Of a stretch of 64,000 bases of DNA, positions 1 through 64,000 are shown piece after piece. The translations under genes were made by a program, and so were the position numbers. The notes under the pieces are model-generated. The model was not told the DNA's origin. It was given only the letters and a program-made list of their open reading frames with translations, and made no database searches. The first letter of the stretch is position 1. Every line of letters starts with the position of its first letter. The stretch is from Diaphorobacter nitroreducens (lineage in GTDB: Bacteria > Pseudomonadota > Gammaproteobacteria > Burkholderiales > Burkholderiaceae_C), in the NCBI GenBank assembly GCA_003755025.1, contig RJVL01000007.1:205711-269710 (forward strand), read 5' to 3'.

Positions 1-78
1 CACGGGCCGCAGCAGCTCGACCGGCACGTTCGCCGGCGGTTCGGACAGCGGGGGTTGGGGACGTTGCGGATCGGTCAT
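1..78 (-). CDS. Partial gene, N-terminus only, probably next component of an Mla-type ABC transporter
   Basis: An ATG at 78 (minus strand) opens a frame that runs off the window edge, giving 26 residues that begin MTDPQRPQPPLSEPPANVPV. It starts 15 bp after the stop of the MlaE-like permease and has the same orientation, so it is probably cotranscribed. The visible residues are a proline-rich lead and carry no diagnostic motif. In lipid ABC systems the ATPase or the MCE-domain protein usually follows the permease, so one of these is inferred, not seen. Confidence 0.5.
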   Translation of the reverse strand, partial: MTDPQRPQPPLSEPPANVPVELLRPV

Positions 79-93
79 CGCGTGGCCATGAAA

Positions 94-903
94 TCAGTAG
101 TAATTGCCCATCAGCGAGATCACCTCGATGAGCAGCAGCACGGCGAACATGCGCGCCAGCCCGCCCAGCTCCGAGTCGGGCTGCTGGGCCTGGCGTGCGT
201 CGCCGCTTTCGTAGAGCCCCGAAGCCATGGGAATCAGCGCCACGGCCAGGCTGAAGAACACGGTCTTGAGCACGAACACCAGCGTGATCTGCGGCGCGAA
301 CACATGGCCGAACATGCGCGTGTACACCGGCAGCCCCGCCGTGTTGAGCCCATACACGCCCAGGTAGGCCATGACCAGCGCCACTACGCACGACAGCGCC
401 GCCAGCGTGATGCTGGCATACACGCCGGCCACCACGCGCGGCAGCAGCTCCATGCGCACGGGGTCGGCGCCGCGTTGGCGCAGAGCCTGAAGGTGGCCCG
501 ACTGGCGCATCAGCGCCAGCTGCGTGCCGTTGGGGATGGTGGCGCGCATCGCCACGAACAGCGCGGCGGTCAGCGGGATCAGCTCCAGCACCAGTACGCG
601 GATCACCATCTCCAGCGCATAGCGCGACAGGCCGTAGCTGAGCGCCGTGACGACCACGATGCGCGTAATGACCAGACTGATGAGCGCCGCCAGCACCGTG
701 AAGCCCAGCAGGATGGGCGCGGTGTCCTGGTACATGTGGCGCGCCAGCCGCCAGCGCGTGGCGCGGCCGTAGCTGGACGGCGAGAGCATCAGCACCATGA
801 CCACGGCGCCCAGGTAGATGATGCGCCACCACGCCACGGCCCAACGCCGCGCCTGGGCCCACAGGCGCCGGGGCACGATGAAAGGGTGCAGGCTGGCGTT
901 CAT
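94..903 (-). CDS. MlaE-family ABC transporter permease
   Basis: A 269-residue integral membrane protein resembling the MlaE permease family, which moves phospholipids between inner and outer membrane in proteobacteria. After a short amphipathic N-terminus (residues 1-30) there are about five hydrophobic segments (about 30-42, 65-110, 165-190, 205-225, 245-262). The MlaE-type core is recognisable around the segment LIPLTAALFVAMRATIPNGT and the following cytoplasmic stretch, which would contact the ATPase. The sequence is a divergent member, lacking the classical family wording, so the lipid substrate is inferred from family membership. The next gene begins 15 bp downstream on the same strand. 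The upstream side faces the MerR regulator and carries a copy of the interspersed repeat. Confidence 0.75.
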   Translation of the reverse strand: MNASLHPFIVPRRLWAQARRWAVAWWRIIYLGAVVMVLMLSPSSYGRATRWRLARHMYQDTAPILLGFTVLAALISLVITRIVVVTALSYGLSRYALEMVIRVLVLELIPLTAALFVAMRATIPNGTQLALMRQSGHLQALRQRGADPVRMELLPRVVAGVYASITLAALSCVVALVMAYLGVYGLNTAGLPVYTRMFGHVFAPQITLVFVLKTVFFSLAVALIPMASGLYESGDARQAQQPDSELGGLARMFAVLLLIEVISLMGNYY

Positions 904-940
904 GCGCGGATCATAGGTGAAGGCTGCATTCGATAAGTAA

Positions 941-986
941 CAAATTAGCCGCTAGCGCTTATGCAGCAAGCGCTAGCAGCTATTAA
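941..986 (-). repeat. Interspersed palindromic repeat, copy 1
   Basis: Minus-orientation copy of the window's ~50-bp repeat. The core inverted repeat AGCGCTT ... AAGCGCT is intact, and the left arm reads AATAGCTGCTAGCGCTT on the minus strand. It lies in the 109-bp spacer between the MlaE-like permease and the MerR regulator. Confidence 0.8.
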
Positions 987-1012
987 CACCATAGCAACCT
1001 GTGCCATGGGCC

Positions 1013-1471
1013 TCATACATGCCTGCGGGCCGCCGGCCCTGCGGGCGGCACGGGATCGGCATCGGCGCGTGCGTGCAACGCCTCGATCACGTGGCACTGC
1101 CTTCCCGTGCCGTCGCAACGGCTGCGCAGCGACAGCAGTTCCTGCTCCAGCGTCGCCAGCTCGGCCATGCGCGTGCGCACGTGCGCCAGGTGCTCGTCCA
1201 GCGTGACGCAGGCGGCATGGCCGTCGGTGGTACTGCAGGCGTCCAATGCCAGCAGGCCGCGCACCTCCTGCAGCGACATGTCCATGGCGCGGCACAGCCG
1301 CACGAAGCGCATGCGGTGGACCTCCTCGTCGCTGTAGAGGCGGTAGCGGTTGTCCGCGCGGGTCTGCGCGGGCAGCAGGCCTTCCTTTTCGTAATAGCGG
1401 ATGTTGGCCGGTGGCACGCCCGAGAGCCGGGCGGCATCACCGATACGGTGGCGGGGGCTTTGTCGCAGCAT
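1013..1471 (-). CDS. cadR: MerR-family heavy-metal regulator, CadR/PbrR type
   Basis: A 152-residue MerR-type activator that senses a soft divalent metal (Cd, Pb or Zn). The N-terminal winged helix (about residues 7-75) starts RIGDAARLSG and contains IRYYEKEGLLP. A long dimerisation helix follows. The metal-site cysteines have the CadR/PbrR arrangement: one near residue 78 (ACSTTDGHAAC), then a pair at the C-terminus (RSRCDGTGRQCHVIEAL). Start chosen at 1471 because the in-frame ATG at 1504 would place coding sequence over the operator and promoter of the divergent ATPase gene; family members also start directly before the winged helix. Divergence from a P1B-ATPase gene is the classic arrangement. 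Which metal is sensed cannot be told from the sequence. Confidence 0.88.
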   Translation of the reverse strand: MLRQSPRHRIGDAARLSGVPPANIRYYEKEGLLPAQTRADNRYRLYSDEEVHRMRFVRLCRAMDMSLQEVRGLLALDACSTTDGHAACVTLDEHLAHVRTRMAELATLEQELLSLRSRCDGTGRQCHVIEALHARADADPVPPAGPAARRHV

Positions 1472-1474
1472 GGC

Positions 1475-1505
1475 TTGACCTTCGAGTGGCTTCAAGGTTT
1501 CCAAT
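1475..1505 (+). promoter_or_regulatory. MerR-type operator and promoter of the P1B-ATPase gene
   Basis: A -35 hexamer TTGACC (1475-1480) is followed by a dyad, ACCTTCGAG-TGG-CTTCAAGGT (1478-1498). A -10-like TCCAAT (1500-1505) comes after the overlong 19-bp spacer that MerR proteins need to untwist. The dyad placement between -35 and -10 matches CadR/PbrR/ZntR promoters. The predicted transcript start falls at about 1511-1513, on the ATG of the ATPase gene. Confidence 0.8.
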
Positions 1506-1511
1506 CATGGC

Positions 1512-3533
1512 ATGAGCCAAAGCCATTCCTCCCATTCCGCGTCCCATTCCCATGGCCCGGGCGCGGCAAACCTGCCTCCTTTGCCTGCATCCGCATGCAG
1601 CGGTTGCGCCTGCAGCACATCGGCGGGCGACGGCCACGACCACGGCACCCTGCCCGGTTGGCCGCGCATCGCCGCGGCGCTGGCCCTGGCCACGGGCGCC
1701 GAGGCGGCGCACTGGATGCAGCAGGACTACGCCGGCATGGCCCTGGCCGTGGTGGCGATTGCACTGTCGGGCCTGGGCGTGTACCGGGTGGGCCTCAAAG
1801 ACCTTGCGCGCCTGCGCCTGGGCATCCACGCGCTCATGGCCGTGGCGGTGACGGGCGCCTTCCTCATCGGCCAGTGGCCCGAGGCAGCGATGGTCATGGC
1901 GCTGTACGTGGCGGCCGAGCGCATCGAGGACGGCGCCATGGACCGCGCGCGCCATGCCATACGCCAGCTGCTGCAACTGGCGCCCGCCACGGCCGACGTG
2001 CTGCAGCCGAATGGCAGCACCCTGAGCCTGCCCGTGGACCAGGTGCCGCTGGGTGCCACCGTGCGCATCGCCCCGGGCGCGCATGTGCCGCTGGACGGCA
2101 CCGTCACCCACGGCAGCAGCAGCGTGAACCAGGCCCCCATCACCGGCGAGAGCCAACTGGCCGACAAGGCCGCCGGCGACCCGCTGTACGCGGGCAGCGT
2201 GAACCAGCAGGGCGAGCTGCTGATGCAGGTGAACACCCCGCCCGGCGACACGCTGATTGCGCGCATCGTGCGCACGGTGGAGCAGGCGCAGGCCAGCAAG
2301 GCCCCCATCCAGCGCTTCGTGGACCGCTTTGCCGCCATCTACACGCCCGTCGTGTTCGCACTGGCCGTGCTGCTGGCGCTGCTGGCCCCCCCGCTGATGG
2401 GCTGGACCTGGACGCAGTCCACCTACCAGGCGCTGGCGCTGCTGGTCATCGCCTGCCCCTGCGCGCTGGTCATCTCCACGCCGGTCACGGTGGTCAGCGC
2501 GCTCACGGCCGCCGCGCGGCGCGGCATCCTCATCAAGGGCGGCAGCGCGCTGGAGGCCGCGCGCGGCCTGCGCGTGGTGGCGCTGGACAAGACCGGCACG
2601 CTGACCACCGGCAGCCCTGCCCTGGTGCAGTGGCGTGCCCTGAACGGCGCCGATGCCGACGCCGTGGCAGATGTGGCCTGGCAGCTGGCCAGCCGGTCTG
2701 AGCACCCCGTCTCGCGCGCCATCGCCGCCGGCCTGCCCGCGGCCCCCCACAACGGCGTGCAGAACCTGCAGGCCCTGCCCGGTCGCGGCGTGCAGGCCGA
2801 GGTGGGCGGCCAGCGCTGGTGGCTGGGCAACCTGCGCCTGATGCGCGAACAAGGCCTGGCCGACGCTGCGCTCGAAGACGCCCTGGCCCAACAGGAGCGG
2901 CAGGGCCGCACCGTCACCTTGCTGGCTGACGCGCAGGCCGTGCGCGCGCTGTTCGCCGTGGCCGACCCGCTGCGCGGCCACGCGCGCCAGGCCATCGCCG
3001 AACTGCGCGCGCTGGGCGTGCACCCGGTGGTGTTGAGCGGCGACAACCCGGCCACCGCACAGGCCATCGCGGCCGAGGCGGGCATTACCGACGCGCAGGA
3101 CGCGCTCGGCGGCCTGCTGCCGCAGGACAAGCTGGACACCCTGGCCGCGCTGCAGCGCACGCGCGGCCCCACCGCCATGGCGGGCGACGGCATCAACGAT
3201 GCCCCCGCGCTGGCCCAGGCCGACGTGGGCTTCGCCATGGGCGGCGCACACAGCACCGGCATGGCCATGGAGACGGCCGACGTGGTACTCATGAACGACG
3301 ACCTGCGCCGCATTCCCGACACCGTGCGGCTGGCGCGCCGCGCACACGCCGTGCTGTGGCAGAACATCACCCTGGCGCTGGGCATCAAGGCCGCGTTCTT
3401 CACCCTGGCGCTGCTGGGCATGGCCAGCATGTGGATGGCCGTGGCAGCCGACATGGGCGTGAGCCTGCTGGTGGTGGCCAACGGGCTGCGCCTGCGCCGC
3501 GGTGCCTCTATCGCGGCGAAGGAGGCCGCATGA
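1512..3533 (+). CDS. cadA: Zn/Cd/Pb-type P1B-ATPase
   Basis: A 673-residue heavy-metal export ATPase of the inner membrane. It shows the phosphorylation motif DKTGTLT (Asp359), the TM metal motif CPCALV (315-317) and the hinge [12 protein letters not shown] (Asp559). The last helix pair carries Lys626 (GIKAAFF) and Asp647 (ADMGVSLLVV), the residues that mark the divalent ZntA/CadA class and are absent from copper pumps. The N-terminus lacks a ferredoxin-like GMxCxxC domain; instead it has a His/Ser-rich head and a short Cys cluster (SACSGCACS). This makes it shorter than ZntA. The start at 1512 is the only plausible Met and coincides with the predicted transcript start, so translation may be leaderless. 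It overlaps the next gene by ATGA. Confidence 0.92.
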   Translation: MSQSHSSHSASHSHGPGAANLPPLPASACSGCACSTSAGDGHDHGTLPGWPRIAAALALATGAEAAHWMQQDYAGMALAVVAIALSGLGVYRVGLKDLARLRLGIHALMAVAVTGAFLIGQWPEAAMVMALYVAAERIEDGAMDRARHAIRQLLQLAPATADVLQPNGSTLSLPVDQVPLGATVRIAPGAHVPLDGTVTHGSSSVNQAPITGESQLADKAAGDPLYAGSVNQQGELLMQVNTPPGDTLIARIVRTVEQAQASKAPIQRFVDRFAAIYTPVVFALAVLLALLAPPLMGWTWTQSTYQALALLVIACPCALVISTPVTVVSALTAAARRGILIKGGSALEAARGLRVVALDKTGTLTTGSPALVQWRALNGADADAVADVAWQLASRSEHPVSRAIAAGLPAAPHNGVQNLQALPGRGVQAEVGGQRWWLGNLRLMREQGLADAALEDALAQQERQGRTVTLLADAQAVRALFAVADPLRGHARQAIAELRALGVHPVVLSGDNPATAQAIAAEAGITDAQDALGGLLPQDKLDTLAALQRTRGPTAMAGDGINDAPALAQADVGFAMGGAHSTGMAMETADVVLMNDDLRRIPDTVRLARRAHAVLWQNITLALGIKAAFFTLALLGMASMWMAVAADMGVSLLVVANGLRLRRGASIAAKEAA

Positions 3534-3949
3534 CCATGACCCAATCACCACAAAGCCGCCAGCGCGCCGCCTACGACTACCTGCTGCAGCGCTGGCGCAC
3601 CAGCGTGGATGCGCCCACCGAACAGCGTTGGCGCTACCTGGAGGCCGCCCATGTGGTGGGCCAGAACCGCCTGGGCCTGCACTGGCGCGCGCACTGGCAG
3701 ATGCTGCGCTTTGCGCGCCAGTTGGGCGACGCGCCGGAGGCTCGGGGCCAATGGGCGCGGCTGGGCCTCACGCTGGTGGGCCACCTGGTGCGCCGGCTGC
3801 CGCAGGGCAACATCGGCCGTGCCAGCGTGCCCGCACTGCGGCCCATGGTGCCCAGCGTGGCCGTGCGCGCATGCATCACCGAAGCCATGCAGGCCACCCA
3901 GCCCCCCGGCACGCCGGGTGCCCCAGAGATGAGTCAAATCGACCTCTAA
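3530..3949 (+). CDS. DUF3703 protein linked to metal resistance
   Basis: A 139-residue soluble protein. The stretch LEAAHVVGQNRLGLHWRAHWQMLRFA and the later GNIGRASVPALRPM are the hallmarks of DUF3703, a small family often found beside metal-efflux genes; its biochemical role is unknown. The start overlaps the stop of the ATPase gene (ATGA), with an AGGAGG-like sequence just upstream, so the two are translationally coupled and both should be induced by the MerR regulator. A second in-frame ATG lies six bases on. The C-terminal ~25 residues (TQPPGTPGAPEM) look like a non-conserved tail. Confidence 0.8.
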   Translation: MTMTQSPQSRQRAAYDYLLQRWRTSVDAPTEQRWRYLEAAHVVGQNRLGLHWRAHWQMLRFARQLGDAPEARGQWARLGLTLVGHLVRRLPQGNIGRASVPALRPMVPSVAVRACITEAMQATQPPGTPGAPEMSQIDL

Positions 3950-4096
3950 CGCCCGACTGACAATCGAACACAGCTCATCTTTTAGGAGCATCACACTGCC
4001 CAGACACGGGAATTTGACCCAGCGCAAGACACAGCGACCGATGCCGTGGTGCAATCGCGCCCCCGCCGGTCACCACGGCGACTGCCGATCCCGCCC

Positions 4097-4723
4097 ATGT
4101 CCACCACCACCGCCAACGCCGCTCCCGCCATGGTCCCGCACACCCGCACCGAAGACGCCGTGGCGATTGGCGTGGGCGTGACGCTGATCTCCGTGGGCGT
4201 GGCCTTCCTCGCCAGCGCCGGGCTGCTCACCGGCGGCATGGCGGGGCTGGCCTTCGTGCTGCACTACGCCACGGGCATCGGCTTCGGCAAGCTGTTCTTC
4301 GTGCTCAACCTGCCGTTCTACTGGTTGGCGCTGCGCAAGCTGGGCCTGGCCTTCACGCTCAAGACCTTCGCGGCCGTGGCGCTGCTGTCGGTGCTGTCGG
4401 AGCTGCAGTCGCAGTTCCTGCAGATCAGCGAACTGCAGCCGCTGTATGCGGCCATCACCGGCGGGCTGATCATGGGTATGGGCTTTTTGGTGCTGTTCCG
4501 CCACCGCTGCAGCCTGGGGGGCGTGGGCATCATGGCGCTGTACCTGCAGGACCGCTTCGGCTGGCGCGCCGGCAAGGTGCAGATGGCCGTGGACTGCTGC
4601 ATCGTGCTGGCGGCGCTGGTCACAGTGGAGCCGCTGCGCGTGCTGTGGTCGGTCATCGGCGCGGTGGCGCTCAACCTGGTGCTGGCCATGAACCACCGGC
4701 CAGGGCGCTACATGGCGGTCTGA
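4097..4723 (+). CDS. YitT-family membrane protein
   Basis: A 208-residue integral membrane protein with about five or six hydrophobic segments, recognisable as the N-terminal part of the YitT (DUF161) family by the first glycine-rich helices (GLLTGGMAGLAFVLHYATG) and FRHRCSLGGVGIMALYLQDRFGWRAGKVQM. Function in this family is not settled. The start at ATG 4097 (MSTTTANAAP) is preferred over the in-frame ATG at 4046, which would add an Arg/Pro-rich lead. It lies 147 bp after the metal-ATPase pair. A 9-bp inverted repeat (4043-4051 / 4071-4079) precedes it. Whether it takes part in metal handling cannot be judged. Confidence 0.8.
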   Translation: MSTTTANAAPAMVPHTRTEDAVAIGVGVTLISVGVAFLASAGLLTGGMAGLAFVLHYATGIGFGKLFFVLNLPFYWLALRKLGLAFTLKTFAAVALLSVLSELQSQFLQISELQPLYAAITGGLIMGMGFLVLFRHRCSLGGVGIMALYLQDRFGWRAGKVQMAVDCCIVLAALVTVEPLRVLWSVIGAVALNLVLAMNHRPGRYMAV

Positions 4724-4798
4724 CGGCACGCGGCCGGGCCATCGCCCGGCGCTCGCTCTGGCGGGAACTTCCTGCACCGCGCCGGTATCATTCGCTGC

Positions 4799-5200
4799 AT
4801 GCGCCACGCCGTTGCCATGATCCTGGGTCTGCTGCTGGTCCTGCGGGGCCTGCTGGGCGACGCCATGGCCATGGGCGTTGCACCGGCCACGCCCGCGCAG
4901 CCCACCATCGCGGCAGCCGCTACCCACCACGCTATGGCAAGCGACACGCACGACCACGGTGGTCATGACGGCGACCATGCCAGCGCATCAGCACAGCCGC
5001 ACTGCTGCGATACCGGCGGGGCGGTCCACGCGGAACACCCCGCCGGCTGTTCGGCCTGCGGCGCCTGCCATTCGGCCTTCTACGCGCCGGTCTGGGCGCC
5101 CGCCTTCCATGGACGGCACGACAGCACGTTGCAACCGCACCATGGCACCCCCTTTGCCAGCGCCACGGCTGCGCAAGCCATCAAGCCACCCATCTCCTGA
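4799..5200 (+). CDS. CopL-like secreted His/Cys-rich metal-binding protein
   Basis: A 133-residue protein with an N-terminal signal peptide (residues 1-24). Then comes a histidine-rich stretch (THDHGGHDGDHASASAQPHC) and a cysteine cluster around CSACGACHSAF at about residues 83-93. This layout resembles CopL-family proteins found at the head of copper-resistance operons, where they affect copper-responsive expression. It leads the plus-strand copper cluster. A -10-like TATCAT at 4786-4791 would place the transcript start at the ATG itself. Family assignment rests on composition and position rather than strong motif identity. Confidence 0.65.
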   Translation: MRHAVAMILGLLLVLRGLLGDAMAMGVAPATPAQPTIAAAATHHAMASDTHDHGGHDGDHASASAQPHCCDTGGAVHAEHPAGCSACGACHSAFYAPVWAPAFHGRHDSTLQPHHGTPFASATAAQAIKPPIS

Positions 5201-5303
5201 GCACTGACGCCCGAAGTGCGTCCGCAATCGGCTGCATGTCCCCCGACGGGGCCGCAGCCGAGCGTCGCGGACGCGGTTTTGTCATGTTTGACGGGAGACT
5301 CCC

Positions 5304-5651
5304 ATGCGCTTCGCGCACCCCACCAGCCCTGCGGCCATGATGGCCCTGGCGGCCCTGGCCGGCATCGCACCGCCGACCTGGGCGCAGGTTGACAATGCTC
5401 CTGCCGCCCCATCGCAGACCGCCACCGCCGACTCGGCACAGGCCCCCAGTCTGCCCTTGCACCACCAGCCCCTGCTCCCCAGCGGCGACGTGGCCGAGGC
5501 CGACATCGGCTGGAAGGCCGCCAACACCGCCGTGGGCGCCTTTCCCGGTGGCCACTCCGACATCGTGCGCTGGGAAGCCGAGCAGGCACGCGCCGCGCCG
5601 CCCAGCCCTGGCATGCCCACCCCGAAACACCACCACGGAGGCCAGCCATGA
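5304..5651 (+). CDS. Small secreted protein of the copper cluster
   Basis: A 115-residue protein with a signal peptide (residues 1-27, ending PTWA) and a short mature part rich in Pro, Ala and His that ends in PKHHHGGQP. I recognise no family. It has a GGGAG ribosome-binding site, lies 103 bp after the CopL-like gene, and its stop overlaps the start of the TolC-type gene (ATGA). It is therefore the first gene of a tightly coupled copper-export unit. The terminal His cluster suggests metal contact, but that is inference. A segment near DIGWKAANTAVGAF may be a conserved helix. Confidence 0.7.
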   Translation: MRFAHPTSPAAMMALAALAGIAPPTWAQVDNAPAAPSQTATADSAQAPSLPLHHQPLLPSGDVAEADIGWKAANTAVGAFPGGHSDIVRWEAEQARAAPPSPGMPTPKHHHGGQP

Positions 5652-7081
5652 GGCGCCCTCCGCTCGCCCTGGCTGCGCTGGCCGCCGCACTGGTGTTGGC
5701 CGGCTGCGCCAGCGTCGCCCCCGATGGGCTGCGCGGCGACGTGCAAAGCCATGTCCAGCCCCGCCTGCCCGACGGCGCGCAACTGCCCGCGCCCGATGCG
5801 CAAAGCCGCAGCGACGCGCAGGCCCAGATCACCGAATGGCTGCGCCTTCCCGTGGATGCGGACACCGCCGTGCGCGTGGCGCTCTTAAACAGCCCCGCGC
5901 TGCAGGCCCGCCTGGCCAATCTGGCCGCGCAGGATGCGCAGCGCGCACAGGCGCTGACCCTGTTCAACCCCACGCTGACGCTGGGGCGATTCACCAGCGG
6001 GCATGAGCGCGAGATCGAGCGCCAGCTCGGCTTCAGCCTGGTCAACGTGATCACCCTGCCCTGGCGCACGCGTTGGCAAGGCTGGCAGATGGAGCAGGCC
6101 ACGCTGGCCGCCGCACAGGACGTGCTGCGCCTGGCCGCGGACACACGCCGCGCCTGGCTGCGCGCCGTGGCCGCCCGGCAGGTGCTGGCCGCGCGCGAAC
6201 GCATGCACGAGGCGGCCGAGGCCGGCGGCGAGCTGGCGCGGCGCATGGCGCGCGTGGGCAACTTCAGCCGGCTGCAGCAGGCACGCGAAATCGCCATCAC
6301 ACAGGACGCGGCAGCACAGCTGGCCCGCGCGCGGCTGAATGCCGCGCTGGAGCGCGAGCAACTGGCGCGGCTGATGGGGCTGTGGGGCGCGCAGGCCGAC
6401 TTCACGCTGCCCGATGCGCTACCCGCCTTGCCCGCGGCGGATGCACTGCGCGGCGGCGACGACGCCGAAGCCACGGCCCTGCGCGAGCGGCTGGACCTGC
6501 GCGCACTGCGCCGCGACCTGGACACCACCGCCGACCGCAGCGGCTGGGCCGGGGTTGGATCCGTGTTCGGCGACATCGGCCTGAGCTACAGCCGCAACAC
6601 AGCCACCGAGCGCGCCTCCGGCCACCGCGAGACCACACGCGGCTGGGAGGTAGAGCTGCCTCTGCCGCTGTTCGACTGGGGCGCAGCCGCCACGGGCCGC
6701 GCGCGGGCCGAGCTGCAGCACAGCGCCGCGCAACTGCAGGATGCCGCCATCCGCGCACGCAGCGAGGCACGCAGCCACTGGCTGCGCTACCGCACCGCCT
6801 GGGACCTGGCGCACCAGCAGCAGGCCGAGGCGCTGCCGCTGGCGCGCTTCATGCAAGACGAGGCCGTGCTGCGCTACAACGGCATGTTCATCAGCGTGTG
6901 GGAGCTGCTGGCCGAGGCGCGCCGCGCCAGCCAGGCCGTGGCCGCCGCCACCGAGGCGCAGCGCGACTTCTGGCTCGCCCAGACCGACCTGCAACTGGCT
7001 CTCACGGGCACATCGCCCGGCGCGCCGACCGGCCTGCCGTCCGCTCCCACCACCTCCAACGCCCCTTCGGAAGGCCACTGA
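5648..7081 (+). CDS. TolC-family outer-membrane efflux lipoprotein
   Basis: A 477-residue outer-membrane-factor protein. The lipobox LAGC places the acylated Cys at residue 19. Two long alpha-helical repeats typical of TolC/CusC follow (about 70-250 and 265-460), rich in Ala, Gln and Glu heptads such as ARERMHEAAEAGGELARRMARVGNFSRLQ. TolC proteins form the outer channel of tripartite efflux. No RND pump or adaptor is encoded in this cluster, so its partner is elsewhere or it serves another export route. The C-terminal ~25 residues are Pro/Thr/Ser-rich and probably disordered. The multicopper oxidase gene starts 1 bp after its stop. Confidence 0.88.
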   Translation: MRRPPLALAALAAALVLAGCASVAPDGLRGDVQSHVQPRLPDGAQLPAPDAQSRSDAQAQITEWLRLPVDADTAVRVALLNSPALQARLANLAAQDAQRAQALTLFNPTLTLGRFTSGHEREIERQLGFSLVNVITLPWRTRWQGWQMEQATLAAAQDVLRLAADTRRAWLRAVAARQVLAARERMHEAAEAGGELARRMARVGNFSRLQQAREIAITQDAAAQLARARLNAALEREQLARLMGLWGAQADFTLPDALPALPAADALRGGDDAEATALRERLDLRALRRDLDTTADRSGWAGVGSVFGDIGLSYSRNTATERASGHRETTRGWEVELPLPLFDWGAAATGRARAELQHSAAQLQDAAIRARSEARSHWLRYRTAWDLAHQQQAEALPLARFMQDEAVLRYNGMFISVWELLAEARRASQAVAAATEAQRDFWLAQTDLQLALTGTSPGAPTGLPSAPTTSNAPSEGH

Positions 7082-7082
7082 C

Positions 7083-8471
7083 ATGCAGCGCCGCCACTTC
7101 TTCTCCGGCGCCGCCACGGCCGTGGTCGCCGCCTCCGCCGCATCGGTGAGCCGCGTGGCCTTGGCCGCGCTGCCCGAGGCGCCCTCGCAATCCTCTGCCG
7201 ACACGGCCGCGCCGCTAACCCCGTCCAGCGGCCGGCCCTACCAGCCCGTGGTCACGCTCAACGGCTGGACGCTGCCATGGCGCATGAACGCCGGCGTCAA
7301 GGAATTCCACCTGGTGGCCGAGCCGGTAGTGCGCGAGGTGGCGCCCGGCTTCATGGTCAACATGTGGGGCTACAACGGCCAGAGCCCGGGCCCGACCATC
7401 GAGGTGGTGGAAGGCGACCGCGTGCGCATCTTCGTCACCAACCGCCTGCCCGAGCACACCAGCGTGCACTGGCACGGCCAGCGCTTGCCGAGCGGCATGG
7501 ACGGCGTGGCCGGGCTTACCCAGCCGCACATCCCCGCGGGCAAGACCTTCGTGTACGAGTTCACGGCGCGCCGCCCCGGCACCTTCATGTACCACCCGCA
7601 TGCGGACGAAATGGTGCAGCTGGCCATGGGCATGATGGGCCTGTGGATCACGCACCCGAAGGCGCGCCACCCCCTGATCGCGGAGGTGCAACGTGACTAC
7701 GCCTTTCTGCTCAGCGCCTACGACGTGGAGCCGGGCAGCCTCACGCCCAAGGTCAACACCATGACCGACTTCAACATCTGGACCTTCAACAGCCGGGTGT
7801 TCCCCGCCATCGACCCGCTGGTGGCACGACAGGGCGACCGCGTGCGCATCCGCGTGGGCAACCTGACCATGACCAACCACCCCATCCACATCCATGGGCA
7901 TGAGTTCGAGATCACGGGCACCGACGGCGGGCCGACCCCGAAGGCCGCGCGCTGGCCCGAGGTGACCACCGACGTGGCCGTGGGCCAGATGCGGCAGCTG
8001 GAGTTCATCGCCGACGAGCCCGGCGACTGGGCGCTGCACTGCCACAAGAGCCACCACACCATGGGCGCCATGGGCCACGGCGTGCCCACCATGATCGGCG
8101 TGGACCATCGCGGCCTGGTCGGGAAGATCCAGAAGATCATTCCCGACTACATGGTCATGGGCGAGCGCGGCATGGCCGACATGGGTGCGATGGAAATGCC
8201 GCTGCCCGACAACACCTATCCCATGATGACCGGCACCGGCCCCTTCGGCCCGCTGGAGATGGGCGGCATGTTCACGACCTTGAAGGTCCGCCAGGGCCTG
8301 GCCGCCCAGGACTGGCGCGACCCGGGCTGGTACCAGCACCCGGCGGGCACGGTGGCGCACGAATGGGCCGGTGCGCCCTTGGACGCCACAGCCCCGCGCC
8401 AGATCCCGCCCGGCCGGGCCCCCGGCGCCCCCAGCGTGCGCAAGCCGGGTGCCAGCCACGAACACCATTGA
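7083..8471 (+). CDS. Periplasmic multicopper oxidase for copper tolerance
   Basis: A 462-residue multicopper oxidase, probably oxidising Cu(I) to Cu(II) in the periplasm. The N-terminus MQRRHFFSGAATAVVAASAA looks like a twin-arginine signal, fitting export of a folded cofactor protein. The four copper motifs are present: HWHG (129-132), HPHAD (171-175), HPIHIHGHEF (266-275) and HCHKSHHTMGAMGH (from 319). A Met-rich stretch (MGERGMADMGAMEMPLP, about 357-373) resembles the methionine-rich elements of CueO/CopA-type oxidases. The protein ends in a Pro-rich tail and HEHH. The start is the ATG 2 bp after the TolC stop; earlier in-frame Met codons lie inside the TolC gene. Confidence 0.92.
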   Translation: MQRRHFFSGAATAVVAASAASVSRVALAALPEAPSQSSADTAAPLTPSSGRPYQPVVTLNGWTLPWRMNAGVKEFHLVAEPVVREVAPGFMVNMWGYNGQSPGPTIEVVEGDRVRIFVTNRLPEHTSVHWHGQRLPSGMDGVAGLTQPHIPAGKTFVYEFTARRPGTFMYHPHADEMVQLAMGMMGLWITHPKARHPLIAEVQRDYAFLLSAYDVEPGSLTPKVNTMTDFNIWTFNSRVFPAIDPLVARQGDRVRIRVGNLTMTNHPIHIHGHEFEITGTDGGPTPKAARWPEVTTDVAVGQMRQLEFIADEPGDWALHCHKSHHTMGAMGHGVPTMIGVDHRGLVGKIQKIIPDYMVMGERGMADMGAMEMPLPDNTYPMMTGTGPFGPLEMGGMFTTLKVRQGLAAQDWRDPGWYQHPAGTVAHEWAGAPLDATAPRQIPPGRAPGAPSVRKPGASHEHH

Positions 8472-8487
8472 ACTCTCGGAGAAACCC

Positions 8488-8970
8488 ATGAAATCTATCA
8501 AATTCATAGCTGCTTGCGCTTTACTGGCGGGCGCTTCAGCCAGTTTTAGCCATGAGAACATGCACAACAGCCACCCTACCGTCGCCCCGCAGCAGCAAGA
8601 ATGGGGGATTGCGGGAGAGGCCAAGGGCGCAAAGCGCACCATCACCTTGCGCATGACGGACGACATGCGCTTTACCCCGTCGCACTTCACCGTCAAACAG
8701 GGCGAGACCGTGCGCCTGCGCGTGGAGAACCAGGGCCAGGTCATGCATGAGGTGGTGCTGGGCACACAGGGCACGTTGGACCAGCATGCGGCCATGATGC
8801 GCCAGTACCCCGACATGGAGCACGCCGAACCCCACATGGCCCACGTGGCCCCGCGCGCCAAGGAAGACCTGGTCTGGCACTTCAACCGGCCCGGCCGCTT
8901 CGACTTCGCCTGCCTGATCCCCGGCCACTACGAAGCAGGCATGCGCGGCACCTTCACCGTCACGCCCTGA
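8488..8970 (+). CDS. copI: CopI-type periplasmic cupredoxin
   Basis: A 160-residue blue-copper protein with a complete type-1 site. The first His is in VMHEVVLG (about residue 87); the remaining ligands are in CLIPGHYEAGM near the C-terminus (Cys, His, Met). The mature N-terminus and the loop MMRQYPDMEHAEPHMAHV are Met/His-rich, as in CopI-type copper-tolerance cupredoxins. The signal peptide MKSIKFIAACALLAGASASF is unusual: bases 8506-8541, coding IAACALLAGASA, are a copy of the window's interspersed repeat, and ASA forms the predicted signal-peptidase motif. The start at 8488 follows CTCGGAGAAACCC, a fair ribosome-binding site. It lies 16 bp after the oxidase. Confidence 0.88.
   Translation: MKSIKFIAACALLAGASASFSHENMHNSHPTVAPQQQEWGIAGEAKGAKRTITLRMTDDMRFTPSHFTVKQGETVRLRVENQGQVMHEVVLGTQGTLDQHAAMMRQYPDMEHAEPHMAHVAPRAKEDLVWHFNRPGRFDFACLIPGHYEAGMRGTFTVTP
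8502..8550 (+). repeat. Interspersed palindromic repeat, copy 2, inside copI signal peptide
   Basis: Plus-orientation copy within coding sequence. The left arm ATAGCTGCTTGCGCTT is intact; the right arm (GGGCGCTTCAGCCAGTTTT) is diverged but alignable. It is read in frame as the hydrophobic core and cleavage region of the cupredoxin signal peptide. Confidence 0.75.
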
Positions 8971-9004
8971 ACAACACCACCACCCGCATCATCAGGAGTC
9001 CACC

Positions 9005-9499
9005 ATGCGAATCACGCAACCCACCCGCCGCCAATGCATCACGGCCCTCGCCGCCGGCTTGGCCGGCGCTGCCCTGCCCGCCCTGGCCCGTGCCGCCGCC
9101 CCGCAGACTGCCGTGGAGGTCTGGAAAGACCCCAACTGCGGCTGCTGCAAGGATTGGGTGACCCACATGCAAGCCAACGGCTTCACGGTCACCGTGCACG
9201 AAACGGGCAACGCCGCCGTACGCGCCAAGCTCGGCCTGCCCACGCGCCTGGGCTCATGCCACACCGCGCTGGTGGGCGGCTACCTGCTCGAAGGCCATGT
9301 GCCCGCTGCCGACGTGCGCAAGCTGCTCAAGGACAAACCCAAGGCCCTGGGCCTCACCGTCCCGGGCATGCCGGTGGGCAGCCCCGGCATGGACGGGCCC
9401 GAGTACAACGGCCGCAAGGACCCGTACGACGTGCTGCTGGTCACCAAGAACCTGATGAACAGCGACGTCTCCACGCGCGTATTCACCAGCTACCGTTGA
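9005..9499 (+). CDS. DUF411 metal-binding protein
   Basis: A 164-residue protein with a signal sequence, possibly Tat-like (TRRQCITALAAGLAGAALPALA). The mature domain begins VEVWKDPNCGCCKDWVTHMQANGF, the CxCC motif that defines DUF411, a thioredoxin-like fold found in copper and silver clusters. A conserved internal stretch, GSCHTALVGGYLLEGHVPA, supplies a further Cys-x-His. The exact function is unknown; periplasmic metal binding or transfer is the usual inference. The ATG at 9005 has an AGGAG site 8 bp upstream. It lies between the cupredoxin and the CusF-like gene on one apparent transcript. Confidence 0.87.
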   Translation: MRITQPTRRQCITALAAGLAGAALPALARAAAPQTAVEVWKDPNCGCCKDWVTHMQANGFTVTVHETGNAAVRAKLGLPTRLGSCHTALVGGYLLEGHVPAADVRKLLKDKPKALGLTVPGMPVGSPGMDGPEYNGRKDPYDVLLVTKNLMNSDVSTRVFTSYR

Positions 9500-9522
9500 T
9501 GCACACCATGAAAGGCCACGCC

Positions 9523-9906
9523 ATGCCATCCCACACCCTGCCAGCGCGCGCGCCGCGCATCGCCCTCGCACCCGTGGCCGCTCTGGCACTGCTGGGCCTG
9601 CCCGGCAGCTGGGCACATGCCCAGGGCTCGGACCACGACGCCCATCACACCGAAACGCCCGCCGCGTCCGGCGACAGCACGCAGGATCTCAGCGAGGGTG
9701 AAGTCACGCGTTGGGATGCACGCAGCGGCAAGATCACGCTGCGCCACGGCGAGCTCAAGAACCTTGCCATGCCGCCCATGACCATGGTGTTCACGTTGCG
9801 GGACCCGGCACAGGCGGCCACCTTCAAGCCCGGCGACAAGGTGCGCTTTCGGGCCGAACGGGTGAAGGGCGTATTCGTCGTCACCCATATCGAACCATTG
9901 CGCTGA
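9523..9906 (+). CDS. CusF-like periplasmic copper chaperone
   Basis: A 127-residue protein: signal peptide to about residue 34 (GSWAHAQ), a His/Asp-rich linker ([10 protein letters not shown]), then a CusF-type small barrel. The Cu(I)/Ag(I) site is visible as His in LRHGELKN and the two Met of MPPMTMVF. The tryptophan that caps the site in E. coli CusF (NWPEMTM) is Met here (AMPPMTM). The start at 9523 is chosen because AAAGG lies 7 bp upstream; in-frame ATGs at 9499 (overlapping the DUF411 stop as TGATG) and 9508 are alternatives. It probably passes Cu(I) to an exporter, but no CusA/B is nearby. Confidence 0.83.
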
Positions 9907-9961
9907 CGCCCCACGGACCGGGCGGCAGTTGCCCGGCCCCTTGCCGCACCAAGGAGCCCTC

Positions 9962-12172
9962 ATGCATTCCCACAGCACGCCGCCCGCAGCTGCCCCACAC
10001 GGGCAGCACCTACACCACAGCCCCCACGTGCCCCGGCCATCGGCCGCTCCACCCGCCCCACCAACCGCCGACACGGTCTATACCTGCCCCATGCACCCGG
10101 AGGTGCGACAGAGCGGCCCCGGCCACTGCCCCAAGTGCGGCATGGCGCTGGAGCCGGTACTGCCCAGCCTGGACGCAGCCGATGACAACCCCGAACTGCG
10201 CGACTTCTCGCGCCGCTTCTGGTGGACGCTGCCGCTCACCATGGTCGTCACCACGCTGGCCATGGCCGGGCACCGGCTGGGTTGGGTCGGCATGGCCACG
10301 CAAAGCGGGGTAGAGCTGGTGCTGACGCTGCCCATCGTGCTGTGGGCCGGCGCACCGTTCTTCGTGCGCGGTTGGCAATCCGTGGTGCAGCGCAGCCCCA
10401 ACATGTGGACTCTGATCAGTCTGGGCACGGGCGCGGCCTTCCTCTACAGCGTGGTGGCCACCGTGGCGCCGGGCGTGTTCCCGGCCTCGTTCCAGTCCAT
10501 GGGCCGCGTGGGCGTGTACTTCGAGGCGGCCGCGGTCATCATTTCGCTGACGTTGCTGGGCCAGATGCTGGAGCTCAAGGCGCGATCACAGACCTCGGCC
10601 GCCATCCAGTCGCTACTGGGCCTGGCGCCCAAGACTGCGCGCCGCATCGCCGCCGACGGCAGCGAGGAGGACGTGCCGCTAGCCCACGTGCATGAGGGCG
10701 ACCTGCTGCGCGTGCGTCCCGGCGAGAAGGTGCCGGTGGACGGCGTGGTCGTCGAAGGCAGCAGCGCCGTGGACGAGTCCATGCTCACGGGCGAGCCGCT
10801 GCCAGTGAGCAAGCGCACGGGCGACAAGCTGATCGGCGCCACGCTCAACACCAGCGGGGCGCTGGTCATGCGCTCCGAACTCGTGGGTGCGGCCACGATG
10901 CTGTCGCAGATCGTGCAACTGGTGGCGCAGGCCCAGCGGTCGCGCGCGCCCATGCAGCGCATGGCCGACCGCGTTGCGGGCTGGTTCGTATTGGCCGTGG
11001 TCGGCGTGTCTGTGCTCACGCTGCTGGGCTGGGGCCTGTTCGGGCCCGAGCCCAGGTGGGTCTACGGCCTGATCAACGCTGTGGCGGTTCTCATCATCGC
11101 CTGCCCCTGCGCGCTGGGCCTGGCTACGCCGATGTCCATCATGGTGGCCACGGGGCGCGGCGCCACGCAGGGCGTGCTGTTCCGCGATGCGGCCGCCATC
11201 GAGCATATGTGCCGCGTGGACACGTTGATCGTGGACAAGACCGGCACCCTGACCGAGGGCCGGCCGCGCTTTGAGCGCACCGTGGCCGCGCCCGGCTGGG
11301 GCGAGGCAGAGGTGCTGCGCCTGGCCGCCAGCCTGGACCAGGGCAGCGAGCATCCGCTAGCGGCGGCCATCGTCGCCGCGGCACGCCAGCAGGGGCTGGC
11401 GCTGGACGCGGCCGAACAGTTCGACTCGGCCTCGGGCATCGGCGTGCGCGGCCGGATCGCGGGCCGCACCTTGGCGCTGGGTAACACGGTGCTGATGCAG
11501 CAGTCCAGCGTGAATACGGGACCGCTGGCGCAGGCCGCCGAGGCACTGCGCGGCGAAGGCGCCAGTGTGATGTTCCTGGCCGTGGATGGGCAACTGGCGG
11601 GCCTGCTGGCTGTCTCCGACCCCATCAAGGCCAGCACGCCCGACGCGCTGGCCGCCCTGCATGCGGCCGGCCTGCGCATCATCATGGCCACCGGCGACGG
11701 GCTGACCACGGCAGGTGCCGTGGGACGGCGCTTGGGCATCGACGAGGTGCACGGCGAGGTATTGCCCGCCGATAAGCTGGCCCTGGTCGAACGCCTGCAG
11801 GCCGAGGGACGCACCGTGGCCATGGCCGGCGACGGCATCAACGACGCGCCGGCACTGGCGCGCGCCGACGTGGGCATCGCCATGGGAACCGGGACGGACG
11901 TGGCCATGAACAGCGCCCAGCTCACCCTGGTCAAGGGCGACCTGCGCGGCATCGCCACGGCGCGCGCACTGTCGCAGGCCACGGTGGCCAACATGCGCCA
12001 AAACCTGGGCTTTGCCTTCGTCTACAACGCGCTGGGCGTGCCGCTGGCCGCCGGCCTGCTCTACCCGTTCACGGGCTGGCTGCTGTCGCCGATGATCGCG
12101 GCGCTGGCCATGAGCCTGAGCTCGGCCTCGGTGATCACGAATGCCCTGCGGCTGCGCCGCGCACGGCTTTGA
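9962..12172 (+). CDS. Cu/Ag-type P1B-ATPase with heavy-metal-binding head
   Basis: A 736-residue inner-membrane pump. The N-terminus is His/Pro-rich, then carries a treble-clef-like heavy-metal-binding domain [20 protein letters not shown] (about 40-60) in place of a GMxCxxC domain. Core motifs: CPCALG (381-383), DKTGTLTEG (Asp425), the SEHPLAAAI nucleotide-binding HP motif and GDGINDAP (Asp624). The last helices contain [13 protein letters not shown] and [17 protein letters not shown], the Asn/Tyr and Met/Ser residues of the Cu(I)/Ag(I) class (CopA/SilP). Export of Cu(I) or Ag(I) is therefore likely. An AAGGAG site 6 bp before the ATG decides the start. It is the last gene of the copper cluster. 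Confidence 0.92.
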
Positions 12173-12227
12173 GAGCACCCCGCAAGACGCGGGGACAGGT
12201 GCTGGCGCGGCACCATAATCGGCGCCC

Positions 12228-13241
12228 ATGCAAGCTTGCTCCCTGCACAGCGCCTGCGGCGCCATCACCGACGTTGCCGGCATCGAGGTCGGCCACTTCA
12301 CCGACCCACGCCGCCCCACCGGCTGCAGCGTGGTGATTGCGCGCGAGGGTGCCGTGGCAGGCGTGGATGTGCGCGGCGCCGCCCCCGGCACGCGCGAGAC
12401 CGACCTGCTGGCCCCGGGCAACCTGGTGGAGCAGGTGCACGCCATCATGCTGGCGGGTGGCAGCGCCTGGGGGCTGGAGGCCGCCACGGGGGCCGTGCGC
12501 TGGCTGGAGGAGCACGGCGTAGGGCTGGACGTGGGCGTGGGCCGCCTGCCACTGGTGCCAGCGGCCGTGCTGTTCGACCTGCACGTGGGCGACATGAAGG
12601 TGCGTCCCGATGCGACGGCCGGCTATGCGGCCTGCGCCGCCGCCACATGCGAGCCGCCAGCCGAGGGCAACGTAGGCGCCGGCGCTGGCGCCGTGGTGGG
12701 CAAGATGTTCGGCCTGCAGCACGCCATGAAGGGCGGCGTAGGCACAGCCTCGGTCACCGTCGCGGGCGTCACGGTGGGTGCGCTCATTGCCTGCAACGCC
12801 GTGGGCGACGTGGTCGACCCGGACACCGGGCGCCCATTGGCGGGCGCCCGCGCTGCCGACGGGCTGACGCTGCGCGATACACGGCACGCGCTGCTGCGCG
12901 GCGAGCGCCCTCATCCCCTGCTGGCCGGCAGCAACACCACGATCGGCGTGATCGCCACCGACACGCGGCTGACCAAGGTTCAGGCTCAGCGACTGGCCGT
13001 CGCCGGCCATGACGGCCTGGCCCGCAGCATCAACCCCGTGCACACCATGAGCGACGGAGACACGCTGTTCACGCTGGCGACGGGTCACGTGCCGCACCAC
13101 CCCGGCATGATGGTGTTGGCCACGATGGCGGCCGAGGCGGTGGCCCGCGCCACCGTGCGCGCCGTGCTCGCCGCGCGCACCCTGCGCACGGCCGAGGGCC
13201 TGGCACTTCTGTGCCATGCCGATCTGGCTGTCGGGAGCTAA
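12228..13241 (+). CDS. P1-family peptidase (DmpA/NylC-like Ntn hydrolase)
   Basis: A 337-residue protein of the DmpOrtho/NylC fold, made as a proenzyme that cleaves itself to expose an N-terminal Thr or Ser. The conserved entry ITDVAGIEVGHFTDPRRPTGCSVVIA and the Gly-rich core NVGAGAGAVVGKMFGLQHAMKGGVGTAS are typical. The probable self-cleavage point is Asn236-Thr237 in AGSNTTIGVIATD, matching the Asn/Thr of NylC. Substrates in the family are aminopeptides, beta-peptides or nylon oligomers; none can be chosen here. No signal peptide is seen. The TAXI gene starts 2 bp after its stop. Confidence 0.87.
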   Translation: MQACSLHSACGAITDVAGIEVGHFTDPRRPTGCSVVIAREGAVAGVDVRGAAPGTRETDLLAPGNLVEQVHAIMLAGGSAWGLEAATGAVRWLEEHGVGLDVGVGRLPLVPAAVLFDLHVGDMKVRPDATAGYAACAAATCEPPAEGNVGAGAGAVVGKMFGLQHAMKGGVGTASVTVAGVTVGALIACNAVGDVVDPDTGRPLAGARAADGLTLRDTRHALLRGERPHPLLAGSNTTIGVIATDTRLTKVQAQRLAVAGHDGLARSINPVHTMSDGDTLFTLATGHVPHHPGMMVLATMAAEAVARATVRAVLAARTLRTAEGLALLCHADLAVGS

Positions 13242-13243
13242 CC

Positions 13244-14581
13244 ATGGGACAGATGTCACGCCGCCTGCGCACGGCGCTGCTGTCGCTGCGCGACCTGTTG
13301 GTGTCTGCCGGCCCGCTGGCGCTACTGGGCGCGGGCCTGGTGCTCCTGGCCTATTGGTGGCTCAACCCCACGCCGCCGCGCACGGTGACGCTGGCCACCG
13401 GCCCCGCGCAGAGCGCCTACGAGGCCTTCGGCCAGCGCTATCGCGACGCACTGGCGGCAAGCGGGATCAACGTGGTCTTGCTGCCCAGCGATGGCTCGTC
13501 ATCCAACCTGCAGCTGCTGCGCGATGGCCACGCCGACCTCGCCTTCGTGCAAGGTGGCACGGGTGAGTTGCGTCCCGAGGACAGTGATGAGCTGGTCTCG
13601 CTGGGCAGCCTCTTCGTGGAGCCCATTTGGCTGTTCTACCGCGGCGATGTGGCGCGCCGCATCCACCGATCGGCCCGGTTGGAGGGGCTGCATCAGCTGC
13701 GCGGGCTGCGCGTGAACGTCGGCTCGCCCGGCAGCGGCGTACCAACGCTCATGGAGCGCCTGCTGGACGCCAACCACATTCCGCTGGATGCCCTGACGCT
13801 CACGCGTCTGGAGCAGACGCCCGCCACGGTGGCGTTCCTGGCGGGGCGGCTGGACGCCCTGGTGTTCGCCTCCGCCCCCGAGTCATTGATGGTGCAGATG
13901 CTGCTGCAAACGCCCGGCGTGCAGCTCATGCACTTCCCGCAGAACGAGGCCTACAGCCGCCGTTTTCCGTTCCTCACGCCGGTAGTGCTGCCACGCGGCG
14001 TGGTGGACCTGGCGGCCAACGTACCTCCGCGCGACGTACGGCTGGTGGCATCCACCACATCCCTGCTGGCGCGTGAAGGCACCCACCCCGCCCTGCTGCA
14101 ATTATTTGCCCAGAGCGCGCAGGGCATCCATGGCAATGCGGGCTGGTTCAACCGTGCGCGCGAATTCCCCAGCACCCGGCACGCGGAACTGCCCATTGCC
14201 AAGGAGGGCGAGCGCGCCATCAACGAGCCGGCGCCGCTGATGCAGCGCTATCTGCCATTCTGGATCGCCAACCTCGTCGAGCGCATGTGGCTGGTACTTG
14301 GTATCTTGATTGCGGTCATGCTGCCGCTGTCGCGCGTGGTGCCGCCGCTGTACCAGTTCCGCGTGCGCTCGCGCGTGTTCCGCTGGTATGGGCATCTGCG
14401 CGACATCGAAGACGACATGGAACGAGGAGAGGCCACCCCCGACGCGCTGCGCGAACGGCTGGACCGCATGGAGGCGCAGGTGGAAAAAGTGAGCGTGCCA
14501 CTGTCCTATGCCGACGAGCTCTACGCCCTGCGCAACCACATCCAACTGGTGCGCCGGCGCCTGCCACGCGCGGCAGGCTGA
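13244..14581 (+). CDS. Membrane-anchored TAXI-family solute-binding protein
   Basis: A 445-residue protein of the TAXI group of TRAP transporter receptors. Residues 1-45 include a hydrophobic anchor (LLVSAGPLALLGAGLVLLAYWW). The binding domain follows (TVTLATGPAQSAYEAFGQRYRD ... HADLAFVQGGTGE ... LRGLRVNVGSPGSGVPTLMERLL). Unlike secreted receptors it has a second TM helix at about 350-372 (MWLVLGILIAVMLPLSRVV) and a cytoplasmic coiled C-terminus (DDMERGEATPDALRERLDRMEAQVEKV). No TRAP membrane subunits are adjacent. The two anchors suggest a sensor- or scaffold-like role, which is inference. It is cotranscribed with the P1 peptidase. Confidence 0.82.
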   Translation: MGQMSRRLRTALLSLRDLLVSAGPLALLGAGLVLLAYWWLNPTPPRTVTLATGPAQSAYEAFGQRYRDALAASGINVVLLPSDGSSSNLQLLRDGHADLAFVQGGTGELRPEDSDELVSLGSLFVEPIWLFYRGDVARRIHRSARLEGLHQLRGLRVNVGSPGSGVPTLMERLLDANHIPLDALTLTRLEQTPATVAFLAGRLDALVFASAPESLMVQMLLQTPGVQLMHFPQNEAYSRRFPFLTPVVLPRGVVDLAANVPPRDVRLVASTTSLLAREGTHPALLQLFAQSAQGIHGNAGWFNRAREFPSTRHAELPIAKEGERAINEPAPLMQRYLPFWIANLVERMWLVLGILIAVMLPLSRVVPPLYQFRVRSRVFRWYGHLRDIEDDMERGEATPDALRERLDRMEAQVEKVSVPLSYADELYALRNHIQLVRRRLPRAAG

Positions 14582-14610
14582 ACGGCAGTCCGCGCGACCG
14601 GCGGAGCGCC

Positions 14611-16839
14611 CTAGCGCAGCTTGGCAGGCTTGGTGCGCACGGCGCGCAAAGCGCGGTCCACCACCGGCTGGTCGGAAATCAGGCGGAATGCCCCGTCAGA
14701 GGACAGTTTGTCGATCATGCGCCGCGTCATGGACTGCGTGCTCGCGTCGGCTCCGGTGAACAAAAACAGCGTGTTGTGCGGGCTGCACCAGGTGAGCTGG
14801 GTTCGTACCGCACGCTGGTTGGTGATGATTTCCACCCACTGGCCGATGCGCAATGCGGGCTGAGCCACTGCTCCGGCCATCGACGGGTCCGCCGCGGCGG
14901 CCGTATCGGAAGACAGCACATCGTCAGCGCGCGTTTCAGGGCTGACCTCTTCCGCCGGCGTGTCGCCGAAGACGCTCGCCGCTGCGTAGTTCAGCGCTTC
15001 ACCCTGAAGCTGCGCCAAGCGCTGCGTCACTTCGGCAATACGCTCGATCGGGTGGTCAATGCTCTCCAGCCCACGCACCAACACCGGCACCATGTCGGCA
15101 ATGGCCTGGCCCAGGCGCTCCGGGTCCGAGCGCAACTGCTCGGGCTGCGCGCAGCACAGCAGCAGCGGCACCAACGCCAGGTAGCCTCCGGGGTCTCCGC
15201 CGGTTTCCTGGGGCTGGCTGCTTTGCGCCTGCGCCACCACGTCCGCCCACGGGCCGGTCACGAAGGCCAGCAGGTCGGCCGGCACCTTGTCCGCATCGGG
15301 CAGGCGGCGGAAGTCGGCGGCAATCTTCTCGGCCAGCAATTCCCGCTGCTCCCGCTGGAGCAGTTCGCGCTGCTGCGCTTCATGGCGTTCAAGCTGGCGA
15401 CGCTCCTGCGCGGTCCAGGCCTTTTCCAGCGCCTTGAGCACTTGGGCGAACGGTGCGGCATCCCGGACCTCGATGGAAGCCAGGTGGCCTACGGCTTCGT
15501 TCACCAGCCGCATGAAGCGGCTGAAGGCGGGCCCATCCTCGGCGTTGAACGCCAGGCTGCGCTGGGTCAACTCGTCCAGCAGGCGCCGGGCGGGGTGCTG
15601 CTCATCCGTGAAGAACCGCGTGTCGTGCTGCACCAACTCCTTCAGCGCGGGCTCCAGGCTTTGCACGGCACGCTGCATGGGGGGCAGCAGCCGCGAATCC
15701 TGCGCAATGTTGTCCATCATGCGGCTCACGACCTCATGCGCCGTCCGCGTGGGGGATGCCGCCACCGGCGCATGTGCAGAGGTGCCGTTCCAGCCCGTCA
15801 CCGGGACCGCAGCCCCCCCCGACAGACGGCCCACGATGCGTTCCAGCTGCGCAATGTCTTCCATTGCTTCCACCGCGGCCGGCGTGACGTACGCGTTGGC
15901 CGGAGTAGCTGCCGTATAGCCGCCGCGTGCATCGTAGGCGAAAGGGTCACCACCACCGGCCAGCATCTGGCGCAGGATACCCACCGTCAGCAGCGCTTCT
16001 TCGGCCTGCGGCGCCAAGGCCACGTTGCCCGAGGCGCCTCCCCAGCCTGCCCCGTAACCTTGGCCATAGGCGCTCGCGGCACCATATTCGCTGGCCGGCG
16101 CACCATAGGCCGAGGGCGGCGCGTAGCCCACGCCCATCTGGGAACTGTGGGCATATCCACCACCATGCCCGCTGCGCACACCCGGGGCTCCCGCCACCGC
16201 ATAGCCCACGGGCTCGACGCCATGCTCGCGCAGGCTCTGGGCGGCGCGCTTATAGGCGCTTACCAGTTGCATGCCCAGCAGTTCGCGCATCTGGCTCATC
16301 CACAGCTGCCGCACTTCCCCACTTACACCGGTATCGCTCACCACTTGCTGCAGCGCGCGGATGTAATTCTCAGGGCGAAAAGGGTTGCTCTCGGGTTGCA
16401 CGCTGTGCAGGCCCTGCGCCGAACTGACGAGCGTGTTGAGTTCCGCCAGCGTTGCCTCTGTCGCCAGAGCGGCGATCTGCTGCGCCCGCGACAGCTCCAC
16501 CTGGACCAGCACGTCGGCATCGTCCATGAGGGCGAGCTCGCCCAGGTCCATTCCGCCGGGCTGCCCGGCCCTCGTCTTCGCGGCCGAGGGGCCTTCGGCA
16601 AAAATCTCCAGCAAGGCCATGGGGTAGGCCTTGGGCAACGAAGCCTCGTGCTGCTTGAGTAAGCGCAAGGCATCGCTGATCTGGGTACGCTTGTGAAGGT
16701 CGCGGGTGGAGGACTCCTGCGCCGTGAGCGCTTCGCGCGTACCAGTCACCAGCGCCTCCATCAGGGCCTCGCTGTCCCTGACGGCGTTGACAACGCAGGC
16801 GCGAAAAACCGTACGGGCGCGGGACGCGGAAAGGGACAT
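14611..16839 (-). CDS. DUF1631 protein with Tyr/Gly-rich low-complexity insert
   Basis: A 742-residue cytoplasmic protein of family DUF1631, known from beta- and gammaproteobacteria and of unclear function. It begins with a helical region (1-205, FRACVVNAVRDSEALMEALV). A low-complexity segment at about 211-272 is built from Gly, Ala, Ser and regularly spaced Tyr (GYAPPSAYGAPASEYGAAS). A long helical part follows, containing a charged coiled region (AWTAQERRQLERHEAQQREL). The C-terminal ~130 residues (GQWVEIITNQRAVRTQLTWCSPHNTLFLF) look like the PilZ-like end of the family, which suggests but does not prove nucleotide second-messenger binding. It is convergent with the TAXI gene and a 57-bp spacer separates it from ettA. 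Confidence 0.83.
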   Translation of the reverse strand: MSLSASRARTVFRACVVNAVRDSEALMEALVTGTREALTAQESSTRDLHKRTQISDALRLLKQHEASLPKAYPMALLEIFAEGPSAAKTRAGQPGGMDLGELALMDDADVLVQVELSRAQQIAALATEATLAELNTLVSSAQGLHSVQPESNPFRPENYIRALQQVVSDTGVSGEVRQLWMSQMRELLGMQLVSAYKRAAQSLREHGVEPVGYAVAGAPGVRSGHGGGYAHSSQMGVGYAPPSAYGAPASEYGAASAYGQGYGAGWGGASGNVALAPQAEEALLTVGILRQMLAGGGDPFAYDARGGYTAATPANAYVTPAAVEAMEDIAQLERIVGRLSGGAAVPVTGWNGTSAHAPVAASPTRTAHEVVSRMMDNIAQDSRLLPPMQRAVQSLEPALKELVQHDTRFFTDEQHPARRLLDELTQRSLAFNAEDGPAFSRFMRLVNEAVGHLASIEVRDAAPFAQVLKALEKAWTAQERRQLERHEAQQRELLQREQRELLAEKIAADFRRLPDADKVPADLLAFVTGPWADVVAQAQSSQPQETGGDPGGYLALVPLLLCCAQPEQLRSDPERLGQAIADMVPVLVRGLESIDHPIERIAEVTQRLAQLQGEALNYAAASVFGDTPAEEVSPETRADDVLSSDTAAAADPSMAGAVAQPALRIGQWVEIITNQRAVRTQLTWCSPHNTLFLFTGADASTQSMTRRMIDKLSSDGAFRLISDQPVVDRALRAVRTKPAKLR

Positions 16840-16896
16840 GGTGGGGACGGACGAAGAATGGGCGGCGGTCCGCCCGATGCTACTACCTGTAAGTGC

Positions 16897-18558
16897 TTAT
16901 TTGAGGGCCTTGTAGCGCATACGCTTCGGTTTCGCACCCTCTTCACCCAATCGTTTTTTCTTATCAGCTTCGTATTCTTGGTAATTACCGTCAAAGAATA
17001 CCCATTGGCTGTCGCCCTCGGCGGCCAGGATGTGCGTCGCGATACGGTCGAGGAACCAACGATCGTGGCTGATGACCAGCACGGTGCCAGCGTATTCCAG
17101 CAACGCGTCTTCCAGCGCACGCAGGGTTTCCACGTCCAGGTCGTTGGACGGTTCGTCCAGCAGCAGCACGTTGCCGCCCTGGATCAGCGTCTTGGCCAGG
17201 TGCAGGCGGCCGCGCTCGCCCCCGGACAGGTTGCCCACCTTCTTCTGCTGGTCCTGGCCGTTGAAGTTGAAGCGCCCGGCATAGGCGCGCGACGCCATTT
17301 GGAACTTGCCCACATTGATGATGTCCAGCCCGCCGGAGATGTCCTCCCACACGGTCTTGTCATCGGCCAGTGCGTCGCGGTGCTGATCGACAAACGCCAT
17401 CTTCACGGTCTGGCCGATTTCCACGGTACCGGAATCAGGTTGCTCCTTGCCCGCGATCAGCTTGAACAGGGTCGACTTGCCGGCACCGTTCGGGCCGATG
17501 ATGCCGACGATGGCGCCGGCAGGGATGTTCATGCTCAGGTTGTCGATCAGCAGGCGGTCACCAAAGGCCTTGGAGACATTCTTGAATTCGATGACCTTAG
17601 AGCCCAGGCGATCCGCTACAGGAATGAAGATCTCCTGCGTTTCGTTGCGGCGCTGGTATTCGTAATCGCTCAGCTCTTCGAAGCGGGCAATACGCGCCTT
17701 GGACTTCGCCTGGCGGCCCTTGGCGTTCTGGCGCACCCACTCCAGTTCCTTCTTCAAAGCCTTGGCGCGAGCCTCCTCGCCTTTTTGCTCGGCTTCCAGA
17801 CGGTTGCCCTTCTGGATCAGCCAGTCAGAGTAGTTGCCCTTGTAGGGGATGCCGTGGCCTCGGTCCAGTTCCAGAATCCACTCAGCGGCGTTGTCCAGGA
17901 AGTAGCGGTCGTGGGTGATCGCCACCACGGTACCGCTGAAGCGGTGCAGGAATTGCTCCAGCCAGTCCACGGATTCGGCGTCCAAGTGGTTGGTGGGTTC
18001 GTCCAGCAGCAGCATGTCGGGCTTGGACAGCAGCAGCTTGCACAGGGCCACGCGACGCTTTTCGCCACCCGATAGCTTGCCGATCACCGCATCCCACGCC
18101 GGCAGACGCAGCGCGTCGGCCGCAATTTCCAACTGGTGTTCGGAATCGGTACCGGCCGCGGCGATGATGGCCTCCAATTCACCCTGCTCTTTGGCCAGCG
18201 CGTCAAAGTCGGCATTCTCTTCCGCGTAGGCAGCGTATACCTCTTCCAGGCGGGCTTTGGCGTTGTTCACCTCGGCCATGGCTTCTTCCACGGCCTGGCG
18301 CACGGTGTGCTCGGGATTGAGTTGGGGCTCCTGGGGCAGGTAGCCGATCGACAGCCCGGGCATGGGCAGTGCCTCGCCTTCGAATTCCTTGTCCACGCCC
18401 GCCATGATCTTGAGCAGAGAGGACTTGCCGGAGCCGTTCAGGCCCAGCACGCCGATCTTGGCGCCCGGAAAGAAGCTAAGGGAAATGTCCTTCAAGATCT
18501 GCCGCTTGGGCGGCACGGTCTTGGTGACGTGGTTCATCGAGAAAACGTATTGGGCCAT
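16897..18558 (-). CDS. ettA: Energy-dependent translational throttle ATPase EttA
   Basis: A 553-residue ABC-F ATPase without membrane segments, the usual EttA length. It gates entry of ribosomes into elongation according to ATP/ADP level by binding the E site. Two ABC modules are seen: Walker A GLNGSGKSS near residue 40 with signature LSGGEKRRVA and DEPTNHLDAESVDWLE, and Walker A GPNGAGKST with LSGGERGRLHLAKT and DEPSNDLDVETL. The linker (KALKKELEWVRQNAKGRQAKSKARI) is the P-site tRNA interaction motif, and the arm EGEALPMPGLSIGYLPQEP is typical. The start at 18558 (MAQYVFSM) is the conserved one; upstream in-frame codons are not conserved. Confidence 0.95.
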   Translation of the reverse strand: MAQYVFSMNHVTKTVPPKRQILKDISLSFFPGAKIGVLGLNGSGKSSLLKIMAGVDKEFEGEALPMPGLSIGYLPQEPQLNPEHTVRQAVEEAMAEVNNAKARLEEVYAAYAEENADFDALAKEQGELEAIIAAAGTDSEHQLEIAADALRLPAWDAVIGKLSGGEKRRVALCKLLLSKPDMLLLDEPTNHLDAESVDWLEQFLHRFSGTVVAITHDRYFLDNAAEWILELDRGHGIPYKGNYSDWLIQKGNRLEAEQKGEEARAKALKKELEWVRQNAKGRQAKSKARIARFEELSDYEYQRRNETQEIFIPVADRLGSKVIEFKNVSKAFGDRLLIDNLSMNIPAGAIVGIIGPNGAGKSTLFKLIAGKEQPDSGTVEIGQTVKMAFVDQHRDALADDKTVWEDISGGLDIINVGKFQMASRAYAGRFNFNGQDQQKKVGNLSGGERGRLHLAKTLIQGGNVLLLDEPSNDLDVETLRALEDALLEYAGTVLVISHDRWFLDRIATHILAAEGDSQWVFFDGNYQEYEADKKKRLGEEGAKPKRMRYKALK

Positions 18559-18814
18559 GGATTTATTCAGGAAACGGGCAGAAGAAGGCGCCAAAATTTT
18601 TTGCGCACAAACGCGGATTATCGGCGCATGCGACAATAGACCCCGTCTTGGGCTCCAGTTGCCCACGGCATCAGCCTAGACAAGCTGGGGACGAAGGAAG
18701 AATTTTCCGGGCTCCCACCCTTGCAATCATCTGCCTAACAAACTGGCTCGGCGGCCCGTAAAGTCGCCTGCGACAGGCCGATACCCAGCGCCCCGGATGG
18801 GCGCATCCAATTAC

Positions 18815-20548
18815 ATGACATTTGAAGAACTGAAGCTGGCGCCGGCCATTTTGCGGGCCGTGCAAGAACAAGGCTACGACAACCCGACCCCTATCCAGGC
18901 CCAGGCCATCCCGGCCGTCCTCGCTGGACACGACCTCCTCGCCGGCGCACAGACCGGCACTGGCAAGACCGCCGCGTTCACGCTGCCCATGCTGCACCGC
19001 CTGGCCGAAGGCCAAGCCCCACGCAGCCAGTTTGGCGGCAAGGGTGTGCGCGCCCTGGTGCTCACGCCCACGCGGGAGCTGGCAGCGCAGGTCGAAGAAT
19101 CCGTGCGCGGCTACGGCAAATACCTGGATCTGAACTCCACCGTGATCTTCGGCGGCGTCGGTATGAACCCGCAGATCGAACGCATCAAGCGCGGCGTGGA
19201 CGTGCTGGTGGCCACCCCTGGCCGCCTGCTGGACCTGCAGCAGCAAGGCTTCATGGACCTGTCCACCGTCGAGATCCTGGTGCTGGACGAAGCCGACCGC
19301 ATGCTCGACATGGGCTTCATCCACGACGTGAAGAAGGTGCTGGCGCTGCTGCCCCAGTCCAAGCAAAGCCTGCTGTTCTCGGCCACGTTCAGCGACGACA
19401 TCCGTGAACTGGCCAACTCACTGCTCAAGAACCCGCAGAGCATCCAGGTCACCCCGCGCAACACCACGGTGCAACGCATCAGCCAGGTGATCCACCCCGT
19501 GGGGCGTGGCAAGAAGAAGCAGGTGCTGCTGCACATCATCCAGGAACACGACTGGAGCCAGGTGCTGGTGTTCACGCGCACCAAGTTCGGCGCCAACAAC
19601 GTGGCCGAGTACCTGACCAAGAACGGCGTTTCGGCCATGGCGCTGCATGGCAACAAGAGCCAGAGCGCCCGCACCCAGGCGTTGGAGGGCTTCAAGACGG
19701 GCCAGATCCGCGCCCTGGTGGCTACCGACATCGCGGCACGCGGCATCGACATCGACGACCTGCCGCACGTCGTGAACTACGAAATCCCCAACGTGCCCGA
19801 GGACTACGTGCACCGCATCGGCCGCACGGGCCGCGCCGGCCGCGAGGGCCATGCCGTGAGCCTCGTCTGCATGGACGAGGAAGGTTTCATGATGGAGATC
19901 GAGCGCTTCACCAAGCAAGAAATCCCTGTGCAGGTGATCGACGGCTTTGGCCCGGACGAGGGAGAGAAGGCCGAGCCCATCGCCATGGGTCGCCAGACCA
20001 TCTGGGGCGGCGCGGGCAAGCCGCCCAGCCGCGAAGTCATGCAGGCAGCGGCCAAGGCGGCACGCCAGGAGATGATGGAGCGCATCCGCACCAACAAGGC
20101 GGCCACTGGCGGCCAGCGCGGTTCGCGCCAAGGCGGTGGCCAGGGCGAAGGCCAGCAGCGCGCCGGGGGCCAGAACGGCAGCGGGGGCCGCGGCGGCAAC
20201 GTAGGCAATGCAGGCCGTCCTGCCGGTCCACGTGATCAGCAACGTCCGCAGAACACGGCCGGTGGCCGCCGCCGCGGCGGTCCCGCTGGTGCAGGCAATA
20301 GCGGCGGTAATGGCGGAAATCGCCGTTTCGACGACAGCCAGCCTCGCAGCGAGAACGCTCACCTGGGCACGCAGCTCGGCAACATTGGCATCGGCCCACG
20401 CCATGGCAGCGGCCGTGCCAGCCAGCCGGACCCCATGCGCACCAGCGTGGACAGCATGGCGGACCGCGGGCGTCGGGGCGGCTTCGGCCGTGGCAACGGC
20501 GGCGGCGGTGGTGGCCGCGGCCCACGCGGCGGCGGCTTCGGCCGCTGA
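18815..20548 (+). CDS. rhlE: DEAD-box RNA helicase, RhlE type, with long Gly-rich tail
   Basis: A 577-residue ATP-dependent RNA helicase. Motifs in order: Q-motif ([13 protein letters not shown]), motif I AQTGTGKT (45-52), PTRELA, DEAD (158-161), SAT (SATFSDD), and in the second RecA domain [11 protein letters not shown] and [10 protein letters not shown]. After about residue 427 the protein becomes a ~150-residue tail rich in Gly, Arg, Gln and Asn ([14 protein letters not shown] ... [15 protein letters not shown]), expected to be disordered and RNA-binding. The start MTFEELKL at 18815 fits RhlE homologues (MSFDSLGL); an ATG six codons upstream (18797) is possible. A strong terminator follows. 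Confidence 0.92.
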
Positions 20549-20567
20549 GACCTTCACGACAACAGAA

Positions 20568-20591
20568 AGCCCGGCACAGCCGGGCTTTTTT
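20568..20591 (+). terminator. Rho-independent terminator of rhlE
   Basis: Stem AGCCCGGC / GCCGGGCT with loop ACA, followed by a run of T (20586-20591), 20 bp after the rhlE stop. Confidence 0.9.
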
Positions 20592-20684
20592 CCATGGCCC
20601 CTGAGCCGACCACCCCGCCGCACGCGCAGGACATCAAAGCTGCCGGGTAACATCCGCCCCAGCACCACTTCCGCCACGCCCACC

Positions 20685-22505
20685 ATGACGCCGAAGAATC
20701 TGCTCTCCCACACTTACGCGCTGCCAATCGCCGCAATCGCTGCACGGCACCGCGCTACCGCGCTGCTGGGCGCATTCCTGCTGTCCGCCTGCTCCAGCAC
20801 GCCCCTGCCTCCGTGGCCCGCGCAGTCCTCCCCCCCCGCGCCCACTGGTCCGCAAACGTCCCGCGCCGTACCGCCGCCGCTGGGAACAGTGCAGCGTGGC
20901 GAAGTCGTGCCCAGCCCGGTCACGGTAACGCCCGTCGCTCCGGCCACCGAGCCGGCCTCCACCGCGCTCCCCTACAGCGCGGCTGTCGCGGCACGCTTTC
21001 CCGCGCCTTCCGTGCGGTACGAAACGCCGGGGCTCGCCGAGGGGCGCCAGGCTTTCACCACCAACGCCGAACTCACCCAATGGCTGCGTAATCTGGCCAC
21101 GGCGCAGCGCGGCACGACCCGTGTGCAAATGCTCGACCTGGGGGTATCGCAGCGCGGCACACCCTTGCACGGCCTGGTGCTGACCCGCGCGGCTGGCACC
21201 GACGTGGCCGCGCTGGACGCCAGCCGCCGCCCCACGGTGCTGCTGCTTGGGCAGCAACATGGCGACGAACCCGCCGGCAGCGAGGCATTGCTCGTACTGG
21301 CGCGCGAACTGGCACAGGGTCTGCTGGAGCCCATGCTGGAGCGCATCAACGTGATCGTCGTTCCCCGCGCGAATCCCGACGGAGCCGAGGCCGGCACGCG
21401 AGCCACGTCCAACGGCATCGACATGAACCGGGACCACCTGCTTTTGCAGACTCCGGAGGCCCAGGCACTCGCCAAACTGGTGCGCAACTATCGCCCGATC
21501 GCCATTTTCGATGCGCATGAATACACCGTCACCGGACGGTTCCTCGAGAAATTCCATGCCATCCAACGCTACGACGTGCTGCTGCAGCACGCAACGACGG
21601 CCAACCTGCCGGAATTCATGACCAAGGCAGCTCTGGAATGGTTCCACCACCCCATGATCAGGGCCCTGGAAGCGGAAGGCCTGAGCCAGGAGTGGTACTA
21701 CACCACCTCGACCCGCGCCGAAGACCTTCGCCTGTCCATGGGAGGGACGCAACCCGATACCGGCCGCAACGTGAATGGTCTGAAGAACGCCGTCAGCATG
21801 CTCGTGGAAACGCGCGGCGTGGGCATTGGCCGCACCCACATCCAGCGGCGCGTGCACTCGCAGGTGACGGCCCTCACCAGTGCACTGCGCAGCACCGTGG
21901 ACCGCGCCGCCGACTTGGAGCAGGTGCGCTCCTATGAAGCGCGGGACATTGCCTCCCAGGCATGCCGCGGCGAGATCGTGGTGGAAGCCACGCAAACCCC
22001 CGGCCAGCGCGACCTGGTCATGCTGGACCCCCAGACCGGCGCAGACCGGACCCTGCGCGTGGATTGGAATTCCTCGCTGCAACTCAAGCCGGTCAAAAAA
22101 CGCCACCGCCCCTGCGGCTATTGGTTGGCAAGCGGCGCAACGGATGCAGTGGAGCGCCTGAAGCTGCTGGGCATCCAGGTGATGCACGTCGCCGAGGCGG
22201 GCTCCGTACTGGCGGACATCTATGAGGAAACCAGCCGGGAGAGCTCCGAGCGGGAGGACGTGCGCGGAGCCATCCCTGGCGCCCGCCCGATCATCCGCGC
22301 CACCGTGACCCCCATGCGCAGCGCCATCGACGTGCCGGGAGGCAGCTATTACGTGTCTCTCAACCAGCCCTTGGCCAATCTGGCCGTGGCAGCGCTGGAG
22401 CCCGATACGCAGAACAGCTATTTCGCCAACCATGTCATCGGCCAGCTCGGCGATGTGGCACGGGTCATGGCACCTCCATCGCTGGTGTTTGAGGAGATGG
22501 ACTGA
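20685..22505 (+). CDS. M14-family zinc carboxypeptidase, lipoprotein
   Basis: A 606-residue exported peptidase. The N-terminus carries a long signal with lipobox LLSACSS (Cys at about residue 34), then a Pro/Thr-rich linker to about residue 100. The M14 catalytic domain has the zinc motif HGDEPAGSE (His-x-x-Glu), the second zinc ligand in DAHEYT, the substrate Arg/Asn region PRANPDGAEAGTRATSNGIDMNRDH and the catalytic Glu in MLVETRG. The C-terminal ~200 residues form a separate domain without motifs I know. Cleavage of peptides, perhaps cell-wall-derived, is inferred from the family. The start at 20685 follows the rhlE terminator; upstream in-frame codons overlap rhlE. Confidence 0.85.
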   Translation: MTPKNLLSHTYALPIAAIAARHRATALLGAFLLSACSSTPLPPWPAQSSPPAPTGPQTSRAVPPPLGTVQRGEVVPSPVTVTPVAPATEPASTALPYSAAVAARFPAPSVRYETPGLAEGRQAFTTNAELTQWLRNLATAQRGTTRVQMLDLGVSQRGTPLHGLVLTRAAGTDVAALDASRRPTVLLLGQQHGDEPAGSEALLVLARELAQGLLEPMLERINVIVVPRANPDGAEAGTRATSNGIDMNRDHLLLQTPEAQALAKLVRNYRPIAIFDAHEYTVTGRFLEKFHAIQRYDVLLQHATTANLPEFMTKAALEWFHHPMIRALEAEGLSQEWYYTTSTRAEDLRLSMGGTQPDTGRNVNGLKNAVSMLVETRGVGIGRTHIQRRVHSQVTALTSALRSTVDRAADLEQVRSYEARDIASQACRGEIVVEATQTPGQRDLVMLDPQTGADRTLRVDWNSSLQLKPVKKRHRPCGYWLASGATDAVERLKLLGIQVMHVAEAGSVLADIYEETSRESSEREDVRGAIPGARPIIRATVTPMRSAIDVPGGSYYVSLNQPLANLAVAALEPDTQNSYFANHVIGQLGDVARVMAPPSLVFEEMD

Positions 22506-22530
22506 AGAGCACGCCAGACTGCGACCACTC

Positions 22531-22581
22531 TTTAAATGATAGCTGCTTGCGCTTGCTGGATAAGCGCTAAAGGCATATTTG
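22531..22581 (+). repeat. Interspersed palindromic repeat, copy 3
   Basis: Plus-orientation copy, close to consensus (GATAGCTGCTTGCGCTT, then GCTGGATAAGCGCTAAAGGC), in the spacer after the M14 peptidase gene and before tRNA-Arg. Confidence 0.85.
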
Positions 22582-22715
22582 GCATCATACACAGCACCCG
22601 CACGGCGTCTTCTATTTCATGGGCTGCAGAGGCTGGTGCGGAAGCGCTCCGGGCGCCTGTATGATCCTGCACTCCGAGCGCGCACATCACCGCGCGCACC
22701 GCATACCTGCATCAT

Positions 22716-22792
22716 CTGCCCGTAGCTCAACCGGATAGAGCAATTGCCTTCTAAGCAATAGGTCGGGGGTTCGAGTCCCTCCGGGCAGGCCA
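22716..22792 (+). tRNA. tRNA-Arg (anticodon TCT)
   Basis: Cloverleaf with acceptor CTGCCCG / CGGGCAG, anticodon stem ATTGC / GCAAT and loop CTTCTAA giving anticodon TCT. The T-loop is TTCGAGT and the 3' CCA is encoded (22790-22792). It reads AGA codons, rare in this GC-rich genome. Confidence 0.95.
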
Positions 22793-22939
22793 CCTCACTT
22801 CGGCTGTGCCTCGGCATCCTGCGAAGACATCTTTCTGCGGCCGAGGTGCCACTGTCGGGCGGAAATGCGGGACGCCGTCCGACACTCTACAGCGCGTTGC
22901 GCGCTCTATGGTCTTGCTACCCCCTCACAGGAGAAGACC

Positions 22940-23242
22940 ATGCTCAAGCGCCTCTTTGATCCCGCTGCCATGTATGCCCACCGTCTCGAGACCAGCCTGA
23001 ATGAGGCGCGAATGGCGGCATTCGAACACGAAAACGCTGCCGAACACCATACTGCACTGGCACGGATGTACCGGCAGCGCATTGCACGGCTGGAAGCCGA
23101 GCTGGCTCCCGCAACTGCGGGCATACCTTCGCGGTTGATCCTCGACCCGGCGGGGCCCATTCCACGTGTGACCCCGCTCAAGAAGCCTCGGGAGCCGCAC
23201 CAACGCATGCCAGCTTATCTGCCTCAAGGGGCGGGAGGATAG
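22940..23242 (+). CDS. Small hypothetical protein with helical N-terminus
   Basis: A 100-residue protein that I do not recognise. Residues 5-55 (DPAAMYAHRLETSLNEARMA to YRQRIARLEAEL) form an amphipathic, probably coiled-coil helix. The rest is Pro-rich and ends PAYLPQGAGG. It has a good ribosome-binding site (AGGAGAAG) before the ATG. It lies 147 bp after tRNA-Arg and 61 bp before another small Pro-rich gene on the same strand. Codon use looks native. No signal peptide or membrane segment is visible. Confidence 0.6.
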   Translation: MLKRLFDPAAMYAHRLETSLNEARMAAFEHENAAEHHTALARMYRQRIARLEAELAPATAGIPSRLILDPAGPIPRVTPLKKPREPHQRMPAYLPQGAGG

Positions 23243-23303
23243 TGTGCGGTGCGACTGTGCAGAGCAACCTTTGGTACCCCGCCCCCTTCCCAGGACTCAC
23301 GCC

Positions 23304-23450
23304 ATGACGCCCCAGGACCCGACAGAACACCCGCTGCACACTGTGCCAGACGACTTACCGCGCCCGCCCGGTGATTTGCCACCGGCCCCACCACCGGTCT
23401 CGCCACCGCGGCAGCCCAACGAGGAAATACCAGCCAACTTGCCGGGTTAA
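23304..23450 (+). CDS. Proline-rich microprotein (plus strand)
   Basis: A 48-residue frame beginning MTPQDPTEHPLHTVPDDLPR and ending EEIPANLPG, about one third proline, with no hydrophobic segment. An AGGA ribosome-binding site lies 9 bp before the ATG. It faces a second proline-rich microprotein of 47 residues on the opposite strand, whose stop lies 17 bp away. Both contain PP repeats and end in similar acidic-Pro-Leu-Pro-Gly wording. Function is unknown. Confidence 0.5.
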   Translation: MTPQDPTEHPLHTVPDDLPRPPGDLPPAPPPVSPPRQPNEEIPANLPG

Positions 23451-23467
23451 ACCACCTGCAGGCTCCA

Positions 23468-23611
23468 CTAGCTTGGTTCTTGCATAGGGTCACCGGGTAG
23501 TTCGATGGGCGGCGTATTGTCGGGCGGATCAATGGGAATAGGTCGCGGCGGCACCTCGCCGGGATTCGGCGGGACGGGCGGGACCGGTTGAGGGGCGGGG
23601 GTTGCTGGCAT
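23468..23611 (-). CDS. Proline-rich microprotein (minus strand)
   Basis: A 47-residue frame on the minus strand beginning MPATPAPQPVPPVPPNPGEV and ending ELPGDPMQEPS. Proline makes up over a third, and the pattern is VPPxPPxPxPIDPP. It has a ribosome-binding site AAAGGA 7 bp before the ATG. It is convergent with the plus-strand microprotein at 23304-23450 and resembles it in composition. It is too short for most gene finders. Proteins of this type are usually labelled hypothetical; no function can be given. Confidence 0.5.
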   Translation of the reverse strand: MPATPAPQPVPPVPPNPGEVPPRPIPIDPPDNTPPIELPGDPMQEPS

Positions 23612-23764
23612 GGGGCATCCTTTGTGCTGTTTGTAGTGCCTTTGCACTTGGCACTCCCGTCGGACAAAACCGTATGCAGGCGAACGGCTTCCGGCACGAT
23701 CAGTCTGCTGTTCGGGAGTGCCTCTTCAGTCAGGCCACCGGTCACACCAACCTTGTTGAATGCA

Positions 23765-23798
23765 AAAGGCCCCCGCAGCTTGCGCTGCGGGGGCCTTT
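23765..23798 (-). terminator. Terminator downstream of tRNA-His
   Basis: A perfect 15-bp stem, AAAGGCCCCCGCAGC / GCTGCGGGGGCCTTT, with loop TTGC. On the minus strand the stem is followed by TTTT. It is nearly symmetric and could act in both directions, separating the small-gene region from the ppiD block. Confidence 0.88.
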
Positions 23799-23804
23799 GT
23801 TATT

Positions 23805-23881
23805 TGGGGTGGCTGATGGGACTCGAACCCACGACGACAGGAATCACAATCCTGGACTCTACCAACTGAGCTACAGCCACC
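23805..23881 (-). tRNA. tRNA-His (anticodon GTG)
   Basis: Minus-strand cloverleaf: acceptor GTGGCTG / CAGCCAC with the extra 5' G (23881) specific to tRNA-His, anticodon stem CAGGA / TCCTG with loop TTGTGAT (anticodon GTG), T-loop TTCGAGT and encoded CCA (23805-23807). Confidence 0.96.
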
Positions 23882-23929
23882 GTAGCCTTGAATTATAGCC
23901 TGATAAATCTACCCTCTGAGGTAACCGGC

Positions 23930-25858
23930 TTAGTTTTGTAGCTCTGCCTGGGCCACCGGTCGGGGGGCCTTGATCTGGACCTTGAAACGCTGCTTGAGCA
24001 AATCGTAATACGCTAGCGCCTCAGCAGACGCCCACGATTGCAAGTATTGCTCTCGCTCCATACGCGCACGAGCGTCGTCCACCCCGTCCCGGGGAACGAC
24101 GCGGTTGATTTTCACCACGGCATAGCCCTGCGCACCAAGGTCCACACCTGTCCAGGCCGGGAGTTGGTCCACATTGGCACGCAAGGCGGCATCCACCACG
24201 GAACGAGGCTGATCCTGCAGCCGGTCCCGCGACACCGTCAACGCAGCAGTCAACCCGGAGGCTGCATCCGGCGCAGCCTTCCAAGCGGTCAGTTTGGCTT
24301 GGCCTTCCTGCCGCGCAAGTTCAGCGGACTTCTCGGCGATATAGATCGCGCGCACCTGGTCGCGCGCCTTGTCAAGCGGCAGCGTCATGGCGGGCTGGTA
24401 TGCCGTAACGCGGCCGGCTGCCAGCACACTTGTACCGATCTCGATAGCCTCGGTATTGCGCTTGTTCTGCAGCGAGTCCGACTGGAACAGCGCCTCCAGG
24501 AAGCGTGCGTTGGCAAGCGGCCCCGCGCCGCCGGCAGCCGGAGTACGGGTAACCCCGTCGGCCGTCTGAATCTTGAGCTTGAGCTTGTCGGCGACGGGTT
24601 GCAGGCTGTCCGCCTGTTCATACACACCATTGGCAAACGCCTCGGCCACTTCTGCGAACTTGCGTTGAGCCTGCTGCTGCTTGAGTTCTGCCTCGAGCGA
24701 GGGGCGCAGCTCCTCGAAACTGGGCTGGCGCGGAGTCTTGATATCGGAAAGCAGGATGATGTGGAAGCCGAAGTCGGTTTCCACTACGTCGCTGATCTCC
24801 CCCTTCTTCATGGAAAAAACGGCGTCTTCAAAGGGTTTGACCATGGCTCCCCGGCCAAAAAAACCGAGGTCACCGCCGGACGGTGCTGAGCCCGGGTCCT
24901 GCGACTCCTTTTTGGCAATCTCCGCGAAGCTGCCCGGCGCCTTGCGTACCTGCGCGAGCAGTTCCTCCGCCTTGGCCTTGGCCTGGGTGCGCGCATCCGC
25001 AGGGGCGTCCTTGCTGGCGTTGATCAGTATGTGACTTGCGCGGCGCTCCTCCTTGCCCGCGAGGCGATTCAGGTTTTCCTTGTAATAGGTGCGCAGGTCA
25101 TCTTCGCTGAGCGTGACCCCCGCTTTCACGGCATCAAGGTCAAGCACCACATACTCCACTGACGCTTGTTCAGCCTGCTGGAATTTCGCAGGATGGGCGG
25201 TGTAATAGGCCTCCAGGTCGGCATCCGTCACCACGACCTTGGACACAAACGCCGAAGCATTGAAACGGGCGATCTGGATTTCACGGCGCTGAAATAGTGC
25301 ATCCAGTGCCAAACGTGCTTCCGTCGGGCCGCTGAACGCCGAACCCATGACACCGCCCATGACCTGGTTGACCGACAAGTCCTGGCGGATGCGTGCTTCA
25401 AGCCCCTCAGGGGTTAGTCCCTGCGCACCAGCCAGGGCGCGATAGGCTTCGGCATCCAGCGTGCCGTCAGCTCGTTTCAACGCCGCTATCTGCGGAATGC
25501 TCTGCAGCTCGCGTGCTAACCGCGCATCGCTGGTCAGCATGTGCATGTCCTGCGCCGCGACTTGCAGCACGCGGTCACGCACCAGCCGCTCCAACGTGGC
25601 ATAGCGTGCCTGCGGTGAATCCAGCAGCTTGGCATCGATACCTGGCGACTGAGCGCGGATTCGATCGCTCTCCATACGGTGAGCGTTGTCCCAGTCGGCT
25701 TGGGTGATGTCCTTGCCATCGACCCGCGCTACCACCGGGCTTCCTCCGCTGAAATAGTTGCTGTCGATACCCACGAGGATGAACGACGGGATGATCAGCA
25801 AGAACAACAAGAACATGACGATCTTGGAGTGCTTGCGGATGGATTCGAACATGGTCAA
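23930..25858 (-). CDS. ppiD: Periplasmic folding chaperone PpiD (SurA-N and parvulin domains)
   Basis: A 642-residue protein anchored in the inner membrane by a single N-terminal helix ([20 protein letters not shown], about 11-30). A SurA-type chaperone region follows (about 35-240). The parvulin PPIase domain is at about 265-365 ([20 protein letters not shown] ... [22 protein letters not shown]). A second helical region runs to the C-terminus. It helps newly exported proteins leave the Sec translocon. The position downstream of hupB is conserved in many proteobacteria. Either Met of MTMFES may start it. Between it and hupB lies tRNA-Val. Confidence 0.9.
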
Positions 25859-25911
25859 TCTTTCAACAGCTGCAAAAGAAAAGGCGAACTTGCGTTCGCC
25901 TTTGAATGGGG

Positions 25912-25987
25912 TGGTGGGTGCTAACGGGGTCGAACCGCTGACCTACGCCTTGTAAGGGCGCCGCTCTACCAACTGAGCTAAGCACCC
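25912..25987 (-). tRNA. tRNA-Val (anticodon TAC)
   Basis: Minus-strand cloverleaf: acceptor GGGTGCT / AGCACCC, loop CTTACAA giving anticodon TAC, T-loop TTCGACC and encoded CCA (25912-25914). It sits between hupB and ppiD. Confidence 0.96.
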
Positions 25988-26001
25988 CCCATATTTCACA
26001 A

Positions 26002-26274
26002 TCAGTTCAAAGCATCTTTCAGTGCTTTGCCTGGACGGAACTTTGGAACTTTAGCAGCCTTGATTTTAATCGTAGCGCCCGTGCGGGGATTACGACCAGT
26101 GCGCGCAGCGCGCTTGCCGACGGCGAATGTGCCGAAACCGACGAGCGACACCGTGCCGCCCTTCTTGAGAGTCTTCTTAACCGCTTCGATCGTGGACTCC
26201 AGTGCGCGCGCAGCTGCAGCCTTGGAGATATCAGCGTTGTTGGCGATGTGCTCAATCAATTCGGTTTTATTCAC
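26002..26274 (-). CDS. hupB: DNA-binding protein HU-beta
   Basis: A 90-residue histone-like protein, the standard HU length, that bends and compacts DNA. It starts [20 protein letters not shown] and carries the family signature [21 protein letters not shown], which includes the DNA-intercalating Arg-Asn-Pro at the tip of the beta arm. The C-terminus [14 protein letters not shown] is typical. The ribosome-binding site GAGAGGCTT precedes the ATG. A strong promoter is seen about 130 bp upstream. It belongs to the lon-hupB-ppiD neighbourhood, here separated from lon by tRNA genes, uvrC and pgsA. Confidence 0.97.
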
Positions 26275-26404
26275 AAGAAGCCTCTCGGGAAAAGAGTGGA
26301 TGAATGTCTTTATGCAAATCTGGCCTCCGCGCCCCCTGCAACGGAAGCGGTCCGAAAGGCAGAGGCGGAGGGAACTGAAGCAGCGTCAGAAATTGCTGTG
26401 TCAG

Positions 26405-26433
26405 ATTAAAGCCATCGCACTGTAGGGTGTCAA
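26405..26433 (-). promoter_or_regulatory. Sigma-70 promoter of hupB
   Basis: On the minus strand, -35 TTGACA (26428-26433, perfect) and -10 TTTAAT (26405-26410, five of six) with the optimal 17-bp spacer. The transcript would start near 26398, leaving a ~124-nt leader before hupB. Confidence 0.8.
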
Positions 26434-26614
26434 TAAGACGTACCGCGTGGGCGACAGCATGGGAGCGAATTCTAGTCGTATTTGATCCCCGTCCCGGATT
26501 CGAGCACCGCTTTTGTTTCGACCTTGCGCGCTAGGCGCATTCCGTATTGACAAGCACTTTCTCCCTGCGGTGCCGAGTTGCCGCCACCAGCCTTCTCCAT
26601 GTGGGCGCGGATTG

Positions 26615-26639
26615 CATTGCTATGTCATATATAGCAATG
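26615..26639. repeat. Nine-bp dyad near the pgsA end
   Basis: CATTGCTAT and ATAGCAATG separated by 7 bases, in an A+T-rich patch about 40 bp beyond the pgsA stop. No T-run follows on either strand, so it is not a standard terminator. It could be a protein-binding site or an RNA 3'-end hairpin. Confidence 0.5.
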
Positions 26640-26680
26640 AACCCCTTTGGCACAAGGCTTTCCCAGCAGTAGCAAGAAAC

Positions 26681-27247
26681 TTAACGGACTCTCGCACGAA
26701 TTTCTGGCAGTGCTTTTTGCAGGTAATAAACCATGGACCACACCGTCAGCACTGCGGCGACCCAGATCAGCCAGGTACCCCACACACCCGTGTCAATGAC
26801 GCCAAACAACTGCCCGTCATACAACAGGAAAGGAATGGCAATCATCTGCACCGTGGTCTTGAGCTTGCCGATCATGTGCACGGCCACACTCTTGCTCGCC
26901 CCGATCTGCGCCATCCATTCCCGCAAGGCACTGATAGCGATTTCGCGGCCGATGATGATGAGTGCCACGAACACATCGGCACGTTGCATATGCACGAGTA
27001 CCAATAGCGACGCACATACCAAGAACTTGTCAGCCACGGGATCCAGAAACGCCCCGAACGCGGAGGTCTGGTTGAGCTTGCGTGCAAGAAACCCATCGAG
27101 CCAATCGGTGGCCGCAAAAACGATGAACATCACCGTGGCGATGAGGTTGCGCATCGCAGGGTCCAGCGGCGCATAGAACACTCCCACGATCAAGGGTATC
27201 GCGACAATGCGCGTCCAAGTCATGATGGTGGGAATAGTGAAAAACAT
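26681..27247 (-). CDS. pgsA: CDP-diacylglycerol--glycerol-3-phosphate 3-phosphatidyltransferase
   Basis: A 188-residue inner-membrane enzyme making phosphatidylglycerol phosphate from CDP-diacylglycerol and glycerol-3-phosphate, the committed step to PG and cardiolipin. The CDP-alcohol phosphotransferase signature is complete: DWLDGFLARKLNQTSAFGAF followed by LDPVADK, with the metal-binding aspartates. About five hydrophobic segments are seen. The start at 27247 (MFFTIPTIMTWTRI) matches family members (MPFNLPNLLTWARI); the ATG nine codons upstream overlaps poorly conserved sequence. It lies 48 bp after uvrC, an old conserved pairing. Confidence 0.93.
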   Translation of the reverse strand: MFFTIPTIMTWTRIVAIPLIVGVFYAPLDPAMRNLIATVMFIVFAATDWLDGFLARKLNQTSAFGAFLDPVADKFLVCASLLVLVHMQRADVFVALIIIGREIAISALREWMAQIGASKSVAVHMIGKLKTTVQMIAIPFLLYDGQLFGVIDTGVWGTWLIWVAAVLTVWSMVYYLQKALPEIRARVR

Positions 27248-27295
27248 GGGTGCCAATTGTGGCACGCGCGGCAATGCCCTGGGCCGTCAACCGGG

Positions 27296-29269
27296 TCAGC
27301 GCAGCGCGCGATAGATCTCTTCAGCCAAGTCGTGAGATATGCCCTCGACCATGGCGAGGTCGTCCACGCTGGCATCTGCCACGCCGCGCACGCCCCCAAA
27401 GCGCTGAAGCAGCCTTGCCCGTTTTTTAGGCCCCACACCGGGTATATCTTCCAATCGGCTGCCGCCTACGCGTACTTTTGCACGAGCGGCGCGCATTCCG
27501 GTGATAGCGAAGCGGTGGGCCTCGTCACGGATCTGCGCCACGAGCATCAGCGCAGCCGAGTCTCGCCCCAGATAGACTTTGTCGCGTCCATCCGCAAAGA
27601 CCAGTTCTTCCAGCCCCACCTTGCGGCCCTCCCCCTTTTCGACACCAACGATGCGTGAGATATCCAGGCCCAGTTCCTGGAACACATCGCGCGCCATGCT
27701 TACTTGCCCCTTGCCACCGTCCACCAGCACCAGGTCCGGCAAGCGCGGGGCATTTGTCACCTCCGCTCCCCCTGCCTCACGCTGTGCTTCGGCAACCTTG
27801 CTGTAGCGACGCATGAGTACCTGACGCATAGCTGCATAGTCATCGCCCGGGGTAATGCCCTCGATTTTGAAACGGCGGTACTCGCCACTTTGCATTTTGT
27901 GGTGATGAAAAACCACGCAAGAAGCCTGGGTCGCCTCCCCTGCAGTGTGCGAAATGTCGAAACACTCGATGGTGAGGTCATCCAAGCTCTCTGCCTCCAG
28001 ATCCAGCGCTTCCGCCAGGGCACGCGTGCGCGCCCGCTGGGAACCCTCCTCCGCCAGCAACCGTGCCAACTGGATCTGTGCGTTCTGCTCCGCCATTTCC
28101 AGCCAGATTCGCCGTTGTTCACGCGGCTGGTGGACGACTGTCGCTCGCACCCCCGTCTGCTGTGCCAGCACCCAAAGCAATGCGGGGTCGACTAGCTCGC
28201 TCGTAATCAGTGTCGGTGGCAAGGGTACCCCAAGGTAGTGCTGCGCAATGAACGCAGCAAGGATCTGCGCCGGCACCGACTGCTCGAGTCCGCTAGCCTC
28301 CTCTACCATTAGGTTATCCGGGGCATCCTCGCGCGTTTCCAGTTGGAAGACACCTGTCGCTTCCTCTACGTGAACCGGAAAGTAAGGCCTGTCGCCAAGG
28401 TGCCGGCCACCGCGCACCATCGCCAGGTTGACGCAGGCACGGCCGCCAGCCACTTTAACGGCGAGTATGTCCACGTCCTTGTCCGATGCCGTCTCCACCG
28501 CTTGTTGGTGCAACACACGTGCGAGTGCCGTGATCTGGTTGCGGACCTCGGCCGCCTGTTCAAACTCCAGCTTCTCGGCGTACGCGAGCATGCGTTCTTC
28601 CAGCGTTTGAAGCAGTTCCTGGGTTTCACCCAGCAGCATCGACTCCGCACTGCGGACATCTGCGGCATAGGCCGTTGGGGAAATCAAACCCACACACGGA
28701 GCGGAGCAGCGTTTGATCTGGTACAGCAAGCAGGGACGCGTGCGATTCGCAAACACCGTGTCTTCACAAGTACGCAACCGAAAAACCTTCTGCAGTAGCT
28801 GAATGCTTTCTTTGACGGCCCATGCGCCAGGGTAAGGACCGAAGTATCGGTGACGTTTATCCACTGCCCCGCGGTAATACGCCATGCGCGGGTAGCACTG
28901 ACCCGGAGCATCCCCCGTACCGTCCTTTGCCGAGACACCGGTGATCTTGAGATAAGGGTAGCTCTTGTCGTCCCGAAAAAGAATGTTGTACTTCGGGCCC
29001 AGGGACTTGATGAGATTATTTTCCAGCAGAAGCGCTTCGGCCTCGGAGCGCACCACCGTCGTTTCCAGCCGCGCAATTCTGCCCACCATATGGCCAATGC
29101 GCGTGCCTCCGTGCTGCTTGCTGAAGTAGCTGCTGACCCGCTTTTTCAGGTTGCGCGCCTTGCCGACATATAGCAAGACATTCTGTGCATCGAAGTAGCG
29201 GTACACCCCGGGCAAAGGTGGCAGCGCCGCCACCTGTGCCAGAAGCTCATCCGAATAGGTTGTGGTCAT
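27296..29269 (-). CDS. uvrC: UvrABC system protein C
   Basis: A 657-residue excision-repair nuclease that makes both incisions around a lesion bound by UvrB. The GIY-YIG domain (about 15-95) reads [38 protein letters not shown] motif follows near residue 205 ([13 protein letters not shown]), then the RNase H-like endonuclease domain ([21 protein letters not shown], with [11 protein letters not shown]) and a C-terminal helix-hairpin-helix pair ([23 protein letters not shown]). The length is normal. It is followed by pgsA, as in E. coli, and preceded by the DUF6806-like gene. Confidence 0.97.
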
Positions 29270-29369
29270 GACGCTATTGTGGGCACGCGTCGAAAGCCTC
29301 TTCTATACCGTGCGAGGGGAGCACTGCAACTCACGCCATGGTGCTCGACACAGAGATTTGTCGAGCACG

Positions 29370-29990
29370 TTAGTGAAGGTGACGCGGCCGGCGTCCGCCG
29401 CCATGCCCGCTGCCACCCGGACCTCGTGGCGGTTTACCAATTTCAAGCGAACTCACCAGCGCATCAAAACGTTGAGAGAAGAGCTTGTCAATCTCTGAGA
29501 CAACGCCACCGAGCTCCGAGCCGTCGAAGTGCCGCTCCATCAGATTGACCACATCTTGCACAAGAAGGTCACGTTGTACTTGCATGATGGCGGCGGGAGT
29601 GGGCCCCACAAACAGCATCACGAAATCATCACGCGCCTCTTCCTCCTCGGGTGCCTCATCCTCATCGAACTCGGCATCGTAGAACGTTACCTCGATGGCT
29701 GCGCCCTGCTCGGCCAATTCATTAAGACTCATGCACATTTCATCCAGAGACTGGCGGAAGTCTTCGTCGCCACGCACCGTCCAGCACATCTGCAGGATGT
29801 GTTCCTTGGCATCGAACTGTATGCCCGGCTCCTCCTCATAGGCGCTCGAAGCCCCATCCGCGAGAGAACGCGCTCCAGCGTACTTCCACAATGGCTTGAG
29901 AGCTTCCTGTAGCTGACTGAAGTCCACATCAGCACGCAATTGCACTTGACCATGGACGTGGATTTCAAAGGGAGCGTTGTAATGTGACAT
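29370..29990 (-). CDS. DUF6806-like conserved hypothetical protein
   Basis: A 206-residue cytoplasmic protein beginning MSHYNAPFEIHVHGQVQLRA. I associate its wording (LKPLWKYAGARSLADGASSA, EEEPGIQFDAKEHILQMCWT) with DUF6806, a family of burkholderial proteins of unknown function. The middle is strongly acidic (DAEFDEDEAPEEEEARDD), and the C-terminus is Gly/Arg/His-rich (PPRGPGGSGHGGGRRPRHLH). No membrane segment is present. The ATG at 29990 lies only 12 bp downstream of the tRNA-Leu 3' end, so the mRNA probably emerges by cleavage of a tRNA precursor. Longer in-frame starts would run through the tRNA gene. Confidence 0.75.
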   Translation of the reverse strand: MSHYNAPFEIHVHGQVQLRADVDFSQLQEALKPLWKYAGARSLADGASSAYEEEPGIQFDAKEHILQMCWTVRGDEDFRQSLDEMCMSLNELAEQGAAIEVTFYDAEFDEDEAPEEEEARDDFVMLFVGPTPAAIMQVQRDLLVQDVVNLMERHFDGSELGGVVSEIDKLFSQRFDALVSSLEIGKPPRGPGGSGHGGGRRPRHLH

Positions 29991-30002
29991 AGCGAATCCA
30001 GA

Positions 30003-30094
30003 TGGTGCCCCGAGCCGGGGTCGAACCGGCACGCCCCTTCTCAGGAAGCGGCGGATTTTAAGTCCGCAGTGTCTACCAATTTCACCATCGGGGC
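30003..30094 (-). tRNA. tRNA-Leu (anticodon TAA)
   Basis: Minus-strand class II tRNA: acceptor GCCCCGA / TCGGGGC, loop containing TTAA (anticodon TAA), long variable arm (CGCTTCCTGAGAAGGGGCG), T-loop TTCGACC and encoded CCA (30003-30005). Confidence 0.96.
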
Positions 30095-30192
30095 GCCGGT
30101 CGGTATGCAAGCCATGAAGACAGAGTAGCGGGGCCGGCATTGTTGCGCAACACCACAGACGAACCGACTTCTTGCGCCAGCACTTCGACCAA

Positions 30193-30222
30193 TAAAAAAG
30201 GGAAGCCGTAGCTTCCCTTTCA
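30193..30222 (-). terminator. Terminator after the second tRNA-Gly
   Basis: Perfect 10-bp stem AAAGGGAAGC / GCTTCCCTTT with a CGTA loop. On the minus strand it is followed by a run of six T. It lies between tRNA-Gly (30228-30303) and tRNA-Leu (TAA), so the latter probably has its own promoter. Confidence 0.88.
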
Positions 30223-30227
30223 AATTT

Positions 30228-30303
30228 TGGAGCGGGAAATCGGTCTCGAACCGACGACCTCAACCTTGGCAAGGTTGCGCTCTACCAACTGAGCTATTCC
30301 CGC
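30228..30303 (-). tRNA. tRNA-Gly (anticodon GCC), copy 2
   Basis: Minus-strand cloverleaf: acceptor GCGGGAA / TTCCCGC, loop TTGCCAA giving anticodon GCC, T-loop TTCGAGA and encoded CCA. It is identical in sequence to the copy at 30545-30620. Confidence 0.96.
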
Positions 30304-30417
30304 ATTTTCCGCCACCAACTGGCACCGGAAAGACTCTGATTGTAGCATCAATTTTCCACCATTAGGCTTCCAATTGACCCTTTGAAGAAGCTTGCGCCTC
30401 CTCTACATACCACCATC

Positions 30418-30491
30418 TGGAGGCGCGGCCCGGAGTCGAACCGGGCTAAACGGATTTGCAATCCGGTGCATAACCGCTTTGCTACCGCGCC
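30418..30491 (-). tRNA. tRNA-Cys (anticodon GCA)
   Basis: Minus-strand cloverleaf: acceptor GGCGCGG / CCGCGCC, loop TTGCAAA giving anticodon GCA, T-loop TTCGACT and encoded CCA (30418-30420). It lies between the two tRNA-Gly genes. Confidence 0.96.
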
Positions 30492-30544
30492 AGGTCTTGC
30501 GCCTTGATGAAAAGCGGAAGCATTGCCTCCTCTTTTCCTGGATA

Positions 30545-30620
30545 TGGAGCGGGAAATCGGTCTCGAACCGACGACCTCAACCTTGGCAAGGTTGCGCTCT
30601 ACCAACTGAGCTATTCCCGC
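30545..30620 (-). tRNA. tRNA-Gly (anticodon GCC), copy 1
   Basis: First tRNA of the minus-strand array Gly-Cys-Gly-Leu. Identical to the second Gly gene over the full tRNA plus a few flanking bases. Encoded CCA at 30545-30547. Confidence 0.96.
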
Positions 30621-30667
30621 ATTTACCTAAGCCTCACACTGTAGCATGTTTAGCGTCGATAAGTGAA

Positions 30668-30695
30668 ATTATAGAGTACTTTTCGCGTGCTCCAA
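30668..30695 (-). promoter_or_regulatory. Sigma-70 promoter of the tRNA array
   Basis: On the minus strand, -35 TTGGAG (30690-30695) and a perfect -10 TATAAT (30668-30673) with a 16-bp spacer. It lies about 48 bp upstream of the first tRNA-Gly and directly beyond the lon stop codon. Confidence 0.8.
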
Positions 30696-30717
30696 GAATA
30701 GTGCAAAGTTTTTTCCA

Positions 30718-33138
30718 TCAATGTTTCACGGAGCCCCGTGACACATCGGCGGATGCAGGCACCGCCACGGTTTGGGCGCCGTCGTCGTCTGCCAATGCAA
30801 CAGGCTTGCGCTCGAGTGCTATCTCCAGCACCTTGTCGATCCACTTCACGGCGATGATCTCCAGACCACTCTTGACGTTGTCTGGAATTTCCTGGAGGTC
30901 TTTTACGTTTTCTTCAGGAATCAACACCGTCTTGATCCCTCCCCGCAAAGCCGCCAAAAGTTTCTCCTTGAGCCCACCAATTGCTGTGACCTCTCCGCGC
31001 AATGTGATCTCCCCCGTCATCGCAACATCTGCGCGGACCGGTATTCCGGTCAGCGCAGAAACGATCGCCGTCGTCATCGCAATGCCGGCGCTAGGACCAT
31101 CTTTAGGGGTCGCACCATCGGGCACGTGGATATGAAGATCTCGCTTCTCGAACGCCTCATCGCGAATACCAAGTAAGCGCGCACGGCTACGTACTACTGT
31201 GCGGGCCGCTTCGACCGACTCCTTCATGACATCGCCCAGCGATCCTGTGCGAAGGATGTTGCCTTTGCCGGGCATGGTCGCGACCTCGATCGTGAGCAGA
31301 TCCCCGCCGACTTCGGTCCATGCCAGGCCAACCACTTGTCCCACTTGGTTCTGCTGTTCCGCGCGACCGTAGGTGTACTTGCGCACTCCCAAGTATTCAG
31401 GCAAGTTGTCCGCCGACACCTCCACGGGAGCAGTCAGCTTCTTGAGCTGGATTGCCTTGACCACTTTTCGGCAGATTTTGGAGAGTTCGCGCTCTAGGGA
31501 ACGGACGCCCGCTTCACGCGTGTAGTAGCGCACGATGTCTCGTACGGCGGATTCCGTGACCTGCAACTCGGCATCTTTCACGCCGTTGTTTTGCATCTGC
31601 TTGGGGAGCAAATATTTGATGGCAATGTTGGTTTTTTCGTCCTCGGTATATCCGGAAAGACGTATCACCTCCATGCGATCAAGTAGCGCCGGCGGGATGT
31701 TCATCGAGTTCGAAGTCGCGACAAACATGACATCGGAAAGGTCGAAGTCGACCTCCACATAGTGGTCGCCGAACTTGTGGTTCTGCTCAGGATCGAGGAC
31801 TTCCAATAACGCGCTCGAGGGGTCACCTCGAAAGTCCATGCCTAGTTTGTCAATTTCATCGAGCAGGAACAACGGATTGCGCGCCCCCACCTTGCCCAGG
31901 CTCTGCAACACCTTGCCTGGCATCGCCCCAATGTAGGTACGACGGTGGCCCCTGATCTCTGCTTCGTCACGCATCCCCCCCAGCGCCATACGCACGTACT
32001 TGCGCCCCGTTGCCTTTGCAATGGACTGCCCGAGCGAAGTCTTGCCCACACCCGGTGGGCCGACCAAGCACAGGATGGGCGCCTTCACCTTGTCCACCCG
32101 CTGCTGCACGGCGAGATATTCCAGGATTCGGTCTTTCACCTTTTCCAGGCCATAGTGGTCCTCGTTTAACACAGCCTCTGCATGGGCAAGATCGTGCTTG
32201 ACCTTGGACTTCTTGCTCCAGGGCAGTCCCGTGAGCACATCAATGTAGTTGCGAACCACAGTGGCTTCGGCAGACATAGGAGACATGAGCTTGAGCTTTT
32301 TCAGCTCACCTTCCGCCTTCTTGCGCGCTTCGACCGGCATGCGCGCGGCCTTGATCTTTTTCTCGATCTCCTCGAGATCCGCGCCTTCTTCGCCTTCGCC
32401 CAGTTCCTTCTGGATCGCCTTGACCTGTTCGTTGAGATAGAAGTCCCGCTGGTTTTTCTCCATCTGGCGCTTCACGCGACCGCGAATGCGCTTATCCACA
32501 TTGAGGATATCCACTTCGCGGTCCAACTGCTCGAACAGATTCTCCAGACGCTGCTTGACGCCTGCCAAGTCGAGAACAACCTGCTTGTTCTCCAGCTTGA
32601 GCGGCAAGTGCGCGGCAATGGTGTCAGCCAGCCGCCCCGGATCGTCGATGGCCGAAATGGAAGTCAGAATCTCAGGGGGAATCTTCTTGTTCAGTTTGAC
32701 GTACTGATCAAACTGCTGCATTACCGCCCGGCGCAGCGCTTCAATTTCACTCGAAGAGGCCTCCTCGGCGGATGCCTGCATGGGCTCAACCGTCGCCGTG
32801 AAGTGAACGTCCGATTCATGCACCATGCGAACGTGGGCGCGCTGCTGCCCCTCCACCAGCACCTTCACCGTGCCATCGGGAAGCTTCAGCATCTGCAGGA
32901 TGGTGGATATGCAACCGACTTCGAACATATCCGAAACCTGCGGTTCATCCTTGGCGGCTGCTTTTTGCGCAACCAGCATGATTCGTCGATCGGCATCCAT
33001 GGCGGCTTCCAGCGCCTTGATGCTCTTGGGACGCCCCACAAACAGGGGAATCACCATGTGAGGAAAGACCACCACATCGCGCAAAGGCAACAGTGGTAGA
33101 TCCAGGGGCTTATCGGGCAGGGGTGTGTGTCCGGACAT
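30718..33138 (-). CDS. lon: ATP-dependent protease La (Lon)
   Basis: An 806-residue cytosolic AAA+ protease degrading misfolded and regulatory proteins. The N-terminal substrate domain starts [26 protein letters not shown]. The ATPase shows Walker [16 protein letters not shown] and Walker [11 protein letters not shown]. The protease domain has the Ser-Lys dyad: the nucleophile in [14 protein letters not shown] and the lysine in [22 protein letters not shown]. The start at 33138 is set by GAGGA 8 bp before the ATG; an in-frame Met 18 codons upstream overlaps the promoter. A heat-shock-type promoter lies just upstream. Confidence 0.97.
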
Positions 33139-33165
33139 GGGGCAATCCTCTAGTAGTTCCATGGA

Positions 33166-33193
33166 ATATGGTCCATGGACCACATTTTTCAAC
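33166..33193 (-). promoter_or_regulatory. Putative sigma-32 promoter of lon with internal palindrome
   Basis: On the minus strand, TTGAAA (33187-33192) and ACCATATT (33165-33172 region) are spaced by about 13 bp, close to the heat-shock consensus CTTGAAA-N13-15-CCCCATNT. The spacer contains a perfect 14-bp palindrome TGGTCCATGGACCA (33169-33182), which overlaps the -10-like element. The implied leader before lon is about 20-25 nt. Confidence 0.55.
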
Positions 33194-33277
33194 CCGGCAG
33201 CATCTGCACCCAGGTGTTAGCAACATGGCTCGCCGGGCGCATCACTAACGCGCGCGACTCCCGGCGACACACGGCTT

Positions 33278-34543
33278 TCAGGCGGTCTTGGCGGCCTCGC
33301 GATAAACCAGCAAAGGGGCCTTGTTCTCTTCGATGGTGGCCTCGTCCACCACCACCTTTTCCACGTTGGAGACGTTGGGCAAGTCAAACATGGTGCCAAT
33401 CAACGCTTGCTCAAGAATGGAGCGCAAGCCGCGGGCACCCGTCTTGCGTGCGATGGCTTTTCGCGCGATGGACTTCAACGCAGCGGGACGAATTTCCAGC
33501 TCAACGCCTTCCATCGCCAGCAACTTGCTGTACTGCTTGACCAAGGCGTTTTTGGGCTCGGTGAGGATTTGCACCAGCGCGTCCTCGCTCAGTTCGGCCA
33601 GGGCTGTGACCACGGGCATGCGACCCACCAACTCTGGAATCAGGCCGAATTTGATGAGGTCCTCAGGCTCGATATCCTGAAACACCTCGGTCAAAGAACG
33701 CTGCTTCTTGCTACGCACTGCCGCGCCAAAGCCAATACCGGAAGCTTCAGTACGGTTCTCAATGACCTTTTCCAGCCCAGCAAACGCACCACCACAAATG
33801 AACAGAATGTTGGTGGTATCGATCTGCAGAAAATCCTGATTGGGATGCTTGCGTCCACCTTGTGGAGGCACGCTCGCCATGGTCCCCTCGATGAGCTTGA
33901 GCAGCGCTTGCTGCACACCTTCACCTGAGACATCCCGCGTAATACTGGGGTTGTCGGATTTGCGCGAAATTTTGTCGATTTCGTCGATGTAAACAATGCC
34001 CCGCTGGGCACGTTCCACATCGTAGTTGCAGCTTTGCAGGAGTTTCTGGACGATGTTCTCCACGTCCTCTCCAACATAGCCGGCTTCCGTCAGCGTGGTG
34101 GCGTCAGCCATCACGAAAGGCACATCGAGCTGCCGCGCCAAGGTCTGCGCCAGCAACGTCTTGCCCGACCCCGTAGGGCCGATCAACAGGATGTTGCTCT
34201 TGGACAGCTCTACCTCGTCCTTACCGGCCTTGTCCTTGTGGCGCAGGCGCTTGTAGTGGTTGTACACGGCGACGGCCAGCGTACGTTTGGCCTTTTCCTG
34301 GCCAATGACGTAATGATCGAGGTTGGTCTTGATTTCCGCAGGCGTAGGCAGATCTCCACGGCCTTCGCGTCCGGCATCGCCGGTGGGCAGCTCATCACGG
34401 ATGATCTCGTTGCACAGGTCAATGCACTCGTCGCAGATAAAGACCGACGGACCGGCGATCAGCTTCTTTACTTCGTGCTGGCTTTTACCGCAGAAAGAGC
34501 AGTAAAGGGTTTTTTCGCTGGAGGAGCCTTTTTTCTCGGCCAT
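33278..34543 (-). CDS. clpX: ClpX ATPase subunit of ClpXP
   Basis: A 421-residue AAA+ unfoldase that recognises tagged proteins and threads them into ClpP. The zinc-binding domain is at about 12-50 ([19 protein letters not shown] ... [13 protein letters not shown], four Cys). Walker A is [15 protein letters not shown], followed by the pore loop [17 protein letters not shown], Walker [10 protein letters not shown] and sensor motifs. The loop around GIGFGAAV contacts ClpP (IGF motif). Length and start are normal. It lies 97 bp after clpP with a terminator between them, so it may also be transcribed separately. Confidence 0.98.
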
Positions 34544-34591
34544 GGGGGCAATGCCTTATGACTGGGGATGTTGTCAAGATGATAACGAAAT

Positions 34592-34623
34592 AAAAACGGC
34601 GTTTCCCGCAGGGGGAAACGCCG
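34592..34623 (-). terminator. Terminator between clpP and clpX
   Basis: Stem CGGCGTTTCCC / GGGAAACGCCG (11 bp) with a 5-base loop. On the minus strand it is followed by TTTTTATTT. It lies 18 bp after the clpP stop and should limit read-through into clpX. Confidence 0.88.
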
Positions 34624-34640
34624 CGCGCGCCGGCCCAAAC

Positions 34641-35249
34641 TCAGGGGCGCTTGGCAATGACCTGGTCCACGATGCCGTAATCCTTGGCTTCGTCCGCGGT
34701 CATGAAATAGTCCCGCTCGGTATCCGCCTTCACCTTCTCGATGGGCTGTCCCGTGCGCTCCGCCAGGATGCGGTTCATCTGATCCTTGGTACGCAGAATG
34801 TCGCGGGCGTGGATCTCGATATCCGTCGCCTGTCCGCGGGCACCGCCCAGCACTTGGTGGATCATGATTTTGGAGTTGGGCAGCGAATAGCGCTTGCCCT
34901 TGGCGCCTGCAGCCAGCAGGAAAGCCCCCATGCTCGCCGCAAAGCCGCAGCACAGCGTGGACACATCCGGCTTGATGAACTGCATGGTGTCATAGATGGC
35001 CATGCCCGCCGTCACGCTGCCCCCTGGGGAGTTGATGTAGAACGAAATATCCTTGTCCGGGTTCTCGCTCTCAAGGAACAGCAGCTGCGCAACGACCAGG
35101 TTGGCAGTCTGGTCATTGACCTCACCCACCAGGAAGATCACGCGCTCCTTCAACAGGCGCGAATAAATGTCGTAGGACCGCTCGCCGCGGCCGGACTGCT
35201 CAATGACCATGGGGATCATGCCCAGGGCTTGCGTTTCCAATGCGCTCAT
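34641..35249 (-). CDS. clpP: ClpP protease subunit
   Basis: A 202-residue serine protease forming the 14-mer chamber used by ClpX. Catalytic triad: Ser in [11 protein letters not shown], His in [11 protein letters not shown] and Asp in the downstream [14 protein letters not shown] region. The start [18 protein letters not shown] gives the normal propeptide and N-terminal loop, with a GAGAAACGT sequence upstream. It follows tig by 122 bp, the usual order tig-clpP-clpX-lon. A symmetrical hairpin sits in the tig-clpP spacer. Confidence 0.98.
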
Positions 35250-35291
35250 ACGTTTCTCCAGTCAGGCGGATACTGTACCCAGAAATGAATT

Positions 35292-35319
35292 GGGGCTTGT
35301 GCCGCAAAGCACAAGCCCC
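35292..35319 (-). terminator. Hairpin between tig and clpP, possible attenuator
   Basis: A perfect 11-bp inverted repeat, GGGGCTTGTGC / GCACAAGCCCC, with a 6-base loop, 53 bp beyond the tig stop. On the minus strand only AATTCATTT follows, so termination would be weak; partial read-through into clpP fits. Confidence 0.6.
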
Positions 35320-35371
35320 GCCGGGTTTCGTCCTCACCCCTGGGTCAAAGCCCGGGGCAAGGGCCAGCTAC

Positions 35372-36682
35372 TCAGGCCTGGCCCATCAGTTCATCGAAGG
35401 ACACGGCCTTGTCGTTCACCTTGGCCTGGCCCAGCACGAAGTCGGTCACATTGTTCTCGATGACCACGGCTTCCACCTCAGCCAGGCGATTGCGGTCGCT
35501 GAAGTACCAGCGCACCACGTCCTCAGGCTTCTCGTAGCTGGCAGCCAGCTCGTCCACGTGGGCCTTCAGCTGCTCCGGCTTGGCCTGCAGGTTATTGGCA
35601 CGCACGAGTTCGGCGACCACCAGGCCCAGGCGCACGCGGCGCTCGGCCTGAGGGCGGAACACGTCCTCGGGGATTTCTGCCTTGTCGGCGTCCTTGATGC
35701 CGCGCTGCTTGAGGTCGGCGCGTGCAGCCTCCAGCAGGCGGGCAATTTCAGCCTGCACGCTGGCGTTGGGCAGATCCAGTTCCGCTTTGGACACCAGAGC
35801 GTCCATCACGGCTTGCTTGTTGCGGGCCAGCAGGCGGAATTTGACTTCGCGCTCCAGGTTCTTCTTGATGTCGGCGCGCAAGCCTTCCACCGTGCCGTCG
35901 GCAATGCCGAGCGACTTGGCCAGTTGCTCATTCACTTCGGGCAGGTGGGCCGCTTCGATCTTCTTGACCGTGACCATGAAGTCGGCCGTCTTGCCAGCCA
36001 CGTCCTTGCCGTGGTAGTCCTCGGGGAAGGCCAGGGGGAAGGTCTTGCTCTCGCCCGACTTCATGCCGCGCACTGCGTCTTCGAATTCCTTGAGCATCTG
36101 GCCTTCGCCCACTAGGAACTGGAAGTCCTCGGCCTTGCCGCCCTGGAAGGGCTCGCCGTCGATCTTGCCCTCGAAATCCACCGTCACGCGATCGCCGTCT
36201 TCAGCAGCAGCGGCCAGGGCACGCTGCGCGAAGGTACGGCGCTGCTTGCGCAGGATGTCCACGGTCTTGTCGATGGCGCTGTCGGTCACTTCGGCGGAGA
36301 GCTTCTCGACTTCCGCGGTGGACAGATCGCCGATCTTGACCTCGGGGAACACCTCGAACACGGCGTCGAAAGTCACTTCGCCTTCAGGCGCGCCGTCCTT
36401 CTCCGTGATGCGCGGCTGGCCTGCCACGCGCAGGTTGGCTTCATTGGCGGCCTGTGCAAACGCCTCGCCCACCTTGTCGTTCAGCACTTCGTATTGCACC
36501 GAATAGCCGTAACGCTGAGCCACTACGCTCATAGGGACCTTGCCGGGACGGAAACCATCCATCTTCACCGTACGGGCCAGGCGCTTGAGGCGCGCGTCCA
36601 CTTCGGTCTGGATCGTGGTCAGGGGCAAGCTCAGCGTGATCTTGCGCTCAAGCTTTTCAAGGGTTTCAACAGTTACGGCCAT
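35372..36682 (-). CDS. tig: Trigger factor
   Basis: A 436-residue ribosome-bound chaperone and peptidyl-prolyl isomerase that receives nascent chains. The N-terminal ribosome-binding domain contains the signature [17 protein letters not shown] (related to the GFRxGKxP motif). The FKBP-like PPIase domain is at about 150-245 ([22 protein letters not shown] ... [20 protein letters not shown]). The helical substrate-cradling C-domain follows. Length is typical. It heads the tig-clpP-clpX-lon series and is preceded by tRNA-Leu (TAG) on the same strand. Confidence 0.98.
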
Positions 36683-36760
36683 GGTTGTTCCTAGTGTCTG
36701 GATGTGGACCGTGCCGACTTGCAGTGCAAGCCTGCACCACGTTCCGCCAAAGTCTCACGT

Positions 36761-36847
36761 TGGTGCGCGGGGGGGGACTCGAACCCCCACACCATTGCTG
36801 GCGTCAGGACCTAAACCTGGTGCGTCTACCAATTTCGCCACCCGCGC
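36761..36847 (-). tRNA. tRNA-Leu (anticodon TAG)
   Basis: Minus-strand class II tRNA: acceptor GCGCGGG / CCCGCGC, anticodon stem CCAGG with loop TTTAGGT (anticodon TAG), long variable arm, T-loop TTCGAGT and encoded CCA (36761-36763). It lies 79 bp upstream of tig. Confidence 0.96.
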
Positions 36848-36936
36848 AGTTCTGAAAGCCACCCGGATGGCAGGCACAGCAGGCCACCCCGGTGAAATAG
36901 GTCAAACGGCAGATTTTACCCTGTTGCGGCCCGCCT

Positions 36937-39900
36937 TTAAATGGAATCGTTTATCGGCGCTCCGGGATCGGGCCGCCGCACACGAAACCACGCGGCGTAC
37001 ATCGCGGGCAGTGCCAGCAGCGTGAGCACCGTGGCTACGACCAGTCCACCCATGATGGCCACGGCCATAGGCCCCCAGAACACGCTGCGCGACAGCGGGA
37101 TCATGGCGAGCACCGCCGCCGCCGCCGTCAGCACGATGGGCCGCAGGCGCCACACGGCCGCCGCCACGATCGCGTCCCACGCCGGCACGCCGGCCGCACG
37201 GTTGAGCTCGATCTGGTCGATCAGGATCACCGAATTGCGCTGGATCATGCCCATGAGAGCGATAACCCCCAACAGCGCCACAAAGCCGAAGGGCCGGTTC
37301 AGTAGCAGCAGCGCCGCCGCCACTCCCGCAATCCCCAACGGGCCGGTGAGGAACACCAGCACGGAGCGGCTGAAGCTGTGCAGCTGCAGCATCAGCAGCG
37401 TGAACACGATGAACAGCATGACGGGCACGCCCGCCACGATGGAGGCCGAGCCCTTGCTGCTCTCTTCCACCGCACCCGCGACCTCGATGCGCACGCCGTT
37501 CTCACCGGCCGCCTGCCAGCGGGCCTCCAGCGCGCGCAGCTCGGGCAGCAGTTGCGCCGTGACGGTGGCGCCCTGCAGCCCCTCCACCAGGTCGCCCTGC
37601 ACGGTGATGGCGTAGTTGCGGTTCCAACGCCACATCACCCCCGGCTCCCAGGTAAACACGGGCCTGGCGATCTGCGTGAGCGGAATGGAGCGGCCCGAAG
37701 CCGTGGGCAGGTAGGCGTTGCCGATGTCGGAGATCGCCTCGCGCTCGTCCTGCGCCTGGCGCAGCACGATCTCAATGAGCTTGTCGCCCTCGCGGTACTG
37801 CCCCACCGTGGAGCCGCTGAACATGATGCGCGAAGCCTGGGCGATGGACTGGCTGGTCACTCCCAGCGCGCGCGCCTTGTCCTGGTCCACCTCCAGGCGA
37901 ACCACCTTGACCGACTCGTTCCAGTTGTCGTTCACGCCGATCAGGTTGGCGTTGCCGCGCATCAGCGCCTTCACCTCGTCGGCGCGCTCGCGCAGCACGG
38001 CCGGGTCGCTGCCCACCACGCGGAACTGCACCGGGTAGGGCACGGGCGGGCCGTTGGGCAGCAGCTTCACGCGGCCGCGTGCCTCGGGGACCTCCTCGGC
38101 CAACAACCGGGGCAGGCGCAGGCGCAGCGACTCGCGCTCGGGCAGGCTCTTGGCCAGCACGATGAACTGCGATACGTTGGGCTGGGGGAACACCTGGTCC
38201 AGCGGCAGGTAAAAACGCGGGGTGCCCGAACCCACCCACGCGGCCACGCTGGCCACGCCTTCCTGCTCCATCAGCCGCTGCTCTACACGGCGCACCACGG
38301 CTTCGTTGGCTGCGAAGGAGGTGCCCTCGGGGAACCACAGGTCCACCATGATTTCCGGCCGGCTGGAGTCGGGAAAGAACTGCTGCTGCACGCGCCCCAT
38401 GCCCACCAGCCCCAGCGCAAAGATGCCAATGGTGGCACCGATGGTGATCCACCGGTGCGCCACGCACCAGTCCACCGTGTGCCGGAAGCGGTGGTAGAAC
38501 GGCGTGTCGAACACCTCGGGCGGCGGCGCGTCGGGCGCATGCGGCTTCACCTTCAGCAGCAGCGTGCCCAGGTAGGGCACGAAATAGACCGACACGATCC
38601 ACGACAGCACCAGCGAAATCACTGTCACCGCGAAGATCGCGAAGGTGTATTCGCCCGTGACCGATTTGGCGATGCCGATGGGCAAGAAACCCGCGGCCGT
38701 GATGAGCGTGCCGGTGAGCATGGGCTTGGCCGTCACGTCATACGCAAACGTGGCCGCGCGCACCTTGTCGTAGCCCTCCTCCATCTTGCGCACCATCATC
38801 TCCACGGCAATGATGGCGTCGTCCACCAGCAGCCCCAGCGCGATGATGAGCGACCCCAGCGACACCTTGTGCAGCCCTATTCCCAAATAGTGCATGGCCA
38901 GGAAGGTCACGGCCAGCACCAGCGGGATGGTGATCGCCACCACCAGCCCCGGCCGGTAGTCCACGTGCCAGCCAAAGCGGCCACCCTTGTGCAGCCCCAG
39001 CGAGATGAAGCTCACGGCCAGCACGATCACCACGGCTTCGATCAGCACCTTGATGAACTCGCCCACCGAATCGGCCACGGCCGCCGGCTGATCCTGCACC
39101 TGGTGCAATTGCACGCCGGCCGGCAGCCGCGCCTGGATGTCGGCCGCTGCAGCGCGCAGCGCCTTGCCCAGCCGGATGATGTCGCCACCCTTGGCCATGG
39201 AGATGCCCAGGCCGATGACCTCGTGCCCCTGGAAGCGCACCTTCACCCCCGGCGGATCGACATAGCCCCTTCGCACCTCGGCGATGTCGCCCAGGCGCAG
39301 CTGGGCTCCAGAGCCGCCGCGGATCGGCATGTCACGCAGCTGCTCCACGCTGGTGAACTGCCCGCCCACGCGCACCTGCACCACGTCCTGCGGCGACTGG
39401 ATCGCGCCCGCGCTCTCCACCGCATTCTGCGCACCCAGCTGCTGCAACACCGCGTTGAAGTCCAGCCCCAGCTGCGCCAGACGCTTTTGCGAGACCTCGA
39501 CCCAGACGCGCTCGTCCTGCACACCGAACTGCTCGACCTTGGCCACGTCCCTCACGCGCAGCAACTGCTGGCGCACGTCGTCGGCGAAGTCCTTCAGCTC
39601 GGCATAGCTGAAGCCCTCACCCTGCAGGGCGTAGATCACGCCGTACACGTCGCCGAACTCGTCGTTGAAGAACGGCCCCTGGATATTGCCCGGCAGCTGG
39701 TAGCGCATGTCACCCACCTTCTTGCGCACCTGGTACCAGATGTTGGCCACCTCCGCCGGCTTGGACGAGTCCTTGAGCTCGAAGATGATCTGCGACTCGC
39801 CCGGCTTGCTGTAGCTGCGGATCTTGTCGGCGTAGGGCACCTCCTGCAGGGTGCGCTCGATCTTGTCCGTCACCTGCTCGGCCACCTGCTGCGCCGTGGC

Positions 39901-40086
39901 GCCGGGCCAGTAGGTGCGCACCACCATGGCGCGGAAGGTGAAGGGCGGGTCTTCGTCCTGCCCCAGCTGAAAGTACGCGGCGATGCCCAGCACCATCAGC
40001 ACCACCATCAGGTAGCGCGTGAGCGCGGCATGTTCCAGCGCCCAGCGCGACAGGTTAAAGCCCTGCTTGGGCTGCGTCTGCTGCAT
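36937..40086 (-). CDS. RND-family efflux pump, inner-membrane permease
   Basis: A 1049-residue proton-driven RND transporter of the HAE-1 type. It has the standard twelve TM helices and two large periplasmic loops: TM1 near 25-40 (YLMVVLMVLGIAAYFQLG), and the proton-relay aspartate pair in TM4 (LGSLIIALGLLVDDAIIAVE). The second-half helices include LMLQLHSFSRSVLVFLTGPLGIAG and GVIALMGMIQRNSVILIDQIE. Drug, solvent or metal substrate cannot be told; the Asp pair and lack of Met-rich clusters argue for organic compounds over copper. It lies 11 bp after the adaptor gene. No outer-membrane factor gene is adjacent. Confidence 0.93.
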   Translation of the reverse strand: MQQTQPKQGFNLSRWALEHAALTRYLMVVLMVLGIAAYFQLGQDEDPPFTFRAMVVRTYWPGATAQQVAEQVTDKIERTLQEVPYADKIRSYSKPGESQIIFELKDSSKPAEVANIWYQVRKKVGDMRYQLPGNIQGPFFNDEFGDVYGVIYALQGEGFSYAELKDFADDVRQQLLRVRDVAKVEQFGVQDERVWVEVSQKRLAQLGLDFNAVLQQLGAQNAVESAGAIQSPQDVVQVRVGGQFTSVEQLRDMPIRGGSGAQLRLGDIAEVRRGYVDPPGVKVRFQGHEVIGLGISMAKGGDIIRLGKALRAAAADIQARLPAGVQLHQVQDQPAAVADSVGEFIKVLIEAVVIVLAVSFISLGLHKGGRFGWHVDYRPGLVVAITIPLVLAVTFLAMHYLGIGLHKVSLGSLIIALGLLVDDAIIAVEMMVRKMEEGYDKVRAATFAYDVTAKPMLTGTLITAAGFLPIGIAKSVTGEYTFAIFAVTVISLVLSWIVSVYFVPYLGTLLLKVKPHAPDAPPPEVFDTPFYHRFRHTVDWCVAHRWITIGATIGIFALGLVGMGRVQQQFFPDSSRPEIMVDLWFPEGTSFAANEAVVRRVEQRLMEQEGVASVAAWVGSGTPRFYLPLDQVFPQPNVSQFIVLAKSLPERESLRLRLPRLLAEEVPEARGRVKLLPNGPPVPYPVQFRVVGSDPAVLRERADEVKALMRGNANLIGVNDNWNESVKVVRLEVDQDKARALGVTSQSIAQASRIMFSGSTVGQYREGDKLIEIVLRQAQDEREAISDIGNAYLPTASGRSIPLTQIARPVFTWEPGVMWRWNRNYAITVQGDLVEGLQGATVTAQLLPELRALEARWQAAGENGVRIEVAGAVEESSKGSASIVAGVPVMLFIVFTLLMLQLHSFSRSVLVFLTGPLGIAGVAAALLLLNRPFGFVALLGVIALMGMIQRNSVILIDQIELNRAAGVPAWDAIVAAAVWRLRPIVLTAAAAVLAMIPLSRSVFWGPMAVAIMGGLVVATVLTLLALPAMYAAWFRVRRPDPGAPINDSI

Positions 40087-40097
40087 GGGGCGGCTCC

Positions 40098-41351
40098 TCA
40101 GCGAGCGGCAGCGGAGGCCGCTGGCGCTTCATTATTAATAGCTGGTAGCGCTTGTCCTTCGGGCGTTGGAGCCGTTTTTGGCTTGTAAACCGTCACCACC
40201 TGTCCCGGGGCCAGCACATGCACGCCCGTGGCCACCACCTGCATGCCGGGGGTGAGGCCGGCGGCGATCACGGCCTCGTTGCCGTCGGCCGTGGCGATCT
40301 GCACCGGCTGCAGGCGCACGGTGCCGTTGGCACTGCCGTCCTTGGCCTCATAGACCCACACCACCGTCTGGCCGCCCTCCTGGCGCAGGGCGCTGGTGGG
40401 CAGCTTGATCGCCTGCACACCGCCCCGCGCCAGCACCTGCGGCGCCACATACACGGTGGCGCCCAGCGGCGGCACGTCCGCGCCCTCCACCGCCACTTTC
40501 ACGAGGAAGGTGCGCGTCACCGGATCGGCGCTGGCCGCCACCTCGCGCACCCGGCCCTGCAGCAGCGCGTCGCCCGACCAGGCGCGCACCTGCACGGCCT
40601 GCCCTGCGCGCAACTGGCCCACCTTGTCCTCCGGCACCGAGAACACCGCGTCGCGCGGGCCGTCGCGAGCAATGCGCACCACCGGCGTGCCCGCAGACAC
40701 CACCTGGCCGGGCTCGGCGTCAACCGACGTCACCACCCCCGGCGCATCCGCCACCAGGCGCGTGTACTCGGTCTGGTTGCCCTGGGAAGCGAGCTGCGCG
40801 CGCGCCTGGTCCAGCGAAGCCTGCGCGGCCTTCAGCTGAGCTTGGCGGCGGTCCAGCTCCGCCCCGCTGATGAAGTTCTGCGCGCGCAGCTTGGAAAAGC
40901 GCTCCAAATCCGCCGCGGCCAAATCACGCTGCGTGGTGGCGGACGCCACCTGGGCGCGCGCGGCCTGCGCAGCCAGCTCATAGTCGCGCGGATCCAGTTG
41001 CGCCAACACCTGGCCGGCCTGCACGCGCTGGCCCAGCTCGGCCTGGCGCTGCACGATCTTGCCGGCCACGCGAAAACCCAGGCGCGATTCCACGCGCGCG
41101 CGCACCTCGCCCGCGTATTCCAGGTGCATCTGCAGGGGCGCCACGCCGACGGTGAGCAGTTTCACCGCGCGCACCGGCTCTGGCGCCGGCTCGCGGCGCG
41201 AACATCCCGCCAGCACCAAGGCAGCCACGGCCAGCACCAGTGCAGCACCCGCCACGCCGCCACGCGGCGGCCACAAAAAAACCCCGCGGCGGGGTTGCAA
41301 TGAAGACGGGCCCGGCAGGCCCGCGGCGCGCTGTGCGACAGGGTGGGTCAT
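40098..41351 (-). CDS. RND efflux periplasmic adaptor, lipoprotein
   Basis: A 417-residue membrane-fusion protein linking the RND pump to an outer-membrane channel. The signal ends in the lipobox LAGCSRR (Cys at about 50). The barrel/lipoyl halves flank an alpha hairpin (DPRDYELAAQAARAQVASATTQ ... AELDRRQAQLKAAQASLDQARAQ), with the signature GFRVAGKIVQRQAELGQRVQAGQ. The last ~17 residues before NEAPAASAAAR (KTAPTPEGQALPAINN) are encoded by a copy of the interspersed repeat in antisense orientation, so the natural C-terminus has been replaced or extended. A promoter and a TetR-type operator lie upstream. Confidence 0.92.
   Translation of the reverse strand: MTHPVAQRAAGLPGPSSLQPRRGVFLWPPRGGVAGAALVLAVAALVLAGCSRREPAPEPVRAVKLLTVGVAPLQMHLEYAGEVRARVESRLGFRVAGKIVQRQAELGQRVQAGQVLAQLDPRDYELAAQAARAQVASATTQRDLAAADLERFSKLRAQNFISGAELDRRQAQLKAAQASLDQARAQLASQGNQTEYTRLVADAPGVVTSVDAEPGQVVSAGTPVVRIARDGPRDAVFSVPEDKVGQLRAGQAVQVRAWSGDALLQGRVREVAASADPVTRTFLVKVAVEGADVPPLGATVYVAPQVLARGGVQAIKLPTSALRQEGGQTVVWVYEAKDGSANGTVRLQPVQIATADGNEAVIAAGLTPGMQVVATGVHVLAPGQVVTVYKPKTAPTPEGQALPAINNEAPAASAAAR
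40131..40183 (+). repeat. Interspersed palindromic repeat, copy 4, inside adaptor gene
   Basis: Plus-orientation copy (AATAGCTGGTAGCGCTTG, then GGGCGTTGGAGCC and TTTTTGGC) overlapping the 3' end of the minus-strand adaptor gene; it encodes about 17 C-terminal residues in antisense. Confidence 0.78.
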
Positions 41352-41371
41352 GGAAACATCCGGTATGCCAA

Positions 41372-41395
41372 ATTACTGACTGACTGGTTAGTAAT
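41372..41395 (-). promoter_or_regulatory. TetR-type operator before the RND genes
   Basis: Inverted repeat ATTACTGAC-N6-GTTAGTAAT (one mismatch per arm), of the kind bound by TetR-family repressors of RND pumps. It overlaps the -10 element of the adaptor promoter (-10 at 41393-41398). No TetR gene lies next to it in this window. Confidence 0.7.
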
Positions 41396-41422
41396 CTATG
41401 AGAGGCCGGTCGCTCTTGTCAA
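41393..41422 (-). promoter_or_regulatory. Sigma-70 promoter of the RND operon
   Basis: On the minus strand, -35 TTGACA (41417-41422, perfect) and -10 TAGATT (41393-41398, four of six) with an 18-bp spacer. Predicted start near 41386, about 35 nt before the adaptor ATG. Confidence 0.65.
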
Positions 41423-41438
41423 GCACGACAATGGCCGC

Positions 41439-42329
41439 GTGAAGCATCCCGAGTCCCCCGCCCCCCTGCGCGATCCGCGCACCGCGCCCGCCGAGGCGCC
41501 GCCGGTCACGCACTACGAGAACTTTCCCGTGGCTTCGCTGCTGTGCCCGCCACGGCTGCGTCCGCCGATCGCCGCGATCTACGCGTTTGCGCGCACGGCC
41601 GACGACATTGCCGACGAGGGCACGGCCTGCGCCGCCGAGCGTCTGGCCGACCTGCGTGCCTACCGCGCCGAGCTTCAATCCGTGGCGGCCGGGCACCCCC
41701 CCCAGACGCGCTGGGCCGCCGTGTTTGGGCCGCTGCAGGCGGTGTTGCGCAGCCACCAGCTGCCCGTGCCGCTGCTGGACGACCTGCTGGACGCCTTCAT
41801 GCAGGACGTCACCCTGACCGAGGCCGGCGCCACCTACGCCGACCGCGCCGCGCTGCTGGACTACTGCCGCCGCTCGGCCAATCCCGTGGGGCGCCTGTTG
41901 CTGCACCTGTACGGCGTGCACGGGCAGGACGCACTGCGCGAGAGCGACGCCATCTGCAGCGCGCTGCAGCTCATCAACTTCTGGCAGGACCTGAGCGTGG
42001 ACCTGCCCCGCGGGCGCCATTACCTCACCGATGCCGACTGCGCCGCCCATGGCGTGGCGCGCGCGGACCTCGCGGCGCAGCGCCGCTCCGCCGCCAGCGA
42101 CCGGCTGGTGCTGGACTGCGCGGACTGGGCCCGCGCTCTCATGCTCGAAGGCAGCCCCCTGGTACATCGGCTGCCCGGCCGTGTGGGGTGGGAGCTGCGC
42201 CTGGTCGTGCAGGGCGGTCTGCGCATTCTGGACAAGGTGCAGGCGCTGGATGGCGCCAGCCTGCTCGCGCGACCGCGGCTGGGCACGCTCGACTGGCCCC
42301 GCATGCTGGCGCGCGCCGCGCGCATGTAA
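41439..42329 (+). CDS. hpnC: Squalene synthase HpnC
   Basis: A 296-residue trans-isoprenyl-diphosphate-synthase-like protein. With HpnD and HpnE it converts farnesyl diphosphate to squalene, the precursor of hopanoids; HpnC acts on presqualene diphosphate to give hydroxysqualene. The first Asp-rich motif is ARTADDIADEG and the second is INFWQDLSVDLPRGRHYLT. The start VTHYENFPVASLLCPPRLRPP belongs to the conserved core. The GTG at 41439 is chosen; the only in-frame ATG upstream (41343) would put the N-terminus across the RND operator and promoter. The spacer to hpnD contains two genes on the other strand. Confidence 0.88.
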   Translation: MKHPESPAPLRDPRTAPAEAPPVTHYENFPVASLLCPPRLRPPIAAIYAFARTADDIADEGTACAAERLADLRAYRAELQSVAAGHPPQTRWAAVFGPLQAVLRSHQLPVPLLDDLLDAFMQDVTLTEAGATYADRAALLDYCRRSANPVGRLLLHLYGVHGQDALRESDAICSALQLINFWQDLSVDLPRGRHYLTDADCAAHGVARADLAAQRRSAASDRLVLDCADWARALMLEGSPLVHRLPGRVGWELRLVVQGGLRILDKVQALDGASLLARPRLGTLDWPRMLARAARM

Positions 42330-42413
42330 GGGCCGCCCCACCCGCTGCAGCAGCGCGAGCGCGCGGGGGTCAATGGCCCCCCATCACCGCATCGCGCGGC
42401 GCGCGTGCAACCC

Positions 42414-43580
42414 TCAGGCCACCCAGCGCCCGGCCCATTCGGCGCGGGCCTGCGCATGGCGCAGGATCTGCGCCAGCGCCTGCGGCACTTCGGCCGCCGC
42501 ACGGTTGTGCATGCGCCGCGTCGCAGCCTGGTAGCGCGGCAGGTCGGCCAGCAGGGCCTGCACGCCCGACGCGATGGACCGGAAGCTCGGCAACACCAGT
42601 CCCAGGCCCTGCTCACCCACCCATTCCGTGCAGTAACGCTCCTGCGGCATGGTCCACGCATTGCGCGTGACGAGGGGCGGCAGCCCCATGTGCACCGCCT
42701 CGCTCAGGCTACCGCTGCCCGGCTTGCCGATGAAGAAGTCCGCCAGCTGCATGACGCGCGCCATCTCGCGCGTGTATTCGAGCACTACGGTAGGCGCGTT
42801 GCGGCGCAGTGCGCGCAGAGCCTGCGCCAGGGCCGCGTTGCGCCCGCAGGCCAGGATCAGCGGGGTGTCCGTCAAGCGGCGGGCTATCGTCACCATCTCT
42901 CTGGAACCCTCGGAGCCGAACAGCACCAGCCCCACGGGACGCTCGTCCAGCCCCAGCCGCGCCCGCTCGGCGGCACGATCCTGGTCCACCGGCGCATGGA
43001 ACTGCGCACTCAGCACCATGCCCGAGGTCTCCCAGATGCGGTGGGGCGGAAAGCCCGCAGCGCGCGCCTGGTCCACGGCATAAGGCGAGCCACAGACCAC
43101 GATCTGCTGGGTTTGCGGCTCCATCCAGAAGCTGGGCGGGCAGTCGGCCAGATCGGTCATCACCGTGACGTAGGGCACGCCTGGCAGGGCCTGCTCCAGC
43201 GCGTCGGCCATGGCGCGGTTGAAGTTGGGCACCAGCGACACCACCATCGCCGGCCGGCGTGCCGCCCAGTGCCGGCGCAGCGACTGCATGAGCCGCTGGT
43301 GGTTCCAGCGGATCATGCCCTGCAGCAGGCGCAACTCGTGCGTCAGCCCCAGCGTCCAGCCCCGGGCCAGGCGCTTGTTGTAGACGTCTTCCGGTTCCAT
43401 GCCCGTCCACTGGCGAAAACGCGCGTTCGGGTCCAGCACCTCGAAGAGATTGGTGCGGCACACCTGCCACGGCAGGCCGGCGCGGGCGATGGCCGCTTCC
43501 AGCGCCAGCGCGGAGGTGCGGTGTCCGCCCCCGGCATTGAAATAGATCAACTCGACCAACGGGGCAGCTTCAGGCGCCAT
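42414..43580 (-). CDS. MGDG-synthase-like glycosyltransferase
   Basis: A 388-residue GT-B glycosyltransferase resembling the monogalactosyldiacylglycerol synthase / MurG superfamily. The N-terminal entry LVELIYFNAGGGHRTSALAL is the GGGH sugar-lipid binding loop. The domain joining the two halves reads SLVPNFNRAMADALEQALPG. The C-terminal donor site is DFFIGKPGSGSLSEAVHMGLPPLV, with VLFGSEGS earlier. It probably transfers a sugar to a lipid at the inner membrane; donor and acceptor are unknown. Start at ATG 43580. It is followed upstream by an LpxH-like gene ending 5 bp away, on the same strand. Confidence 0.82.
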   Translation of the reverse strand: MAPEAAPLVELIYFNAGGGHRTSALALEAAIARAGLPWQVCRTNLFEVLDPNARFRQWTGMEPEDVYNKRLARGWTLGLTHELRLLQGMIRWNHQRLMQSLRRHWAARRPAMVVSLVPNFNRAMADALEQALPGVPYVTVMTDLADCPPSFWMEPQTQQIVVCGSPYAVDQARAAGFPPHRIWETSGMVLSAQFHAPVDQDRAAERARLGLDERPVGLVLFGSEGSREMVTIARRLTDTPLILACGRNAALAQALRALRRNAPTVVLEYTREMARVMQLADFFIGKPGSGSLSEAVHMGLPPLVTRNAWTMPQERYCTEWVGEQGLGLVLPSFRSIASGVQALLADLPRYQAATRRMHNRAAAEVPQALAQILRHAQARAEWAGRWVA

Positions 43581-43585
43581 GGACT

Positions 43586-44476
43586 TCAATCGGTAGTGAC
43601 AGGAATGGGTTGCGGTAGTTCTGCGCCGCTCTTGCGCTGCACGGGCATGTGCTGCGCCCAGTGCAGGATCTCCAGGCGCCCATCGGCGTGCTCGGCCAGC
43701 GCGCTGAGGCTTTCCACCCAGTCGCCATCGTTGGCATACAGGATGCCGTCGATGTCTCGCAGCTCCGCATGGTGGATGTGCCCGCACACCACGCCGTGCA
43801 GGCCGCGCTTGCGCGCTTCGCGCGCCACCGCGTTCTCGAAGTCGCCCACGTAGCTCACGGCGCGCTTGACCTTGAGCTTGAGATATTTGGACAGCGACCA
43901 GTACGGCAGCCCCAGGCGCGCGCGCAGGGTGTTCAGGTGCCGGTTGAGCTTGAGCGTGAATTCGTAGAGCGAGTCGCCCACATGGGCCAGCCACTTGGCG
44001 CACTGGATCACACCGTCGAACAGGTCGCCATGGATCACCCACAGCGCGCGGCCGTCAGCCGTCTCGTGCACCCAGTCCTCGGCGACGGCAACACCGCCGA
44101 AGTTGAGCTGCACATAACGGCGCGCAAACTCGTCATGGTTGCCGGGGATGAAGATCACGCGCGTGCCCTTGCGGGCCTTGCGCAACAGCTTCTGCACCAC
44201 GTCGTTGTGCGCCTGCGGCCAGTACCACTGGCGGCGCAGTTGCCAGCCGTCGATGATGTCGCCCACCAGAAACAGCGTCTCGCACTCGGTGTGCTTGAGA
44301 AAGTCCAGCAGCGCCTGCGCCTGGCAGCCGGGCGTGCCCAGGTGCAGATCGGAGATCCAGAGCGTGCGGTAGCGCAGCGGGGGGCGCGCCGGGTCGCATG
44401 CATCATCTGCCGGGTCGTCCGGGGGCCGGGCCGCGGAGGATTTCCAGGCGTTCAGGAAGGCATCGTCGCGCATCAT
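43586..44476 (-). CDS. LpxH-like UDP-2,3-diacylglucosamine diphosphatase family phosphoesterase
   Basis: A 296-residue calcineurin-type phosphoesterase. The metal motifs are all visible: WISDLHLG (Asp-x-His), FLVGDIIDGW, FIPGNHDE, VIHGDLFDG and CGHIHHAE. The tryptophan in DIIDGW and the helical insert YEFTLKLNRHLNTLRARLGLPYW resemble the LpxH relatives of burkholderia that act on membrane lipid intermediates. Its 5-bp spacing to the MGDG-like glycosyltransferase suggests one lipid-related unit. The tandem ATG at 44474-44476 (MM) is taken as start. A short N-terminal linker rich in Asp and Pro precedes the enzyme domain. Confidence 0.8.
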   Translation of the reverse strand: MMRDDAFLNAWKSSAARPPDDPADDACDPARPPLRYRTLWISDLHLGTPGCQAQALLDFLKHTECETLFLVGDIIDGWQLRRQWYWPQAHNDVVQKLLRKARKGTRVIFIPGNHDEFARRYVQLNFGGVAVAEDWVHETADGRALWVIHGDLFDGVIQCAKWLAHVGDSLYEFTLKLNRHLNTLRARLGLPYWSLSKYLKLKVKRAVSYVGDFENAVAREARKRGLHGVVCGHIHHAELRDIDGILYANDGDWVESLSALAEHADGRLEILHWAQHMPVQRKSGAELPQPIPVTTD

Positions 44477-44623
44477 GAACAGGCATGGTGGGCCGGCGCC
44501 ACGACAGCGGCATGACATTTCCACGTCTGCCCAGTGACGTTGCGGCGGCGCAGCGCTCAGGCCCTGCGCCGCGCATGTTTCCCCCGCGAGCCCCGCCCAG
44601 GGCCATGGGAGAATCACGCCCCC

Positions 44624-45463
44624 ATGAGTCCTGAACAGTACGTCCAGCAAAAGGCCGCCGCCTCCGGCAGCAGCTTCTACTACGCTTTCCTCTTCCTGCC
44701 GCGCGAGCGGCGTACGGCCATCACGGCCTTCTACGCCTTTTGCCGCGAGGTGGACGACGTGGTGGACGAAGTCTCCGAAGCCAGCGTGGCCCAGGCCAAG
44801 CTGGCCTGGTGGCAGGGCGAGGTGGCCAAGGCCTTTGCCGGGCAACCCAGCCACCCGGTGATGCAGGCGCTGATGCCGCATGCGGCCGCCTACGGCATCG
44901 AACAGCGCCACCTGCTGGCCGTGATCGAGGGCTGCCAGATGGACCTGGAGCAGACGCGCTACCTGGACTTCGCGGGCCTGGCGCGCTACTGCCACCTGGT
45001 GGCAGGCGTGGTGGGCGAGGTGGCGGCGCGCATCTTCGGCCAGCAAGATGAGCGCACCACGCAGTACGCGCACAAGCTGGGCCTGGCGTTCCAACTCACC
45101 AACATCATTCGCGACGTGGGCGAGGACGCCATGCGCGGGCGCATCTACCTGCCCATTTCCGAGCTGCAGCAGTTCGATGTGAAGGCGCACGAGATCACCA
45201 AGCGCGAGTACTCCGAGCGCTTCACCACGCTGATGCGCTTTCAGGCCGAGCGCGCGCACCTCTTCTACGACCAGGCGCTGGCGCTGCTGCCCGACGTGGA
45301 TCGGCGCGCGCAGAAGCCCGGCCTGATGATGGCCAGCATCTACCGCACGCTGCTGCGCGAGATCGAGGCCGACAACTTCCAGGTACTGCACCAGCGCACC
45401 AGCCTCACCCCGCTGCGCAAGTTCTGGCTGGCCTGGAAGGTGCAGGCGCTGGGGATGATGTGA
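44624..45463 (+). CDS. hpnD: Presqualene diphosphate synthase HpnD
   Basis: A 279-residue enzyme joining two farnesyl diphosphates head-to-head to presqualene diphosphate. Asp-rich motifs: FCREVDDVVDEV near residue 40 and LTNIIRDVGEDAMRGRIYLP near residue 160. The family signatures YYAFLFLPRERRTAITAFYAF and GMMASIYRTLL (here GLMMASIYRTLL) are clear. The start ATG 44624 begins MSPEQYVQQKAAASGSSFYY as in homologues. Its stop overlaps the GTG start of hpnE (GTGA), indicating coupled translation. It diverges from the LpxH-like gene. Confidence 0.94.
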   Translation: MSPEQYVQQKAAASGSSFYYAFLFLPRERRTAITAFYAFCREVDDVVDEVSEASVAQAKLAWWQGEVAKAFAGQPSHPVMQALMPHAAAYGIEQRHLLAVIEGCQMDLEQTRYLDFAGLARYCHLVAGVVGEVAARIFGQQDERTTQYAHKLGLAFQLTNIIRDVGEDAMRGRIYLPISELQQFDVKAHEITKREYSERFTTLMRFQAERAHLFYDQALALLPDVDRRAQKPGLMMASIYRTLLREIEADNFQVLHQRTSLTPLRKFWLAWKVQALGMM

Positions 45464-46764
45464 AGGTTGCCATCGTCGGCGCCGGCTGGGCCGGTATGGC
45501 CGCGGCCGTGCATGCGGCCCAGGCGGGCCACGCGGTCAGCGTGTTCGAGGCCAGCCGCACCCTGGGCGGGCGCGCGCGCGCCGTGGCCGGCCAGCGCGCG
45601 GACGGCTCGTCCCTGGTGCTGGACAACGGCCAGCACATCCTCATCGGCGCCTATGCCGAATGCCTGCGCCTGATGCGCGCCGTGGGCGTCACGCCCGACT
45701 CCGCCCTGCTGCGCCTGCCGCTGGCCCTGGTGTTCCCGGATGGCAGCGGCCTGGCCCTGCCCGATGCCCCGCCGCCCTGGGATGCGCTGGCGGGCATCGC
45801 CCGCGCACGCGGCTGGAGCCTGCGCGAGCGTGCGGCCCTGCTGGCGCGCGCCGCACGCTGGCGGCTGGCGGGGTTCCGGTGCGCACCGGGCACCAGCGTG
45901 GCGGACTTGTGCGCAGGCCTGCCGCAGCGGCTGGTGGACGAGTTCATAGCGCCGCTGTGCGTGTCGGCGTTGAACACGTCCGTGCAAGATTCCTGCGGCC
46001 AGGTGTTCCTGCGTGTGCTGCACGACAGCCTGTTCGCCGGCCGGGGCGGCTCCCACCTGCTGCTGCCGCGCACCGACCTGGGCGCGCTGTTCCCCGAGCC
46101 CGCGGCGCAGTGGCTGCAGCAGCGCGGCCACGCGGTGCACCGCGGCCAACGCGTGCAGGCACTCGCACGCGACGAGGCCGGCTGGCGCGTGGACGGCTGC
46201 GCGTTCGACGCCGTGCTGTTGGCCACCAGCAGCACCGAGTCCGCCCGCCTGGTGGCCGAAGCCGCCGTGCCCGCAGCCGAGCGCCCCGCCCTGCGGACCT
46301 GGGCCGCCGGTGCGCAGGCACTGCGCTTTGGCGCCATCGCCACCGTGTATGCCGAACTGCCAGGAGCGCGCCCCCCGCTGCTGCCCCGCCCCATGCTGGC
46401 GCTGCGCGCGCGCGCGCAGCGGCCCGCGCAGTTCGTCTTCGACCGCGCGCTGCTGGGCGGCCCGGCCGGGCTGTTGGCGTTCGTGGTCAGCGCCTTCGAG
46501 GGCGAGCGCACCGCGCTGGAGCGCGACGTGCTGGCCCAGGCGGCCGAGGACCTGGCCCTGCCCGGCCTGCGCGCGGTGCAGACGGTGGTGGAAAAGCGTG
46601 CCACCTTTGCCTGCACGCCCGCCCTGGCGCGCCCGCCGCGCGTGATTGCGCCCGGCCTGCAGGCCTGCGGCGACTACGTGGCAGGGCCCTACCCCGCCAC
46701 GTTGGAGGGCGCGGTACTGCACGGCGCGGCGGCCGCGCAGGATTTAGGCCATATCAGCCTCTAG
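45460..46764 (+). CDS. hpnE: Hydroxysqualene dehydroxylase HpnE
   Basis: A 434-residue FAD-dependent amine-oxidase-fold enzyme that reduces hydroxysqualene to squalene. The dinucleotide-binding motif is at the very N-terminus (VAIVGAGWAGMAAAVHAAQAGH), with the ARTL/GGRAR motif FEASRTLGGRARAV. The C-terminal FAD-binding end reads GLQACGDYVAGPYPATLEGAV. Start is GTG at 45460 overlapping the hpnD stop. The last four codons and the stop (HISL and TAG) fall in a copy of the interspersed repeat, which also holds the stop of the convergent YihY gene. Confidence 0.93.
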   Translation: MKVAIVGAGWAGMAAAVHAAQAGHAVSVFEASRTLGGRARAVAGQRADGSSLVLDNGQHILIGAYAECLRLMRAVGVTPDSALLRLPLALVFPDGSGLALPDAPPPWDALAGIARARGWSLRERAALLARAARWRLAGFRCAPGTSVADLCAGLPQRLVDEFIAPLCVSALNTSVQDSCGQVFLRVLHDSLFAGRGGSHLLLPRTDLGALFPEPAAQWLQQRGHAVHRGQRVQALARDEAGWRVDGCAFDAVLLATSSTESARLVAEAAVPAAERPALRTWAAGAQALRFGAIATVYAELPGARPPLLPRPMLALRARAQRPAQFVFDRALLGGPAGLLAFVVSAFEGERTALERDVLAQAAEDLALPGLRAVQTVVEKRATFACTPALARPPRVIAPGLQACGDYVAGPYPATLEGAVLHGAAAAQDLGHISL

Positions 46765-46799
46765 CGCTTACCCATCAAGCGCTAACAGCTATCGTTTAA
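46745..46799 (-). repeat. Interspersed palindromic repeat, copy 5, shared by two gene ends
   Basis: Minus-orientation copy (GATAGCTGTTAGCGCTTG, then GTAAGCGCTAGAGGC). It contains both the hpnE stop (46762-46764) and the stop of the convergent YihY gene (46789-46791). Confidence 0.85.
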
Positions 46800-48078
46800 G
46801 GAGCGTCTCAGGTGGCCGCTGCGCGGATTCGCGCGGCAGCACGTCGGCCAGCGTGAGCACCTCCAGCCCCGTGTGCGCCCACAGGCGCTCCAGCGGCGGG
46901 GTGCGCGCCAGCAGCAGGCGCTGCACCAGCGGCTCCATGTGCGTGGTGGCCGGCTCGGCCAGCAGCACGTAGCGTGCGTCGGCTGCGTCGGACCCATCGG
47001 CGGCCGTCTCGTCCACCCGCACCACCCAATCCAGCGCCGCCAGCACCGGCAGCACGGACCCCACCTGCAGCACATCCACGCGCAGCCGCTGGGCCAGCTC
47101 CAGCACGCTCAGCCCATGGGGCGGTTGCTGGCGCGCGCGGTGCAGCTGCTGCAGCACCTCCACGGCCAGCAAGAATGCCCAGCCCTCGCCCGTGGCGCAG
47201 CGCGCCACGCCGGCGAGCAGGCTCGGCAAATAGGCGGCCACCACCGCACCCAGCAGCACGATGACCCAGGCCACGTACACCCACAGCAGCAAGATGGGCA
47301 GCGTGGCGAACGTGCCGTACAGCACCGAATAGGTGGGTACCGACGCCAGGTACAGCGACAGCACTTTCTTGGCCAGCTCGATGCCCACGGCGACGAACAC
47401 CCCGCCCGCCCAGGCGTGGCGCCAGTGCACCTGGGTGTTGGGCACATAGCGGTACAGCGCCGCCATGCCGGCGGCCAGCACGAAGAACTCGATCGCATCG
47501 AACAGCAGGCGTGCTCCGCCCGGCAGCGTGTCGCCGATACCGCGCGACGCGGCGCTGGCGACCGAGGTGGTCAGCGCCAGGCTGGCCGCCAGCACCAGCG
47601 GACCGAGCGTGAGCGCGGCCCAGTAGATCAGCACACGCTGGCCCAGCGGGCGCAGGCGCTGCACGCGCCAGATGTTGTTGAGCGTGCGGTCGATGGTGAG
47701 GATCAGCGCCAGCGCGGTCACCATGAGGATCGACAAGCCCGCCGCGCCCAGGCCATGCGCCTTGGCGGCGAACTGTGTGAGGTAGCCCAGCACCGGGCGC
47801 GAGATGCTGTCGGGCACCAGGCTGTCCACCAGCCAGCGCTGCAGCACGAGCTGCATCTCGGCAAACATGGGGAACACGGTGAACATGGCCAGCGCCACCG
47901 TCACGAACGGCACCAGCGACAGCAGCGTGGTGAAGGTGAGGCTGCTGGCCGTCAGCCCCAGGCGGTCCTCGCGAAAGCGCTCGCGCAGCGTCTGCGCGGT
48001 GGTGCGCCAGGGGAAGTGGGAAAGCTCCACCAGCCACTCCTCGGCACGCACTGCAATGGACTGTAGGGACAACGACAT
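46789..48078 (-). CDS. YihY/BrkB-family inner-membrane protein
   Basis: A 429-residue protein with the six-helix YihY/BrkB (once RNase BN) core. The conserved N-terminal stretch FREDRLGLTASSLTFTTLLSLVPFVTVALAMF is followed by helices with the motif YRYVPNTQVHWRHAWAGGVFVAVGIELAKKVLSLYL. The C-terminal ~130 residues are soluble with a winged-helix-like look (QPPHGLSVLELAQRLRVDVLQVGSVLPVLAALDWV). Function in this family is unresolved. Start at 48078 (MSLSLQSIAV). The final codons LLKR and stop overlap a repeat copy. Confidence 0.88.
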   Translation of the reverse strand: MSLSLQSIAVRAEEWLVELSHFPWRTTAQTLRERFREDRLGLTASSLTFTTLLSLVPFVTVALAMFTVFPMFAEMQLVLQRWLVDSLVPDSISRPVLGYLTQFAAKAHGLGAAGLSILMVTALALILTIDRTLNNIWRVQRLRPLGQRVLIYWAALTLGPLVLAASLALTTSVASAASRGIGDTLPGGARLLFDAIEFFVLAAGMAALYRYVPNTQVHWRHAWAGGVFVAVGIELAKKVLSLYLASVPTYSVLYGTFATLPILLLWVYVAWVIVLLGAVVAAYLPSLLAGVARCATGEGWAFLLAVEVLQQLHRARQQPPHGLSVLELAQRLRVDVLQVGSVLPVLAALDWVVRVDETAADGSDAADARYVLLAEPATTHMEPLVQRLLLARTPPLERLWAHTGLEVLTLADVLPRESAQRPPETLLKR

Positions 48079-48099
48079 GACCGATATGATGCCAGCCCC

Positions 48100-48516
48100 A
48101 TGCATCGCGAAACCCTGCCCCCCGCCCCCGCCCTGCACATCGCCACCGACGTGGCGGCCACGCGCTGGCTGGCCGTGGGCAGCCTGGCGGCGCTGATCGT
48201 GCTGTGCCTGGCCTGGGAGCTGTGGCTGGCGCCGGTGCGCCCGGGCGGCTCGTGGCTGGCGATCAAGGCCCTGCCGCTGGCGGTGCCGCTGGCCGGGTTG
48301 CTCAAGCGGCGCATGTACACCTACCGCTGGGTCAGCCTGCTGGTGTGGCTGTATTTCACCGAAGGGGTGGTGCGCGCCTGGAGCGACCCGGCGCCCGGCA
48401 ACTGGCTGGCGGGTCTGGAGATCGTGTTGTGCCTGCTGCTGTTCACCGCCTGCGCGCTGCATGTGCGGCTGCGCCAGCGTGCCGCCAAGGCGGCACGCGC
48501 CGCCGCGCCTGCCTGA
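48100..48516 (+). CDS. DUF2069 membrane protein
   Basis: A 138-residue integral membrane protein with four hydrophobic segments (about 25-44, 51-66, 76-93, 103-120). It fits DUF2069, a small proteobacterial family of unknown function, by the conserved KALPLAVPLAGLLKRRMYTYRWVSLLVWLYFTEGVVRAWSD. It diverges from the YihY gene with only 21 bp between the starts. The next gene, a FAD oxidase, begins 41 bp downstream. Confidence 0.85.
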   Translation: MHRETLPPAPALHIATDVAATRWLAVGSLAALIVLCLAWELWLAPVRPGGSWLAIKALPLAVPLAGLLKRRMYTYRWVSLLVWLYFTEGVVRAWSDPAPGNWLAGLEIVLCLLLFTACALHVRLRQRAAKAARAAAPA

Positions 48517-48557
48517 GCGTACTGAGCCTTTGCCTGACATCGACTGGATTGACCGCC

Positions 48558-49982
48558 ATGACCACTGCCCTGCTCGACACCCTGCGCCGGATCGTCGGCG
48601 CCGCCCATGTACTGACCGAGGGCGACCTTGCTGCCTATGAACAGGACTGGCGCAAGCGCTCCCATGGCAAGTCCCTGGCCGTGGTGCGCCCGGGCTCCAC
48701 GGCCGAGGTGGCAGCGGTGGTGCGCGCCTGTGCCGATGCCGGCGTGGCGATCGTGCCGCAGGGCGGCAACACCGGCCTGTCGGTGGGCAGCACGCCCGAC
48801 GGCAGCGGCACACAGGTGGTGCTGAGCCTCACGCGCATGAATGCGGTGCGCGCCATCGACCGCGACAACCTCACCATGACGGTGGAGGCCGGCTGCATAT
48901 TGCAGGCCCTGCAGGAGACGGCCGAGAAAGCCGATCTGCTGTTCCCGCTGTCGCTTGCCGCCGAAGGCAGTTGCACCATCGGCGGCAACCTGTCCACCAA
49001 TGCCGGCGGCACGCAGGTGGTGCGCTACGGCAACACGCGCGAGCTGTGCCTGGGCCTGGAGGTGGTCACGCCCCAGGGCGAGGTGTGGAACGGCCTCTCC
49101 GGCCTGCGCAAGGACAACACCGGCTACGACCTGCGCGACCTGTACATCGGCAGCGAAGGCACGCTGGGCATCATCACCGCGGCCACCATGAAGCTCTTCC
49201 CCCAGCCCGCCGCGCAGCTCACCGCCTGGGCCGCCGTGCCGTCGATGGGGGCGGCCGTGCGCCTGCTGGGCCTGTCGCATCAGCACCTGGGGGCCGGGCT
49301 CACGGGTTTCGAGGTGATGGGGCAGTTTGCACTGTCGCTGGTCATCAAGCACATGCCGCAGCTGCGCGTGCCGTTCGCCGGGCTGGACGGCGCGCCACCC
49401 TACTACGTGCTGCTGGAAAACAGCGACAGCGAATCCGAAGAACATGCGCGCCAGCGCTTCGAGGCGCTGCTGGAACTGGCCTTCGAGGACGGCTGCGTGC
49501 TGGACGCCGTGGTCGCCGAGAGCCTGTCGCAAGCGCATGAGCTGTGGCATATCCGCGAGAGCATTCCGCTGGCCCAGGCCGAAGAAGGCCTGAACATCAA
49601 GCACGACATCTCGATCGCCGCGTCGCGCATCCCCGCGTTCGTGGAGCACACCGATGCGCTGCTGCAGCGCGAGATTCCCGGCGTGCGCCTGGTCAACTTC
49701 GGCCACCTGGGCGACGGCAATCTGCACTACAACGTACAGGCGCCGGCGGGCGGCGATGCGCGGGAGTTCCTGCGTACGCAGGAGGACCGCGTCAACGCCC
49801 TGGTGTACGACGCGGTGGCGCAGTTCGACGGCTCGTTCTCGGCCGAGCACGGCGTGGGCGTGCTCAAGGCCGACAAGCTGGCGCAGTACAAGTCGCCCGT
49901 GGCCCTGGGGCTGATGCGCGCCATCAAGCAGGCCCTGGACCCGCAGGGCCTCATGAACCCGGGCTGCATTCTTCAAAAATGA
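48558..49982 (+). CDS. FAD-linked oxidase, GlcD / D-2-hydroxyacid dehydrogenase type
   Basis: A 474-residue flavoprotein of the FAD-binding type 4 family, which includes glycolate oxidase GlcD, D-lactate and D-2-hydroxyglutarate dehydrogenases. The FAD domain (about 35-215) has [34 protein letters not shown] and [26 protein letters not shown]. The substrate domain ends with the metal/flavin motifs [15 protein letters not shown] and [15 protein letters not shown]. The exact 2-hydroxyacid cannot be named. The stop TGA (49980-49982) already lies in a repeat copy that fills the spacer to thyA. Confidence 0.88.
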
Positions 49983-50028
49983 GAGCTGTTGGCGCTTGTC
50001 TAGCAAGCGCTGGAGCCACTTTTCATTC
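49974..50028 (+). repeat. Interspersed palindromic repeat, copy 6
   Basis: Plus-orientation copy (GAGAGCTGTTGGCGCTTGTC, then GCAAGCGCTGGAGCC) running from the last codons of the FAD oxidase to 7 bp before the thyA ATG. Confidence 0.82.
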
Positions 50029-50034
50029 AAGACC

Positions 50035-50868
50035 ATGACCCCACGCCCCATCCGCCACCAATACGAAGACCTGATGCGCCACGTGTTCGAGCACGGCACG
50101 GCCAAGGGCGACCGCACGGGCACGGGCACCAGGAGCGTGTTCGGCCACCAGATGCGCTTTGACCTGGCCGAAGGCTTTCCCCTGGTGACCACCAAGAAGG
50201 TGCACCTCAAGTCCATCATCCTGGAGCTGCTGTGGTTCCTGCGCGGCGACAGCAACGTGCGCTGGCTGCAGGAGCGCGGCTGCACCATCTGGGACGAGTG
50301 GGCGCGCGACGACGGCAGCCTGGGCCCCGTGTACGGCGTGCAGTGGCGCAGCTGGCCCACGCCGGACGGCGGCCACATCGACCAGATCCAGCAGGTGATC
50401 GACACGCTCAAGACCCACCCCGACAGCCGCCGCATCATCGTGAGCGCCTGGAACGTGGCCGAGCTGGACCAGATGGCGCTCATGCCCTGCCACGCGTTCT
50501 TCCAGTTCTACGTGGCGCCATCGCAGGTGGCTGGTGAGCCGGGCAAACTGAGCTGCCAGCTCTACCAGCGCAGCGCAGACATCTTCCTGGGCGTGCCGTT
50601 CAACATCGCGTCATACGCGCTGCTCACGCACATGGTGGCGCAGCAGTGCGACCTGCAGGTGGGCGACTTCATCTGGACCGGCGGCGACTGCCATATCTAC
50701 AGCAACCATTTCGAGCAGGTGCAGACCCAACTGGCGCGCCAGCCCTACGCCTACCCGACGCTGCAGATCAAGCGCCGGCCCGCATCCATCTTTGATTACG
50801 CCTACGAAGACTTCGAAGTGGTGGGCTACGAACATCACCCCGCCATCAAGGCGCCGGTGGCGGTCTGA
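50035..50868 (+). CDS. thyA: Thymidylate synthase
   Basis: A 277-residue enzyme making dTMP from dUMP with methylene-tetrahydrofolate. It has the nucleophilic Cys in [12 protein letters not shown], the dUMP-binding Arg/Ser stretch [29 protein letters not shown] and the N-terminal loop [17 protein letters not shown]. The length is slightly above the E. coli enzyme owing to a short insert ([11 protein letters not shown]). The start at 50035 ([14 protein letters not shown]) is conserved in type; a weak ribosome-binding site precedes it because the upstream spacer is filled by the repeat. folA follows after 16 bp. Confidence 0.97.
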
Positions 50869-50884
50869 GGCGGGACGAACAGCC

Positions 50885-51379
50885 ATGCAAGTGAACTTGA
50901 TCTACGCGCGCGCCGCCAACGGCGTGATCGGCAAGGACGGCACCATGCCCTGGCACCTGCCCGAAGACCTGGCGCATTTCAAGGCGCTCACGCAGGGCCA
51001 TCCGGTGATCATGGGCCGCAAGACCTGGGACTCGCTGCCCCCGCGCTTTCGGCCGCTGCCGGGCCGCGCCAACATCGTGGTGACGCGCCAGGCCGACTGG
51101 CAGGAAAGCGGCGCCCAGCGCGCATCTAGCCTGCCTGAGGCACTCGCCTTGGCCCAGCAGTCCGGCAGCACCACGGCATGGGTCATCGGCGGCGCGCAGA
51201 TCTATGCCCAGGCCCTGCCCCTGGCCACGCGCGTCGAGGTCACCGAGATCGCACGGGACTACGAGGGCGATGCCTACGCGCCGGCCCTGGGACCGGAATG
51301 GGTGGAAACGGCCCGCAGCAGCCATGTGGGCGCGGGCGGCCTGCCCTACGCCTTCGTGACCTTCGAGCGCCGCGGCTGA
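50885..51379 (+). CDS. folA: Dihydrofolate reductase
   Basis: A 164-residue NADPH-dependent enzyme regenerating tetrahydrofolate after ThyA. Seen: VNLIYARAANGVIGKDGTMPWHLPEDLAHFK (substrate Asp/Glu and the Trp of the Met20 loop), VIMGRKTWDSLPPRFRPLPGR (NADPH loop) and VIGGAQIYAQAL. Length is standard. The thyA-folA pair, 16 bp apart, ensures joint production. The spacer after folA is a repeat copy leading into the exonuclease III gene. Confidence 0.97.
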   Translation: MQVNLIYARAANGVIGKDGTMPWHLPEDLAHFKALTQGHPVIMGRKTWDSLPPRFRPLPGRANIVVTRQADWQESGAQRASSLPEALALAQQSGSTTAWVIGGAQIYAQALPLATRVEVTEIARDYEGDAYAPALGPEWVETARSSHVGAGGLPYAFVTFERRG

Positions 51380-51399
51380 CGCCCGCGCACTTCTCACTA

Positions 51400-51450
51400 T
51401 ATTTTTGATAGCTGCTTGCGCTTACTGCAAAAGCGCTGGAGGCCAAAAAC
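51400..51450 (+). repeat. Interspersed palindromic repeat, copy 7, supplying a ribosome-binding site
   Basis: Plus-orientation copy (GATAGCTGCTTGCGCTTAC, then AAAAGCGCTGGAGGCCAAAAA). Its right end GGAGG (51438-51442) stands 8 bp before the exonuclease III ATG. Confidence 0.86.
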
Positions 51451-52227
51451 ATGCAAATCGCCACCTGGAACATCAATTCCCTCTCCGTGCGCCTGCCGCA
51501 GGTGTTGGCCTGGCTGGAGGCCAACCCCGTGGACGCCATTGGCCTGCAAGAGCTCAAGCTGGTGGACGAGAAATTCCCGCACGACGCCTTCGAAGCAGCG
51601 GGCTACCACGCGGTGTGCTTCGGCCAGAAGACCTATAACGGCGTGGCCATCCTTAGCCGCACGCCGCTGCGCGACGTGGTGCGCAATATCCCGGGCCATG
51701 GCGACGAGCAGGCCCGCGTCATCGCCGCTACGCTGGATACGCCTGAAGGCCCGCTGCGCCTCGTGAACTGCTACTTTGTGAATGGCCAGGCGCCGGGGAC
51801 CGAGAAGTTCAGCTACAAGCTGCTGTGGCTGGAGGCGCTACGCGACTGGCTGCGCACCGAGCTGGCCGCGCATCCACGGCTGGTGCTGGTGGGCGACTTC
51901 AATGTGGCCCCCGAGGACCGCGACTCCTTCGATCCCGTGGGCTTGAAGGACACCATCCACCACACGGTAGAGGAGCGCCAGCACTTCCAGGACCTGCTGG
52001 GGCTCGGCCTGACCGACGCCTTCCGCCTGTTCGATCAGCCCGAGAAGAGCTATTCGTGGTGGGACTACCGCATGCTGGGGTTTCAGAAGAACCGCGGGCT
52101 GCGCATCGACCACATCCTGGTCAGCACTGCGCTGCGGCCCTCCGTGACGGCCTGCCGCATCGACCGCGCGCCGCGCAAAAATCCGCAGCCCAGCGACCAC
52201 GCGCCGGTCGTGGTGTCGCTGGGCTGA
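51451..52227 (+). CDS. xthA: Exodeoxyribonuclease III
   Basis: A 258-residue AP endonuclease / 3'-5' exonuclease for base-excision repair. It has the EEP-fold motifs: IATWNINSLSVRLP, LQELKLVDEKFP (catalytic Glu), Y-site KTYNGVAILSR, LVGDFNVAPEDRDSFDP (Asp/Asn), SYSWWDYRMLGFQKNRGLRIDHIL and QPSDHAPVV (His at the end). The start ATG directly follows the repeat copy whose GGAGG acts as ribosome-binding site. It is convergent with the DUF2383 gene. Confidence 0.95.
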   Translation: MQIATWNINSLSVRLPQVLAWLEANPVDAIGLQELKLVDEKFPHDAFEAAGYHAVCFGQKTYNGVAILSRTPLRDVVRNIPGHGDEQARVIAATLDTPEGPLRLVNCYFVNGQAPGTEKFSYKLLWLEALRDWLRTELAAHPRLVLVGDFNVAPEDRDSFDPVGLKDTIHHTVEERQHFQDLLGLGLTDAFRLFDQPEKSYSWWDYRMLGFQKNRGLRIDHILVSTALRPSVTACRIDRAPRKNPQPSDHAPVVVSLG

Positions 52228-52236
52228 GGTGGCCAA

Positions 52237-52257
52237 CGCGGGCGACAGGCGCCCGCG
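52237..52257. terminator. GC hairpin between convergent genes
   Basis: Stem CGCGGGCG / CGCCCGCG (8 bp, loop of 5) between the xthA and DUF2383 stops. No T-run follows on either strand, so termination would be inefficient or Rho-assisted. Confidence 0.4.
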
Positions 52258-52267
52258 CTGAAGGCCA

Positions 52268-53221
52268 TCAGGACGCGGCCTGGTAACGGCTGCGCAGCGC
52301 GCGCACTTCGTTGTGGTTGCGCTTCACGCCCTGGGCCTGGCGCTCGACCAAGGTGCGCACGGCGGGTGGCAGTGCGTTCTCCAGCGCCTTGTTATAGCGG
52401 GCCACGGCCACGTCCTCGCCGCGCTCGCACTCTTCCAGCACGGCCTTGTCGTCATAGGTACTCAGCGCCGCCTTCACCGACACCCAACCGCGGTGCAGCG
52501 CGCCGGCCATGGTGCCGCCGCTGGAGGGCTCGCCGCCGTGGCTGCGGATCGCGCTCTCCAGCTCCGTGGCGGCGGTTGCGCATTCCTGGGCGCGGCGCTC
52601 CAGCAAGCTCTTGAGTTCGGGCGATTCCGCACGCTCGGCCGAGGTGCGAAACCCGTACTCGCCGTCGCGGCTGCATTCCAGCAAATCGTCCAGCACGTCC
52701 ACTACGTCCTCGTTGTCCATCAGCGTGGCGCCTGCCGCGGTGCCCGACGCGGTCACCGTGGGGTTACGGCGCACGCGATCCCACGCGGCGCGCGCGGCGG
52801 GCTGGGCCTGCGCCCATTCCAGCGAGCTTTGGGCCCGGGCGCGGCCCCAGTCGCGCGACAGTTCGGGCTCCACCGTTTCAAAATCACCGGGGTAGCGGCT
52901 GGCGGCGCTCCAGCCCATCTCATAGGCGGGGCGGTATTCTTCGTAGGCCCGGCCGGTCACGTAGTACGGTTCGCGCTGGTAGGTTTCACGCCAGTAGGCG
53001 TCCTCGGCCGTAGGGTTGACCGCCTCGGCCGCCGCCTTGCCGGCCAGACCGCCGACAACGGCTCCCGCCACACCGCCCACGGCAGCACCGATGGGGCCGC
53101 CGATAGCGCCCGTGGCGGCGCCCGCAACGGCTCCGCCCGCGGCGCCTACGCCCGTGCCGATGGGGTGGGCCCCCGGTTCGTTGGTCAGGGGGTCACGATT
53201 GGCATCCTTGAAATCCGACAT
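52268..53221 (-). CDS. DUF2383 (PA2169-type) four-helix protein with Gly-zipper head
   Basis: A 317-residue protein. Residues 20-65 form a Gly/Ala zipper (GTGVGAAGGAVAGAATGAIGG ...), a pattern seen in membrane-associating stress proteins. The middle (YWRETYQREPYYVTGRAYEEYRPAYEMGWSAA) is a conserved aromatic region. From about 170 it is a ferritin-like four-helix domain of DUF2383 (DVLDDLLECSRDGEYGFRTSAERAESPELKSLLERRAQEC). Function is unknown; family members are often stress-induced. Start at 53221. A 180-bp spacer with another repeat copy separates it from ntrC. Confidence 0.82.
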   Translation of the reverse strand: MSDFKDANRDPLTNEPGAHPIGTGVGAAGGAVAGAATGAIGGPIGAAVGGVAGAVVGGLAGKAAAEAVNPTAEDAYWRETYQREPYYVTGRAYEEYRPAYEMGWSAASRYPGDFETVEPELSRDWGRARAQSSLEWAQAQPAARAAWDRVRRNPTVTASGTAAGATLMDNEDVVDVLDDLLECSRDGEYGFRTSAERAESPELKSLLERRAQECATAATELESAIRSHGGEPSSGGTMAGALHRGWVSVKAALSTYDDKAVLEECERGEDVAVARYNKALENALPPAVRTLVERQAQGVKRNHNEVRALRSRYQAAS

Positions 53222-53355
53222 GTATCGACTCCGGTTGGTTGAACAATGAATTCATTGTTGAAGCCCCCCGGGCACCATCGGGTCGGTGACGGCAGCCCCT
53301 GCCTGTAGGACTCACGCGCACGCTGTGCATGCGCGCCACAAGGTCTTATGCTATC

Positions 53356-53405
53356 GAATTAATAGCTACTAGCGCTTGTCCTTAAAGCGCCAGCGCCTTG
53401 TTTCA
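53356..53405 (+). repeat. Interspersed palindromic repeat, copy 8
   Basis: Plus-orientation copy (AATAGCTACTAGCGCTTGTC, then AAAGCGCCAGCGCC), abutting and probably including the ntrC stop codon (53403-53405). Confidence 0.8.
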
Positions 53406-54938
53406 CTCATCATCGTGCGCATCCAGGCCCAGTTCCTGGATCTTGCGCGTGATGGTGTTGCGGCCGATCCCCAGGCGCTGCGCTGCTTCCATGCGCCGCC
53501 CGTGCGTGGCCTGCAGCGCCGTGCGGATCAGGCGCGACTCGAAACGCCGCGTGAGCACGTCCCACACGTCGGCCTGGCCGCTGCGCAGCAGCTGCTGGGC
53601 CTCGCTCACCAGCGCGGGCTCCCAGCCCATGCCATCCAGGGCCGCAGCCTGGTCGGTGCGCGTGCCCGCCGGCGCAGGCGGCAGCGCGGGGGCCGGCACG
53701 CTCGTCGCGCCAGCGGCGACCTCGTCCGTCACGCCCTGCAACGGCGCGGCGGGATGCGGCGTGGCCTCCAGCACCTCGGGCGGCAGGTCCTGCGCCGAGA
53801 TGACCTGCGCGGGCGCCATCACCGTCAGCCAGTGGCAGATGTTCTCCAGCTGGCGCACGTTGCCGGGGAAGGCAAAGCGTGTGAGCAGGGCCAGCGCCGC
53901 GTCGGAGATGCGCTTGGGCTCCACGCCCAGTTGCCTTGCGCTGCGCTGCAGGAAGTAGCGTGTGAGCATGGCCACGTCTTCGCTGCGCTCGCGCAGCGCC
54001 GGCAGGCGCAGGCGGATCACGTTGAGGCGGTGGAACAGGTCCTCGCGGAAGGCGCCGTCCTTCACGCGCTGCTCCAGGTTCTGGTGCGTAGCGGCGATCA
54101 CCCGCACATTGGCCTTCACGGCGGCATGGCCGCCCACGCGGTAGAACTGCCCGTCCGACAGCACGCGCAGCAGGCGCGTCTGCAGGTCGAAGGGCATGTC
54201 GCCGATTTCGTCGAGGAACAGCGTGCCGCCCTCGGCCTGCTCGAAGCGCCCGCGCCGCTGCGTCTGCGCGCCCGTGAAGGCGCCGCGCTCATGGCCGAAG
54301 AGCTCGCTCTCCAGCAGGTCCTTCGGGATGGCCGCAGTGTTGATGGCCACGAAGGGCCCACCCGCCACGGGCGAGTGCTTGTGCAGCGCGCGTGCCACGA
54401 GTTCCTTGCCCGAGCCGGATTCGCCCGTGATCAGCACCGTGACCACGCTCTGGCTCAGCCGGCCGATGGCGCGGAACACGTCCTGCATGGCGGGTGCCTG
54501 GCCCAGCATCTCGGGCATGGCGGTGAGCTGCTGCTCGGCGACTTCCTCGCGCTGGCTCTCCTCCACGGCGCGGCGGATCAGCTCCACCGCCTTGGGCAGG
54601 TCGAACGGCTTGGGCAGGTATTCGAAGGCGCCGCCCTGGAAGGCGGACACGGCGCTGTCCAGGTCGGAATACGCCGTCATCACGATGACCGGCAGACCGG
54701 GTTGCAGGCCGCGCACCTTCTCCAGCAGTTGCAGGCCGGAGCCGCCCGGCATGCGGATATCGCTCACCAGGACCTGCGGTCCCTGGTGGGTGGGGTCGCC
54801 CGCGGCCACATCGGCCAGCGCGTCGAGTACATCGCGCGCCTGCGTGAAGCTGCGCGTGGGCAGGTTTTCGCGCGCCAGGGCCTTTTCGAGGACGAAGCGG
54901 ATCGAAGGGTCGTCGTCTACTATCCAGATCGGCTTCAT
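53403..54938 (-). CDS. glnG: Nitrogen response regulator NtrC
   Basis: A 511-residue sigma-54 activator. The receiver domain has the phosphoacceptor Asp60 (VLVSDIRMPGG). The AAA+ domain carries Walker A GESGSGKE (172-179) and the sigma-54 contact loop GAFTGA (219-224). A ~65-residue Pro/Ala linker precedes the Fis-type HTH at the C-terminus (IRTALQATHGRRMEAAQRLGIGRNTITRKIQELGL). Phosphorylated by NtrB under nitrogen limitation, it turns on glnA and related genes. It lies 51 bp after ntrB in the same direction. The stop is at the edge of a repeat copy. Confidence 0.96.
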   Translation of the reverse strand: MKPIWIVDDDPSIRFVLEKALARENLPTRSFTQARDVLDALADVAAGDPTHQGPQVLVSDIRMPGGSGLQLLEKVRGLQPGLPVIVMTAYSDLDSAVSAFQGGAFEYLPKPFDLPKAVELIRRAVEESQREEVAEQQLTAMPEMLGQAPAMQDVFRAIGRLSQSVVTVLITGESGSGKELVARALHKHSPVAGGPFVAINTAAIPKDLLESELFGHERGAFTGAQTQRRGRFEQAEGGTLFLDEIGDMPFDLQTRLLRVLSDGQFYRVGGHAAVKANVRVIAATHQNLEQRVKDGAFREDLFHRLNVIRLRLPALRERSEDVAMLTRYFLQRSARQLGVEPKRISDAALALLTRFAFPGNVRQLENICHWLTVMAPAQVISAQDLPPEVLEATPHPAAPLQGVTDEVAAGATSVPAPALPPAPAGTRTDQAAALDGMGWEPALVSEAQQLLRSGQADVWDVLTRRFESRLIRTALQATHGRRMEAAQRLGIGRNTITRKIQELGLDAHDDE

Positions 54939-54989
54939 GTGTTCCAGCTCCCTTTACCTTTACCCGTTGGGGTCGTGCGTGTCAGGGAC

Positions 54990-56078
54990 TCAAGGCAGTG
55001 GCATGAGGATGCGGAAGTCGGTGCGGCCCGGCTGGCTCTCGCACTCAATGAGCCCATGGTGTCGCTGCACAAAGGTTTGCGCCAGCGTCAAGCCCAGTCC
55101 CGATCCCCCGTCCCGCCCCGTCACCAGCGGATAGAAGATCCGCTCCTTGATGGCTTCGGGCACGCCCGGTCCGTTGTCGATGACATGCAATTCCAATGCC
55201 AGCCGGTAGCGTTGGCGCCCGAACGTGACCTGCCGCGCCACGCGCGTGCGCAGCGTGATGACCGCGTCGCCCGCGGCAATGCGCTCGTGCAACGCCTGCG
55301 CCGCGTTCTGCACGATGTTCAGCACGGCCTGAATGAGCTGCGCGCGGTCGCCGCGAAACTCAGGGATGGAGGTGTCATAGTCGCGCAGCACGGCCAGGCC
55401 CTGCGGATGCTCAACCAGTACCAGGGAGCGCACGCGCTCGCAGACTTCGTGGATATTCACATCGCCGACGAGGTGCGGGTGACGGTGCGGCGCCAGCAGC
55501 CGGTCCACCAGGCTTTGCAGGCGGTCGGCCTCGTGGATGATGACCTGGGTGTACTCGGTCAGGTCGCGGCTTTCCAGCTCCATCTCCAGCAGCTGCGCCG
55601 CCCCTCGGATGCCGCCCAGCGGGTTCTTGATCTCGTGCGCCAGATTGCGGATCAGCTCCTTGTTGGCCTGCGCCTGCTCGCGCAGCCGCTCCTCGCGGTC
55701 CTGGCGCGCCTGTGCCTCCAGGGGCCACAGCTCCACGATCACGTCGCCGCTGTGCTCCACCACCGCCACGCTGGCGTGCACTGGCAAAGGCTCCTGCGGC
55801 GAGCGGCGCAGCACGGCTTCGAAGCGCAGCGCCGCGAAGTCGCGCCCGCGCGCTCCGGCCAGCGCCGTCTGCAGGATGGTCGGATCGGTGAACAGGCCGG
55901 CGAAGTCCACGCCTTCCAGCGTGCGGCGCGACAGGCCCAGGGCGTTTTCCAGCGCTGCGTTGACGAAGAGGGCCGCCCCGCCGGGGTGCAGCACGGCGAT
56001 CAGCGTGGAGACGAGGTCCAGCGCCTGGTAGCGGTCCGTTGGGGTGGGCTCTTGGATGATCGCGCCTTTGTGCCGCAC
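54990..56078 (-). CDS. glnL: Nitrogen sensor kinase/phosphatase NtrB
   Basis: A 362-residue soluble histidine kinase that sets NtrC phosphorylation according to PII. The N-terminal PAS domain (about 20-130) is followed by the H-box NLAHEIKNPLGGIRGAAQLLEME. The ATPase domain has the N-box VLNIVQNAAQAL, G1 VIDNGPGVPEAIKERIFYPL and G2 GRDGGSGLGLTLAQTFVQRH. No membrane segment is seen, as expected. The first codons MRHKGAIIQEPTPTDRYQAL are assigned by the only plausible ATG; a small secreted-protein gene ends 16 bp upstream. Confidence 0.95.
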   Translation of the reverse strand: MRHKGAIIQEPTPTDRYQALDLVSTLIAVLHPGGAALFVNAALENALGLSRRTLEGVDFAGLFTDPTILQTALAGARGRDFAALRFEAVLRRSPQEPLPVHASVAVVEHSGDVIVELWPLEAQARQDREERLREQAQANKELIRNLAHEIKNPLGGIRGAAQLLEMELESRDLTEYTQVIIHEADRLQSLVDRLLAPHRHPHLVGDVNIHEVCERVRSLVLVEHPQGLAVLRDYDTSIPEFRGDRAQLIQAVLNIVQNAAQALHERIAAGDAVITLRTRVARQVTFGRQRYRLALELHVIDNGPGVPEAIKERIFYPLVTGRDGGSGLGLTLAQTFVQRHHGLIECESQPGRTDFRILMPLP

Positions 56079-56094
56079 GCAGGGACCGCGGCGC

Positions 56095-56598
56095 TTACTT
56101 GTTCAGGCGCGAGAGTTCGCGCTTGATGCCGGCCACATCGGCCTCGGCCCGGGCCACGCTGGCCTTGAGCTCGGCCGTGCGCTCGATGTAGCCCTGCGGG
56201 TTGCGCAGTTCCAGCGCCGTGCGCTGGGGCGAGCCGTCGTTGTACTCCTTGCGCAACTCGGCCAGGCGGGTTTCCGCCTTGCTCAGCTCAGACTCCAGGA
56301 TGGCGCGCGCATCGGCGTCGCGCGCACGTTGGTCGGCCGCGCCCACGCGCGGAGCGTTCGCGGGCGAACTGCTGGCGCTGGCACCGGAAGCGCCAGCGCT
56401 GCCGCCCGAGGAGGCCGCCGCCGGGCGCGAACCCTGCAGCACCGTCACATTGCCACCTTCCACGAGCTTGCAGCCGCGCTCCTTGGCCTGCGTGGCGTTG
56501 TTGGTGTATTCGTTGCCGCAGCGGTAAATGCGGTCCTGCGCCCAAGCGGGCTGCAGCACGGCGGCGATAACGGTCAGGGCGAACAAAGTGCTTTTCAT
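56095..56598 (-). CDS. Small secreted protein with coiled-coil C-terminus
   Basis: A 167-residue protein with a clear signal peptide (MKSTLFALTVIAAVLQPAWAQ). The mature N-terminus IYRCGNEYTNNATQAKERGCKLV with two Cys resembles DUF4124-type domains. A Ser/Ala-rich linker and a C-terminal helix follow (SKAETRLAELRKEYNDG ... ASVARAEADVAGIKREL), probably a coiled coil. The ribosome-binding site GAGGAA fixes the start at 56598. It lies between glnA and ntrB, 16 bp from the latter, and is probably cotranscribed with ntrBC. No function is known. Confidence 0.75.
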   Translation of the reverse strand: MKSTLFALTVIAAVLQPAWAQDRIYRCGNEYTNNATQAKERGCKLVEGGNVTVLQGSRPAAASSGGSAGASGASASSSPANAPRVGAADQRARDADARAILESELSKAETRLAELRKEYNDGSPQRTALELRNPQGYIERTAELKASVARAEADVAGIKRELSRLNK

Positions 56599-56750
56599 CG
56601 AATTCCTCACATGGCATGCGTCGGGCATGCGCGGTGCCGGTGAGTATCCCCCAATCATTCCAACCCGCCAATTGCGACGGCCCAACGCTGCGGTTTTGGT
56701 GCGACGGGCTGCCGTGTGCCCCGTTAGCCAACGCGCGCAGCCCGTCCATA

Positions 56751-56774
56751 GAAAAAGGCGGCCGGAGCCGCCTT
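56751..56774 (-). terminator. Terminator of glnA
   Basis: Stem AAGGCGGC / GCCGCCTT with loop CGGA, followed on the minus strand by a run of five T, 34 bp after the glnA stop. Confidence 0.9.
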
Positions 56775-56807
56775 GTTGACAACAGCCGGGGGCCTAAGCC
56801 CCTGCCA

Positions 56808-58223
56808 TCACAGCGAGTAGTACATGTCGTACTCGACGGGATGCACGGCCATGCGGAAGCGCGTGACTTCCTGCATCTTCAGCTCGATGTAGGCGTCGAG
56901 CATGGAGTCGGTGAACACGCCGCCCTTGGTCAGGAACGCGCGGTCCTTGTCCAGCGCTTCCAGCGCCTGGTCCAGGCTGTGGCACACGGTGGGCACCAGC
57001 TTGTCTTCCTCGGGCGGCAGGTGGTACAGGTCCTTGGTAGCGGCTTCGCCCGGGTGGATCTTGTTTTCCACGCCGTCCAGACCCGCCATCAGCAGGGCCG
57101 CAAAGCCCAGGTAGGGGTTCATCAGCGGATCGGGGAAGCGCGCTTCCACGCGGCGGCCCTTCGGGTTGGCCACGAACGGGATGCGGATGGAGGCCGAGCG
57201 GTTCTTGGCCGAGTAAGCCAGCTTCACCGGCGCCTCGAAGTGCGGCACCAGACGCTTGTAGCTGTTGGTGCCCGGGTTCGTGATGGCGTTCAGTGCGCGA
57301 GCGTGCTTGATGATGCCGCCGATGTAGTACAGCGCGAAGTCCGACAGACCCGCATAGCCGTCGCCGGCGAACAGGTTCTTGCCGTCCTTCCAGACCGACT
57401 GGTGCACGTGCATGCCCGAGCCGTTGTCGCCGTGGTAGGGCTTGGGCATGAAGGTGGCGGTCTTGCCGTAGGCGTTGGCCACGTTGTGGATCACGTACTT
57501 CTGCAGCATGGTCCAGTCGGCACGCTCCACCAGCGTGCTGAACCGGGTGCCGATCTCGTTCTGGCCGGCACCGGCCACTTCGTGGTGGAACACCTCGACC
57601 GGAATGCCCAGGGATTCAAGGATCAGGGACATCTCTGCGCGCATGTCCTGTGTGCTGTCGACCGGGGGCACGGGGAAATAGCCGCCCTTGGTGGTGGGAC
57701 GGTGGCCACGGTTGCCGCCTTCGAGCTTGGCGCCGGTATTCCAGGGGGCTTCGTACTCTTCGATCTCGTAGAAGGTGTGGTTGGGATCGGTGCTCCAGCG
57801 CACGCCGTCGAAGATGAAGAACTCGGGCTCCGGGCCGAAATAGGCCGTGTCGCCCATGCCGGAGGCCTTCAGGTACGCCTCGGCGCGCTTGGCGATGGAG
57901 CGCGGGTCGCGGTCGTAGGCCTTGCCGTCGGCCGGCTCCACCACGTCACACGCCATGATCATGGTGGTTTCTTCGAAGAACGGGTCGATGTTGGCGGTGT
58001 TCGGATCGGGCATGAGCAGCATGTCCGACGCCTCGATACCCTTCCAGCCGGCGACCGACGAGCCGTCGAACGCATGGCCCGAGGCGAACTTGTCTTCGTC
58101 GAAGTGCGAGATCGGCACGGTGACGTGCTGTTCCTTGCCGCGGGTATCCGTGAAGCGGAAGTCCACGAACTTGACTTCGTTTTCCTTCACCATCTTCATC
58201 ACGTCTGCAACGGTCTTGGCCAT
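56808..58223 (-). CDS. glnA: Glutamine synthetase type I
   Basis: A 471-residue dodecameric enzyme fixing ammonia into glutamate with ATP. Motifs: beta-grasp [36 protein letters not shown], metal site [18 protein letters not shown] (here [18 protein letters not shown]), ATP site [24 protein letters not shown], and the adenylylation Tyr in DLYHLPPEE (E. coli Tyr397 equivalent). This implies control by GlnE as well as by transcription. Start at 58223 ([19 protein letters not shown]). A sigma-54 promoter and an upstream NtrC site precede it. Confidence 0.98.
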
Positions 58224-58273
58224 CAGGGTTCTCCAGGGATAGAAGTGCTCATCAACAATGATGCGCACAGAAA

Positions 58274-58289
58274 AGCAGTTTGCGTGCCA
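58274..58289 (-). promoter_or_regulatory. Sigma-54 promoter of glnA
   Basis: On the minus strand, TGGCACG-N4-CTGCT, with the invariant GG (-24) and GC (-12) at correct spacing. The transcript would start near 58262, about 40 nt before the glnA ATG. Confidence 0.85.
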
Positions 58290-58341
58290 GCGAATGGGGA
58301 CACCCGTACGGGGCAAGCCGGGCGCAGAGCCCTGCGGCGGC

Positions 58342-58356
58342 GCACCAATCGCGTGC
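58342..58356 (-). promoter_or_regulatory. NtrC-binding site upstream of glnA
   Basis: GCAC-N7-GTGC, the spacing and arms of the NtrC enhancer consensus (GCACCANNNTGGTGC), centred about 85 bp upstream of the predicted sigma-54 start. Only one convincing site is seen. Confidence 0.75.
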
Positions 58357-58379
58357 AGGATTTTAAGTGGCCCACCTTC

Positions 58380-59201
58380 TTACCATTTGCGCACCATTTC
58401 AGGGCCTATGGATGCACCTGTTTGGTGCAAACCTTCCTGCAGCGCCTGCCACGCGGCAGGCACCAAGGCAGCGGCCCCCTTGACGCCCAATTCCACATGG
58501 CGCCCGTGCACCGGATGGTCCACGCTCGGCAGGCTGAACACCTTGATCCCCGGATGTCCGGCCTCGATCCGCTCCATGAGCGGGGTCAGCGCGGCTTCCA
58601 TCGCGCCGTAAAGCACGACGGAGCGCTCCATCTGCGGCTGCTGGTTGAACCACGGGGCACAGTAATGCTGGAGTGCCCAGTCCACCATAGGCCAAGCCAT
58701 GACCGGGAACCCCGGCACGAAATGCACCATGCCGCCCCCAGGGCCGTCACACGAGAAGCCGGGGATCTTGTTGTAAGGGTTGGGAATGATGCGCGCGCCC
58801 TCAGGAAAAACGCCCATGTTCAGCCGATGCAGATTGTCGGCGCGGTCGGGGTCGAACGCCTCGCCCTGCTCCCGTGCCACATCCTGCATGCGCTCGGTGA
58901 TTAGGCGCTTGGCCTCGGGGTGCAGGACCAGCGGGCGTTGCAATGCGGCCGCCGCGCACTGGCGCGTGTGGTCGTCGGGAGTGGCACCAATGCCGCCGCA
59001 ACTGAACACGATGTCCGACGAGGCAAAGGCCCGCTGCAGCGCCGCCGTGATGCGCGGACGGTCGTCGCCTACGTAGTCCGCATAGGACAGCGCAAGCCCG
59101 CGTGCCGCAAGCAGTTCGATGACCTTAGCGAGGTGCTTGTCCGCCCGCTTGCCCGAGAGGATTTCATCGCCAACGATGATGAGGCCGAAAGCCGGTGTCA
59201 T
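58380..59201 (-). CDS. CinA/MoaB-type molybdopterin-binding domain protein
   Basis: A 273-residue protein with the MoCF/CinA N-terminal domain: FGLIIVGDEILSGKRADKHLAKVIELLAARGL, then VFSCGGIGATPDDHTRQCAAAALQRPL, the GGxGxTxDD pterin/phosphate loop. Later wording GARIIPNPYNKIPGFSCDGPGGGMVHFVPGFPVM matches CinA-like nicotinamide-nucleotide hydrolases. The C-terminal amidase domain of full CinA is absent. The biological substrate is unclear. The start (59199-59201) overlaps the stop of the EI24 gene (ATGA), so the two are coupled. Confidence 0.85.
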   Translation of the reverse strand: MTPAFGLIIVGDEILSGKRADKHLAKVIELLAARGLALSYADYVGDDRPRITAALQRAFASSDIVFSCGGIGATPDDHTRQCAAAALQRPLVLHPEAKRLITERMQDVAREQGEAFDPDRADNLHRLNMGVFPEGARIIPNPYNKIPGFSCDGPGGGMVHFVPGFPVMAWPMVDWALQHYCAPWFNQQPQMERSVVLYGAMEAALTPLMERIEAGHPGIKVFSLPSVDHPVHGRHVELGVKGAAALVPAAWQALQEGLHQTGASIGPEMVRKW

Positions 59202-60088
59202 GGGTTGTCCTGCAGCTGAGACGAGGATGGCAAAGAAGGCGCTGGCGTTGCGGGCGCGGCGGTTGCAGGCGTATCGCCCGGCGGGCGTTCGCCTCGCTGC
59301 TCGCGCAGCTGTTGCAGCGCGGTCAGACAGAAATGCGTGAACCACAGCGATGAGAAGGCGAACACCAGCGTGTAGATCCAGATGGCGATCGGCACCAGGA
59401 CGAGGAACGCCGCTGCGAACACCACGCCCGACGCCCAGACAATGCCGGGCGCGGCACCTAGAAATCCGCTCAGCACTCCAATGCTCAGCAGGCTGAGCTG
59501 ATGGCGCTTGAAAATCTCCTGCCGCTCCGGCTTGCTCGCGTGTTCGGCCAGTGCGTCAAAGGCCATGACCCGGTAGGTGAGCCATCCCCAGATGAGCGGA
59601 GGCAGGATCAACACCAGCGGCGGGACCAGCCACAGCGGCATGGACAGCACCAGCGCAATGAGCGCCGCGATGGTCGACCCCAGAGACCACAGCACGCTGG
59701 CGAGGAATGAACCGCCCCGCTTGCGCTGCAGTTGGGCAAAACGCCGCTGCGCCACCAGAGTCACGATGGCAGGGGCCATCAACACCGCCACCGCGAGCAC
59801 GCAGACAATGACGATCAGTGGCGTGGCTCCCATAAGCACCAGCAGCGGCGCCAGCGCCACGGGCAGGTTATCCACGCCAAAGTTGTGCAGCCACCCCCAC
59901 AGCAGGCCCAGCCAGGTGGAGCTTTCCAGCGCCGTCTGCGTCCAGGTCACGGCAGTTGTCCAGAACAGATAGCCACCGCCCAGCGCCACCACCGTGATCA
60001 GCACCAACGGCAGCAGCGACAGCGCAATGACGCGCGGCATCAGGCAATAGCCCACTGCGCGCCAGAAGGAATCGATGAAAAGCCCCAT
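59198..60088 (-). CDS. EI24 / CysZ-like membrane protein
   Basis: A 296-residue protein with about six or seven hydrophobic segments, matching the EI24 (CysZ-like) family by FIDSFWRAVGYCLMPRVIALSLLPLVLI near the N-terminus and by PLIWGWLTYRVMAFDALAEHASKPERQEIFKRH. In E. coli CysZ is a sulfate importer, but many proteobacterial EI24 proteins have no proven transport role. The C-terminal ~35 residues are Pro/Thr/Ala-rich. The ATG at 60088 (MGLFIDSF) is preferred; one four codons upstream is possible. It lies 15 bp or so after the sterol-desaturase-like gene's stop region on the same strand. Confidence 0.82.
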   Translation of the reverse strand: MGLFIDSFWRAVGYCLMPRVIALSLLPLVLITVVALGGGYLFWTTAVTWTQTALESSTWLGLLWGWLHNFGVDNLPVALAPLLVLMGATPLIVIVCVLAVAVLMAPAIVTLVAQRRFAQLQRKRGGSFLASVLWSLGSTIAALIALVLSMPLWLVPPLVLILPPLIWGWLTYRVMAFDALAEHASKPERQEIFKRHQLSLLSIGVLSGFLGAAPGIVWASGVVFAAAFLVLVPIAIWIYTLVFAFSSLWFTHFCLTALQQLREQRGERPPGDTPATAAPATPAPSLPSSSQLQDNP

Positions 60089-60115
60089 GCGCGCGAGCAT
60101 AGCGCGATCGGCTCT

Positions 60116-61114
60116 CTACGCCCGCCCCACCAGCCGCAGCAGGCCGCGCCACTGCTGCGCCCAGAGCCCCCGCCCGTAATCACGCACGCGGCCGTCCGCG
60201 TCCGCCTCCACCTGGTCGCGCACGCCCGTGGGCTCGTAGCGATGCTCGAAGTTGGCCGTACCGAACAGCATGTCCCACCACGGCAACAACACGCCGAAGT
60301 TGTTGCCGCCCGGCACTGCCGCATGCGGGTGCTGATGGGTTCCTTGCCCAGGTGCAGCTTCAGGGCCCAGGCCCATGGCGTGGTGCATGCGGTGGAAACG
60401 CGGGCTGACCCACAGGCGCTCACCCACCTGGCCGAACCACAGGCGCAGGTTGGCGTGGTGCAGGTTCTCGCTGAGCTGCGTGAGGGCCACGATGGCGACA
60501 AACTGCCCCGGCGCCACACCAATGCACTGCGCGACGAACACGATGATGGCATCGCGCAGCAGATCGTCCAGCAGATGGTTGCGGTTGTCGCTCCACATCG
60601 TCATCTGCCGCTGCGAATGGTGGAGCGCATGCAGCCTCCACCACCATTCAAAGCGGTGCTGGCCGCGGTGGATCCCATAGTCCACGAAGTCGAACACCAG
60701 CAGGTACAGCAGCAGGCTCACAACGGGCAAGTCGGAGACACCCGGCCAGAGCGCATCCAGCTGCAGGGTCTTCCAGCCATGGGCGCGCAGGGCGCCAAAC
60801 AGTGCATTCCACAGAGGCTCCGTGGTGAAGAACAGTGCCAGGCGAAAAAGACCCAGGCGATGGATCAGCGTGTAAAGCATGTCCACGTGCACGGCACCAC
60901 GGTCGCGCAACGGTTCCACCGGGCGCCAGCGCTCCAAAGGCCCGATCACTGTGACCATCACCCCCAGTTGCAGCAGTCCCACCAGCAGCCATCCGGTGGC
61001 GGCATAACCGTCCTCCAGCACATTGGCCTGGCCCAGCATGAAGAGCGCGGGCTGTACCAGCGTCTCGAACAGCCATTGCTGCGCGGTATCGAATAAATAG
61101 GTCAGCCCTGACAT
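60116..61114 (-). CDS. Sterol-desaturase-family di-iron membrane hydroxylase
   Basis: A 332-residue integral membrane enzyme of the fatty-acid/sterol hydroxylase superfamily. The His boxes for the di-iron centre are present: HRGQHRFEWWWRLHALHHS, NLHHANLR and SPRFHRMHHAMG. Hydrophobic segments lie at about 40-60, 85-105, 130-148 and 185-205. Substrates in bacteria include fatty acids, carotenoids and hopanoids. With squalene genes in the same window a lipid target is plausible, but no link is proven. The start is ATG 61114 (MSGLTYLFDTAQQ). Confidence 0.85.
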   Translation of the reverse strand: MSGLTYLFDTAQQWLFETLVQPALFMLGQANVLEDGYAATGWLLVGLLQLGVMVTVIGPLERWRPVEPLRDRGAVHVDMLYTLIHRLGLFRLALFFTTEPLWNALFGALRAHGWKTLQLDALWPGVSDLPVVSLLLYLLVFDFVDYGIHRGQHRFEWWWRLHALHHSQRQMTMWSDNRNHLLDDLLRDAIIVFVAQCIGVAPGQFVAIVALTQLSENLHHANLRLWFGQVGERLWVSPRFHRMHHAMGLGPEAAPGQGTHQHPHAAVPGGNNFGVLLPWWDMLFGTANFEHRYEPTGVRDQVEADADGRVRDYGRGLWAQQWRGLLRLVGRA

Positions 61115-61164
61115 GAGTCACCGTGGCGTTGCGTGGGTGCGCGGCAGCATAGCCGGGCGTTGTG

Positions 61165-62001
61165 TCATTTTCTCTGCGCTTGTGCTCCGTACACAGGATG
61201 CTCGCGCAGCGTGCGAAAGCACAGGCCCCGCGCCTTCAGGCCTTTGACGAGAGGTTCCAGCACAGCGGGTGCCCATGGATCCTTGCGTGACCAGATGCCC
61301 AGATGCGCCAGCAGGATGTCGCCGTCACGAACGGTGCGCAACGCACGCTCCAGCAGGGCCGTATTGCTGTAGTGGTCACTGGGCAGCTCGTCCCCGAGGA
61401 ACCCCGCAGCACTCCATCCCACATGCGTATAACCGCAGGATTTGGCAGCCTCCAGCAGGCGCTGAGAGGTCTTGCCGCCCGGCGCGCGGAATAGCGGGAG
61501 CGGCTCCCGGCCCGTCAGGACACGCAACCGGCTCGCAGCGCCATCGATCTGTGCGCAGTATTGCGCCCCCGTCATCGTCAGGTCCTGACCTGCCTGAGGA
61601 CCGGCCGATGGTCTGACCTTGAACCGCGGCTGCAGCGGCGTCCCCTGGTCGGCACGCCAGTACACATGGTGCAGCGTGTGCGATGCGAACTCGTGCCCTT
61701 CTGCAGCGCGCGCGCGCCACCAGGGCGCCCAGTAGCCATCCAGGCTGCTGCCGCCCGTCTGAGTCGGTTCATCTGCGGCAAAGAAGGTCGCCTTGACCTG
61801 CTGGCGCTGAAGCACCTCGGCCACCAGATGCGCAACGCCCATGTGGCCAGTGTCAAAAGTCAGGTACACAGCGCCTTTGCAGTCATTTTGGCCTGTAGCG
61901 CTTGCTGGATAAGCGCCAACAGCTATCAAAATTGAAGTGCAACAAATATGCCACCTCCGCCGTGCTCCGGGGGAGCGGCCGCGTGGCTCAGCGCTTGGCA
62001 T
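61165..62001 (-). CDS. Secreted polysaccharide deacetylase (NodB domain)
   Basis: A 278-residue exported carbohydrate esterase. NodB motifs: TFDTGH (catalytic Asp, with Thr in place of the usual second Asp), SHTLHH (metal His pair), RAPGGKTSQRLL and LLAHLG. It probably removes N-acetyl groups from peptidoglycan or an exopolysaccharide. The N-terminal signal has an Arg-rich head (GRSPGARRRW), then ILIAVGAYPASA. Bases of a minus-orientation repeat copy encode this core, with ASA as the cleavage motif. The start ATG overlaps the YncE-like gene by 14 bp, so the pair is cotranscribed. Confidence 0.85.
   Translation of the reverse strand: MPSAEPRGRSPGARRRWHICCTSILIAVGAYPASATGQNDCKGAVYLTFDTGHMGVAHLVAEVLQRQQVKATFFAADEPTQTGGSSLDGYWAPWWRARAAEGHEFASHTLHHVYWRADQGTPLQPRFKVRPSAGPQAGQDLTMTGAQYCAQIDGAASRLRVLTGREPLPLFRAPGGKTSQRLLEAAKSCGYTHVGWSAAGFLGDELPSDHYSNTALLERALRTVRDGDILLAHLGIWSRKDPWAPAVLEPLVKGLKARGLCFRTLREHPVYGAQAQRK
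61884..61934 (-). repeat. Interspersed palindromic repeat, copy 9, inside deacetylase signal peptide
   Basis: Minus-orientation copy (TTTTGATAGCTGTTGGCGCTT, then GCAAGCGCTACAGGCC and AAAATGA on the minus strand). It is read in the same frame as copy 2 and again encodes a signal-peptide core ending in ASA. Confidence 0.85.
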
Positions 62002-62962
62002 GTCGGAGTGTCCAAACGCCGTGGGGAGACTTGCCCACTTGAACGGCCCGTGCCACCTTGCGCTCCACCGTGTCGATCACGAGCATCTTGCGCGCCCAGC
62101 GGGCGCTGACGTAGAGCCAGCGGCCATCCGCCGAGACATCCATGCAGTCCGGCCCGCCGGGCGCCGGATAGCCATCCACCACGCGCAGCGCCTGCATGTC
62201 GATCTTGCTGATGGTATTGGCCACTCGGTTGCTCACGAACAAATGGCGGCCGTCGCCCGCAGCGCGAAAGGCATGGGCGCCATCTCCCGTCTTGATGCGT
62301 TGCACGCTGCGCGGCTGCTCACCGGCAATATCGAAGACCTCCACGCTATCGCTGCCGGTAAGGCCGACAAAAAGATGCTTGCCGTCCGGGCTGCCGTACA
62401 CATCCGCCGGCATGGCACCTGTCTTCGTACGCCACTTGATCTTTTGCGTCGATATATCGATGGCCACCAGCTCATCGCTATCCTGCATGGTCGAATACAC
62501 CGTGCGGCTGCCGGCATCAATCCACAGGTGGCTTGGCGTCTTGCCAGTGGACACGCGCTGCACGAGCGTGAGCTCCTTGCCGTCCCAACGGTAGAAGTCC
62601 ACATGGTTGAGGCGGTTGGCGGCCGTGACCAGCCATTTCATGTCGGGTGAAAACCGCAAGTGGTAAGGATCCACGATCCCCCGCACCGTACGCTGCACTT
62701 GCGCAGTGGCCGGGTCCACGAAGGTCAGGCTATCGCCGAGCGCGTTGGCAACAATCAGCGATTTCTCGTCAGGCGTGAGGTACAGGTGGTGCGGCTCCTT
62801 GCCAGTGGCAATACGGCCGATTTCGGTCCAGGTCGCGGGGTCGATGACGCTGATGTCCGCCTGCAGCGAATTGAGAACGAACACCGGTGGCTCACTCGCA
62901 CCAGCGGATGTTCCCCACACCAGCCAAGCAGCCCACCACGCGCATGCCACGCGCCTCATCAT
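61988..62962 (-). CDS. YncE-family secreted beta-propeller protein
   Basis: A 324-residue protein with a signal peptide (MMRRVACAWWAAWLVWGTSAGA) followed by about seven blades of the YncE / PQQ-like propeller type. Repeated wording includes ISVIDPATWTEIGRIATGKEPHHLYLTPDEKSLIVAN, SLTFVDPATAQVQRTVRG and SDSVEVFDIAGEQPRSVQRIK. Such proteins bind periplasmic ligands or other proteins; enzyme activity is not expected. The start at 62962 is chosen because it opens a proper signal peptide. An in-frame ATG 12 codons upstream and a GTG near GGGGAG are alternatives. It is cotranscribed with the deacetylase. Confidence 0.83.
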   Translation of the reverse strand: MMRRVACAWWAAWLVWGTSAGASEPPVFVLNSLQADISVIDPATWTEIGRIATGKEPHHLYLTPDEKSLIVANALGDSLTFVDPATAQVQRTVRGIVDPYHLRFSPDMKWLVTAANRLNHVDFYRWDGKELTLVQRVSTGKTPSHLWIDAGSRTVYSTMQDSDELVAIDISTQKIKWRTKTGAMPADVYGSPDGKHLFVGLTGSDSVEVFDIAGEQPRSVQRIKTGDGAHAFRAAGDGRHLFVSNRVANTISKIDMQALRVVDGYPAPGGPDCMDVSADGRWLYVSARWARKMLVIDTVERKVARAVQVGKSPHGVWTLRHAKR

Positions 62963-63121
62963 CTGATTGACCACCCTGCTCCCCTTCCTATTGGGCACCC
63001 GCCTGCGAACATTCGGACATCACTCACAGAAGTGACTTGCAGACAACGGACGCGATGTGCGCGACGTTGACGCAACCGCCTATTGGATCGCGACGGGCGC
63101 AGACCACTTGTCTGTCTTTCG

Positions 63122-63859
63122 CTACCGCAGCAGGGCGAGCTCCTCTTCGCCGAGCCAACGCCACTCCCCCGGCTGCATATCCGCCGGCAATGCCAAACGG
63201 CCGATGTGCGACCGATGCAAGGCTTCCACCCGATTGCCTACCGCGGCAATCATGCGCTTCACTTGGTGGTACTTCCCTTCCGTCAGGGTCAGGTCAAGCA
63301 CATGCGCGTCGACTAGCGCGCAGGCAGCCGCCCGCACAGGGCGTGGGTCATCATCGAGCACCACACCTGCCAGCAAGCGGTCGACCTGTTCCTTGGTCAA
63401 CGGATGCTTGACAGTCACACGGTACACCTTTGGCACATGCTTTTTGGGCGAACTCATGCGGTGGATGAATTGCCCATCGTCACTGAGTAACAGCAAACCG
63501 GTGGTGTCCTGGTCCAAGCGCCCCACGGCCTGCACACCATCTACAGAACCCTTGCTGGGCCTCTGCCTAAGAGGAGCGGGCAACAACGTGTAGATGCTGG
63601 GATAGGCCGATGGCTTCTGCGAACACTCGGTTCCTGCAGGCTTATGGAGCATGACATAGGCCTTGGGTTGGTATGGCCAATCCACTCCTTGAACGCGCAA
63701 CACCAAACCTTCGACATCAATATCCTGCGTCGCGTCTTGGCTGATCGTGGGCTCTCGGGTGCCTGTCGCATGAATGGCAACTCTGCCCTGCTGAATCAAG
63801 CCGGCGCAAATGCGGCGCGTGCCGAATCCTTGCGAATAGAGAATGTCCTGAAGCTGCAT
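63122..63859 (-). CDS. rsuA: 16S rRNA pseudouridine(516) synthase family protein
   Basis: A 245-residue RNA modification enzyme. The S4-like RNA-binding domain is at the N-terminus (LQDILYSQGFGTRRICAGLIQQGRVAI). The catalytic motif GRLDQDTTGLLLLSDDG has the nucleophilic Asp. Further family motifs are YVMLHKPAGTECS, KVYRVTVKHPL and LTEGKYHQVKRMIAAVGNRVEALHRSHIGRL. It best fits the RsuA branch, which modifies U516 of 16S rRNA; the close RluE/RluF branches cannot be fully excluded. It lies downstream of a 5S rRNA gene on the same strand, separated by a terminator. Confidence 0.92.
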   Translation of the reverse strand: MQLQDILYSQGFGTRRICAGLIQQGRVAIHATGTREPTISQDATQDIDVEGLVLRVQGVDWPYQPKAYVMLHKPAGTECSQKPSAYPSIYTLLPAPLRQRPSKGSVDGVQAVGRLDQDTTGLLLLSDDGQFIHRMSSPKKHVPKVYRVTVKHPLTKEQVDRLLAGVVLDDDPRPVRAAACALVDAHVLDLTLTEGKYHQVKRMIAAVGNRVEALHRSHIGRLALPADMQPGEWRWLGEEELALLR

Positions 63860-63884
63860 GAAATACGACGTTATCGCTACAAAG

Positions 63885-63920
63885 CAAAACGCCCTCCCAC
63901 TGTTTTAGTGGGAGGGCGGT
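63885..63920 (-). terminator. Terminator of the rRNA operon
   Basis: Stem CGCCCTCCCACT / AGTGGGAGGGCG (12 bp) with loop GTTTT. On the minus strand it is followed by TTTT (63886-63889). It lies just beyond the 5S rRNA 3' end. Confidence 0.92.
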
Positions 63921-63931
63921 TTGGGCTGTAA

Positions 63932-64000
63932 GAGCCTGACGATGACCTACTTTCACACGGGAACCCGCACTATCATCGGCGCGAAGTCGTTTCACTGTCC
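63932..64000 (-). rRNA. rrf: 5S rRNA, 3' part (window edge)
   Basis: On the minus strand the bases read as the 3' half of bacterial 5S rRNA: GTGAAACGACTTCGCGCCGA, then ATGATAGTG and a stem-loop, ending GTAGGTCATCGTCAGGC. The 5' half lies outside the window, so an rrn operon is expected upstream. Confidence 0.92.

Follow-up and report, generated by a model that had tools for sequence, protein, structure and literature searches.

In Diaphorobacter nitroreducens, the DNA of a dispersed repeat has probably been recruited as the signal peptide of several presumably exported proteins, a prediction from sequence to which we give a probability of about 80%. The window, meaning the whole 64,000-nucleotide (nt) stretch of DNA analysed here, holds two such cases, in a cupredoxin gene and a polysaccharide deacetylase gene. 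A first-pass annotation had proposed that one repeat element encodes both signal peptides in the same ATA-GCT frame. Both copies are present, and a profile search extends them beyond the limits first described, to positions 8495–8556 on the plus strand and 61876–61941 on the minus strand; both are read in the ATA-GCT frame, and the repeat is the DNA of both predicted signal-peptide regions and is met again at the beginning of further genes for exported proteins. The two genes are also unrelated, as had been said, belonging to distinct Pfam families whose domains start after the repeat.

We propose that the two window copies are predicted Sec-type signals that likely replaced the original N-termini. 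Two stop-poor frames of the repeat would yield a hydrophobic, alanine-rich core with Lys or Arg nearby, and a copy that lands or recombines where a gene for an exported protein begins may need few substitutions to act as a signal. Selection would retain such a copy, and the repeat itself would spread for other reasons, mostly at gene 3′ ends.

The repeat family and its genomic distribution

The repeat unit is about 65 nt long, dispersed and partly palindromic (consensus hairpin AGCGCTT..AAGCGCT). A profile made from 81 seeds found nine copies in the window, given below with their nhmmer E-values and the two genes concerned; S0 denotes the ATA-GCT sense frame and A2 an antisense frame.

8488..8970, plus strand: cupredoxin gene, ORF MKSIKFIAACALLAGASASFSHE..., Pfam PF00127/PF13473
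62001-61165, minus strand: polysaccharide deacetylase gene, ORF MPSAEPRGRSPGARRRWHICCTSILIAVGAYPASATGQNDCKGAVYLTFDTG..., Pfam PF01522
939..999, minus strand: repeat copy, E 3.2e-14, with the strongest hairpin of five folded
8495..8556, plus strand: repeat copy 2, in the cupredoxin gene, frame S0, ..SIKFIAACALLAGASASFSHE, E 4.6e-12
22525..22587, plus strand: repeat copy, E 2.8e-16
40123..40190, plus strand: repeat copy, E 1.1e-12
46741..46807, minus strand: repeat copy, E 1.2e-16
49969..50033, plus strand: repeat copy close to the 5′ end of a gene on the minus strand, not taken as coding, E 2.7e-12
51394..51458, plus strand: repeat copy, E 1.8e-14
53347..53408, plus strand: repeat copy, E 1.8e-11
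61876..61941, minus strand: repeat copy 9, in the deacetylase gene, frame S0, ..TSILIAVGAYPASATGQN, E 1.1e-13

The copy at 49969–50033 was intragenic according to a first, cruder gene caller, which was replaced because it called apparent shadow ORFs, and is absent from the N-terminal list of the second caller. Beyond the window, the profile has 309 matches (E ≤ 1e-2) in a 1.664-Mb sample of the same genome (three contig parts plus the window; the genome has 3.65 Mb in 16 contigs), against a single match in reversed sequence. A core pattern allowing up to three mismatches gave 10 matches in the window, where 0.66 would be expected by chance, and 606 genome-wide against 32 for the reversed pattern, counts in which a palindromic copy may score on both strands. 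An Rfam search of the window at the gathering threshold returned tRNAs only, and the repeat matches no family there. When five copies were folded as RNA, a significant hairpin appeared only for 939–999 (z -3.22, with the others at -0.66 to 0.68), and a general RNA structure role was dropped, one of five folded copies being significant. The copy at 939–999 is a near-perfect palindrome whose core fits both strands.

Strong matches within genes are shared DNA, because synonymous recoding removes nearly all of them: at E ≤ 1e-4 the real sequence has 68 intragenic matches, compared with a mean of 0.5 after synonymous recoding of the 1,530 called genes (10 runs) and 0.4 after within-gene codon shuffling. 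Matches beginning in the first 135 nt of genes numbered 28 in the real sequence and 0.2 after synonymous recoding. Between genes, the 1.664-Mb sample has 3.06 copies per kb where the flanking genes converge, about 1.6 per kb between tandem genes and 0.14 per kb where they diverge. This roughly twenty-fold difference between convergent and divergent gaps means that the family mostly marks gene 3′ ends, which suggests a 3′-end or terminator-like role; the signal copies at gene 5′ ends are exceptions to that distribution.

Genes with the repeat at a predicted signal peptide

In the cupredoxin gene, the repeat encodes residues ~3–23. The start is an ATG with a 4-nt Shine–Dalgarno (SD) match, the Lys ahead of the hydrophobic core is the AAA of the repeat arm, and the Pfam domains lie behind the repeat (PF13473 starting at residue 44, PF00127 at residue 58). 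Eleven of 30 fetched loci, our own included, carry the repeat at the signal (E ≤ 1e-3), beginning just past the ATG, and on a tree of the mature domain these carriers are clustered (4 label changes versus ~9.2 in shuffled labels, with 0 of 500 shuffles as low). In a species collection, 18 of the best 80 loci are carriers, including Acidovorax, Oryzisolibacter and Rhodoferax; the closest named relatives of the protein among the matches listed are from Acidovorax, Diaphorobacter, Oryzisolibacter and allies. The Rhodoferax group has its coding start further out by one codon (MKNTIKF) and a different mature start, and may therefore represent a second recruitment, in a paralogue. Two relatives have a second repeat copy ~1.2–1.4 kb downstream of the cupredoxin start (L083:2862-2927 and L101:2709-2773).

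Compared by eye, the signals of distant cupredoxin orthologues, such as those at loci L099, L102, L105 and L107, look unrelated. The expectation that orthologues lacking the repeat would have unrelated signal peptides seems often borne out, but not throughout, because the orthologues at L086 and L088 keep similar residues (MKTIKFIAIG, MNTIKSIAAIAL) with no repeat match. We read this resemblance as probable decay of the repeat at the DNA level, the alternative being an older, similar signal.

The deacetylase gene has its PF01522 domain from residue 39, close behind the repeat-encoded stretch, and its ATG overlaps the end of an upstream same-strand ORF by 14 nt, an arrangement that fits translational coupling to that ORF. 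The repeat is again at the signal in 11 of 30 fetched loci, our own included (E ≤ 1e-3). From profile positions, it ends 12 nt ahead of LTFDTG-type codons in 10 of the 11 carriers, the locus L113 having eight extra residues between the two. On the tree the carriers are patchy (7 changes versus ~9.2 in shuffled labels, with 32 to 44 of 500 shuffles as low). Both the cupredoxin and the deacetylase copies are common to several genera and are therefore not recent insertions.

In all, seven signal-peptide genes carry the repeat at E ≤ 2e-7 in 1.66 Mb, which is less than half of the genome; from their families, we take all seven products to be exported. Frame S0 is used by the cupredoxin, the deacetylase and GspD, and frame A2 by two neighbouring TctC receptors, a family-5 solute-binding protein and a cyclophilin-type peptidyl-prolyl isomerase (PPIase). 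Throughout, the Pfam domain starts after the repeat stretch, the hydrophobic core lies within it, and no second signal is apparent by eye behind it. In five of the seven, the repeat is preceded by an ATG that has an SD match of 4 nt or more. Two further proteins show related arrangements: in a lipoprotein, the repeat forms an N-terminal extension ahead of the protein's own lipobox-like MAGC, and a branched-chain-type amino-acid (BCAA) binding protein has a weak match (E 6e-4).

Relatives were compared for five of the seven genes; four share the copy at the signal with some relatives, the copies being common to other genera, and the fifth shares it with none of 15. For GspD the repeat is at the signal in 5 of 16 loci at E ≤ 1e-3 (our own, G071, G004, G038 and G009), a count that includes loci L208 and L209, where the match sits on the GspD signal. 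For the PPIase the count is 3 of 16 at the same threshold (our own, G003 and G071), with G004 just short of it at E 0.0022. The family-5 solute-binding protein has the repeat in our own genome only, at 1 of 16 loci (E 4.8e-12): all 15 other fetched loci have other signals and no significant repeat match (best E 0.034), and behind those signals the start of the mature protein (AQTIRVANQGDALSMDPH and close variants) is conserved. Here residues 1–21 fall within the repeat match, which takes in the ATG if MRN is the translation start; there are two more in-frame ATGs immediately upstream and another immediately downstream. This gene looks like a recent signal swap, in which the repeat has likely replaced a signal that the relatives retain. 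The suggestion that the repeat can create or replace an export signal finds its likely example in the family-5 protein; the two window genes for which it was made are old cases, common to several genera.

Reading frames, gene starts and readiness as a signal

The consensus translates as SFAIKLIAASACWTSARARFDF in S0 and as LKSNRALALVQQALAAINLIAN in antisense A2. Of the 219 copies that lie outside called genes, 106 have S0 open, 111 have A0 open and 104 have A2 open; for the other three frames the numbers are 8 to 59. As each of three frames is open in roughly half of the copies, the shared ATA-GCT frame of the two window genes is partly dictated by stop codons and is less informative than it seems. 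The signal does not come from one frame of six, as had been proposed: both S0 and antisense A2 are used. Nor did frame tables single out a signal frame, the enrichment that had been proposed as a check: 51 copies internal to genes prefer the same two frames (S0 15, A2 27, S2 5, A1 2, S1 1, A0 1). The polar antisense A0 frame is open as often as S0 and A2 (111 of 219), yet is used by 1 of the 51 internal copies.

We defined a strict N-terminal copy as one with an ATG and an SD match of at least 4 nt ahead of the repeat. The 1.66 Mb of our own genome has eight, seven of which satisfy a crude signal rule that 179 of 1,436 genes satisfy overall (binomial P 3.4e-6 against 12.5% and 8.4e-5 against 20%); these seven include the lipoprotein extension and the weak E 6e-4 case and exclude the deacetylase and GspD, both of which fall below the strict start criterion, GspD being missed by the signal rule as well. 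In two other genera, sampled at 400 kb each (73 and 89 copies), none of three strict N-terminal copies was a signal. Pooled over the three genomes, 7 of 11 satisfy the rule, or 6 of 10 without the window copy (P 5.1e-4 against 12.5% and 6.4e-3 against 20%). Strict N-terminal copies exceed expectation modestly (8 observed, 2.2 expected; P 0.002), and this excess is inflated, since the strict test could pick among upstream ATGs. A loose N-terminal list of 36 entries was kept out of the statistics because many of its entries look as if they lie upstream, in an open frame.

The element had also been described as a near-complete signal sequence, which the average copy is not. Placed directly after a start codon, the 219 copies outside genes gave 11 passes of the signal rule over all frames, compared with 172 of 3,038 other intergenic 69-mers. 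After MKK, 43 of the 219 passed (28 of them in S0), against 356 of 3,038 intergenic 69-mers and 232 of 4,380 shuffled repeats. Six of the 219 are signal-gene copies for which the gene caller had placed the starts later; without them (n = 213) there are 9 direct passes and 40 after MKK, 26 of these in S0. We rejected the view that a complete signal lies latent in any copy, the direct pass rate being no better than that of other intergenic 69-mers. The average copy is mainly a hydrophobic core; the charge and the cleavage site would have to be supplied or retained by selection.

The majority of the copies within genes are internal and apparently not signals: the sample of our own genome has 51 internal copies and 8 strictly N-terminal ones. 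In-frame S0 copies occur inside four apparent enzymes of this genome (G000; C1:216818-216881, C2:212322-212381, C1:194827-194890 and C2:100070-100135). Pfam domains identify three of the enzyme genes with an internal copy as PolyA_pol/HD (Cca-like, tRNA nucleotidyltransferase-like), DAO (DadA-like) and an APH-type phosphotransferase (SrkA-like), and the fourth is presumably GlcE-like, judging from its motifs. The N-terminus of CinA has the repeat in a third frame, S2, both in our genome (C1:62153-62216; PF02464) and in G071 (C1:337415-337480; assigned from similar residues), and this occurrence in two genera means that N-terminal recruitment does not serve export only. A short-chain-dehydrogenase protein has a copy common to two genera (G000 C1:204135-204200 and G119 C1:393221-393285).

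Competing explanations and precedents

The most serious rival to recruitment, though an unlikely one, is that copies enter any open frame and permissive signal peptides merely purge fewer of them, so that the repeat adds nothing useful. The 51 internal copies set against 8 strict N-terminal ones accord with such tolerance, as does the use of the same two frames by internal copies, and neutral in-frame insertion has been argued for Rickettsia palindromic elements in the part of the source available (PMC2229807). Against it, the repeat stretch holds the hydrophobic core itself in the seven signal genes, with no second signal visible behind, and in four of the five genes compared the copies are common to other genera. 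We also considered homogenisation, because signal DNA stays near the repeat over genus-level distance: gene conversion with the genomic repeat pool might hold it there, lineage by lineage. For the deacetylase, codon agreement in pairs with identical amino acids is higher in the repeat part than in the mature part (0.741 versus 0.525, with 0 of 211 windows as high), a comparison biased by the selection of rows for matching the repeat. The cupredoxin shows no such excess (0.681 versus 0.718) and the own-genome repeat profile was best in only 4 of 7 tests, and we regard homogenisation as a still less probable account.

That the N-termini are mis-called, with repeats upstream and the true starts after them, is improbable for these genes. 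Most N-terminal REPs may be extragenic through misannotation, according to the accessible text of PMC3733652, and many of our loose candidates (36, versus 8 strict) are probably of this kind. In all seven signal genes, however, the Pfam domain is so close behind that, with a start further downstream, little or no signal would remain to proteins of these exported families; five have the ATG and SD match ahead of the repeat, and the residues are conserved between genera. Chance convergence of Ala/Leu-rich signals on the repeat has hardly any probability left. The protein motifs are ordinary signal-peptide motifs, L086 and L088 are alike without a repeat match, and convergence may hold for the weak BCAA-binding case (E 6e-4); it is opposed by the 68 matches that fall to a mean of 0.5 on synonymous recoding (E ≤ 1e-4) and by AT-rich codons (ATA, often TTA) that recur at repeat positions across genera.

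Recruitment of repeat DNA as a predicted signal peptide therefore remains our preferred reading. A broader version of it, which we hold tentatively and at slightly less than even odds, is that the palindromic family constitutes a genome-wide, two-stranded reservoir of signal peptides: charge and core could come from either strand and, by recombination or insertion at gene starts, would have been swapped repeatedly onto already exported proteins in this bacterial family, anciently in the cupredoxin, the deacetylase and GspD and recently in the family-5 protein.

The closest known system is in Yersinia, where the RU-2 (YPAL) repeat is part of the predicted signal peptide of YPO1552 (Delihas 2007, PMC2759123). 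The available text of that paper gives lengths of 168 bp for RU-2 and 127 bp for RU-1, reports YPO1552 as conserved in two close Yersinia species and lists further predicted signals in YPO2495 and YE2643, the latter with RU-1f. As here, a dispersed repeat gives part of an N-terminal signal and relatives in other genera have unrelated signals; unlike those portions of the Yersinia account, our case has a unit of ~65 nt, read from two strands in at least seven genes that belong to known families, with orthologues across many genera. The Yersinia loci are a direct precedent, and the present case is stronger, with more genes and both strands. Rickettsia palindromic elements (RPE; Ogata et al. 2000), of 105–146 bp, resemble our repeat in lying between genes and, in frame, within unrelated conserved genes, and differ from it in length and host; the parts available of two later sources describe one tested insertion as neutral or slightly detrimental and do not describe a signal-peptide role (PMC2229807, PMC10969869). 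REP sequences, or GTAG- and CGTC-tagged palindromes, are likewise short and abundant with some intragenic copies, but measure 20–40 bp and carry a tetranucleotide tag, as far as the accessible text goes (PMC3733652). Ours has ~65 nt and AT-rich arms, and by eye there is no GTAG or CGTC tag at the foot of the stem (consensus 5′ foot GATAGCTGCT). Titles and the beginnings of abstracts, with the subscription literature mostly outside the scope, named no such repeat in these bacteria, and three repeat-core strings gave no literature match.

Point mutation and gene fusion are the usual explanations for the gain or change of export signals. The repeat offers a traceable signal donor, with several unrelated protein families, both strands and repeat-free orthologues for comparison. 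The birth and replacement of signal peptides thereby become countable across genomes and open to testing by reporter fusions, and for annotators, repeat-bearing N-termini can be genuine coding sequence and not an artefact.
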